A DNA stretch of 36,880 nucleotides, from positions 1 to 36,880 of IMG/VR virus record IMGVR_UViG_3300009545_000044; one strand, 5' to 3'. Under the pieces are notes generated by a model. The model had not been told where the DNA came from and did not search any database. It worked only from the letters and a program-made list of their open reading frames with translations. This DNA is from a virus. How positions within the stretch are numbered: the stretch's first letter is position 1; every line of letters starts with the position of its first letter. Shown piece by piece: positions 1 through 36,880 of this stretch. The translations under genes were made by a program, and so were the position numbers.

Positions 1-368
1 AGGTCCCAGGTCATGCCTCGGATGGAGCCCTTGATTTCGGTCTCACGCAGGTTGACCAGTTGCTGGGTGACTTCCTGGGCGTAGCCGGTGACGCTGCCCA
101 CGGTCTGGAAGTGGGCCATCTTGAACTGGTTCTGAACGTAGGAGCCGTTGGAAACCGGGGAGGCGCCGCCGTCGCTGACCCAGCCACCGGAGGCGACCTG
201 TGTGCGAGTGTTGAAGTTGTAGACGTCGGTCGGCCAGGCAATAGCCGGGATGGCGGTGACCAGCGGGGAGTAGCGGCGCTGGAGCTCCACCATCACCGGG
301 TCGATGACCTTGGGCAGGAACGGGGATGCGCCGACGGCGTTGAGCGCCTCGCGCAGTTCGGCAGTCAA
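1..368 (-). CDS. Major capsid protein, HK97-fold type (N-terminal part; gene leaves the window)
   Basis: The minus strand read from TTG at 366-368 gives an open frame to the window edge, beginning TAELREALNAVGASPFLPK and continuing through QRRYSPLVTAI and PTDVYNFNTR to a stretch ending GYAQEVTQQLVNLRE. This polar, beta-rich N-terminal pattern is that of actinophage HK97-type major capsid subunits, which form the icosahedral shell. Its place directly downstream of the protease/scaffold gene fits the standard order portal, protease, scaffold, capsid. GAGGT lies six bases before the TTG, and no ATG or GTG in this frame fits better. About 122 residues are visible; a full subunit usually has 300 or more. 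The family call rests on position and general pattern, as the diagnostic core lies outside the window. Confidence 0.72.
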   Translation of the reverse strand, partial: MTAELREALNAVGASPFLPKVIDPVMVELQRRYSPLVTAIPAIAWPTDVYNFNTRTQVASGGWVSDGGASPVSNGSYVQNQFKMAHFQTVGSVTGYAQEVTQQLVNLRETEIKGSIRGMTWD

Positions 369-427
369 GGGGATACCTCAATGCTTTGATAGTCACGGGT
401 GTGACCATCGCTGCCGTGAGGCACCAT

Positions 428-441
428 CCCCGAGCACGGGG
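428..441. other. Small hairpin between protease/scaffold and capsid genes
   Basis: CCCCG (428-432) and CGGGG (437-441) form a five-pair stem with a four-base loop, followed by a G run on the plus strand. A second short repeat, GTCAC/GTGAC, lies at 392-396 and 401-405. The gap between the protease and capsid genes often holds a weak terminator or processing site that raises capsid yield relative to upstream genes. There is no T tract on either strand, so this is only a candidate. Confidence 0.25.
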
Positions 442-513
442 GGGGTGGCGGTCTAGGACGTGCGGCTGCCGGCCGCAGGGTCATGCAGGACTTCGTGGTG
501 CCGGGTCCGCGTT

Positions 514-2331
514 TCAGGCGCGCGGGACGCGGCCGTTCAGGACGTAGGACTCCAGCTGCGGGAAGGCGTACTTGGAGAACTCGGCCTCGGTGTACTCGTG
601 CAGGGGCTTGTTCGGCCAGCCTTCCGGCAACCCGTTCTCGTTCAGGGCCGGGTCCGTCGCCGCACCCGGCGCGGTGCCCGGGGCGGTGGCGGTCAGTCCC
701 TTGCGTCCGCCGCCGAGCTGCCCGGACTCGACCAGGTCCTGCACCCGGACTGCGACCTGTTCGGAGACCAGGCGGACGATGCGCTGGTCCTCGGTCTCGG
801 CCACCGGCGCCGGTGCGGCCGCGGCCTGCACCTGAAGTGCGGCGGTCTGTGCCGCAGCGGCCTGCGCCAGAGTGGCCGCACCGGCCGGACTTCCGATCAG
901 CCCCGCCAGCAGGGCGAGCTGGTCGGCGGTCGGCGCCGAGGCAGCGGCTTCAGCGACCGGCGTGGCCGGCGCCGTCTCGACCGGCACCGGCGCGGCAGCC
1001 GGGGCCGGGGCGATCGCGGCGACCAGCTTGCCGATCATGTCGGTGAGCTTGTCGAGCTTGTCCGGCTCAGCGGCGGCCGTGGCCGGCACGGCGGCAGGTG
1101 CGGTGTCGGCCGGCGCGAAACCGGCGGTCGGGTTTGTCGGCTCCTCGGCCACAGCATCGTCCTCTTCATGTACGGGGTCAGGGATGTCCGGCGCCGGGAC
1201 CGGCGCGGCAGAAGTAGATGGGGCAGCAGCCGCGATTTCGGCGGCCCGCGCCGCCGGTGCGGCCTCGGTGCCGTCGCTGGGGATGTCAATGTCGGCATCC
1301 AGGTCCGGGCCGATCGCCTTGATCGCGCCGAGGGCGCCAGTCATGGCGGCGCGGCCGACCGCGTCCAGGTCGTGCGGGTCCAGCTGATAGCAGGACACGG
1401 ACACCTGCGTCGGTCCGTTGGTCAGGCAAATTCGGTAGGCGCCGCCGAACCCCGGGGTTCCATCCCCCGCGTCCTCCGCGACTATCCGGGTCGGGGCCTC
1501 GATCAGCCATCCGGCCGTGGAGTCGGTGTAGACACCGAACTCGGTCAGCGCCTTCGTGGCACGGCCGCGGACTCGCTTAAGCTGGGCAGCGGTGTAGTGC
1601 CGGGCGGTGCCGGTCTCGCGCAGCGCGAACCAGGCAGCCTTGGCATGCTCGACCGTATCCAACGGGAACCGCTTCACGCCGCCGGGCAGGTAGTCACCGC
1701 GGTCGGCGTATGCGACCGGCGCGCGCTCAGCGGGGTCTGCGGTCTCGACGAGCTCGGGGGCCGGCGCGGCCTCGACGATCCCAAACTGGACCGTGTTCTC
1801 CCACGACTTCCCGGAGTTCGGCGCCGTCGGCGGGACGTTCGGCACCTCGGCCGCCGAGACGACCACGGCGTGTGCGCCGGAGACCCCGGGGTTGGCGGTG
1901 AAGTCCAAGCCGTCGATCTCCAGATCGTCGGCGGTCTCCACGGTCGTGCCGTTCTCAGTGGTGGCCTTGCGCGGTGGTGCGGCCCAGCGGCCTCGGATGC
2001 TGACCCCGCGCAGTGCCGCCGAGGTGTCCGTCTCGGAGGTGGGAAGCAGTCCGGCGATGGTGGGTCCGTGGCCGGCGTCGGCGATCTCGCCCTCGTAGCG
2101 GGCGGCGCCGGTGTCGTCCTGCCAGATGCGGGTGACTCGTCCGACGATCCGAGTGGAGTCGTCCCCTGCGCCATGGTGGGTGCGCATCGTAATCGGCGAG
2201 TCGCCGCTGTTGATACGGGCGTTGGCGCGCTCCACCAACTTGCTGATGTTCTGAGCCGTGTACAGGCGGTTGTTACGCGAGATACCCGGGGCGATCGCCA
2301 CGCCCGTGATCATTGCCAGCGGCTTCGCCAC
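514..2331 (-). CDS. Prohead maturation protease fused to scaffold-like region (605 aa)
   Basis: Residues 1-125 look like a phage prohead serine protease of the assemblin-like fold: ITGVAIAPGISRNNRLYT at the N-terminus, a histidine motif RTHHGAGDDSTRIVG near residues 50-64, and a serine motif ALRGVSIRGRW around S111. Residues about 210-265 (GVKRFPLDTVEHAKAAWFAL, then TARHYTAAQLKRVRGRA) match the DUF6582 segment found in many actinophage proteins. Residues about 345-530 are rich in Ala, Pro and Glu with helical stretches, as expected of a scaffold that is cleaved and lost during head maturation. The end (WPNKPLHEYTEAEFSKYAFPQL) is compact again. The start is GTG at 2329-2331 with GAGGGAG upstream. 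In the family this enzyme cleaves scaffold and capsid inside the procapsid. The His/Ser assignment is by pattern only. Confidence 0.75.
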   Translation of the reverse strand: MAKPLAMITGVAIAPGISRNNRLYTAQNISKLVERANARINSGDSPITMRTHHGAGDDSTRIVGRVTRIWQDDTGAARYEGEIADAGHGPTIAGLLPTSETDTSAALRGVSIRGRWAAPPRKATTENGTTVETADDLEIDGLDFTANPGVSGAHAVVVSAAEVPNVPPTAPNSGKSWENTVQFGIVEAAPAPELVETADPAERAPVAYADRGDYLPGGVKRFPLDTVEHAKAAWFALRETGTARHYTAAQLKRVRGRATKALTEFGVYTDSTAGWLIEAPTRIVAEDAGDGTPGFGGAYRICLTNGPTQVSVSCYQLDPHDLDAVGRAAMTGALGAIKAIGPDLDADIDIPSDGTEAAPAARAAEIAAAAPSTSAAPVPAPDIPDPVHEEDDAVAEEPTNPTAGFAPADTAPAAVPATAAAEPDKLDKLTDMIGKLVAAIAPAPAAAPVPVETAPATPVAEAAASAPTADQLALLAGLIGSPAGAATLAQAAAAQTAALQVQAAAAPAPVAETEDQRIVRLVSEQVAVRVQDLVESGQLGGGRKGLTATAPGTAPGAATDPALNENGLPEGWPNKPLHEYTEAEFSKYAFPQLESYVLNGRVPRA

Positions 2332-2348
2332 GCTGGAGCTCCCTCGCT

Positions 2349-2365
2349 ATGAAGTTGTGTTGTGT
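2349..2365 (-). repeat. ACACAACT-type repeat upstream of the protease gene
   Basis: The plus strand shows ATGAAGTTGTGTTGTGT just upstream (minus-strand sense) of the protease gene. The same ATGAAGTTGTG unit occurs at 9138-9148 upstream of the first gene of the terminase cluster, and related TTCAGTTGTGT units occur at 6790-6800 and 9127-9137. All lie at ends of late-gene blocks, which would suit an operator or activator site. Function is inferred from position only. Confidence 0.35.
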
Positions 2366-2471
2366 ACGGGGACGTTTGCCGATCACGGGTCGACGGCAGA
2401 ACTCTGATGCGTGGGCTTCCCAGCTAGGAGGCGACTGCTAAGGCGCTCACGCCGCGCTTCCCCCGGGGGGG

Positions 2472-2566
2472 CCTGCATTGGGCAGGCAGGCGCGCTAGAG
2501 ACACCCAGGCATTTGACGTGCCGGGACTCTGGCGCGCGCTTGAGTGTCAGGTCCCGAGAAGGGACC
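2472..2566 (+). promoter_or_regulatory. Structured leader before the 51-residue peptide gene
   Basis: Three inverted repeats lie in a row: CCTGC/GCAGG near 2472-2486; an 11-pair stem with one G-U pair between 2490-2500 and 2527-2537; and GGTCCC/GGGACC (2550-2555 and 2561-2566), whose loop and right arm contain the Shine-Dalgarno of the downstream TTG start. Folding of the last hairpin would hide the ribosome site. The region also serves as the 5' side of the protease gene on the other strand. Confidence 0.35.
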
Positions 2567-2570
2567 GACG

Positions 2571-2726
2571 TTGACCAGCATCCTCGCCACACTCAGTACG
2601 CTCCTGACGGCGCTGACTTCAGCCGGAGCCCTCGGCTGGGAAATCGCCAAAGCACGGCGTGAACGCCGTACAAACCGAGATCAGGAGCAGCCAGACTCCG
2701 CGCATGACGGCCGGACCAAAGACTGA
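2571..2726 (+). CDS. Small hydrophobic/cationic protein (51 aa), unknown
   Basis: The frame starts at TTG 2571 after GAGAAGGGA (2556-2564); the same ribosome-site wording precedes the minus-strand gene starting at 3147, which supports this start. The product begins TSILATLSTLLTALTSAGAL, one probable membrane-spanning segment, followed by a highly charged tail (KARRERRTNRDQ). A longer version from GTG 2544 is possible but would overlap the hairpin. It is transcribed against the surrounding late operon, in a gap between structural genes, so it is likely cargo expressed separately from them. No family is recognised; a small membrane peptide, holin-like or toxin-like protein are all possible. Confidence 0.5.
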   Translation: MTSILATLSTLLTALTSAGALGWEIAKARRERRTNRDQEQPDSAHDGRTKD

Positions 2727-2757
2727 GGACAGCAAGGTCTCCATCGCGACAACCGGC

Positions 2758-3147
2758 TTACCGGCCGGTCACAGTGATCTGGATGCCGGTTGCAGCCGTG
2801 CCAGCGCCGCCCAGGGTAACGGTCACCCGCCCCATCGCGGGCAGCACCAGCGCGGAGCTGTGCAGGCCGCCGCACACCGTGTAGGTGCCAGCTGCTGTGA
2901 TCGCGGCGGTCTTCACCATCGCGGCGATCGGATTGCCGGCCGGGTCCACACCGTCAAGCTGCACGGTGAGCGCCGGGTTGGTGCCGGACAGCGCCCCGGC
3001 CGGGACGGTGACGGCCAGGAGCACGTCGGTGCTGGCGGACAGGTCGACCGGGCCAGAGGACACCGATGCGGTGGCGAAGTCCTCGAACCCGTTGACTGCC
3101 GAGTTGAACAGCGTCGCCGCGTTGGGGGCGTAGACCGGATTGGACAC
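2758..3147 (-). CDS. Minor structural protein, possibly head decoration (129 aa)
   Basis: GTG at 3145-3147 follows GAGAAGGGACCC and opens a 129-residue frame. The product is almost entirely beta-strand-like, rich in Val, Thr, Ala and Gly (VLLAVTVPAGALSG, GRVTVTLGGAGTAATG), with no charged patches or enzyme motifs. That pattern, and the place between the portal and protease genes of the late operon, suggests a virion surface or head-decoration protein. It directly follows the 3312-3166 gene with 18 bases between. I recognise no named family. Confidence 0.6.
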   Translation of the reverse strand: MSNPVYAPNAATLFNSAVNGFEDFATASVSSGPVDLSASTDVLLAVTVPAGALSGTNPALTVQLDGVDPAGNPIAAMVKTAAITAAGTYTVCGGLHSSALVLPAMGRVTVTLGGAGTAATGIQITVTGR

Positions 3148-3165
3148 ACCGGGTCCCTTCTCGGC

Positions 3166-3312
3166 TCAGCCGATCCGTTTGGGCAGGAAGCAGGTCACGT
3201 CCATCGCCCGTAGCGGATGAGACGGCACAGTGGCTGGTTCCAGCGCCACCAGCGGTTCAGACTCCGAAGCGGCCTCGGATACGTAAACCACTACATGATC
3301 TTGATTTGCCAT
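3166..3312 (-). CDS. Small protein of the head operon (48-68 aa), unknown
   Basis: An open minus-strand frame ends at 3166, 18 bases before the start of the 129-residue gene, so the two are probably co-transcribed. ATG at 3310-3312 gives a 48-residue protein beginning MANQDHVVVYVSEAASESEP; GTG 3372 or ATG 3363 would add up to 20 residues. None of the starts has a strong ribosome site, so the N-terminus is uncertain. The C-terminal half (HPLRAMDVTCFLPKRIG) has no recognised motif. Small proteins of this kind between portal and protease genes are common in actinophages but unassigned. Confidence 0.45.
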   Translation of the reverse strand: MANQDHVVVYVSEAASESEPLVALEPATVPSHPLRAMDVTCFLPKRIG

Positions 3313-3421
3313 AGGCCTAGATTCCAGGCGCACGTTACCTGAAACAGGGTTAATGTGTACCATTTTGTTCACTATTGGCGTCAGCTCTTTAGCAGAAGCC
3401 TTAGTCAGATCATGTGGGCTT

Positions 3422-3475
3422 CGATATCGTGAGCTCGGAAGCGCTTCCTCACCGACCGACTTCTCTGCGGAGAAG
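3422..3475 (+). promoter_or_regulatory. Palindrome cluster and hairpin upstream of the 30-residue peptide
   Basis: Three perfect palindromes lie almost edge to edge: CGATATCG (3422-3429), GAGCTC (3431-3436) and GGAAGCGCTTCC (3437-3448). A hairpin CTTCTC-TGCG-GAGAAG follows at 3460-3475, ending ten bases before the AAGGAGG ribosome site. The layout fits a dyad operator plus a structured leader controlling one very small gene. No clear -35/-10 pair can be fixed. Confidence 0.4.
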
Positions 3476-3501
3476 CTGTCCCGAAAGGAGGTGGCGGTTT
3501 C

Positions 3502-3594
3502 ATGAAGAAGAAGCCTGACGAGCAGCAGTTGCGCATCGCCGCGCTGCTAATCCAACTCGCCGGGCTGGTCATCACGGTCTTCAAGACCCGCTGA
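3502..3594 (+). CDS. 30-residue membrane peptide, unknown
   Basis: ATG at 3502 follows a near-consensus AAGGAGG (3485-3491), the best ribosome site in the left arm. The product is MKKKPDEQQLRIAALLIQLA followed by GLVITVFKTR: a charged N-terminus, one short hydrophobic helix (about residues 12-27) and a basic end. The gene is bounded by palindromes in front and a 14-pair terminator hairpin seven bases behind, and points against the structural operon, so it appears to be an independent mini-cistron. Size, charge and layout resemble type I toxin peptides or small membrane regulators, but there is no sequence evidence for either. It could also be a phage membrane peptide acting in superinfection exclusion. 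Confidence 0.6.
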   Translation: MKKKPDEQQLRIAALLIQLAGLVITVFKTR

Positions 3595-3600
3595 CCAGAC

Positions 3601-3645
3601 GAAGCTCACGCCCGAGCTGGTATCCCGGGCGTGAGCTTCTGTCTC
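3601..3645 (+). terminator. Rho-independent-type terminator after the 30-residue peptide
   Basis: GAAGCTCACGCCCG (3601-3614) pairs perfectly with CGGGCGTGAGCTTC (3626-3639) across an 11-base loop, followed by TGTCTCTT. Fourteen perfect pairs directly behind a stop codon make termination likely, although the T tract is broken. The 137 bases to the portal stop at 3783 hold the palindrome GTAGCTAGCTAC (3679-3690) and no convincing gene. Confidence 0.75.
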
Positions 3646-3782
3646 TTGGCAGCTCAGCGCACCAATCACTAAGAGAAGGTAGCTAGCTACACCCAAAATC
3701 GTACTGCGGTTTTACAGCGCCTACATGAAAAAGCCAACAGGCCAGGACCCTAAAGGCGGCACCAGAGGGGAACCCAGGCGCC

Positions 3783-5324
3783 TCATAGCAGGATCTTGGT
3801 CTGTTCGCGGCTGACCTCCTCGGACCGCGCCAGACCGGTGACCGCTTTGGACAGGTCAGCCAGGCCCACGAGGATCGCCGCCGCCCACGGCGGCATGTGC
3901 TCCGCCTCGGCTGTCTCACCCATGCCGCCGGTGACCGGTTTGGCCAGGCCGCCGTTGAGGTCGGCGGCCGGGTTAGCGGAGATGGTCGGGTCCTGTGCTG
4001 CAACGCCGGGGGCACGCTTGGCCAAGACCATCGCCTCGGACATGACAGCGATGTCACGCCAGAGGACCAGGTTCTGGCGGTCGACCAGGACTGCGGTGTC
4101 GCCGCCGGGCACCGGGGGTTCGCCGATCTCGGCCCGGTACCTGTTGAGGGTCCAGGAGCCGTTGCGCAGCCGGGCGTCGCGAATATCCTCGACGATCTTG
4201 GAGTCTCGCCAGTCGATGTCGCCGAACTTCAGCCGCCACCCGTCGATCCGGAACCCGTTCTTGACCAGGTGGAAGTTGAGCTTCTCCAGGACGATCTCGG
4301 CGATGGGTGCGCAGGTGTTGACGCGGAAGGTGCGGTCTTGGGCTTCGCCGGTGCCTGCGCCCAAGTGGCCGGCCTCGATCACACCGCCCTTCGCGGGCGG
4401 CACGCCGTAGACGGCGAGGATCTCGTCGCGCTTCTGATCCAGGAAGGAGATGGCATCGACGATGCGCGCCGGGGCCAGCTCCTGGACGTGGGCGCCGCCC
4501 TTGGTGATGATCGGGCGGCCGACGTTGTCGGAGCCGAGGTTACGCTGGGCGTACATCGCATCCCAGCGGCGCACGTCGGAGGAGGACATACCGGCGGGCA
4601 TGTCCACATGGACTGTGGGCGGGTTGCCTCTCCTGAAGACTTGCTTGCTGTTCCCGGCGGCGAAAAGCCAGCACGTGATGGGCAACATCGCGGCCTGCGT
4701 GGGGGACAGTCCAAACACGCCGGTACGCAAGGAGTCGTAGGGGATGTGGATGACTTCGCGGGTCTCGAAGGTCGCGCGCTGCCCGTACTCGGTCACCTGC
4801 ACGTATCCACTGATGTGACCGTGGGCGTCGGCGATCGGGTAGATCGAAGGGCAGTCGAGGTTGTACAGGGCCACCGGCTGATTGCCGACCCACACCAGTT
4901 CCAAGTAGGCGTCGCCGTAGACCAGAAGGTCCACGATCGCGCCGCGCATCACCTGGCGGATGTCGTCGCGGGAGTTGCACCAGGCGAGCATCCGCTCCAA
5001 GGCGAGGACGTTGGCCGGCTTCACCGGCTGGGGCTGGTCGCCCTGGCCGGTGTCGGAGTCCCAGTCGGTGACCAGGCCACCGGCCGTGATGGTGCGCACG
5101 ATTGCGTTAACGGCGGAGAAGGCCCAGGGGCAGGCCACGTAGGCGTCGTACAGGGTCTTCAGGGTGGTGCGGCGGTCGGCCGGGCCGGCGTTGCCGATGC
5201 CCTGGTCGTACTCGCCGATCCCGGTGTCCGGGATCCCGTACTCATACCCCTTTCGCTCCACCTGCGCCGGGGCATAGACAATGTCTTTGCTTGGGCGGCG
5301 GCGCAGTGCGGCACGTAGACCCAC
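3783..5324 (-). CDS. Phage portal protein (513 aa)
   Basis: The portal is the dodecameric ring at the head vertex through which DNA enters and leaves and on which the terminase docks. Supporting patterns are AFSAVNAIVRTITAGG near the N-terminus, VMRGAIVDLLVYGDAYLEL, the strand-rich centre (VALYNLDCPSIYPIADAHGH, then REVIHIPYDS), GVFGLSPTQAAMLPI, and late DQKRDEILAVYGVPPAKGGV, all typical of HK97/SPP1-type portals of actinophages. Length (513 aa) is usual for the family. The start is GTG 5322-5324 with AAAGGTGG upstream. It lies between the terminase and protease genes, as expected, though two plus-strand cargo genes separate it from terL. Confidence 0.88.
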   Translation of the reverse strand: MGLRAALRRRPSKDIVYAPAQVERKGYEYGIPDTGIGEYDQGIGNAGPADRRTTLKTLYDAYVACPWAFSAVNAIVRTITAGGLVTDWDSDTGQGDQPQPVKPANVLALERMLAWCNSRDDIRQVMRGAIVDLLVYGDAYLELVWVGNQPVALYNLDCPSIYPIADAHGHISGYVQVTEYGQRATFETREVIHIPYDSLRTGVFGLSPTQAAMLPITCWLFAAGNSKQVFRRGNPPTVHVDMPAGMSSSDVRRWDAMYAQRNLGSDNVGRPIITKGGAHVQELAPARIVDAISFLDQKRDEILAVYGVPPAKGGVIEAGHLGAGTGEAQDRTFRVNTCAPIAEIVLEKLNFHLVKNGFRIDGWRLKFGDIDWRDSKIVEDIRDARLRNGSWTLNRYRAEIGEPPVPGGDTAVLVDRQNLVLWRDIAVMSEAMVLAKRAPGVAAQDPTISANPAADLNGGLAKPVTGGMGETAEAEHMPPWAAAILVGLADLSKAVTGLARSEEVSREQTKILL

Positions 5325-5483
5325 GCTTTTGCCACCTTTCGATGTAAAGTTACGTGCCGAGCCCTCTGAGCGCGCGGTTGACTCTTTGGCATGCGCCCGC
5401 TGTCCGCCCCCTGCCCTACCTGTCGAGATCTCAACGGTTCAAAACTTGGGGCAGGGCAAACGGAACTGCTGCACCATGGATGC

Positions 5484-6434
5484 ATGTCTAGTTCCTCTGG
5501 GATACCGCACTACCTACCGGCGAGCATGATCGGCGGCTTCGGCGTCCCTGGAAAGGGCAAGGACAGCGGAAATCTTCGGCTCGCTCGGGTTGCGGTACGC
5601 CTAGCTGCGGACTCCGGCCGAATTCTTCCGAACCAGCGAGCCGAAACGATCGCAAAAGAGCGCGATGCGTACGCTTTCGATAACCCGCCGCCAGGAGTCG
5701 ACCGGAACATCATCGACAAGATCTGGGATTCGTACGAGGCAAAGCTGCCTAGCGCGATCAGAGCGCTGGAGCGAGGAAGCTTCACCCCGAGCGACTGGCG
5801 GACAGTGTTGGAGCACATGATTGGCCAGTCGGCTCGCAGCCCGGACTACCTTGTGAGGGCGGCGACCTACCTTGCCACACAGAGAATCGGGACCCCAACG
5901 CGGGACGAGCTCCAGCTGGAGCGGCTCAAGACGTTGGCCAACACGCCCGCTTTTATGGCGGACTGCCGATACGCCCTCGTACGCCGGCCTGCGGACGGAC
6001 CACGGTTCTTCGTGAATGACAAAGGCTACGCAGCGCCGCTTCAAGACCCCGAGACTGGCCTGGCGAACGTCGTCTTCCCCCTTTCCCCAGAGATCGCCGT
6101 GCTGATGGTGGTCGGCGCGGGGCAACCGAGTGATAACTTCGATGTCCGTCCAATGCGGAAGTTGACCATGACGCCCGCCACCGTCGCGCTCATCAACGAA
6201 GCTTCATGGCAGCTTTCAGGCATCCAGTTCCTCATCGGTCACCCGCAGGACATTCCACATATGCTGCGCCTGGATGCCGCCAAACCTCTACAACCACCCC
6301 TGCTGGGACCGTACCGCGGAACCGGAGACGCAGGACTCTGCGACTGGGCGGTTTCGACCGAGGTTGCCTCGCGGCTCACAGTGTTCAACGTGAACGGAAC
6401 GTGGATTGGGGCAGGGCCAAGCCCGAACGTCTGA
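5484..6434 (+). CDS. DUF4238-like protein, cargo gene (316 aa)
   Basis: The N-terminus SSSSGIPHYLPASMIGGFG, with the later segments AYAFDNPPPGVDRNIIDKIW and IAVLMVVGAG, fits the DUF4238 pattern (a His-Tyr-x-Pro start, central helical region, late beta strands). The function of that family is unknown. ATG 5484 is preferred because it opens directly before the conserved start; the frame stays open to 5391 but that extension is not protein-like. No Shine-Dalgarno is visible, so the mRNA may be leaderless. The gene is inserted, on the opposite strand, between portal and terL, and its third-codon positions are less GC-biased than its neighbours, suggesting recent acquisition. Such inserted genes often alter the host during lysogeny, for example in defence against other phages; here that is inference. 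Confidence 0.6.
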   Translation: MSSSSGIPHYLPASMIGGFGVPGKGKDSGNLRLARVAVRLAADSGRILPNQRAETIAKERDAYAFDNPPPGVDRNIIDKIWDSYEAKLPSAIRALERGSFTPSDWRTVLEHMIGQSARSPDYLVRAATYLATQRIGTPTRDELQLERLKTLANTPAFMADCRYALVRRPADGPRFFVNDKGYAAPLQDPETGLANVVFPLSPEIAVLMVVGAGQPSDNFDVRPMRKLTMTPATVALINEASWQLSGIQFLIGHPQDIPHMLRLDAAKPLQPPLLGPYRGTGDAGLCDWAVSTEVASRLTVFNVNGTWIGAGPSPNV

Positions 6435-6547
6435 AGCCCGGTCATCTTCCACCACGGCAAAGGGTCACCAGTTTCGAGATGTAGCCCTCGCGCTTCGGAG
6501 TGTTGCGCCACTCTTAGGCTTCTACGACGAACGAGAGGCGGAACGAA

Positions 6548-6781
6548 ATGCCAGTGGGCAGTGACGAGTCGGAGACCCATCGCCAGGCAATCCTCACCAA
6601 GGAGCAAACCCGCCGCCTGGTGACCATTCGAGTGGTAGAGACGCTGGCATACATCGCACGGAAGTTCGCCGATGCAGCAACGGAGATCGCGTCGAAGGCC
6701 GCTGATGAACACTTTGGCGGCGATGCGCAGCAGCAGCGCGGCGCGCCGGAGATCCGCCGCGCTGCCACCACACAATATTAA
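6548..6781 (+). CDS. Small helical protein (77 aa), unknown
   Basis: ATG 6548 follows GAGAGGCGGAAC. The product is mostly alpha-helical and charged: SDESETHRQAILTKEQTRRL, then VVETLAYIARKFADAATEIA, with a loose Arg/Gln-rich end. It lies 113 bases downstream of the DUF4238 gene on the same strand and could be co-transcribed with it. It ends 18 bases before the terL stop, which lies on the opposite strand. No family is recognised; an adaptor or small regulator is possible. Confidence 0.5.
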   Translation: MPVGSDESETHRQAILTKEQTRRLVTIRVVETLAYIARKFADAATEIASKAADEHFGGDAQQQRGAPEIRRAATTQY

Positions 6782-6800
6782 GTTGTCTATTCAGTTGTGT
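6781..6800 (-). repeat. AGTTGTCT/AGTTGTGT repeat between terL end and cargo gene end
   Basis: The plus strand reads AGTTGTCTATTCAGTTGTGT across the point where the 77-residue gene and terL converge. The unit TTCAGTTGTGT is identical to the one at 9127-9137 upstream of the terminase cluster, so terL and terS together are bracketed by the same short sequence. Confidence 0.35.
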
Positions 6801-8383
6801 TAGGGCCACCACTGCTGGTGGTCCATCTCCTCTCCGCTGTCGGTGGGTGCGGTCTGCTCCCACCACGGCGAAGCCTGGTACTCCGGCGGCCGGTACCCGA
6901 AAGCGCCGATCGTGGCCGGGACGACCTCGGAGGTCTCGGTGTCGAAGATGACGAACTCCGGGCCGGCGCCGAGGTTGATCAGCATGTAGCGCAGGGCGTC
7001 GGCGGCGTGGTCTTCGGCGTCGGTGTCGATGTCCTCCGGGTCCCCGGTGGTGGCGTGCGGCAGCGCCGGCAGCGTGCGGATCAGGTTCTCGCACACGTCG
7101 AGCACATGCAGCAGCGGGCAGGTCTCCCAGCCCATCGCGCGGTGATGCGGACACGCCGGGGCCTCAGCCAGGTAGGAGCGCACCCGCTGCCACCCGGTGA
7201 CCCGCGAGCCCTTGCCCTTACCGGCCGGGGTGAGATGCACCCCGTTGTCGGCATAGACGTCGGAGATGGGTTTGGCGTCGCCACGGGTCGCCCACATCGC
7301 ATCATCGGCGTACCGGGCGACGACGACTTCCCTCTCCGTCTCCGCCGCCACGATCCGGTGGGCCTGCTCGCCTTCGCCGACACCGGGGCCGTAGTGCTCT
7401 CTGTATATATAGACACGGCCGTCTTCATCGACCGCGCCCCACAGCACCGCATAGGGCTTGGCGAACCCCCAGTCGATGCCGTTGTATCGGCGCCAGGACT
7501 CGGGGATCGCGATCGGGGAGATGACGTGCCGGTCGGCGCGGAAGTCGAAGGCCTGCCCGGCGAAGCTGGACCAGTCGCCTTCCAGGAACGCCTTGCGCAG
7601 TTTGTCTGGCAGCGCCTTCAGGTCGTCGACGTACTCGCGGTTCAGGTGTGGGTTGTCGGTCACCGAGGACGGGATGAACCGCACCTGCCGGCCGCGGGCG
7701 TCGGTGACGATCCTGCGGCCGTAGTTGGTGGCGTCGACATAGCGGGTCTTCACAGCCAGGTGCCCCGGACCCCCGGGGTTCGAGCCGGAGCGGATCCCGA
7801 TCACCGGGATGTCGGCGCGGCCGGAGCGCAGCCGGGACTCCAGGAACGCGATCACATCCGGAGGCGTAAGCGTCCTCTCGTCGAATAGCAGCAACTGGTA
7901 CTGCCCGCCCTGACGTCGCGTGGCGTCCAGGATCGTCTCCGCGTACCGGAACATGATCACGGACTTGTTCGGGAATCTCAGCTCGAACTCCGAGCCGTTC
8001 CACACTCCGCCCAGCACCTGGGCGTAGGAGTAGTTCGCCAGTTCGGCGAGCAGGGACTCCTTCAGCTCGCCGTAGGTACGGCGAAACGCACCGATGCGGA
8101 TGCCTGAGTAGCGGATGCAGTCTTTGATGCCCTCGGAGATCAGGGCCTTCGTCTTCCCTCCACCAGCTGATCCGCCGAGCAGGACATCGAACTCGGTGGC
8201 GGCGTGGAACTCGGCCTGGCGCGGCGTGGGAATGTAGTCCAGGGCGGCGAACACGTCGCGGCCGGCGGCTTCGCGGGCGCGGGCGGCGTCGATCTCCTCC
8301 TGGAGCTGCCGCAGTCGCTGAAGCCGGGCAAGCTTCACCGCCTCCAGCGACTCACCACCGCGCCGACCCCGCGGCGGGGTCAC
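6800..8383 (-). CDS. terL: Terminase large subunit (527 aa)
   Basis: TerL is the packaging motor: an N-terminal ATPase drives DNA into the procapsid and a C-terminal RNase H-like nuclease cuts it. Walker A GGSAGGGKT lies at residues 70-78, Walker B LLLFDE at 164-169, followed by a motif-III-like segment PVIGIRSGSNPGGPG. The nuclease half shows YNGIDWGFAKPYAVLWGA, VVVARYADDAMW and late EDHAADALRYML, the usual spacing of its acidic residues. The start is GTG 8381-8383, overlapping the terS stop by four bases (GTGA). A longer upstream frame exists but would run through terS. Length and motif order are normal for phage terminases. Confidence 0.92.
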   Translation of the reverse strand: MTPPRGRRGGESLEAVKLARLQRLRQLQEEIDAARAREAAGRDVFAALDYIPTPRQAEFHAATEFDVLLGGSAGGGKTKALISEGIKDCIRYSGIRIGAFRRTYGELKESLLAELANYSYAQVLGGVWNGSEFELRFPNKSVIMFRYAETILDATRRQGGQYQLLLFDERTLTPPDVIAFLESRLRSGRADIPVIGIRSGSNPGGPGHLAVKTRYVDATNYGRRIVTDARGRQVRFIPSSVTDNPHLNREYVDDLKALPDKLRKAFLEGDWSSFAGQAFDFRADRHVISPIAIPESWRRYNGIDWGFAKPYAVLWGAVDEDGRVYIYREHYGPGVGEGEQAHRIVAAETEREVVVARYADDAMWATRGDAKPISDVYADNGVHLTPAGKGKGSRVTGWQRVRSYLAEAPACPHHRAMGWETCPLLHVLDVCENLIRTLPALPHATTGDPEDIDTDAEDHAADALRYMLINLGAGPEFVIFDTETSEVVPATIGAFGYRPPEYQASPWWEQTAPTDSGEEMDHQQWWP

Positions 8384-8838
8384 GGCTCCAGGTCGGTCTC
8401 GATGACGTCGCCGTCGGCGATCGCCTGGCGCGCGGCCAGTTCGTTCTCCAGCCGCAGGATCTCCGACTCGACAGTGGTGAGCGCAACCACCTGCTGCTGC
8501 GGGAACAGACGTCGCCGGGCCTCCACAATCCGCACGCCGAGTTCGACATGCCGTGGGGATCCGGCCATCGCCTCCTCCCACACTGCACATAGCAGCTCGT
8601 CCAGGCGCAGCTGCTCAATGGCGATGTACTCCTCGGTGGCCGCGGACTGTTCGCGCACGTTCGCCGCCAGGGCCCGGCGGATGTCGACGCTGACGTGGTT
8701 GGCGCTGCCGTAACCGAGAGCTGTGGCAATGTCCTCCAGCCGCGCACCGGACACCTTCATCCGCACGGCCTTGGCGCGGCGCTCGGCGACCTGTGCGTGG
8801 GTGGCGCGCGCCCGCGAGGAGCGCTTCGGGCCGCTCAC
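8380..8838 (-). CDS. terS: Terminase small subunit (152 aa)
   Basis: TerS binds the packaging site and loads TerL. The protein starts at GTG 8836-8838, overlapping the previous gene (GTGA) and followed by terL with the same type of overlap, so the three are translationally coupled. It opens with a basic segment SGPKRSSRARATHAQVAERR and a likely helix-turn-helix, ARLEDIATALGYGSANHVSV, used for DNA recognition. A helical oligomerisation region and an acidic end (GDVIETDLEP) follow. Size and position directly upstream of terL support the call more than any single motif. Confidence 0.75.
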   Translation of the reverse strand: MSGPKRSSRARATHAQVAERRAKAVRMKVSGARLEDIATALGYGSANHVSVDIRRALAANVREQSAATEEYIAIEQLRLDELLCAVWEEAMAGSPRHVELGVRIVEARRRLFPQQQVVALTTVESEILRLENELAARQAIADGDVIETDLEP

Positions 8839-9113
8839 GACGTCGTCCCGGTGTTCAGGCAGGTACACGGCCCGGGCCAGGTGCAGGTGGCCAAGTGCAG
8901 GTATGCCGCGGAGTTCAGGTCCATGGCGTGGGTCTCGCAGCCGAAGACCGCGACGTTCGCTCTGGTCTCCCCCGGCGGCAGCGTGGCCTGGGCCAGCTCG
9001 GCCTCGGTGGCTACGCGCTGCCACTGGAGCACGGCCGCGCCGGTGCATGACGGCGCGCTGCACGGTCGAGGCGGCGGCCCGGGAGCGGGCATGGGACCGG
9101 TCGGCTCGGTCAT
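8835..9113 (-). CDS. Small Cys/His protein upstream of terS (92 aa)
   Basis: ATG 9111-9113 starts a short protein with a Pro-rich N-terminus and paired Cys/His positions: CSAPSCTGAAVLQWQR, then FGCETHAMD, HLATCTWPGPCTC. This layout resembles a small zinc-binding fold common in actinobacterial genomes and phages, where it is usually unannotated. It is the first gene of the terminase set and overlaps terS by four bases, so its level is probably tied to TerS. DNA or protein binding is possible but not shown. Confidence 0.55.
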   Translation of the reverse strand: MTEPTGPMPAPGPPPRPCSAPSCTGAAVLQWQRVATEAELAQATLPPGETRANVAVFGCETHAMDLNSAAYLHLATCTWPGPCTCLNTGTTS

Positions 9114-9125
9114 ATCCGTATCCTG

Positions 9126-9148
9126 ATTCAGTTGTGTATGAAGTTGTG
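9126..9148 (-). repeat. Paired AGTTGTG repeats upstream of the terminase cluster
   Basis: ATTCAGTTGTGT (9126-9137) is followed at once by ATGAAGTTGTG (9138-9148). The first unit recurs at 6790-6800 and the second at 2349-2359. The pair lies 13-35 bases upstream of the first ATG of the terminase set, the place for an operator or activator site of late genes. Confidence 0.4.
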
Positions 9149-9285
9149 GTTGCCGACCGCCGGATGTGTTCGGCGCGGGCCTGCCGCTGCAAAGGGGGGT
9201 GCACGCGGGCATGGCCGCTCACGCCGCAATCCGGCGGCCGGCGGTCTAGGAGAACCCCGGGGTTGGGGCTCAGGAATGAATCGGG

Positions 9286-9612
9286 TCAGGAGGAGTACGT
9301 GGCCTGCCGTCCTGCGGCCTGGCGCATCCGGCGGCGCTCCTTGTCGGTCAGGCCACCCCACACCCCGTCGTGCTCCGGCGTGGACAGTGCGAACTCCAGG
9401 CACAAGTCCTGGACCGGGCACTCGGCACACACCGCCTTGGCCGCCCTCTCCCGGGCAACACGTTCCGTCTTGAGCTCGCCGTAGCAGCCGAACCCGGGGT
9501 CGACGCCGAAGAACAGATCCGGGTCCTCATCCCGGCACGCCCCATAAGACATCCAGGCCGGCAGCTCACCGATCAGTGCCGCGAGCCGTGGCTGCGCCGT
9601 CATCGTCGTCAT
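9286..9612 (-). CDS. WhiB-family iron-sulfur regulator (108 aa)
   Basis: WhiB-like proteins bind a 4Fe-4S cluster through four Cys and act with the principal sigma factor on transcription. The four Cys are visible at 26, 62, 65 and 71 (GACRDEDPDLFF, AVCAECPVQDLC), the family turn GVWGG is at 83-87, and a basic end KERRRMRQAAGR follows. Length is typical. ATG 9612 is preferred because GGAAGGGA lies nine bases before it; ATG 9603 is an alternative. It is transcribed in the late-operon direction at the head of the left arm, so it may regulate late genes or host development. In mycobacteriophage TM4 a WhiB-like protein acts in superinfection exclusion; a similar role here is inference. Confidence 0.93.
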   Translation of the reverse strand: MTTMTAQPRLAALIGELPAWMSYGACRDEDPDLFFGVDPGFGCYGELKTERVARERAAKAVCAECPVQDLCLEFALSTPEHDGVWGGLTDKERRRMRQAAGRQATYSS

Positions 9613-10237
9613 CGTCGTGGGTCCCTTCCGGACAGCGCAGAACACCGACCCGCATGACCGGGGGTGAGGTGAACCAGGGGGAACCAGACCACCGCCGGCC
9701 GTTCGCCGTGCGTCGAGCGCACGGGAGCCGCGGGGAAGCCTGGTGGGGATGTCGTCGCGGCTCAACAAGGCCGGGCCGGACAGGGCGGCTGGGTGCGTGT
9801 GGGCACACCGATGCCCGCTGCTGAAGAGAGTACGGAGCGCCGAGAACGAGCACAAACGATTCTCTGCGCAGGTCAGCCGACATGCCCCCGAGTAAGGCTC
9901 CTTACAAATTGATCTCCGGGGGGTCAAAAATCCCGGGAACCCACACCATCCATAAACCCCCTAATAACAAGAGCATGATCGAATGGGCGCCAGCGATCTT
10001 GATTCGCGCTGGTGGCGGTGCGTATCAGTCCCCCGACTTGTGCTCTCTTTGATCTTGATTCGGGCTCACGGGCGGCGCACGGCGCGCGGCGCAGGGGAGG
10101 TATGGAAGTGACCCCACGAAGGCGCGCGATAAGGGTTCTGACCTGCCATGGTTGACGAGCTCCGTGTTAAAACCTAACGTTCTCCATGTCGCCGGACGGT
10201 CCGGCGGGGAACGGCAGGACGGAAGGGAGGCGGGACG
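9613..10237. promoter_or_regulatory. Intergenic region between leftward late and rightward genes; possible packaging/control site
   Basis: No convincing gene lies in these 625 bases. The segment 9895-9980 is much less GC-rich than its surroundings. A 12-base direct repeat GATCTTGATTCG occurs at 9995-10006 and 10051-10062. The first copy sits inside an inverted repeat, CCAGCG (9990-9995) and CGCTGG (10007-10012). As the only long gap beside the terminase genes and between divergent blocks, it is the best place for a cos/pac site and divergent promoters. No known cos overhang was recognised. Confidence 0.4.
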
Positions 10238-10678
10238 GTGGAGGAACCGGAGACCTCGCCCGAACGGGCGGCGGAGCGCAGGGCGGCCACGCTTGCGCGG
10301 CTCGCACAAGAGCGGGCCGCACAACTGGAACGGGTGAAGGCGCGTACCGCCGGAACCGCGAGCGGTATCCCGGGCAAGACGGCGCATCGGTTCGTGTACT
10401 CGACGGACCCGCGCCTTGCGGGTGCGCTGCGGGTCAAGCGGGAGCGCCAGCGGGACGAACAGGCGAACCGTCAAGTGGCGTGGCAGCTGTCCGGGCCGCG
10501 CTTCACCCCCTACAGCGGGGGCAGGCGCAGACGGGCGGAGGCACCGGTCACGGCTGCTGTGCGCACTGTCCAACCGGCGCGCGCTGTACCCACCACTCCC
10601 GCGCCGCAGTCCTTCACACAGGTGATGGTCACGGTGGGCGCGGACAGGAAGTGGTTCGCCGCTGGCGCCAACGTCTGA
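10238..10678 (+). CDS. Basic protein of unknown function (146 aa)
   Basis: GTG 10238 follows GGGAGGCGGGAC. The first 60 residues are a long charged helix (ERAAERRAATLARLAQERAA), likely a coiled coil. The remainder is Pro/Arg-rich and ends with a compact segment SFTQVMVTVGADRKWFA. It is the first rightward gene after the intergenic region. No family is recognised. A DNA-associated or phage early protein would fit the charge pattern, but nothing more can be supported. Confidence 0.6.
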   Translation: MEEPETSPERAAERRAATLARLAQERAAQLERVKARTAGTASGIPGKTAHRFVYSTDPRLAGALRVKRERQRDEQANRQVAWQLSGPRFTPYSGGRRRRAEAPVTAAVRTVQPARAVPTTPAPQSFTQVMVTVGADRKWFAAGANV

Positions 10679-10721
10679 TCCACCCCTCGCACGGCCCGGT
10701 GACGGGTCGCCGCGCGAGCCT

Positions 10722-10749
10722 CACGGCCCCCGCTCTTCACGGGGCCGTG
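10722..10749 (+). terminator. Hairpin after the 146-residue gene
   Basis: CACGGCCCC (10722-10730) and GGGGCCGTG (10741-10749) form nine perfect pairs across a ten-base loop, 44 bases after the stop. There is no T tract, which is common for actinobacterial terminators. It could act on either strand. Confidence 0.45.
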
Positions 10750-11312
10750 CGGTTGGCGCGGCGGGCTGACCGCCGACCCAAAACTTCACAACCCCATGCG
10801 CCGTACGCCTCGCCCGGCTATGGACATCGCCACCCCGCTACCGACGGGAAGGCGTGTCCACGGGTCCGGCATCGGTCGGGGCCCGCCCACGGCTGCCAGA
10901 CGTGGACGCTAACGCTCTCCCCCGTGCTGCGGAGCACCGGGAGACACCACCGCGCACCCTCGGGTGTCGGCTGGTCATAGAAGGCTGCGCGAGCGAATTC
11001 GCGTGTGGATGCAGGGGAGCTAAGCCTCGGAGGGTGACCCCAGCGACAGCGGTTATGGAGCCGTGCTGTCCACCCTGCTATCCACGGTCCGTGTAAGCGG
11101 CCAATAAAGGGATTCCTACCGGACTGGTGCCTGCCTGTTGTAGCGGGCCGCACCAGGCCGGGGCAGGTCCGGCACCGTCCCGTGTGGGAACGGTGAGCCC
11201 TCCCGCCACCCCTTCCCCGGTGACCGGCGCGGTGCGTGGTGCAACTCCACGTCCGGACGCGAACCGTGCCGCATTCGGCACGGGGACTCCCACACATCAC
11301 GGAGGAACGGCC
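10750..11312 (+). other. Gene-free stretch rich in inverted repeats; possible leader RNA
   Basis: No open frame here looks coding. Several repeats lie in the last 200 bases before the next gene: CTGGTGC/GCACCAG around 11123-11156, ACCGTCCC/GGGAACGGT (11174-11181 and 11186-11194, one bulge), and CCGTGCCG/CGGCACGG (11264-11271 and 11276-11283), the last ending 17 bases before the GGAGG ribosome site at 11301. A long structured 5' leader, attenuator or small RNA is possible; it could also be a replication or transfer site. None of these matches a known RNA family by eye. Confidence 0.35.
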
Positions 11313-11699
11313 ATGAGCGCCGACCCCCTCGCCCAGGTCCGCGCCGACCTGCGCAAAGCCTCCCGCATCCAGCTCACCAACGGGCTGATGCAGGGCAACT
11401 ACTTCGACCACGACCAGGTCTACACCGAAGGCGTCCCGCCGTCGCAGGCGCGGGTGTGCGGCCTGGGCTCGATCAACATCGCCATCACCGGCGAGCCCAT
11501 ACCCAGCGGGGAATTCAACAACCCGCAGATCAACGCGGCCAGCGAACACGTGCGCCGCTACCTGGCCGCGTTCTACGGCGACACGGTCATCACCGACTAC
11601 AACGACGCCGACGGGCGCACCGCCGCACAGATGGCGCTGCTGCTGCGCAAGGCAGCGGCCTGGATCTCGCCGACGCCTGCCCCTGTGGTGGCAGCGTGA
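11313..11699 (+). CDS. DUF6197-like protein, copy 1 (128 aa)
   Basis: ATG 11313 follows GGAGGAACGGCC. The N-terminal ADLRKASRIQLTNGLMQGNY, the central CGLGSINIAITG and the C-terminal ITDYNDADGRTAAQMALLLR fit the pattern of the DUF6197 family of actinobacteria and their phages, whose function is unknown. The next gene is a clear paralogue and overlaps it by four bases (GTGA), so the pair arose by tandem duplication and is probably translated as a unit. The Asp/Asn-rich WND-like segment is the most conserved part. Confidence 0.65.
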   Translation: MSADPLAQVRADLRKASRIQLTNGLMQGNYFDHDQVYTEGVPPSQARVCGLGSINIAITGEPIPSGEFNNPQINAASEHVRRYLAAFYGDTVITDYNDADGRTAAQMALLLRKAAAWISPTPAPVVAA

Positions 11700-12088
11700 G
11701 GACGGCCGACAGCATCGCTGTGCTCCCCGACCTGCATCAGGTGGAGGCAGACCTGCGCCGCGCTGCGGAGTTCGTGCTGCGCAACGGCCTGCACCGGGGC
11801 AGCTACTACGACAGCGAACAGTCCGCTGGCGGTGTGCGTCCCCGCGACTGCCGAGTGGACGTCATCGGCGCCGTGCGCATCGCCATATTCGGCACCCCGA
11901 TCCCGGGCGACCTGGATGAGTCCAAGGACCAGCGGTACGGGGAAGCGCTGGAGCACCTCACCGCCTGGATCCGATATGCCTACGGTCTGCGCCTGTTCCC
12001 CTGGTTCGATCGGGCACGTAACACCGCTGAGGACACCGCCAACGACCTGCGCGACGCCGCAGCCTGGCGACCGGAGACACACCGGTGA
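11696..12088 (+). CDS. DUF6197-like protein, copy 2 (130 aa)
   Basis: GTG 11696 overlaps the stop of copy 1. Matching segments are VEADLRRAAEFVLRNGLHRG for ADLRKASRIQLTNGLMQG, IGAVRIAIFGTPIPG for LGSINIAITGEPIPS, and FDRARNTAEDTANDLRDAAA for YNDADGRTAAQMALLLRKAA. The copies have diverged strongly in the middle, so duplication is old and the two may have different partners. The stop overlaps the start of a small membrane protein gene. No function is known for the family. Confidence 0.62.
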   Translation: MRTADSIAVLPDLHQVEADLRRAAEFVLRNGLHRGSYYDSEQSAGGVRPRDCRVDVIGAVRIAIFGTPIPGDLDESKDQRYGEALEHLTAWIRYAYGLRLFPWFDRARNTAEDTANDLRDAAAWRPETHR

Positions 12089-12246
12089 GCAACTACGACA
12101 AGAACGAAGACCGCATCTTCTGGGCCTCGTTCGCGCTGATCGCCGTGTTCGCCGCGATCGGCCTGATCGTGTTGCTGTCCGGACATGGCGTCATCCCGCC
12201 GGACCCGCCGACACGCCAGACGACAACGGCCAGCACGACCCCGTGA
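12085..12246 (+). CDS. Single-pass membrane protein (53 aa)
   Basis: GTG 12085 overlaps the previous stop (GTGA). The product has a short charged N-terminus (SNYDKNEDR), one membrane helix (about residues 12-32, ASFALIAVFAAIGLIVLL) and a Pro/Thr-rich end predicted outside. There are no motifs. Coupling to the DUF6197-like pair suggests they work together or simply share a transcript. Confidence 0.6.
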   Translation: MSNYDKNEDRIFWASFALIAVFAAIGLIVLLSGHGVIPPDPPTRQTTTASTTP

Positions 12247-12374
12247 CCGTTTCCTGGTCCGGGTGACACGCCTCGTGGCGTGACAACACCGTCATCCCCG
12301 CATGGTCCTTGACCCGTCCACCGTGGCGCGCCGGGACGCGGGAGTGTCCATCACAACTGTGTCAGGAGTTTGTT

Positions 12375-12818
12375 GTGTCCAAGGGTGTGAAGCGTCGCCG
12401 TCCGTTCGGCGGTGCCGGTCCGTCGGGTCTGCGTGGTGAGCGGACGCGGGCGGTGCGGGCGTTGGGTGGCCGTCTGGGTGGTCTGCGTCAGCAGTGGGCT
12501 CAGCGGTCGGCGAACGGGTGGGATGCGCATCTGCTGACGGTGGCGCATCTGGAGGTGATGGAGGCCTCGCGCCGGATGTTCGCCGCTGTGGGGCGGGCGA
12601 CGTGTGTGCACGGTGAGCTGTGCGAGGGCACGGCGTGTCTGCCGTGCCTGTTCGCGGAGGATGCGACCGAGACCGCACGTAACCGGGCGGTGCGCGACAT
12701 CATCCGCTACGGCGGGTGGGGCACCGGTGAGCCATGGTCGCAGGCCCGGTCCCGGGTCTGCTCGGTGCGGGTGCACTCCATCCCGTTGAGCCAGGCCGAC
12801 TGGGCCCTGGCGTCCTGA
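12375..12818 (+). CDS. Arg-rich protein with Cys cluster (147 aa)
   Basis: GTG 12375 is preceded by AGGAG seven bases away. The N-terminus is very basic (SKGVKRRRPFGG, then RGERTRAVRALGGRLGG). The middle carries a possible zinc site CVHGELCEGTACLPCLF around residues 75-91, after a helical HLLTVAHLEVMEASRRMF. The basic tail plus Cys cluster suggests nucleic-acid binding. A TTGTGT pair flanks the start (CACAACTGTGTC and TTGTTGTGTC), loosely like the repeats at 9126 and 6790. No family is recognised. Confidence 0.6.
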   Translation: MSKGVKRRRPFGGAGPSGLRGERTRAVRALGGRLGGLRQQWAQRSANGWDAHLLTVAHLEVMEASRRMFAAVGRATCVHGELCEGTACLPCLFAEDATETARNRAVRDIIRYGGWGTGEPWSQARSRVCSVRVHSIPLSQADWALAS

Positions 12819-12995
12819 TCCCGCTGTTCCGGCCGGGCGGGGCCGGTTGATTCCCGCCGACCTGGGTCCGCTGTCGTAGCGGGTCAAGGTGCCAGACGGT
12901 CTTGAGGGGCCGCCGTTGTTCCGCGCATGAGGGAGGCCAGTCCGGCCAGGCCCGCGCACCATCCGAGTTCTGATTCCTGTCTGAGGGGTTCCGCC

Positions 12996-13157
12996 ATGTC
13001 CATCGTGATCAACGAGTCCGCGTCGTCCTGGACTGCCACCGACGGCCGCCGCACCTACCTGATCACCCCGGGGTCGTCGGGGTTCGTGGTGCGCGACGCC
13101 GTGTCCGGCGAGCAGATCGCGTCGATCTCCGACCTGTCCGAGGTCGAGGACCTGTGA
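12996..13157 (+). CDS. Small protein of unknown function (53 aa)
   Basis: ATG 12996 follows GAGGGGTTCCGCC. The product SIVINESASSWTATDGRRTY continues as beta-rich YLITPGSSGFVVRD and ends acidic (ISDLSEVEDL). It is probably a small single-domain beta protein. It lies 38 bases upstream of the next gene. The 177 bases before it show no gene. Confidence 0.55.
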   Translation: MSIVINESASSWTATDGRRTYLITPGSSGFVVRDAVSGEQIASISDLSEVEDL

Positions 13158-13197
13158 GCCCCGTACCGGTAGCCGTCCACCACCGAGAGGGGCCGTG

Positions 13198-13854
13198 ATG
13201 CGCCTCTGGTTCCGCCGCAAGAAGAAGTCCGACAGCACCGTCAGCACCGCCACCACCACTGAAGGAGAGAACATGGCCGCGTCCGTGAAGAACCTGGAGA
13301 TCACCCTCGCCACCGACGGCGGGAACAGCGTCTACCAGACCATCCGCCAGGTGCAGTCCTACCTGGACGACACCGATCTGCTGGCCGAGGCGGTGCCGTC
13401 GCTGTCCCGGGTCCTGTCCGTGGTGAACATCGGCGGGAAGCGGGCGGTGGCGGTGATCCTGGCCGAGACCGAGCCCGCGCCGACGCTGGCCGTGGAGCTG
13501 GACGACCTGATCGAGTCGATGGCCTCCGGCTACGGCCGAGAGGTGCGTAAGCCGGCGCGGGGGAAGGCGGCGGTGGACCCGGTCACCCGGCTGGACACGG
13601 TCGCGGAGAAGGCCGAGCAGATGCGGGATGCGGTGGTGTACCTGCTGGCCTCGACCCTGGACATGGCGACCGGCGGCGACGCGAAGAAGGCCAAGGCGGC
13701 GCTGACCGTTCTGGACCTGCCCGCCCGCCTCGTGGAGGAGTTGCTGGCCACCCCGGTCGCCGACGAGCCGGAGAACACCGACCCGGTCGCGGAGCTGGAC
13801 CAGATCAGCCTCAAGAAGATCAACAACGTGAAGCCCGCGAAGATCGCCGTCTGA
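13198..13854 (+). CDS. Protein of unknown function (218 aa; alternative start 13273)
   Basis: Two starts have good ribosome sites: ATG 13198 after GAGAGGGGCC, and ATG 13273 after GAAGGAGAGAAC. The extra 25 residues are strongly basic (RLWFRRKKKSDS) and could be a nucleic-acid or membrane-contact tail made only in the long form. The common part begins MAASVKNLEITLATDGGNSV, is helical through EAVPSLSRVLSVVNIGGKRA, and ends DQISLKKINNVKPAKIAV. No enzyme motif is visible. Dual starts are an inference. Confidence 0.6.
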   Translation: MRLWFRRKKKSDSTVSTATTTEGENMAASVKNLEITLATDGGNSVYQTIRQVQSYLDDTDLLAEAVPSLSRVLSVVNIGGKRAVAVILAETEPAPTLAVELDDLIESMASGYGREVRKPARGKAAVDPVTRLDTVAEKAEQMRDAVVYLLASTLDMATGGDAKKAKAALTVLDLPARLVEELLATPVADEPENTDPVAELDQISLKKINNVKPAKIAV

Positions 13855-13938
13855 AGCACCACACCCCCACGCCTCGACGGGCCGCGCACCTTGCGTGGCC
13901 CGTCGGCGTTTCCTCCTGCTGATCGGAGAGGACGGCGC

Positions 13939-14253
13939 GTGAGCCGCCACCTGATAGCGAACTCAGTGCACGAACACCCCGATGCGGTGACCATCGTCGG
14001 GTGGGATCCCGAGGCGCGTACCTACTTCTGCCAGATTAAACCGCCGGGCAGACCGTTCGAGGCGGTGGCCGGGGCGCAACCGGAGGAGGTCCCGGACGCT
14101 AACTGGCTGGCCTCGATTCTGGCCGAAGCCGGGATCGACATCCCCGCCATGCTGCTGGCGCTGCTTCGTCTGGAGCAGGGGACGGAGACGTTCTCCGACC
14201 TGGCCGACCTGGACTGGCGCGACGGCAAGCCCGTGCCGGTCGGGGAGGGCTGA
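13939..14253 (+). CDS. Protein of unknown function (104 aa)
   Basis: GTG 13939 follows GGAGAGGACGGCGC. The product starts SRHLIANSVHEHPDAVTIVG and continues with WDPEARTYFCQIKPPG, a beta-rich half, then an acidic helical half with FSDLADLDWRDGKPVP. It is separated from the next gene by three bases. The alternative N-terminal extension to 13891 lacks a ribosome site. Family not recognised. Confidence 0.58.
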   Translation: MSRHLIANSVHEHPDAVTIVGWDPEARTYFCQIKPPGRPFEAVAGAQPEEVPDANWLASILAEAGIDIPAMLLALLRLEQGTETFSDLADLDWRDGKPVPVGEG

Positions 14254-14256
14254 ACC

Positions 14257-14604
14257 GTGGCCGATGTTCACGGACTGCGCGCCACGCTGGCGTTCATCCA
14301 GGCCAACCCGCAGCTGTGGCGCCAGGACTCGTGGCTGCACTGTTTCGCCGCGATCGCCGTGGAACTGGCTGGGTACGACGTGCTGCCGTCGCTGTGGGTG
14401 CGCCTGGATGACCGGTCGGTGCAGGTGTGGGACGCCGCTGCGGAAGTCCTGAACCTGACCGGCCCGCAGGCACGGGCGCTGTTCGCCCCCGGCAACGCCC
14501 TCGCCGAGCTGACTGCTCTGGTCGGCGAGATCGTCCGGCCGTACCAGGTACCCCGTCATGCCCGGCGCGACCGCCACGCCCGGCACCTGAGGCTGATCCG
14601 CTGA
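14257..14604 (+). CDS. Small helical protein of an actinobacterial phage family (115 aa)
   Basis: GTG 14257 follows the previous stop closely (GAGGGCTGAACC). The layout FIQANPQLWRQDSWLHCFAA, then VWDAAAEVLNLTGPQARALF and APGNALAELTALVGEIV, is a recurring actinobacterial pattern: a Cys in a helix (often written CxAGWA), then an Ala-rich helix ending in LF and an Asn. The C-terminal half of the 20790-21473 protein shows the same pattern (CVGGWAIVLSG, AAQRLLRINTATARRLFNPT), so the two are distant relatives. Function unknown. Confidence 0.58.
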   Translation: MADVHGLRATLAFIQANPQLWRQDSWLHCFAAIAVELAGYDVLPSLWVRLDDRSVQVWDAAAEVLNLTGPQARALFAPGNALAELTALVGEIVRPYQVPRHARRDRHARHLRLIR

Positions 14605-14689
14605 CTTCGCGGCACCGCCCCGGCCCGGTGTCGGGGCAGTGCTGCGTGCCAGCCGGCACGGCCTCACCCATCGCGATCGGGAGGACTAT

Positions 14690-15127
14690 TTGGCCGACGC
14701 GACAGTGACGCGCAGCATGAAGGGGACCATAGCCGTGATAGTAGCCGTGGTCTGCGTCCTGACCGCCCTGCTCGTCTACGCGCTGCACCAGGCGTTGCAC
14801 AGTCGAGCCGCCAGCCAGGCAACGGTGACCATCACCGTCGTGGACAAGCGAGCAGACTGCGCCACCCCAACCACCGGCAGCATCGCCTCCTGCACCTGGC
14901 GGATATTCACCGACACCGGGGTGTTCGCTGACCACAACGAGATCAGCGCGCACAAGTTGAACTCGCAAGACCTGTACAGCCAGCTGATGTACGGCGGCGT
15001 ATACAAGGTCGAGATACGCGGAACCCGCCACGACACCCTCGGGGTCTACCCCAACATCATCAAGATCGTGAAGGTGATATCGCAGGGGCATCCGAACCCT
15101 GCGGTAGTCATAACCCCGAGCACCTGA
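14690..15127 (+). CDS. Membrane-anchored protein with outer domain (145 aa)
   Basis: TTG 14690 has GGGAGG five bases upstream, better than any ATG nearby. A membrane helix KGTIAVIVAVVCVLTALLVY lies at residues about 12-31. An outside domain follows with ATVTITVVDKRADCATP, a second Cys in IASCTWRIFTD (possible disulfide), and VEIRGTRHDTLGVYPNIIKI. The anchored beta domain resembles small surface proteins of actinobacterial plasmids and phages. It might be expressed in the lysogen and act at the cell surface; this is inference. Confidence 0.6.
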   Translation: MADATVTRSMKGTIAVIVAVVCVLTALLVYALHQALHSRAASQATVTITVVDKRADCATPTTGSIASCTWRIFTDTGVFADHNEISAHKLNSQDLYSQLMYGGVYKVEIRGTRHDTLGVYPNIIKIVKVISQGHPNPAVVITPST

Positions 15128-15246
15128 CCGCCCGCTGAGGCGGGTGGGAAGGCAGTGCGGCCCGGGTCTGCCCCGTACCGGCGGACCCGGGCCGTGCCGC
15201 GTCCCACCCCGTGCCGTCTTCCACCACTTCCTGATGGGAGTTGCTG

Positions 15247-15531
15247 ATGTCCGCTGTCTCCGCAGAACCGCCCGAGGTCATACCGGCCGTGCCGCCGGTG
15301 CTGGTGAAGGTCCGGGCGGTCGCCTCCAAGGTAGTCTCACGGCCCCGGCGCCGCCGCACCCCCACCCAGCTGGGGCAGTTCCTGACCGGTGTGGCCGCCG
15401 TCTACACGGCCTACACCGGATGGTGGGCGCTGTGTCTGCTGCACGGCCCGGCCAGGGTTCTTACCGCCGGGGCCGTTTCCACCGGGTATCTGGTCGGCTC
15501 GGCGCTGTGGCGGCGGGGGTGGTTGGGTTGA
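15247..15531 (+). CDS. Small membrane protein (94 aa)
   Basis: ATG 15247 follows GGGAG. The N-terminus is Pro/Val-rich, then basic (SKVVSRPRRRRTPTQ), followed by two hydrophobic helices (LTGVAAVYTAYTGWWALCLL and VLTAGAVSTGYLVGSALW) and a short basic end, giving a hairpin in the membrane. The stop overlaps the TTG of the secreted protein downstream (TTGA), so both are coupled. Function unknown. Confidence 0.6.
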   Translation: MSAVSAEPPEVIPAVPPVLVKVRAVASKVVSRPRRRRTPTQLGQFLTGVAAVYTAYTGWWALCLLHGPARVLTAGAVSTGYLVGSALWRRGWLG

Positions 15532-16016
15532 GCATCTGGAGCATCACGGCCGCCGTGCTGCTGGTCGGCACTGCCACAGTCCCGCAGGCGTCTAGCGCGC
15601 CTCACTCCGTGAACCCGTACTCGTGCCGGTCGGCGCACGTCGGCGCGTACTGGCACGGCGGTGTTGAGTCCGATGCCTGCGACGGGCCGCTGCCGGACGG
15701 GACGTTCGGCGGCGAGTCCATCACCGGGCTCGACCGCAACGAGCAGATCAACCACGCCTCAGGCCGGGTCCGTTCCTGCACGGTGCAGCTGAACCGAATT
15801 GTGCACGGCCGCGCGGTCCCGGTGCCTGGCGCCAGCAACACCGAGTACGGCCGCACCCGGGAGTACTTCGACGGCCGGTTCTGCGACGCTATGGACTCCT
15901 GGTCCCCGCCCCGCGGGTTCTACAACGTCACCGTCACCTACCGCACCGCCAGCGGCGGGACCGTGACCACGGTACAGGGCCCGGTCGCCTTCTACCCCGG
16001 CGGTCCCCGTGGCTGA
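15528..16016 (+). CDS. Secreted protein (162 aa)
   Basis: TTG 15528 overlaps the previous stop. A signal peptide SIWSITAAVLLVGTATVPQA with an Ala-rich end SSA fits cleavage around residue 25. The mature part has four Cys (YSCRSAHVG, DACDGPLPD, RSCTVQLNR, GRFCDAMDS), enough for two disulfides, and a beta-rich end FYNVTVTYRTASGGTVTTVQ. Together with the two membrane proteins before it, this makes a small cell-surface set. A secreted protein coded by a phage or plasmid may modify the host surface, but no fold is recognised. Confidence 0.62.
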   Translation: MSIWSITAAVLLVGTATVPQASSAPHSVNPYSCRSAHVGAYWHGGVESDACDGPLPDGTFGGESITGLDRNEQINHASGRVRSCTVQLNRIVHGRAVPVPGASNTEYGRTREYFDGRFCDAMDSWSPPRGFYNVTVTYRTASGGTVTTVQGPVAFYPGGPRG

Positions 16017-16911
16017 CGCGGAGACCGACCGGGTGCGCAAGGCTCTGTGGCTCGATGTCCTCACTGCCGACAGCGAGCCGGAACGGGCGGTGCTGCGCTG
16101 TGCGCTGAACATCCTGAATGGCGCGCAGGCCTTCGAGATCGACCCGGTGACCGGCACCGCCTACACCGTGGCCGCTTTCGAGCGGGCCGCTGTGGCCTGG
16201 GCCGAGCAGCACGCCGAATACGACCGGCGCAAGAGCCCCGACACCGACTGGTTTCGGCACCAGCTCGCGCTGGAGGGCTGGGCGGTGCAGGCCGACTTCG
16301 CAGCGGTCCATCCGCGCCTTGCCGAACCCCGCTGGTTTCCCGGCCACGGGCCGCGCTCCTGTGTGTTCTGTCTGATGGACGCCAACGAGGAGGCCGGGCT
16401 GCCGGTCGAGACCAGCATGGACCCGGTCACAGGAGGCGTCGCGGCACCGGAGCCGGTGGTGCTGGTCACCGATCCTGAGCGTGCCGCGACCACGGCCACG
16501 ACGCGGTGGGAGCGCGGCACGGCCCGCTTCGCCGGCCGGGACTACGCCTGGCAGATCGGATACCAGGTCCGCCCGGGTGGCTCCGAGCACGAGTTCAGCG
16601 CGTGGGCGGGAACCACCGCGCACCCGCAGATGCTGGCGCTACCCAGGTGGGAGCGCGCCGAAAGGGCTCGGGAGTGCAGCGGCGGCACCAGCTGCTGCTG
16701 CATCAGCATCGGCCACGCCGACCGCTCCCGAGGCGTCGACTGGCACCTGCGATGGACCGACGCCGCAGGCGACACCGTCCACCAGCAGTGGATCGACAAC
16801 GGCATGCGCACCTCCGCCCGCGACGTCATCACCCTGATGATCCGCACCGGCCCGTGGGCCGAACGCCCAGCCCTGGCCGCCACACCACCTGTTGGAGAAG
16901 GGCACGAATGA
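16009..16911 (+). CDS. Cys-containing protein of unknown function (300 aa)
   Basis: GTG 16009 overlaps the secreted protein gene by eight bases. Residues 1-100 are helical (VLRCALNILNGAQAFEIDPV, AAVAWAEQHAEYDRRKSP). A small Cys pair lies in GPRSCVFCLMDANEEAG. The C-terminal half contains AWQIGYQVRPGGSEHEFSAW and a Cys-dense segment CSGGTSCCCISIGHADR, then HQQWIDNGMRTSARDVITLM. The order looks like two domains. It overlaps the next gene by ATGA. No family is recognised; metal binding is plausible. Confidence 0.6.
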   Translation: MADAETDRVRKALWLDVLTADSEPERAVLRCALNILNGAQAFEIDPVTGTAYTVAAFERAAVAWAEQHAEYDRRKSPDTDWFRHQLALEGWAVQADFAAVHPRLAEPRWFPGHGPRSCVFCLMDANEEAGLPVETSMDPVTGGVAAPEPVVLVTDPERAATTATTRWERGTARFAGRDYAWQIGYQVRPGGSEHEFSAWAGTTAHPQMLALPRWERAERARECSGGTSCCCISIGHADRSRGVDWHLRWTDAAGDTVHQQWIDNGMRTSARDVITLMIRTGPWAERPALAATPPVGEGHE

Positions 16912-17579
16912 CCGACGACACCGACCGCAACCGCGAGCTGCTGTCCGCCTACACCGCATGGGCGCAGACGCTCGCCGACGCGCTGCCCGGCGAGACAACC
17001 CTCACTATCCGGCAGTACCCGATCGGGTCGCACTGGCACAACCGTGATCCGAAGGCGCCGACCGCCTACACCATTGCCACCCTCGCCATCAGCACGGGAT
17101 CCACGCTGACACTGCAATGGAACTCGACCAACACCGTCGGATTCGTACTGATCAGATCCGAGTTCCGCATCGACGGCGGCGACCACGACTACCACGGCGC
17201 GAGCATTCCGATCCCGTCCGGGATGGACCCGGTGACGGCGGCCGAGATCGTGGAGACGACCGTGCTGGGGCACAACCGCGCCGCCGCCGCGTTCTTCGCA
17301 CGGCTGCGTGCCGAGGAGGCGGGCTTCGCCGACAAGCGCAAGACCGAGCTGGCGCCGCTGATCGACACCGGCACCGTCACCCCCGATGACGACACGTTGC
17401 GGCTGGGCTGGAACACGGTGCTGCGCTCGACCGATCGGGACGTGAAGGTCACCGCCTCCGGCACAGACGACGTGGTGAGTGTGCGGCTGCGCAACCTGAC
17501 GCAGCAGCAGGCGGCAGTGCTGCTGACCGCCTACCGGGCGGCCACCGTACCGCGAGCCACCGAGCAGATCGCCGCCTGA
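16908..17579 (+). CDS. Protein of unknown function (223 aa)
   Basis: ATG 16908 overlaps the previous stop and has GGAGAAGGG upstream. The product starts TDDTDRNRELLSAYTAWAQT and is followed by mixed alpha/beta sequence (AYTIATLAISTGSTLTLQW, MDPVTAAEIVETTVLGHNRA) and an end VVSVRLRNLTQQQAAVLLTA. There are no catalytic motifs, signals or membrane segments. Gene coupling suggests it acts with the 300-residue protein. Confidence 0.58.
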   Translation: MTDDTDRNRELLSAYTAWAQTLADALPGETTLTIRQYPIGSHWHNRDPKAPTAYTIATLAISTGSTLTLQWNSTNTVGFVLIRSEFRIDGGDHDYHGASIPIPSGMDPVTAAEIVETTVLGHNRAAAAFFARLRAEEAGFADKRKTELAPLIDTGTVTPDDDTLRLGWNTVLRSTDRDVKVTASGTDDVVSVRLRNLTQQQAAVLLTAYRAATVPRATEQIAA

Positions 17580-17662
17580 CCGGCGGCTACTCCGGATCCC
17601 GGCCGCCCGTCTCGTGCGGGCGGCCGTTCCCGTTCTGACCTCTTGAAAAGGATCGTGACCCG

Positions 17663-18847
17663 TTGAGTGAGCCCGCTGTCCTGGACCGGCCCGCCCCCAC
17701 CCCGGGTGAGGGCCTGACCCTGCGCAACGCCGACCTGAACACGCTGTTCGACATGTTGACGGCGCAGGCCGCCAAGGCCGTGGATGTGGTGGTCCCGGCC
17801 GCCCAGCTGCGCGCCGACGCCGCCCGTCTGTCGATCCCGCAGACGGTGCCGCACATCGACGAAGACGGCGTGACGATGCTGGACGGGCTGTACATCCCGA
17901 CCCGGCACGCCGAGACCCAGATCGCCGCCAAGCTGAAGATCCCGCTGGAGTACCTGCGCCGCCTGCGCACCGACGCGCCGGGGCTGTGGGAGGCGAATGT
18001 AGGACACTGGCTGGCGGATGCCGGGGACTCCGGCAAGTCCTTCCTGCTGCGGCTGCTGGTCGATCCGCAGCGCGGCGGCGGGGTGCTGCGGGCCCTGCTG
18101 TCCTCCCGCTACGGCATCATCGACAACCTGGATGTGCTGCTGTGCGCCCTGGACGGGATCCGGGCGGCCGGCGTCGACGTCGAGGTCACCTCCTGCGACC
18201 TGTCGGAGACCCGGATGTACGTCACCGTCGTGGCCCCGCAAATCGCCGTGGCCGCCCCCGGGCTGCTGGCCGGATACCGATCCCCGTTCGACCCGTCCCG
18301 CACCGGCGAGAACATGCCGATCATCAGCGCCGGATTCCGCTTCTCCAACTCCGAGGTCGGCGCCGGGAAGTACACCATCACCCCGTGGCTGCGCGCCGAG
18401 GTCTGCGGCAACGGCCTGGTACAGAACATGGACACCGTGTCCCGAGCGCACATCGGGGCCAAGCTGGACGACGGCACCATCGATCCGTCGGCAGCCACGG
18501 TGGCGGCATTCAAGGCCCTGGTGACCTCGCAGACCACCGATGCGGTCACAAACTGGCTGACCCCGGAGTACGTGCAGAAGAAGATCGAGGCCATGCACGC
18601 CGCCGCCGGGGTGCCGGTGGCCGACGCACCCAAGACGATCGAGTACGTCGTCAAGACCCTGGAGATGCCGAAGGCTGCACAGGCCGAGCTGCTCAACCAC
18701 TTCATCAAGGGCGGGGTGACCACCTCCGGCGGGATCCTGCACGCCGTCACCTCCGTGGCCCAGACCATCGACGATCCGGATACCGCGCACAAGCTCGGCG
18801 ACTCCGGGATCCGGGCGATGGAGCTGGCCGCCGCCTTCAACCGCTGA
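17663..18847 (+). CDS. DUF932-like protein (394 aa)
   Basis: The central segment, with VLRALLSSRYGIIDNLDVLL, then GVDVEVTSCDLSETRMYVTV, a FRFSNSEVGAGKYTITPWL stretch and AEVCGNGLVQ, follows the DUF932 plan of phage and plasmid proteins (a YxxxDN region, paired strands, then a conserved Cys-Asn). Residues 1-130 are helical, with TRHAETQIAAKLKIPLEYLR resembling a small DNA-contact helix pair. The start is TTG 17663 with AAAGGATC upstream. The family is of unknown function, often next to replication or recombination genes, which agrees with dnaN following. The call is by pattern. Confidence 0.62.
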   Translation: MSEPAVLDRPAPTPGEGLTLRNADLNTLFDMLTAQAAKAVDVVVPAAQLRADAARLSIPQTVPHIDEDGVTMLDGLYIPTRHAETQIAAKLKIPLEYLRRLRTDAPGLWEANVGHWLADAGDSGKSFLLRLLVDPQRGGGVLRALLSSRYGIIDNLDVLLCALDGIRAAGVDVEVTSCDLSETRMYVTVVAPQIAVAAPGLLAGYRSPFDPSRTGENMPIISAGFRFSNSEVGAGKYTITPWLRAEVCGNGLVQNMDTVSRAHIGAKLDDGTIDPSAATVAAFKALVTSQTTDAVTNWLTPEYVQKKIEAMHAAAGVPVADAPKTIEYVVKTLEMPKAAQAELLNHFIKGGVTTSGGILHAVTSVAQTIDDPDTAHKLGDSGIRAMELAAAFNR

Positions 18848-18857
18848 GGAGACCGCC

Positions 18858-19052
18858 GTGTTCGGGTTCCTCAACCCCGTCTACACCGCATACGTCATCG
18901 ACGGGGTCACCACCGTGCACTGGGTGCACGCCAGCGGCGAGCTGTTCACCTACGCCAACGGCACCCGGACACCGACTGGCCTGAGCGCCGTTGACCGGCG
19001 CCAGGCGAGCGCCTGGCCGGTGATATCGCCGACCGATACCGAAGGAGCGCAC
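18858..19052 (+). CDS. Small ORF before dnaN with no own stop codon (about 65 codons)
   Basis: GTG 18858 follows GAGGAG. The product begins FGFLNPVYTAYVIDGVTTVH and looks coding to about WPVISPTD (19037). The frame then stays open without a stop until 19562, deep inside dnaN in another frame. The usual overlap of this genome (stop inside the next start) is missing here: a TAA lies at 19055-19057 but in the wrong frame. An indel near the 3' end, or a sequencing error, would explain both this and the odd start of dnaN. The end given is where coding character fades. Confidence 0.45.
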
Positions 19053-19056
19053 CATA
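19041..19056 (+). promoter_or_regulatory. Shine-Dalgarno and ATA start of dnaN
   Basis: GAAGGAG at 19041-19047 is followed after six bases by ATA (19054-19056), at exactly the place where the clamp N-terminus should begin. From the in-frame stop TGA at 19021 to CTG 19153 there is no ATG, GTG or TTG in this frame. The site therefore argues for initiation at ATA, or for a point change of ATG to ATA. Confidence 0.5.
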
Positions 19057-20793
19057 ACCGTCGACTCGATCGCGCCCGCAGCCGAACAGGCGGCGGGCGT
19101 CTCTGTTACCCCGGCCAAGCCACAGTTCAGCACGACCGTCGATCGCAAGGCTCTGCTGGTGGCAGGCACCGGCGTGTCCGCCAGCCTTCCGGCCAGACCG
19201 GCCGCTCCGGTGCTGGCCGGGATCGTGCTGGAAGCGGCCGAAGGCCATCTGACGCTGTCCGCGTGGAACTACGACCATGCGACCCGCGACCGGATCCCTG
19301 CCGAGACGGCCACGCCGGGCAGGCTCCTGGTACACGGCAGGCTGCTGCACGACCTGCTGAGGAAGCTGGATGCCGACTGCGTCACGCTGCTCGCCGAAGG
19401 CTCCAAGCTGATCGTGCAGGCCGGGCCCACCCAGTACACACTCCAGACGCTCCCGGTCGAGGACTACCCGCAGCTGCCGCCGTTCCCGCCGGGCGGTGGC
19501 TGGGTCGATGCGCCGGCGCTGATGGCCGCCATCAAACGCGTCGTCATCTCCGCAGCCCGTGACGACACGATCCCGATGCTGACCGGCATCCAGATCACCG
19601 GGGATGGCAAGGCGCTGACACTGGCCGGCACCGACCGGTTCCGGCTGGCCACCGCCGAGGTCCCGTGGATCCCCGACGACCCGGACACTGAGCCGTGGAC
19701 GGCACTGCTGCCCGCAAAGTTCCTCAAGACGGTGGCCAAGCGCTGGGCCAAGACCGTCGGCAACCTACGCCTGACCTGGCAGCCTGACGCCAGCGACGAG
19801 ATCGCAGCCGAAGCCAAGGCACTTCAGGTCTTGGTCGAGCTGGAGTCTCGGATGTGGCACGGCCACCCAGACGTCGTGAAGGCACGGGAGGTCGCCGAGC
19901 AGCGCACCAAGCTGCGGATCGCGGCCGAGCACCGGGCCGGGCTCGCCGGGCTGGCCTTCGGGGAGCAGTCCACCACCGGCCGCTGCCTCAGCGGCGAGTA
20001 CGTCAGATACCGATCCCTGTTCCCGACGCAAAACACTGGCGCAGTCGCCGACACCAAGGCCCTGCTGGCCGGCGTCGAGCGGGTCGCTCTGGTCGCCGAC
20101 CGCACCTCGCCGATCCGGCTCAGCTTCGACGGCACCGCCGTACTCCTGGAGGCCGGAGCCGGTGACGAGGCGCAGGCCTGCGAAGCCGTCGCCGCAGCCT
20201 GGCCCGGCGAGACACCACTGGTCGCCTCGTTCAACCCAAGCTTCCTCATCGACGGGCTGAAGACCCTGGGCACCCGGTACGTCCGCTTCGGCTTCACCAT
20301 CCCGTCCAAACCGGCCGTGCTCACCGGCCACCACAACCTGACCGCCGACAACCACGACGGCTACCGCTACCTGATGATGCCGCTACGCACCCCCGGCCAG
20401 GACCCCGCCCCTGAACCGGAACCGGCCGCGCCTGAACACCAGCAGGTCCCGGCCACGGATGCGCGGCAGCCGGACAACGGACAGCAGGAAGACCAGCAGA
20501 GAGCGGCGTTCATGGCGACCGTCGGCACCCACTGTCTTGGCCAGGCTGTCGCCGCCGCCCACCGGGAACAGCGCGACGCCCGAGGCACCATCGCGATGCT
20601 GCGGGCGGGCGTCGACGCCGAGTCCGCGGACTGGCTTGAGGAACGCGGCACCCAGGACATGAACGAGATCATCGCCGAGACCGAGGCATTCATCACCTGG
20701 GCCCGGACCGCCCCGGCAAGCTGCGGCACGGACTGCGCCCCGTGCACCGCCCTGACCACCGCATCCGACCGGGAAGACGGTGAACTGCCGTGA
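19054..20793 (+). CDS. dnaN: DNA polymerase III beta subunit (sliding clamp), enlarged (579 aa from ATA)
   Basis: The clamp encircles DNA and tethers the replicative polymerase. The three-domain plan is clear: FSTTVDRKALLVAGTG then LPARPAAPVLAGIVLEAAEG; TLQTLPVEDYPQLPPFP and RDDTIPMLTGIQITGDG in domain two; GRCLSGEYVRYRSLFPTQN and the end YRYLMMPLR in domain three. Cellular clamps have about 370 residues; this has two additions. One is a helical insert at about residues 246-295 (ALQVLVELESRMWHGHPDVV); the other is a tail after about 445, Pro/Glu-rich and then helical with a Cys group CGTDCAPC. GTG 19159 is the first usual start but would remove the first strand of domain one. A clamp plus helicase here points to partly self-reliant replication. 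Confidence 0.85.
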   Translation: MTVDSIAPAAEQAAGVSVTPAKPQFSTTVDRKALLVAGTGVSASLPARPAAPVLAGIVLEAAEGHLTLSAWNYDHATRDRIPAETATPGRLLVHGRLLHDLLRKLDADCVTLLAEGSKLIVQAGPTQYTLQTLPVEDYPQLPPFPPGGGWVDAPALMAAIKRVVISAARDDTIPMLTGIQITGDGKALTLAGTDRFRLATAEVPWIPDDPDTEPWTALLPAKFLKTVAKRWAKTVGNLRLTWQPDASDEIAAEAKALQVLVELESRMWHGHPDVVKAREVAEQRTKLRIAAEHRAGLAGLAFGEQSTTGRCLSGEYVRYRSLFPTQNTGAVADTKALLAGVERVALVADRTSPIRLSFDGTAVLLEAGAGDEAQACEAVAAAWPGETPLVASFNPSFLIDGLKTLGTRYVRFGFTIPSKPAVLTGHHNLTADNHDGYRYLMMPLRTPGQDPAPEPEPAAPEHQQVPATDARQPDNGQQEDQQRAAFMATVGTHCLGQAVAAAHREQRDARGTIAMLRAGVDAESADWLEERGTQDMNEIIAETEAFITWARTAPASCGTDCAPCTALTTASDREDGELP

Positions 20794-21473
20794 TACCCAT
20801 CGGCTACCGCTACACCACACCGGACAGACAGTGGCTCAACCTGTGCCGGACGTGCATGCTGCTGGCAATCCGCGCCGACTTCGCTGCTGTGCTTCCGCCC
20901 GTCGACCGCAAAGAGGCGGCGCTCACGGTGCCGAACCTGCTGGAGCGGCTGGAGACCACTGCCCCCGAGGCCGACGACCGGTTCGGCGAGATCTACCCGC
21001 ACACCGCCAACCACGGCGACGGCCAGGCACTGATCTGCGGCCGCTGCCCGACAGCAATCTGGTCTCCCCCGGTCAACGTCGCCCTGTTGTCCACCATCGC
21101 CGACCTGATACGCACCCGCCCGGACCTGCACGACAACCGGTTCTGGGCCGCCCGCGTGAAGACCGGCAGGGCGTCGCTCACCACGTACTGTGTCGGGGGC
21201 TGGGCGATTGTGCTCTCCGGCGGTCGGTTCGAATGGCGTCGGGCCCGCTGCGCGGTGTCCCACACTCGGCGCCGCCATGTCCTGACCAGCTCGGTGGTGC
21301 GGCCGGAGTCGCTGCCCGACAGCGAACGGATCTCGCTGGCCGCTCAGCGGCTGCTGCGCATCAACACCGCCACGGCACGCCGCCTGTTCAACCCCACCGC
21401 CAGCAGCACCGAAGTCCTGGCCGTCATCGAGGACATCCTGGCCGCACCTTCGAGGGCTGCCGATGCTCCCTGA
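20790..21473 (+). CDS. Protein with N-terminal Cys pairs and repeated phage-family domain (227 aa)
   Basis: GTG 20790 overlaps the dnaN stop. Residues 1-90 carry two Cys pairs, LCRTCM and CGRC, 60 residues apart, a probable zinc site. Residues about 105-220 show the same plan as the 14257-14604 protein: FWAARVKTGRASLTTYCVGG, WAIVLSGGRFEW, then ISLAAQRLLRINTATARRLF and NPTASSTEVLAVIEDILA. It therefore looks like a zinc domain fused to that family. Coupling to dnaN suggests a replication link, but this is inference. Confidence 0.58.
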   Translation: MIPIGYRYTTPDRQWLNLCRTCMLLAIRADFAAVLPPVDRKEAALTVPNLLERLETTAPEADDRFGEIYPHTANHGDGQALICGRCPTAIWSPPVNVALLSTIADLIRTRPDLHDNRFWAARVKTGRASLTTYCVGGWAIVLSGGRFEWRRARCAVSHTRRRHVLTSSVVRPESLPDSERISLAAQRLLRINTATARRLFNPTASSTEVLAVIEDILAAPSRAADAP

Positions 21474-22110
21474 CTGCATGCCGGTGTTCACGGTGACCGT
21501 GGCCGGCCCCGAACGCCACGACGGCGAAGCTCCCTACACCTACGTGCTGCACGCCGCCGACGAACCCACCGCCCGCGCCCTCGTGCTGGCCTACCACGCC
21601 GCCAGCCACGAGCTGCGGATGACCGAGGTCCGCATCGACACCGACCACGGCACGGTGTGGCAGCGCAAGGCCGGCGGGCACGGCCCGACCCTCACCGACG
21701 AGGTCTGCTTCCTGCTGCACGTCGCACCTGAAGACCAGGCGCCCGACGGGCCACACTCCCCGCCCCACTGGTGGGGCAAGTTCGCCGCCGCGGTGTACCG
21801 GTGGGAAGTACTGACCCGTAAGGCCGCCCCCGTGCCGGTGATGCGCGGCCCGCGCGGCGGAATCAAGCTGTCCCCGCGGTTCTGCGAGTGGCTGATGGGC
21901 CTACCCCAGGGGTGGGTCACCGAAGTCCCCGACGTCCCCGTGAACGAACAGCTCGCCCGCATCGGCAACGGCGTCGTCCCGGCACAGGCCTACGCCGCGT
22001 TCAAGCTCCTGCTGGAAAGCGACGAGCGGCGGCAGGGCTGGCCGATCGCCGAGCAGCTCGCAGCAGACCGGGCGAAGCACGCTCTCGCCCCCGTCGGACT
22101 GGCGGCCTGA
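21463..22110 (+). CDS. Chimeric protein ending in a DNA cytosine-5 methyltransferase C-terminus (215 aa)
   Basis: Residues about 105-188 read WWGKFAAAVYRWEVLTRKAA, LSPRFCEWLMGLPQGWVT and IGNGVVPAQAYAAFKLLL. This is the end of actinophage cytosine-5 methyltransferases: the target-recognition tail and motif X (GNGVVP). The catalytic parts (AdoMet-binding FxGxGG, the Pro-Cys motif, ENV) are absent. Residues 1-95 instead form a different small beta-rich domain (MPVFTVTVAGPERHDGEAPY). ATG 21463 follows GAGGG and overlaps the previous stop. The protein cannot methylate alone. It may be a decayed enzyme reused as a DNA-binding protein, or one half of a split enzyme; no partner half is seen here. Confidence 0.75.
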   Translation: MLPDCMPVFTVTVAGPERHDGEAPYTYVLHAADEPTARALVLAYHAASHELRMTEVRIDTDHGTVWQRKAGGHGPTLTDEVCFLLHVAPEDQAPDGPHSPPHWWGKFAAAVYRWEVLTRKAAPVPVMRGPRGGIKLSPRFCEWLMGLPQGWVTEVPDVPVNEQLARIGNGVVPAQAYAAFKLLLESDERRQGWPIAEQLAADRAKHALAPVGLAA

Positions 22111-22183
22111 CCCCGGTCGCCCCAAACCCCCTAGGGCTCCGATCATCGACAGTGAAACGCCCGAGCCCGCCGCCGAACGGTGG

Positions 22184-22588
22184 GTGTTCGGCGGCAGCCG
22201 CATCGGCACCAAGAAGCAGCGCCTGCACGCCTGGATCGACGAGGCAGACGAGGAGCTGCTGTTCAAAGCCCAAGGCTCCTACACCGTCGGCGCCATCTAC
22301 GACATCCAGGTCACCCGACCCAACACCGACCGCCTCGTACGCCACGGCCAGCCGAAGTACGCCGGAGGCCGCGCCAACACCAAGCTGCACGAGCGGGTCG
22401 CCGCCCGGCACCGTGCGGCCGAGGCCGAACTCGGGCTGCTGGCACGCCAACGCGCCGCGAAGAAGGACGACCCGGTGGAGGCGGCCATCGAGCACCTGGT
22501 GACCCTGTCCCGTTTGGTGCCCGCCTCTCAGCGCACCGCGTTCCTCGCCTACGTCATGGCCCGTCTGTCTCGCTCCTGGCTCGTCTGA
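22184..22588 (+). CDS. Protein of unknown function (134 aa; true start possibly 22145)
   Basis: GTG 22184 is the first usual start but has no ribosome site, and sequence before it reads as protein in the same frame (DSETPEPAAERW) back to ATC ATC at 22142-22147, which has AGGG shortly upstream. The product starts VFGGSRIGTKKQRLHAWIDE, has a beta-rich middle with SYTVGAIYDIQVTRP, and ends in a long charged helix (KLHERVAARHRAAEAELGLL). It converges with the zinc-ribbon gene, 33 bases between stops. Family not recognised. Confidence 0.55.
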   Translation: MFGGSRIGTKKQRLHAWIDEADEELLFKAQGSYTVGAIYDIQVTRPNTDRLVRHGQPKYAGGRANTKLHERVAARHRAAEAELGLLARQRAAKKDDPVEAAIEHLVTLSRLVPASQRTAFLAYVMARLSRSWLV

Positions 22589-22621
22589 CGGGCCACGAGC
22601 CTGCCGAGGCAGCCCAAGGAG

Positions 22622-23389
22622 TTACGTGTCGGCGTGGGGTGGCCGAGACCACCGGCCTCCTCGGGCATCCCGAAGCGTGCCCCGGATGCCGGTGGCGGTG
22701 GCGGCCACGCGTCGTGGTGAGGCAGCTTTGACGGGTTCGGGTCGTGGGTCGGTCGTAGGGTCTGCATGCATGGGGTGACAGCGGCACCGCATCATCTGGC
22801 CGGTCGTGGTTGCCAAGAGGCGGGTGGCCTGATCACAGGTACCGCACCAGTTCGGCCGGTTCGGCTTGGGAATATCGTCCCCGTCGGCATCCATCTCACG
22901 TACGGGCACTGGGCGGACGTCCGGGTCTGTAACCTTTCCGTACAGGGGGTGGCAGCAGCACCGCGCCATCCGCCCCGACTCTTCTTGCCGCTGGCGGGTG
23001 ACCTCATCGCAGGTACCGCACCAATTCGGTCGGGCTGGTTTCGAGACCTCGTCCCCGTCGACAACCAGTATCGGAACTGGTCGGACGTCGGTGTCGAGCG
23101 GCTGCCCATACAGCGGGTGACAGCGGCAGCGTGTCACCGCCCCGGCCGCAGTGTCGGCCAGGCGGGTGCGCTCGTCACACGTGCCGCACCATGCCGTAAT
23201 TGGCCATCCTTCGACCTGCCGGGGCCCGTACCAAAGGTCTAGCAGCGGTTTGCCGTACTTCGGGCTACACCGGCATCGGGCTGGGACCTGTTCCTCACCC
23301 ACGGCGATGAGGATAAGGCGGGTGTCCCCGTCGCAATATCCGCACCATTTCGGCGCAGGTGGCGGTTCGACTCGTGGCTTGGCGGCGAT
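22622..23389 (-). CDS. Tandem zinc-ribbon protein, four units (255 aa from ATC)
   Basis: The protein repeats one unit four times: WCGxCDxxTR, 12-20 residues, then RCxCHP(L)YG. Examples are WCGYCDGDTRL, WCGTCDERTRL, WCGTCDEVTRQ, WCGTCDQATRL and RCRCHPLYGQP, RCCCHPLYGKV, RCRCHPMH. Each unit supplies a CxxC and a CxC, a plausible zinc ribbon, linked by Pro/Asp-rich segments (DVRPVPIL, DVRPVPVR). The usual start GTG 23302 would cut off the first CxxC. Upstream in frame there is no ATG/GTG/TTG, but ATC at 23387-23389 lies seven bases after GGAGGGAG and gives IAAKPRVEPPPAPKWCGYCD. It follows dnaB on the same strand, 66 bases away. Nucleic-acid or protein binding is likely. Confidence 0.65.
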   Translation of the reverse strand: MAAKPRVEPPPAPKWCGYCDGDTRLILIAVGEEQVPARCRCSPKYGKPLLDLWYGPRQVEGWPITAWCGTCDERTRLADTAAGAVTRCRCHPLYGQPLDTDVRPVPILVVDGDEVSKPARPNWCGTCDEVTRQRQEESGRMARCCCHPLYGKVTDPDVRPVPVREMDADGDDIPKPNRPNWCGTCDQATRLLATTTGQMMRCRCHPMHADPTTDPRPEPVKAASPRRVAATATGIRGTLRDARGGRWSRPPHADT

Positions 23390-23396
23390 GAGTGGG

Positions 23397-23404
23397 CTCC
23401 CTCC
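23397..23404 (-). promoter_or_regulatory. Shine-Dalgarno placing an ATC start for the zinc-ribbon gene
   Basis: Minus-strand GGAGGGAG is followed by seven bases and then ATC (23389-23387). It is the best ribosome site in the vicinity and no usual start codon lies at a fitting distance, so it decides the proposed ATC start. Confidence 0.45.
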
Positions 23405-23455
23405 GCGACGGCTTCGCTAAGGATCGAGTGCAAGTAGAAGCCTACGCTGGCGGGT

Positions 23456-24991
23456 CTACTTGGCCTCTGCTTCAGGGGTCTGCGTCGGGTCGGAGTCTTC
23501 TTCCGTATCCTGATCGTCGCGTAAGGCGGCGGATGTATCGTCGTCCCCATCAAGCCCGGCTTCATGCCTGGCGTTTCTGTGGTTGTCGGCGGTATCGACG
23601 AAGCGAGAGTAGTGACCTTGAAAGGCGACCTCGATCCAGGCAGTAGGACCGTGGCGGTGCTTGGCGATGAACATGTCGGCAAGTCCGGCGCGCGGAGATT
23701 CACGTTCGTAGGCATCTTCGCGGTGGAGCAGGACGACGAGGTCGGCCTGTTCTTCCAGGGTTCCGGAGTCGCGCAGGTCGGATAGCATCGGCCGCTTGTC
23801 CGTGCGCGCTTCGGGGTTCCGATTGAGTCCGGAGGTGGCGACGACGGGGATGCCCAGTTCCTTGGCCATCTGCTTCAGTCCCCGGGCGGTCTCGGCAATC
23901 TCCTGGTATCGGTTGTCCATGGGTCGGGTCCCGTATGTCAAGTCATTGATGCCGTCAACGATCGCCAGACGGAGGTCATGTCGCGCATGAAGGCGACGGC
24001 ACACAGCGCGGATATCGGTGAACGTCATGTTCGGCCGGTCCTGTATAAACAGCGGCGCCTCGGATACCGGGCCCATCCTGCGGGCAATCCTGGCCCAGTC
24101 CTCATCGCTCATCGTGCCGGAACGCACGTGATGCAGGAGGACCCGAGACTCAGCGGATAGAAGCCGAATAATCGTCTCGTTACGCGTGGTGTCCAAAGTG
24201 AACAGCACCGAAGTCAGGCCGTTGCGTACCGAACACGAGCGGGCTAGGTCTAGGGCAAGCGTGCTCTTGCCGACAGCTGCCCTCGCCCCGATGACAATAA
24301 GCTGGCCGGGACGCAGCCCGTTGGTGAGAAGGTCGAGCTCACGGAACCCGGTCGGAATCCCGAAGAACGTCCTAGGCCGGTTTGAGATGGCTTCGATCTC
24401 ATCGAGCGCGCACTCCATCGCCTCGGCGAGGGGCAGAGGCAGCTGTTCATCCCGCATCGACGGTTTGAAAATCTCCTGCTGCGCCATCTCAATAACACGG
24501 TCTGCGTCTTCGCTGGTTCGCGCGGCATAGCTGTGCGCGATGATCCTGCCGGAACTTTCAATGAGGCGCCGCAGCACCGCCTTCTCTCGGACAGTCTCGG
24601 CGTGGTGGCCAGTTTCCGCAGCGCTGGCGACGCTGTTGATCAGCGTGTGGATGTAGGCAGCGCCGCCCGCACGGTCAATGTCGCCGCCTTTGGTGAGTTT
24701 CGCGGCCACCGTCACCGGGTCGGCCGGCTCGCCAACGACGTACAAAGTGGCAATCGCCTCGAACACGATCCGGTGTGCGTGACGATAAAAGTCCCGACCG
24801 CTTACAACTTCAACGGCTTCTGCGATGGCGTCCTTCGACAGCAACATTCCGCCGAGCGTCGCCTGCTCAGCGGACAGGTCGTGCGGCGGAACACGCTCGA
24901 AGACCGGCTCGTCATCGCCGTCCGGGCTGTCTTGAACTGTGGCGGCCATGCCGACGACCGTATCTGACTCCCGACCGGCTTTTGGCTGCAT
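23456..24991 (-). CDS. dnaB: DnaB-type replicative helicase, divergent active site (511 aa)
   Basis: The N-terminal domain FERVPPHDLSAEQATLGGML and the central linker are close to Streptomyces DnaB, the hexameric fork helicase. Walker A is GARAAVGKST near residues 233-242. The arginine-finger region is kept (MFIAKHRHGPTAWIEVAFQG). Three usual landmarks differ: the FSLEM segment with the catalytic Glu reads FTLDT, the Walker B VVDYLQL reads IVDGIND, and the sensor Gln of SQLNR is Gly (SGLNRNPEAR). The enzyme may be altered in ATP turnover. The start is uncertain: ATG 24991 has a weak AGAAAG; ATG 24949 is also possible. It is divergent from the DpdA-like operon. Confidence 0.88.
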   Translation of the reverse strand: MQPKAGRESDTVVGMAATVQDSPDGDDEPVFERVPPHDLSAEQATLGGMLLSKDAIAEAVEVVSGRDFYRHAHRIVFEAIATLYVVGEPADPVTVAAKLTKGGDIDRAGGAAYIHTLINSVASAAETGHHAETVREKAVLRRLIESSGRIIAHSYAARTSEDADRVIEMAQQEIFKPSMRDEQLPLPLAEAMECALDEIEAISNRPRTFFGIPTGFRELDLLTNGLRPGQLIVIGARAAVGKSTLALDLARSCSVRNGLTSVLFTLDTTRNETIIRLLSAESRVLLHHVRSGTMSDEDWARIARRMGPVSEAPLFIQDRPNMTFTDIRAVCRRLHARHDLRLAIVDGINDLTYGTRPMDNRYQEIAETARGLKQMAKELGIPVVATSGLNRNPEARTDKRPMLSDLRDSGTLEEQADLVVLLHREDAYERESPRAGLADMFIAKHRHGPTAWIEVAFQGHYSRFVDTADNHRNARHEAGLDGDDDTSAALRDDQDTEEDSDPTQTPEAEAK

Positions 24992-25110
24992 CGACGCTTT
25001 CTGCACCACAAGAAACCCATTGATGGTTTCTGCGCTTGCCAGCCACAGTAAGCAGCTTTTTTGCATTGCTAAATCAAGACAATGACATATTTGACAATGT
25101 TGGAGCAGCC
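24992..25110. promoter_or_regulatory. Divergent control region between dnaB and the DpdA-like operon
   Basis: The 119 bases are much more AT-rich than the flanks, as expected of promoters. A 7+7 inverted repeat AGAAACC (25011-25017) and GGTTTCT (25025-25031) with a seven-base spacer is a good operator candidate. TTGCAT near 25063 and AT-rich sequence 17 bases further could be rightward promoter elements, but the match is weak. Confidence 0.5.
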
Positions 25111-26667
25111 ATGCTCTACCTGTCCACGCCCTCCAGTCCGGCAGTGCGCGCGGCAATGTCGGCCGGGCTGATCGGCTGCATGACCACCCCGAACCAGCAC
25201 AACCGGATCCCGGCAGGGGCGACCTGGGCCGCGGACAACGGGAAGTTCGGGGCTCACTACGTCGGGGACGACGCCTGGCTGTCCTGGCTCGCTCGGATGG
25301 TCCGGCTCTACGGCACCGAACAGTGCCTGTTCGCCGTGGCCCCGGACGTACCCTTCGACGCCGCCGCGACGCTGAAATGCTCCCAGCGCTGGCTCGCCAT
25401 GATCCAGGCGCTGGGGTTGCCGGCGGCGTTCTGCGCCCAGGACGGCGCCGAGGCCGACGGCATGGTGGAGTGGGACACCTTTGATGTGCTGTTCATCGCC
25501 GGGTCCACGGCTTTCAAGCTCGGCGAGCATGCTAAAGCCCTGGCTGCCGAGGCGATCCCACGCGGCAAGATCGTGCACGTTGGCCGCGTGAACTCCCGTA
25601 AGCGGCTGCTGATCGCCCAGGGATACGGCGCGGCCTCCTGCGACGGTACTTTCCTGCGCTACGGCCCTGACAAGAACCTCCCGAAGGTCCTGGAATGGCT
25701 GGGCCAGGACCAGGCCGCCGCTGCTGTTCGCGTTGGCGCTGACCTGTCCGGCCGACCACGGCACTGGCACCCCAAGCCGTCGTCGTGGATCCGCGCCGAC
25801 GGCCGGATCCACGCCCCCGAGGGCTACCGCACCCACCTGGTCCACGGGGTGCACTGCGACGAGCGGGACTGCCCGGAGTGCATCCACGACTGCGACTGCG
25901 CCCGCTGCGACGGCTGGTGCCGATGCGACCGACCGCCGAACCCGCTCCTTCCTGGAGGCGAGATGCGCTTCTCCGACGACGGCCGCCTGACCCCGGCCGG
26001 CCTGCTGGCGCTGGCTGATGAGCTGGCCGATGCCCTGGGCCCGCCGTGGTTCCACGACCGCACGAACCAGATGTACTACCGCACCGAGCTGGCCAGTCCC
26101 GAGGACGAGTGGCGCATCAGCATCGAGGTCGCCCCCGGTCGGCACAAGGCAACAGCCACGGGCCTGACTCCGAGCTTGGATGGCCGGTGGTGGAGCGACT
26201 GCGACAAGGCGACGATCGGGTTCACCGCCAGCCGCGACCCGGAGGCGATCGTCGCGGACATGCGCCGCCGCCTGTTCCCCGCCTACGCCCGCGCCCTGTC
26301 CATTGAGCGCGCCAGCATCGCCGCCGAACTGGTTCGCCGCAACTATTTCGCCAAGCAGGCCGGGCGCCTTCAGGCCCGCCTGCCAGCTGATGCCCGCCCC
26401 GATCTGAGTGTGCGGGACCACCGATTCGACGCGCACTGGAAGGGCCGCAACGGGTCATACAACCGCGTCGGCCTCGACCACCTCGGCAACACCGTCCGCC
26501 TGGATCTACGCGAGGTGCCGGTGTCGGTCGCGTGCGCCGTCATCGATCTGCTCGGCGGGACCACCCTGGCCCGTCCCAGAACGCGCCGCCGAAGCAGCGC
26601 GCCGCGCCGGCACGCCCGGCGCCGCGCGGCGTCCCGGCGCGGTCGGGCCAAGGCTGGTCGGCCATGA
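25111..26667 (+). CDS. DpdA/tRNA-guanine transglycosylase-like protein with Cys cluster and extra domain (518 aa)
   Basis: Residues 1-200 fit the DpdA/TGT-like barrel that exchanges guanine for a 7-deazaguanine base in phage DNA: MLYLSTPSSPAVRAAMSAGL, TWAADNGKFG, FAVAPDVPFDAAATL with a likely catalytic Asp at 79, DVLFIAGSTAFKLGEHAKAL, VHVGRVNSRKRLLIAQGYGA and SCDGTFLRYGPDKNLPKVLE. Residues 249-272 are a dense Cys cluster (CPECIHDCDCARCDGWCRCD), a probable zinc site. From about 285 a second domain follows, also present in the next gene (KATIGFTASRDPEAIVADMR). An internal ATG at 25963 with GGAGG could make it separately. The main start ATG 25111 has TGGAG upstream. No 7-deazaguanine synthesis genes are visible, so the base would come from the host. 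The family call is by motif memory. Confidence 0.6.
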   Translation: MLYLSTPSSPAVRAAMSAGLIGCMTTPNQHNRIPAGATWAADNGKFGAHYVGDDAWLSWLARMVRLYGTEQCLFAVAPDVPFDAAATLKCSQRWLAMIQALGLPAAFCAQDGAEADGMVEWDTFDVLFIAGSTAFKLGEHAKALAAEAIPRGKIVHVGRVNSRKRLLIAQGYGAASCDGTFLRYGPDKNLPKVLEWLGQDQAAAAVRVGADLSGRPRHWHPKPSSWIRADGRIHAPEGYRTHLVHGVHCDERDCPECIHDCDCARCDGWCRCDRPPNPLLPGGEMRFSDDGRLTPAGLLALADELADALGPPWFHDRTNQMYYRTELASPEDEWRISIEVAPGRHKATATGLTPSLDGRWWSDCDKATIGFTASRDPEAIVADMRRRLFPAYARALSIERASIAAELVRRNYFAKQAGRLQARLPADARPDLSVRDHRFDAHWKGRNGSYNRVGLDHLGNTVRLDLREVPVSVACAVIDLLGGTTLARPRTRRRSSAPRRHARRRAASRRGRAKAGRP

Positions 26668-27350
26668 ACGGCCCGACAGCGGCGCAGGTTGCCGCAGCCA
26701 TCGCCTACGAGCTCGACGGGTGGCAGGCGGTCGCGGACCGCTATGGCCACCCTGAGTGGGTCGAGCTGCACAGCCCGGCCGGGGACGTGATTCAGCTGCG
26801 CGTCGGCCTGCACTGGATCGAAGCCCGAGGCATGCACGACCAGGACCTCGGCCGGACCCGCCACTGGGATGTCTCAGGGTATCGCAGTGCCGACATCGGG
26901 TTCAGCGCGACTAAGAGCGCAGCCCGGATGGCCGGAGAGATCCGGCGCCGCCTGCTGCCGACCGTGTCGGAAAACAATCGGGTCCTGGACGCCAAAGCAG
27001 ACCTGATCGCCGAAGGCCGTGCTGCCGACGACGCCCTGTTTGCCGCCGCCGAGAAGCTGTTCCCCCGGCTGCACTGGCGCGACAACGACGACCGGCGCCG
27101 CGACGAGGCGGTGGCCTGGGGACACGGCGACAGCATCACCCTTGAGTTCCGTCTAGACATGTGGCCCCACGACAGGCACTGCACCCTGGCATTCAGCAGC
27201 CTGTCCCGCGCCGAGGTGAGGACACTGATCCGCGCTGCCGCTGCACTGCGCACACCGCCGTCGCCGTCAAGACCTGCCCGTTCGCAGCGGGCGCGTAGCC
27301 ATGCCCGGCGTCGACGTCGCGCGCGTACGGGGGTGAAGAGTTCCCGATGA
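26664..27350 (+). CDS. Paralogue of the C-terminal domain of the DpdA-like protein (228 aa)
   Basis: ATG 26664 overlaps the previous stop (ATGA). Segments ADIGFSATKSAARMAGEIRR and LTLAFSSLSRAEVRTLIRAA-like DRHCTLAFSSLSRAEVRTL correspond to ATIGFTASRDPEAIVADMRR and TVRLDLREVPVSVACAVIDL of the preceding protein, with an acidic/His-rich middle (LFPRLHWRDNDDRRRDEAVA). The end is a very basic tail (SQRARSHARRRRRARTG), as is the end of its neighbour, suggesting DNA contact. It is probably a partner of the same complex. Its biochemical role is unknown. Confidence 0.58.
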   Translation: MNGPTAAQVAAAIAYELDGWQAVADRYGHPEWVELHSPAGDVIQLRVGLHWIEARGMHDQDLGRTRHWDVSGYRSADIGFSATKSAARMAGEIRRRLLPTVSENNRVLDAKADLIAEGRAADDALFAAAEKLFPRLHWRDNDDRRRDEAVAWGHGDSITLEFRLDMWPHDRHCTLAFSSLSRAEVRTLIRAAAALRTPPSPSRPARSQRARSHARRRRRARTGVKSSR

Positions 27351-28027
27351 ACCGAGACAGCACAGTCACGGCCGTTGTGGTGGTGCCGCTGGAACTCGGC
27401 GCAGTACTGCGCATCCTGTCCGAGGACGTCGACCTGGCACGCGGCACCGTCCGCTGGGTAGTGCGCGGCCCACGCATCACCGGCGTGGTGTGGCTGACCC
27501 GCGAAGACTCCTGGGACGTCGGCGACGACCCCGACGACCCGGCCAACTTCCGCTGTCGGGTGTACTCCGGGGACTCCACCGGCGTGCGCGACCGCCACAA
27601 CGACGTGGTCCGCACCAACCCGCTGTCCTGCTACGGCGTCCCGGCCAGCCGTTACCGGCTCGGCGAGCGCATGGCGCACCTGCACGAACTCGCCGCCGAT
27701 CCGATCCCTGACCGGAACGACTACGCCGGCGTCACTGCCGCAGCCCGCCGAACCGTCGATATCCGCCACGCCCTCGTCCGGCATGCCCTGTCCGCACCAT
27801 GGCTCGCCGACCTGCTGTGGACCTGGCGGCTCCAGACCGCCGTGAAAATCTCCGCCCGAGCCACCGCCGACCGAGTCCGGGCACTCGACACCATCCGCGC
27901 CGCCCGCTCCACAATCCGCCGCGCCCAGCACGTGCTCGATGCAGTCGCCAACGAAAGCACCGAAGCCACGGCCCGCAGCATCACCCCGCTGGCACGCGAC
28001 GGCTTCGACCTGCACCAACCCAGCTGA
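27347..28027 (+). CDS. Third gene of the DpdA-like operon, unknown (226 aa)
   Basis: ATG 27347 overlaps the previous stop (ATGA), making three coupled genes. Residues 1-95 are beta-rich (TAVVVVPLELGAVLRILSED, GTVRWVVRGPRITGVVWLTR); the rest is helical (RRTVDIRHALVRHALSAPWL, DTIRAARSTIRRAQHVLDAV). There is no known motif. Translational coupling argues that it serves the same process as the first two genes. Confidence 0.55.
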   Translation: MNRDSTVTAVVVVPLELGAVLRILSEDVDLARGTVRWVVRGPRITGVVWLTREDSWDVGDDPDDPANFRCRVYSGDSTGVRDRHNDVVRTNPLSCYGVPASRYRLGERMAHLHELAADPIPDRNDYAGVTAAARRTVDIRHALVRHALSAPWLADLLWTWRLQTAVKISARATADRVRALDTIRAARSTIRRAQHVLDAVANESTEATARSITPLARDGFDLHQPS

Positions 28028-28135
28028 CGCCTCGACCCGGACGATTCCGCTGCTGCGGTCTGAACGCACCCGCATCCCGTACCCCACAAGGACACACATC
28101 TTGAAGTACGCCATCAGCGTCGAGGGGAGCCGCCG

Positions 28136-29347
28136 ATGATCCCGATCGACATCGCCACCATCGCCGACCGCCTGGCCGCCGAACGCGAACCGGCGCTCGC
28201 TGGCACGACTTCCCGCACCGGGGGCCGGCTCCTGGCCCAGCGCATCGAGCACCTCATCGACGACGCCGCCGTGGCCGGGGCGTTCGCTGATCTGGCCGAC
28301 CGGCCCAGCGTCGAAGTCACCGACCTCACCGGCGCCGACCGCAGCGTCTGGCTCTGCCTGGAGTTCGACCGCGACCAGCACCTGCTGCGCGCCGGACCCG
28401 TCCCGATCGGTGAACTCGCCCCCACCGGCGTGGCCGACGCTGGGGACATCGCCGCGGTCCTGGTCCGCATCCGGCGCCCGATGAGCATCGCCGTGCTACT
28501 AGACACCAAGGCGGTGCGCTCGGATCAGGTGAGTGTGTGTCCGCGCACTTCCCGGACCGGACCGCTGCGGCTGTCGATCTCCGGCACCGCACTGGATGAG
28601 ACGGTCCTGGACGCGACCCGCATCACCTGCCTGGACGCCTACAAGCAGCCCACCGGCGACAGCATGTCCCTAGGCGCAGCGCTCGCCGCAGTGCGCGACA
28701 ACCCTCTCACCAACGCCCAGGCCTACGGCCCCGACCCCATCCCAGCCCGGATTGAAGCCCTATGGCGGCACGCCGAACAGACCGAACTGGACATCGCCGC
28801 TCAGCACCTCCCCGCCAGCTCGGACCTGCCGGTCTACGCAGCCGGCAACCTGGTCCGCGCGCTCATCGACACCATCGCCAATCCCACGGCGGACCCGACA
28901 GCCGACGTCGAAGGCCCGGTGACGGTGACGTGCCGCAAGCGGCGCGAGGCCTGCACCGAACTCCTCACCTCCGGCGCCCACGCTCAGCACTTCGTCTTCG
29001 AGCGAGCCGCCGAGATGCCGCACCCCGAGGCCGTTCAGACCCGCGCGTGGATCGATGCCATTCACGCCGACGTCGTCCGGGCCACGGAGACGGCACTGCT
29101 GCTGTCGAACCTCGCCGAGACCGCCGAGCGACACGGCGAGCCGCGGACGGCACGCACCGCTGACACGGAAGCAGAACGCCACATGCAGAGGACCGGACGC
29201 ACCGTGGTGAACGCCTGGTTCGCTGCAACCGAAGCTCTACGCGCCACCGAGCCCGCCCAGAACCGCAGTAAGGCCGTCGCAGCGTGGGAACGCCGCACAG
29301 GCTGGGCGTTCGCAGGCGACTTGCGGCTGAGCACCAGCACAGCATGA
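28136..29347 (+). CDS. Large protein of unknown function (403 aa)
   Basis: ATG 28136 follows GAGGGGAGCCGCCG. The first part is alpha/beta (PIDIATIADRLAAEREPALA, VWLCLEFDRDQHLLRAG) and contains VSVCPRTSRTGPLRLSISG. The second part is strongly helical and Ala-rich (RIEALWRHAEQTELDIAAQH, THAEROUS-free region with ETALLLSNLAETAERHGEP). No signal, membrane helix or catalytic motif is seen. A very short frame from TTG 28101 (12 codons) ends across this start and could couple translation, but is not itself convincing. Confidence 0.55.
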   Translation: MIPIDIATIADRLAAEREPALAGTTSRTGGRLLAQRIEHLIDDAAVAGAFADLADRPSVEVTDLTGADRSVWLCLEFDRDQHLLRAGPVPIGELAPTGVADAGDIAAVLVRIRRPMSIAVLLDTKAVRSDQVSVCPRTSRTGPLRLSISGTALDETVLDATRITCLDAYKQPTGDSMSLGAALAAVRDNPLTNAQAYGPDPIPARIEALWRHAEQTELDIAAQHLPASSDLPVYAAGNLVRALIDTIANPTADPTADVEGPVTVTCRKRREACTELLTSGAHAQHFVFERAAEMPHPEAVQTRAWIDAIHADVVRATETALLLSNLAETAERHGEPRTARTADTEAERHMQRTGRTVVNAWFAATEALRATEPAQNRSKAVAAWERRTGWAFAGDLRLSTSTA

Positions 29348-29439
29348 TCGGCAGCGCCCGAATGGCCACCGGAAAACGTGGCACCATGGATTCCGCACCG
29401 CCAGGCTAACGCCTGCGAACGGGATCTGGGAGGCCGCGC

Positions 29440-30108
29440 ATGACGATCAACGCCAACACCGTTGTGTTCGTCGGCCTACCCGAGATCGCGAAGATCGTAG
29501 GCTTGACTCGCACACGCATCCACGAGATTGCGGACAACCCCGACTCTGCACTCCGCGTACTCGGGAAGAACGACGCCGTGATTGGTGGCAGACCCGCCTG
29601 GGTACTGTCTCCACTTCTTGCACGTTTGGTCGCCGCGGGCTACACGCCAAGGGATGCAGTAGTCGCAACGCTACGGGAGGAGCGCTCGGTACCAGCGGGC
29701 TGCGTTCCGCTGGGCATCGCTGAAGCTGCCGAGGTCTTGGGAACCAGTGTCGAAACGGTACGGAGCCGGGTTGAAGCCGGAACGTCCGCCGCCGTGTTGT
29801 TCAAGTTCGGACGCGATCGGGCGTTGGACTTGAACGAACTCTTGGCAAAAGCAGCGGAACGCGGACACCCAGTCGATGACGACGCAGCTCAAAGGTGGCG
29901 TCGGATCAACGGCGGCGGAACAACAAATTCGGCCGTCGTCGCCTCAGTGCGCCTCGTCTGCGGCGTAACAGCTGACGATGGGGATACTGCGTTGCACGAG
30001 GTCACACGTCTGCTTCAGAGCCCGGAGCTTCTCAACGCCGCACTCGCGACGCTGGGGCTCCGAGTTGTGTCTAGCACCGTCGAGTCAATTGAGCCTCTCC
30101 CTATCTAG
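29440..30108 (+). CDS. Regulator with two helix-turn-helix-like segments (222 aa)
   Basis: ATG 29440 follows GGGAGGCCGCGC. Two segments look like DNA-reading helix-turn-helix units of the excisionase/MerR kind: LPEIAKIVGLTRTRIHEIAD (residues about 13-32) and LGIAEAAEVLGTSVETVRSR (about 91-110). The C-terminal third is alpha/beta with VASVRLVCGVTADDGDTALH, perhaps for ligand or partner binding. Third codon positions are less GC-biased than those of its neighbours. It lies just upstream of the DUF2637-like gene and might regulate it. A two-headed binder could recognise a pair of half sites. Confidence 0.55.
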   Translation: MTINANTVVFVGLPEIAKIVGLTRTRIHEIADNPDSALRVLGKNDAVIGGRPAWVLSPLLARLVAAGYTPRDAVVATLREERSVPAGCVPLGIAEAAEVLGTSVETVRSRVEAGTSAAVLFKFGRDRALDLNELLAKAAERGHPVDDDAAQRWRRINGGGTTNSAVVASVRLVCGVTADDGDTALHEVTRLLQSPELLNAALATLGLRVVSSTVESIEPLPI

Positions 30109-30153
30109 TAGTCAATCGGCTCTTCACTTCGAACTCTGCTATCGCCCGCGCGT

Positions 30154-30178
30154 CCCGCGGCCATGCTTGCGCCGCGGG
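30154..30178 (+). terminator. Hairpin after the helix-turn-helix gene
   Basis: CCCGCGGC (30154-30161) and GCCGCGGG (30171-30178) form eight perfect GC pairs with a nine-base loop, 45 bases after the stop. There is no T run. Termination is likely but not certain. Confidence 0.5.
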
Positions 30179-30303
30179 TAGATTCCTGCTCCCACCCGCT
30201 GGTAGCCGCCAAGGATCGGCGGCGACCGTGGTTACCGGTGAGGGCAGAGGTGTCTGCCGCACCCAACACACTCATCCGTGAGCAATCTCAGCGGAAGATC
30301 AAA

Positions 30304-30336
30304 GCCCATGGTGGGTAGCGCAGCCCACCGATGGGC
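30304..30336 (+). promoter_or_regulatory. Bulged hairpin/dyad upstream of the DUF2637-like gene
   Basis: GCCCATGGTGGG (30304-30315) and CCCACCGATGGGC (30324-30336) pair over 12 positions with one extra base and an eight-base loop. The right arm contains CCACCGATGG (30325-30334), one mismatch from the CCACCGGTGG palindrome repeated inside the gene. It lies 37 bases before the start, a position suited to an operator read by the same protein. Confidence 0.45.
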
Positions 30337-30372
30337 CGGTTTCCACTACTCCTCCGAGTCTTGAGGAGGTCA

Positions 30373-31812
30373 ATGTCGTCAATCGATGGCAATTCCGAGC
30401 CCACTGCCCGCAGCTTCGGAATCGATTTCTGGATCTACACCGGCCTGGTCCTTGGCGCTTTCGCCTCGGTGTTGGCCAACGTCGCCTACACATTCATCCC
30501 GCCGCACGTTCAGCCGCCTTGGTGGCCTAGGTCGCGGCTGTGGGATCCGGCGGCCTACGTCCCACCGCCGGGAGACGTGGCAGTCGCGGTTTTCTGCCCC
30601 GTCGCGATCTTCATCTTGACCGAGGTGATCACCCGCCCGCGCTGGCGGGAGGGCAAGCTGTCGTTCACTGTCCGTGCCGTCTCAGCGGTGATGGTCGGGC
30701 TACCGGTCGCGGTGGCGTCCTACCTGCACCTGTGCTCTCTGCTGGAGTACTACAGCACTATTCCGGTCATCGCCTACACGCTGCCGCTCACAGTGGACGG
30801 GCTGATGCTGGCCTGCACCGCAGCACTCCAACTGACCGGCACGCAGTCCACTCGGAGCACGGGCGGTCCTGCGTTCACAGATGCCGTCGTTGCGCTGCCG
30901 CACCCCCGGGCAGCGCTCGACGATGCCGAGGCAAATCCCTTCACCGTTGAGGATCAGCCGGGCGACGACGTGGCGTCGCAGTGGTCTGCACTATCCACCG
31001 CTGACGCCACCGGTGGATCCACGTCCCCACCGGTGGGCCCCGCGCCATCCACCAGTGGCCGGCCTCCTGGCCAGGTGGGCCAGCCTTTCCCACCGGTGGG
31101 GGAAGCCGAGCACGCCAGCAGCCCACCGGTGGATTCAACGAAGGATCCTCTCCCACCGGTCGGGGTACTTAGCTCACCGGTGGCCCCACCGGTGGGACTG
31201 CTCAGGCCACCGGTGGGAGCGGTTCTGCTACAGCTTGAACCTCTAAGGCCTGGCTCTAGCCCACCGGTGACCTCTGAAGCCGCCGCCGGCACGGGGCACG
31301 ACGTTCCCGCCCCCACCGATGGCCCCGCGCCGGAGCCGAATATGCGAAACAGTCCCCCAACGGTTGGGCCAAGGAATGTTGGCGTCAGGCTGCCTACCCC
31401 ACCGGTGGGCCTGCTGGGGCCACCGGTGGGAACCGAACATCCCACCGTCAACCAACCGGGGCCACCGGTGGGGTCTGGCTTCAGGGCACCGGTAGACACC
31501 GACCCCACCGGTGGCGCAGAGCAGATCGCTCCGGGGCCCACCAGTAAGGCGGATCAACTCGCTGCCAAGCGTCCGGTGCCCTCCGGTCGACTCGGCGCAG
31601 CGGATCTGTCCGACGGGGAGATCATCAGGCTGGCCGTAGCCAACAACCCGCTTGGCAAGATCACTGGCACGGCGTTGCGGAAAGACTTTGGCGTCGGCCC
31701 CAACCGCGCCGCCCGCATCCGTGACGAGATCCGTAGGCGCCGCGTGGCGGCCAGGCTTGCTGTGCAGATCCATACAGAGATCGCCAGGCGCCGCCACGCC
31801 GAAGAGTCATAG
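30373..31812 (+). CDS. DUF2637/SpdB-like membrane protein with C-terminal helix-turn-helix (479 aa)
   Basis: ATG 30373 follows GAGGAGG. Residues 1-155 form four membrane helices of the DUF2637 plan (WIYTGLVLGAFASVLANVAY, GDVAVAVFCPVAIFILTEVI, VSAVMVGLPVAVASYLHLC, and the family mark PLTVDGLMLACTAALQL). DUF2637 proteins are common on actinobacterial plasmids and some are linked to plasmid spread. Residues about 165-400 are a Pro/Gly/Val-rich linker with many PPVG units. The end SDGEIIRLAVANNPLGKITG, then ALRKDFGVGPNRAARIRDEI, is a helix-turn-helix followed by a basic stretch. A membrane anchor joined by a long flexible arm to a DNA-binding head would tether DNA to the membrane. The linker codons hold a palindrome array that this head may read. 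Confidence 0.72.
   Translation: MSSIDGNSEPTARSFGIDFWIYTGLVLGAFASVLANVAYTFIPPHVQPPWWPRSRLWDPAAYVPPPGDVAVAVFCPVAIFILTEVITRPRWREGKLSFTVRAVSAVMVGLPVAVASYLHLCSLLEYYSTIPVIAYTLPLTVDGLMLACTAALQLTGTQSTRSTGGPAFTDAVVALPHPRAALDDAEANPFTVEDQPGDDVASQWSALSTADATGGSTSPPVGPAPSTSGRPPGQVGQPFPPVGEAEHASSPPVDSTKDPLPPVGVLSSPVAPPVGLLRPPVGAVLLQLEPLRPGSSPPVTSEAAAGTGHDVPAPTDGPAPEPNMRNSPPTVGPRNVGVRLPTPPVGLLGPPVGTEHPTVNQPGPPVGSGFRAPVDTDPTGGAEQIAPGPTSKADQLAAKRPVPSGRLGAADLSDGEIIRLAVANNPLGKITGTALRKDFGVGPNRAARIRDEIRRRRVAARLAVQIHTEIARRRHAEES
31007..31514. repeat. Array of CCACCGGTGG palindromes inside the DUF2637-like gene
   Basis: Ten exact copies start at 31007, 31027, 31090, 31123, 31186, 31207, 31399, 31420, 31462 and 31505. 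Near copies start at 31049, 31153, 31174, 31261, 31313 and 31486. Eight exact copies are read as Pro-Pro-Val-x, but those at 31007 and 31505 are in another codon phase and are read as x-Thr-Gly-Gly, so the conserved unit is the DNA palindrome, not the peptide. Pairs 21 bases apart recur (31186/31207, 31399/31420; 31007/31027 are 20 apart), two helix turns, which suits cooperative binding on one DNA face. Confidence 0.85.
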
Positions 31813-32112
31813 CCGGCGCCACCCTCTGGGGCTGCCACCCTGGTGTCGACTTTTCCCGATTCTGTCTATATGAGGTGCGCGATCAAGGGCTCACCAGAAG
31901 TTTCTTGGCCAGGGTCTTGATTACCTGAACGCGCTTGCGTAGCCTCTTTCTCCACGGGCGAAGCTGTGTCCACACGCCGGCCACCGCCCTCCTCCGAACT
32001 ATCCGTCTAGCCTCCGAGGCGTCCGCCAGGGCCCGGGGGCTAGACGCGTTTCCCTGGCCTGTGTGCGCCTTGTGGCGCCACGGGTGCTGTGTTTCCCACT
32101 TGGAAGGACGCC
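31813..32112. other. 300-base gap with an inverted repeat before the Sak4-like gene
   Basis: No gene is visible. CGTCTAGCC (32004-32012) and GGCTAGACG (32038-32046) form a perfect nine-pair stem with a 25-base loop, 67 bases before the next start. ATCAAG and CTTGAT flank 31884-31920. A promoter and leader for the recombination gene are expected here, but no -10/-35 pair is convincing. Confidence 0.35.
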
Positions 32113-33738
32113 ATGTCCGTTGCCGCACCGCCGCGTTCCGGCGGCCCGACCGACCAATCCGCGCGAGATCCGGCAATCCCGTTCCTCAAAACCCGACTCC
32201 CCACCGGGAAGCCGCCTTGGCCACTGATCTTGATGGCCGGGGTCGACAAGTGCGGCAAGTCGTACGCCGCAGCCGAGTTCTCCGGCTCTCCGCTGGTGGG
32301 CCGTACCTTCTGGATCGAGATCGGGGAGGGCGACGCGAACCACTACGGTGAGGTCCCCGGTGCGAACTACGAGATCTGCGACCACGACGGCACCTACAGA
32401 GGGCTCATGTATGCCGCATGGGCGGCAACCAAGCAGGTCCGGTACGACAACAGGCCGAACGCCATCGTCGTGGACAACGTCACGCAGTTGTGGGAGATGC
32501 TCACTGCTGAGGCTCAGGCGATCGCCAATCGGCGCCGCAAGAACCCGGACTCCGAGGCCACGATCACCATGGATCTGTGGAACGTGGCTAAGAAGCGCTG
32601 GGGTGACTTCATCGATGTGCTGCGCCAGCACGACGGGCCGGTGCTGCTGATCGCCCGGCTGGAGTACGTGACGCTGGTGGATTCCGCAGGCCAGCCCACC
32701 AAAGACCGGGACTGGAAGATCAGGGCCGAGAAGAATTTGCCGTTCGAGGTCGACGTGGTGGTCACGATGCCGGCGTACCGGACCTATGAGATCTCCGGCG
32801 TGCGCTCACTGCGGCTTCAAATCCCGCCTGGGGAGAAGCGGCAGATCCCGGACTTCACCACGCACACGCTGATGGAGCGTCTCGGGCTGGACGCCGCCGG
32901 CGCCACGCAGCCCCGAATCTATGTCGCGCCGCGCCCCGATCCGGCTGACGCCTACGCGCTGACCACCGGAGAACCCGGTCAGGATGTTCCAGGACCTGGC
33001 TCCAGAGACAAGCGCGTAAATGGCGACCAGGTCAGTGAGCTGCTGACGCTACTGGATCAGGTCGGTCCGGCCGACCCGGAGGCGCGCCTGGAGTTTGTGT
33101 CAGGCATCGTCGGTGTCAGGGTCTCCGGCCCCGGCGACCTAGACGCCCAGCAGGCGCAAGAGCTCATCACCGCGCTGGCTCGCATGGCTCATGACGTCGA
33201 CCAGCCGCCAACCACGACGACGCCCCCTGATGAGGCACAGGCTGGGACCTCCACGACCGGCGGCACCGGTCCGCTTCGGAATGGGCTGGATGTGATCCCG
33301 GTCCTGGCCGCGACAGAGGTGGAGCCACCGAGTAGCCGCGGGGAGCCCGAGGACTTCATCGCCTCGCTTGCCAAAGCGAAGCATCTCGACGCGGTCGACC
33401 GGGTTGAGGACCGGTTCACCGACCGCTTCCGCGGCACCTTCATCAACGCCACGCTGTTCGTGGACCTAGCCATCGCCGCGGCAGCACGCCGTGCGGAGCT
33501 TGGCGGTCAAATGCCGCCGATGAGCCCAGCGGCCGCAGCGCTGGCGGCGATACTGGCGCGCGCTGCGGAGTCCACACGCAGCCACAAGGACATCGAGCGG
33601 ATCCACGCGCTCATCCATCACCACGCCGGCATCGGCAACCTTGACTCGGGTGAGAGCCAGGCCCTGATGGCGGAGTGCAAGGAGCTGTATCGGACGGTGT
33701 TCACCGGCAGCCAAGCAGCGCAGCACGCCGTCGCCTGA
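32113..33738 (+). CDS. Sak4-like/RecA-fold AAA ATPase of phage recombination (541 aa)
   Basis: ATG 32113 follows GGAAGGACGCC. Residues about 35-260 form a nucleotide-binding domain: Walker A MAGVDKCGKSYAAAEF (GVDKCGKS at 43-50), Walker B NAIVVDNVTQLW with Asp 121, and the later strands PVLLIARLEYVTLVDSAG and FEVDVVVTMPAY. This is the plan of phage nucleotide-binding proteins of the Sak4/AAA_24 type, which promote single-strand annealing or strand exchange. The rest is longer than usual: a Pro/Thr-rich linker (DQPPTTTTPPDEAQAGTS) and a helical C-terminal domain (SPAAAALAAILARAAESTRS) with LIHHHAGIG. The added domain may bind a partner such as SSB. No exonuclease is seen in the window. Confidence 0.68.
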   Translation: MSVAAPPRSGGPTDQSARDPAIPFLKTRLPTGKPPWPLILMAGVDKCGKSYAAAEFSGSPLVGRTFWIEIGEGDANHYGEVPGANYEICDHDGTYRGLMYAAWAATKQVRYDNRPNAIVVDNVTQLWEMLTAEAQAIANRRRKNPDSEATITMDLWNVAKKRWGDFIDVLRQHDGPVLLIARLEYVTLVDSAGQPTKDRDWKIRAEKNLPFEVDVVVTMPAYRTYEISGVRSLRLQIPPGEKRQIPDFTTHTLMERLGLDAAGATQPRIYVAPRPDPADAYALTTGEPGQDVPGPGSRDKRVNGDQVSELLTLLDQVGPADPEARLEFVSGIVGVRVSGPGDLDAQQAQELITALARMAHDVDQPPTTTTPPDEAQAGTSTTGGTGPLRNGLDVIPVLAATEVEPPSSRGEPEDFIASLAKAKHLDAVDRVEDRFTDRFRGTFINATLFVDLAIAAAARRAELGGQMPPMSPAAAALAAILARAAESTRSHKDIERIHALIHHHAGIGNLDSGESQALMAECKELYRTVFTGSQAAQHAVA

Positions 33739-33754
33739 CCCCCGTCGCTTCCAC

Positions 33755-33789
33755 GCCCCGGACCGCCTCGTGCGGCCGGGGCTTTTTTG
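33755..33789 (+). terminator. Rho-independent terminator after the Sak4-like gene
   Basis: GCCCCGG (33755-33761) pairs with CCGGGGC (33776-33782), with an inner CCGC/GCGG stem, followed directly by TTTTTTG. It is the clearest intrinsic terminator in the window, 17 bases after the stop. Confidence 0.92.
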
Positions 33790-33815
33790 TTCCTCGCACC
33801 AGAACCGAGAGAGCC

Positions 33816-34016
33816 ATGACCCTGATGAGCACTGACCGTCACGTTCCCAAGCACGCCAATCCCACTGCCTCTCCGCTGATCGGGCCCGGCTCCGGCTACG
33901 TCGGGCGGCGCCGCCTTACGGAACCCGGCTGGCTCACGGCGCTCGCCACCACGGTGATGAAGGACGCCAGGCACAGGGCCGTCGTTGGGACCTTCGCTGG
34001 GACTGGTCAGCGGTGA
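33816..34016 (+). CDS. Small protein of unknown function (66 aa)
   Basis: ATG 33816 follows ACCGAGAGAGCC. The product is TLMSTDRHVPKHANPTASPL followed by IGPGSGYVGRRRLTEPGWLT and a basic end. No motifs are visible. It lies between the terminator and the 247-residue gene, 30 bases from the latter. Coding is supported only by the start context and length. Confidence 0.4.
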   Translation: MTLMSTDRHVPKHANPTASPLIGPGSGYVGRRRLTEPGWLTALATTVMKDARHRAVVGTFAGTGQR

Positions 34017-34046
34017 CGGCGACTCACTGTGGGGTGGGTGGGCGCC

Positions 34047-34790
34047 ATGGCTGAAGACCTGATCCCGGTGAACCCACCGGCCTTGTCTGCTCCGCGTGCG
34101 GCGGTGCAGGCGCTGCTGTCCAAGCTGTTGGAGGCCTCGACCGATCCCACCGTAAACGCTCGGGACGGGCTAGCCTTCGCGGTGCACGAGCATGCCAACC
34201 AGTTGCGGAAGGTGGACCCGGCGGTGGTGACGCCGCGGATGATCCAGGCAGCGGAGATACTGGCGGATGGTGTCGCAGCGCTGTCGGACGCGGTCACCGC
34301 GGCCCGCGAGGTGCTGGATGAGGAGCTGACCACGCTGGGCGCCGATGAGATCTCCGGCAAGATCAAAGTGCCGGATCCTGTAACCGGCGCAGACAAGGAG
34401 ACGCCCGTGTATGTGGTCGGCGTCGACGGCACCCGGTACAAGCTCTCGCGTGGGCACACTGTGACCAAGCAGCTCGACGACGGCCTCATTCTTCGGTTGA
34501 TCGCCACCGCATTGCGTGCCGCCTACCGGCCACCGGCCGGAACCCCGGTGTTTCTGGCCAGCCAGTTGGGCGATGCGTACGAGGCAGGGGTGGCCGCTGG
34601 TGCGGCGCAGGCTCGGAAGGCGATCGGCTCCGGCGGCGACTGGCTGGTGACCGCGCTGGAGCCACTGGCACATGGACTCGGCCAAGCGGGTGATTTGACG
34701 GGAGCTGGGCTGCTGAAGGCGGCCGTGCGCGAACCGAAGATCCGGAAGAAGCAGACGGCCCGGTTCGATGTGGTCAAGCCCCGCAAATGA
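34047..34790 (+). CDS. Helical protein of unknown function (247 aa)
   Basis: ATG 34047 is preceded by GGGTGGGTGGGCG. Residues 1-115 are helical (AVQALLSKLLEASTDPTVNA, IQAAEILADGVAALSDAVTA). A short beta region follows (TPVYVVGVDGTRYKLSRGHT), and the end is helical and then basic (REPKIRKKQTARFDVVKPRK). No enzyme motif is visible. It follows the recombination ATPase gene, beyond its terminator, and may serve DNA metabolism, but no family is recognised. Confidence 0.55.
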   Translation: MAEDLIPVNPPALSAPRAAVQALLSKLLEASTDPTVNARDGLAFAVHEHANQLRKVDPAVVTPRMIQAAEILADGVAALSDAVTAAREVLDEELTTLGADEISGKIKVPDPVTGADKETPVYVVGVDGTRYKLSRGHTVTKQLDDGLILRLIATALRAAYRPPAGTPVFLASQLGDAYEAGVAAGAAQARKAIGSGGDWLVTALEPLAHGLGQAGDLTGAGLLKAAVREPKIRKKQTARFDVVKPRK

Positions 34791-35080
34791 CCCGCGAGGT
34801 CGGCCCGTAGCACCGTACGTGCGCATGGCTGCCACATGCCGTGATCATGGGTCAAGGATGAGTCAAGAACCTGGCTTTAACCGGCCTTCTCCCGATTCGG
34901 CCGTGGCAATATGAACAGCCAATCCAATGTTCACGCGGCGCCTCCGCCGCCAGCCGGGCCTTGGCCCGCGCCTAGCCGCGTAGGCCATACTGTCCGCGTT
35001 TTGGAAGCCCAAAGTGGCGCATGGCCGGGCGGCAAACCGGCCCGGCGCCCGCACCTCGTGAATTCCAACGGGAGACGGCC
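34791..35080. other. 290-base gap with hairpin before the next gene
   Basis: No gene is visible. GCCGGGC (35024-35030) and GCCCGGC (35040-35046) make a seven-pair stem 28 bases before the ribosome site of the next gene. The segment 34860-34950 is relatively AT-rich and could hold the promoter. Confidence 0.35.
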
Positions 35081-35470
35081 ATGAGCGAGAACACCGCTGG
35101 TAGTGGTACGCCAGATCAGGCTGATCTGGATCCCGACGGCATCGCCGAGCGTCTGCACCGCAACGCAGCGCAGCACGGCGCTGACCTGGACGACCCGTTG
35201 GTCCTGGCGGGCTTTCTCGGTGCGGCTGCCGCGGTACTCACCCACGCATCCCTGCTGGAATCCGAGGATGACCGGCGCGCACACGCCGAGGCCATGCTGT
35301 CGCTGGTCGACGCGCTCGCTGTGGACCGGCCGGGATTCACTGCCGGCTGGAATGCGCTCCTGACGGTTCACAGCTCGCTCGTCCAACAGTCGACTACGGT
35401 CGGGGCGTTGAGTGAGAAGAGCAGGGACGTCTTGTTCGACGTCGACGCCCGTCTCGTGCACGATCGGTAA
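35081..35470 (+). CDS. Acidic helical protein of unknown function (129 aa)
   Basis: ATG 35081 follows GGGAGACGGCC. The product SENTAGSGTPDQADLDPDGI is followed by Ala/Leu-rich helices (VLAGFLGAAAAVLTHASLLE, HAEAMLSLVDALAVDRPGF) and ends FDVDARLVHDR. It is acidic overall and probably a small helical bundle. It converges with the metallopeptidase gene, 54 bases between stops. No family is recognised. Confidence 0.5.
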   Translation: MSENTAGSGTPDQADLDPDGIAERLHRNAAQHGADLDDPLVLAGFLGAAAAVLTHASLLESEDDRRAHAEAMLSLVDALAVDRPGFTAGWNALLTVHSSLVQQSTTVGALSEKSRDVLFDVDARLVHDR

Positions 35471-35524
35471 CCCACGCCCGCCCCGCGGTCCAAATGCGGG
35501 AGGCTCCCGTTGCGGGCTGCGGGG

Positions 35525-36451
35525 CTACTGGAGTCTGTCGAACGCGCTGGCCACGGCAAGCAGGGTGCTGAATCTGTGGAAGCAGCAGTCCACCTGCGGC
35601 TCGCTTCGCTCCATCGGTGCCGCCGGAAGCGGCCGGCCCTCGATCTCGGCCTGGATCGCATCGTCGATCACCGCTGCGTAGAGCGCCGAAGACGGGTCTC
35701 GCAACGGCGCCAGGCGGGCCGCTCGGTCGCGGACCGCAGGGTCGAACCGCCGCGCGAGGATGTCCAAGCTGTCGAGGATCTCAGTGACGCGGCGCGCCAG
35801 CCGGAAGATCGGATCAGACCACAGCACCGCCGTGGTAGGTCCGTTTGAGGGCAACACCACCGATGGGCACACCGAGGTCATCCGAGACCACATCGGACCG
35901 ATGGCCTCGTAAATGTCCAGAGCCCGTTGCGTGTGGCGCTCCTCATCACCGTCATGAGCTGCCCCGCCGGGACCAGAGACGCCGGCCGTCGGCTGGGCGG
36001 CGACGAGGTCGGGCAGCAGCTCACTCTTGATGTAGACGGCGTCGGCGAAGCTGGCGAAGGCCTCGGCAATCTCTTCAGAGCCGGAGGTGTGCACGGTGCT
36101 GGGGGCGCGCTGGAAAACGCGGGCTACCGCGGCGGGGTCCAGGCCCGAGAATCCCCGCAGACGGGCGTCTCCCGGGGTCAGGTCGAGGTCGCCGATGAGG
36201 AAGTGCCCGATCTCGTGCAGGACGTTGTGCCGCTCGTAGCCCTCGTTGATGTGGGCGGTGTATTCGATCACCCTGTCGCCGCTCCACGTCACGAAGGAGC
36301 GGCCACACGGACGTCCCGGCGCAGCCGGAATCCGCCGAAGTTCTACCGGCTGGCCGCCGAGCAGGGCCGACAAGTTGCGGCTCAACTGGACGACGTCCTT
36401 TTCGGCCGGGAGGCCGAGACGGACAGCCAAGTCGGCGAAGTCGTGCTGCAT
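35525..36451 (-). CDS. ImmA/IrrE-type metallopeptidase (308 aa)
   Basis: A zinc-protease motif HEIGH lies at residues 79-83 within YERHNVLHEIGHFLIGD, and SEEIAEAFASFADAVY further on supplies a Glu-rich helix that fits the third ligand. This arrangement is that of ImmA/IrrE proteases, which cleave a partner XRE repressor after a stress signal. The C-terminal 150 residues (LARRVTEILDSLDILARRFD) are extra and helical, perhaps sensory. ATG 36449-36451 is used; GAGGAGCTC-like sequence is near. It is encoded 63 bases downstream of the XRE gene on the same strand, the standard pair. Confidence 0.82.
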   Translation of the reverse strand: MQHDFADLAVRLGLPAEKDVVQLSRNLSALLGGQPVELRRIPAAPGRPCGRSFVTWSGDRVIEYTAHINEGYERHNVLHEIGHFLIGDLDLTPGDARLRGFSGLDPAAVARVFQRAPSTVHTSGSEEIAEAFASFADAVYIKSELLPDLVAAQPTAGVSGPGGAAHDGDEERHTQRALDIYEAIGPMWSRMTSVCPSVVLPSNGPTTAVLWSDPIFRLARRVTEILDSLDILARRFDPAVRDRAARLAPLRDPSSALYAAVIDDAIQAEIEGRPLPAAPMERSEPQVDCCFHRFSTLLAVASAFDRLQ

Positions 36452-36514
36452 GCCGAGCTCCTGGGGTGAGGGGTGTGCGGGTGTTGCGTGCGGGACGGAA
36501 GAGGCGGGCCGTGT

Positions 36515-36880
36515 CTACTTTCGTGCCTGTTCCTCGGCTTGGGCGAGCGCCTGCATCACGGCCTCGCGTTCGCGGTCTGGCAGGTTGGCCACGCGGTGAG
36601 CGACACTCATCGCCCCGGTGTTGGCCTTCAGAGCAATGAGCCTGGCTAGCTCGGCCTCGATCTCGGCGTACTCCTCGCCGCCGGCGAAGTAGCCGAAGGG
36701 CACACCTACCGCACGGGCGAAGACCATCAGCGTCCGGGAACCGACCTCGATCGGCTGGCCGCCGCGTTCGCCTTTACGCAGCTGCCAGACCCAGGTCTTC
36801 GACGCGATCACCGGCTTGTCGATCTCACCGTCGGCGAACATCTTCTCGGCGGTGGCGTTCATCAACTCGGCGATGTCCTG
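36515..36880 (-). CDS. XRE-family repressor-like protein (N-terminus outside window)
   Basis: The frame is open to the window edge; visible residues start QDIAELMNATAEKMFADGEI. The segment SKTWVWQLRKGERGGQPIEV, then MVFARAVGVPFGYF, is the recognition half of an XRE helix-turn-helix as found in actinobacterial repressors. A helical end NLPDREREAVMQALAQAEEQ follows. At least 121 residues are present; the first part of the helix-turn-helix lies beyond the edge. With the metallopeptidase behind it, this makes an ImmR/ImmA-type lysogeny switch. ATG 36863-36865 is probably internal. Confidence 0.78.
   Translation of the reverse strand, partial: QDIAELMNATAEKMFADGEIDKPVIASKTWVWQLRKGERGGQPIEVGSRTLMVFARAVGVPFGYFAGGEEYAEIEAELARLIALKANTGAMSVAHRVANLPDREREAVMQALAQAEEQARK

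Follow-up and report, generated by a model that had tools for sequence, protein, structure and literature searches.

The window analysed here (the whole 36.9-kb stretch of DNA, an IMG/VR virus record) contains an array of ten exact copies of the palindrome CCACCGGTGG, set within the linker codons of a gene whose protein is predicted to carry a hydrophobic N-terminus and a C-terminal HTH (Table 1). The array sites are under selection at the DNA level, since the palindromes persist in diverged linkers and the sites are phased at 10.5 bp across codon phases. We favour, with a probability of roughly 40%, the reading that the array is of origin type, lies in the gene for its own binder, and is occupied by an HTH protein anchored in the membrane.

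Table 1. Features of the array gene and its surroundings (positions in the window).
Feature	Position	Strand	Basis
Phage DnaB-like replicative helicase	23459..25156	-	PF03796 E 5e-81
Neighbouring 222-aa HTH (excisionase-like) protein, rival candidate binder	29440..30108	+	TIGR01764 E 2e-4, phrog_66 E 6e-4
Upstream partial site, ACCGGTGA core	30232..30241	.	aligns with TCACCGGTGG in L082
Upstream one-mismatch site CCACCGATGG	30325..30334	.	aligned bases in closest relative are CTACCGATGG
Array gene, 479-aa protein: hydrophobic DUF2637-like N-terminus, Pro-rich disordered linker, C-terminal HTH	30373..31812	+	translation; homologues L082, L086, L089, L146
Four hydrophobic segments, presumed membrane anchor, residues 15-44, 62-89, 96-125, 129-150	30415..30822	+	
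Array, 10 exact CCACCGGTGG	31007, 31027, 31090, 31123, 31186, 31207, 31399, 31420, 31462, 31505	.	
Array, one-mismatch CCACCGGTGG sites within the linker	31049, 31153, 31174, 31261, 31313		
Predicted C-terminal domain, residues 392-479, long terminal helix	31546-31809		AlphaFold model
Predicted HTH core, residues 411-456	31603..31740	+	AlphaFold model
AAA_24/Sak4-like recombination ATPase, downstream of array gene	32113..33738	+	PF13479 E 5e-8, phrog_1366

The ten exact copies of CCACCGGTGG lie within 31007-31514, as the initial annotation had reported, and the rest of the window has none; the expectation is about 0.2 per window (100 dinucleotide shuffles, mean 0.22, maximum 2). Sites with at most one mismatch number 19 versus 4.5 expected, 15 of which are in the linker, one upstream (30325) and three scattered (184, 21765 and 35857). 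Near copies, put earlier at about six, are indeed present, but only five stand at one mismatch. Counted from the start codon at 30373, eight of the ten exact copies are in the phase CCA CCG GTG (PPV) and two (31007 and 31505) in a second phase, xCC ACC GGT GGx (TGG), to which near copies 31049 and 31313 also belong; the use of two codon phases had been correctly recognised. Nine of the ten PPV tripeptides in the window's array gene are spelled by CCACCGGTG, and PPV is encoded by CCACCGGTG in 20 of 22 cases. CCA accounts for 4 of the 48 Pro codons of the array gene outside PPV and is a minor codon in the phage (29 of 340 Pro codons in the other genes). In 300 shuffles of the synonymous codons of the array gene with the protein fixed, CCACCGGTGG arose 0.45 times on average and never more than 4 times, versus the 10 copies observed, which bears out the earlier proposal that selection acts on the DNA. 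Sampling codons from the phage's other genes for the same protein gave 0.31 copies. No base flanking the 10-mer carries more than 0.17 bit, which speaks against duplication of longer units as the sole source of the copies.

Successive gaps in the window array measure 20, 22, 41, 33, 30, 21, 12, 21, 54, 52, 86, 21, 42 and 43 bp. In the window and in the homologous genes L082 and L086, gaps lie close to integer multiples of 10.5 bp, also where the codon phase changes, with a mean cosine at 10.5 bp of 0.79, 0.84 and 0.95, respectively, and a best-fitting period of 10.5-10.75. This phasing was reached in none of 20,000 simulations, even with the codon phase of each gap preserved; the three arrays are not independent, being of common ancestry, and the window passes by itself. 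Such spacing would place the sites on one face of the helix. The helical phasing is the strongest sign that proteins may bind side by side on the sites, suggesting that the selection on the DNA serves cooperative protein binding.

Four homologues of the array gene were found, two of them in one genome. L082, in Catenulispora pinistramenti, is 49% identical overall, and L086 is a further copy from that genome; L089 is in another genome, and a more distant homologue is in G010 (L090/L146). The hydrophobic N-terminus is 83-89% identical between the window and L082/L086. Their linkers are rearranged relative to that of the window, with some internal duplication in L086, and the alignment of homologues shows the palindromes persisting while the linker diverges. 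The codon-shuffle excess is found in three of the arrays, with 10 exact copies versus 0.45 expected in the window, 9 versus 0.83 in L086 and 3 versus 0.27 in L082, which has near copies in addition. L089 contains four one-mismatch copies in the gene (0.28 expected) and one exact copy upstream. In L146, four copies of TCACCGGTGA are found, three of them upstream of the gene, and to judge from these sites this distant homologue has switched its palindrome to TCACCGGTGA.

Outside these genes the palindrome is rare. The 11.5-Mb genome of the relative's host contains 53 exact copies of CCACCGGTGG, 12 of which are within two prophage regions carrying the array gene, and 154 copies of a reversed control; CCACCGGTGG is not enriched there. 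Relatives of the array protein were sought by tblastn among viral contigs, phages and plasmids, and none was returned, and the 28 loci with CCACCGGTGG pairs in viral contigs include no comparable array. Nor was a comparable array present in the 30 DUF2637 loci fetched from 14 actinobacterial genomes, and arrays as a general trait of DUF2637 genes were therefore rejected. At L103:2888-3030, four CGGATATCCG palindromes form two pairs, with 25 bp inside a pair; another DUF2637 ORF is some 800 bases away.

The hydrophobic segments of the array protein were located with Kyte-Doolittle 19-residue windows, and helices are placed in them by a low-confidence AlphaFold model, which for the full-length protein has a pLDDT of 46 and is too poor for judging the membrane part. 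PF10935 (DUF2637) matches residues 100-154 weakly (E 0.003), with scores of 17.9 and 20.3 bits, under the curated cut-off of 22.8. A membrane anchor is likely, given four hydrophobic segments in residues 15-150 and this sub-threshold match; of the membrane anchor and DUF2637 relationship first proposed, the hydrophobic segments thus stand while the DUF2637 assignment falls below threshold. The C-terminal HTH, also noticed at the outset, is supported: residues 392-479, modelled from a two-sequence alignment with a mean pLDDT of 83, are predicted to form an HTH and, after it, a long helix (helices H23-33, H41-48 and H52-87). Foldseek with this domain returned generic HTH matches alone, none with E below 0.001.

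The left of the window matches portal, terminase and major head genes, and its right part contains clamp, methyltransferase, DnaB-like helicase and Sak4-like genes. The array gene sits within this early replication/recombination module. It is followed by the AAA_24/Sak4-like ATPase gene in the window and in G010; in the C. pinistramenti copy a Rad52-like annealing protein (L082:9644-11032, phrog_3290) replaces the ATPase, a module swap in which the related C-terminus is kept in all. Prophages in two genomes of the Catenulispora family have terminases 90-91% identical to that of the window and share with it long collinear DNA stretches of 72-94% identity. In the collinear relative G007:C24, the prophage end carries a tyrosine integrase (phrog_1 E 2e-28; Pfam E 4e-8) about 190 bases from a tRNA-Ala gene, beyond which lie ordinary metabolic genes (by eye). 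The window ends before the corresponding region; the integrase and tRNA-Ala of this relative indicate that the phage is temperate and integrating. The suggestion that the element is a phage-plasmid was rejected on the same grounds. No ParA or ParB was recognised among the genes tested. At G001:C2:67858-69629 the terminase of a prophage is split and contains internal stops; this prophage therefore looks partly decayed, although its array gene is intact.

In the origin reading, HTH dimers would occupy one palindrome after another at distances of two, four or more helical turns, hence on one DNA face, and a cooperative nucleoprotein complex would assemble on the array gene itself, with the N-terminal segments keeping it at the membrane. 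After excision, the complex would act as an in-gene origin or initiation complex, in the manner of the iterons inside lambda O, and the copies upstream of the array gene would feed back on its expression. Initiation is proposed as the role of the complex since the phage has its own DnaB helicase and clamp and no recognised initiator: HTH_36 has no match in the window, and none of the genes tested, the array protein included, matches a PHROG replication-initiation family. This gap, the replication setting and the base rate in viral contigs are what favour an origin-type role.

In lambda-type O genes, the iterons are binding sites for the initiator in the middle of its own gene (PMC7466680). The array resembles lambda O/ori in that repeated sites, for which the binder is here a putative one, are located in the linker-coding part of a gene for a DNA-binding protein, within an early phage replication/recombination module, at a spacing of about two helical turns and with a phage-encoded helicase nearby. 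It differs in consisting of 10-15 perfect 10-bp palindromes without a clear AT-rich tract, and the array protein differs from O in profile, in the position of its HTH (C-terminal instead of N-terminal), and in its membrane-like N-terminus. That the array protein is not O-like by profile and that no AT-rich tract adjoins the array argue against an origin: no 40-mer exceeds 0.57 AT in 30001-32200, the best ones near the gene (0.53-0.57 AT) ranking around the window's 99th percentile. In addition, a membrane-anchored phage initiator would be unusual, several unassigned early genes could supply an alternative initiator, and most of the exact L146 sites lie upstream of the gene, which would fit an operator equally well. 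The fuller proposal, that one gene provides both a membrane-anchored initiator or organiser and a phased array in its own linker codons, tethering the phage origin to the membrane, is rather unlikely. If true, it would represent a replication or segregation unit that is membrane-bound and complete in itself, of a kind without a described counterpart in phages.

A membrane-anchored protein could also bind the in-gene palindromes and thereby keep or place phage DNA at the membrane once it is excised or newly replicated, such that it is not lost in the mycelium. The closest described actinomycete case is SpdA2 of pIJ101, which binds sps palindromes inside its own gene, spdA2, and for which loss of the protein or of sps lowers segregational stability (PMC4170104). 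Both systems belong to actinomycete mobile elements and place a short perfect palindrome, varying between elements, within or immediately upstream of a gene that encodes a DNA-binding protein, the binding being predicted in the present case. The hydrophobic DUF2637-like N-terminus also favours this explanation: SpdB2/DUF2637 spreading proteins likewise have several hydrophobic segments and the array protein matches their profile weakly, although below the curated cut-off and in a phage rather than a conjugative plasmid. However, sps is a different palindrome (CGTCACGTGACG) present in 1-3 copies on plasmids, whereas CCACCGGTGG is on a tailed phage, and SpdA is a protein of 117-163 aa with an N-terminal DNA-binding region and no membrane domain, compared with 479 aa and a C-terminal HTH. 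No sequence link between the array protein and SpdA was apparent. Furthermore, the relative with an integrase beside tRNA-Ala points to stable inheritance with no need for partition, and the segregation role proposed initially gains no special support. The parABS arrays of extrachromosomal mycobacterial prophages also provide an actinophage with repeated protein-binding sites, but there parABS replaces the integrase (PMC7157519). A stability function of this kind is less likely than an origin but a serious alternative.

Somewhat less probable still, though also a serious alternative, is an autoregulatory operator or silencer, through which the array protein or a related regulator would repress its own operon via sites in and upstream of the gene. 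Upstream sites are also found in L082, L089 and L146 (three exact copies in L146). However, no promoter was recognised next to the upstream sites, and at least 10 sites deep in the coding region exceed the needs of a promoter operator. The window does contain the dyad described at 30304-30336, but the closest relative has not retained its arms. The region 31880-32060, between the array gene and the Sak4-like gene, contains a dyad (ATCAAGG...CTTGAT), a pair of promoter-like elements (TTGATT-N17-TAGCCT) and a hairpin rich in GC, features that are also present by eye in L082 and L089 and partly in L146 and that are a possible operator and leader. Used as a probe for further members, the leader hairpin returned chance coding matches alone.

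The array is probably bound by the HTH of the protein encoded there. Among the four homologues, the palindrome type correlates with the array gene's own HTH rather than with the neighbouring HTH protein: the HTH cores of L086 and L082 are 76% and 67% identical to that of the window and accompany CCACCGGTGG, that of L089 is 54% identical and accompanies degenerate sites, and that of L146 is 30% identical and accompanies TCACCGGTGA. Another protein could bind the array, be it the 222-aa HTH protein, a repressor of the phage or a factor of the host, its place in the gene then being incidental, and the 222-aa HTH protein is indeed encoded directly upstream of the array gene in all relatives, with 34-83% identity. 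Nevertheless, it is only 34% identical in a contig that shares the window's palindrome, and thus does not track the sites, which makes a different binder quite improbable. Finally, the explanation that a PPVG-rich linker became repetitive in its codons through duplication and codon bias alone, for which the Pro-rich linker and the duplication in L086 might speak, was rejected as highly improbable in view of the two codon phases, the rare CCA at the sites, the 10.5-bp phasing across phases and the unconserved flanks.

Palindrome arrays inside genes are also found in other viral DNA. A scan of viral contigs for three close copies of CACCGGTG returned 48 loci, 14 of which are inside winged-HTH genes by inspection (L007, L038, L040, L042, L044, L052, L053, L057, L061, L063, L065, L068, L077 and L080), while most of the remaining ones look like low-complexity repeats. 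HTH_36 matches 13 of the 14, in five cases under the curated cut-off; L052 has a weak GntR match only. PHROG replication-initiation families were matched at all nine loci searched (L038, L044, L053, L057, L061, L065, L068, L077 and L080) and also at L009 from the first scan, i.e., 10 of 10 tested. Several of these arrays span two or three codon phases, and the CACCGGTG arrays in viral winged-HTH genes therefore probably mark phage origins. The control palindrome CAGCGCTG gave 11 clusters versus 48 for CACCGGTG, but three of the 11 are also in wHTH-like genes (L135, L137 and L139). A particular tie between CACCGGTG and initiators was therefore rejected, and the link concerns in-gene arrays generally. 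The CAGCGCTG cluster in L135 uses two codon phases. At L043:831-899, four copies of TCACCGGTGA with spacings of 20, 20 and 21 bp follow shortly after a winged-HTH-like ORF (198-680) and are thus outside it.

The initial annotation knew of no described case with such a layout, but SpdA2/sps and lambda O/ori precede it. In-gene sites for a gene's own binder are already known, and the membrane-anchored-looking protein looks to be the new feature here. The array would combine these two known systems with such a protein, in a linker whose codons are shaped by a need at the DNA level, with sites on one helix face across codon phases. Palindrome clusters in viral DNA, which often mark winged-HTH initiator-type genes, may allow phage origins to be found from sequence, and the array gene offers a small system in which to test whether phage DNA is tethered to the membrane in filamentous actinomycetes.
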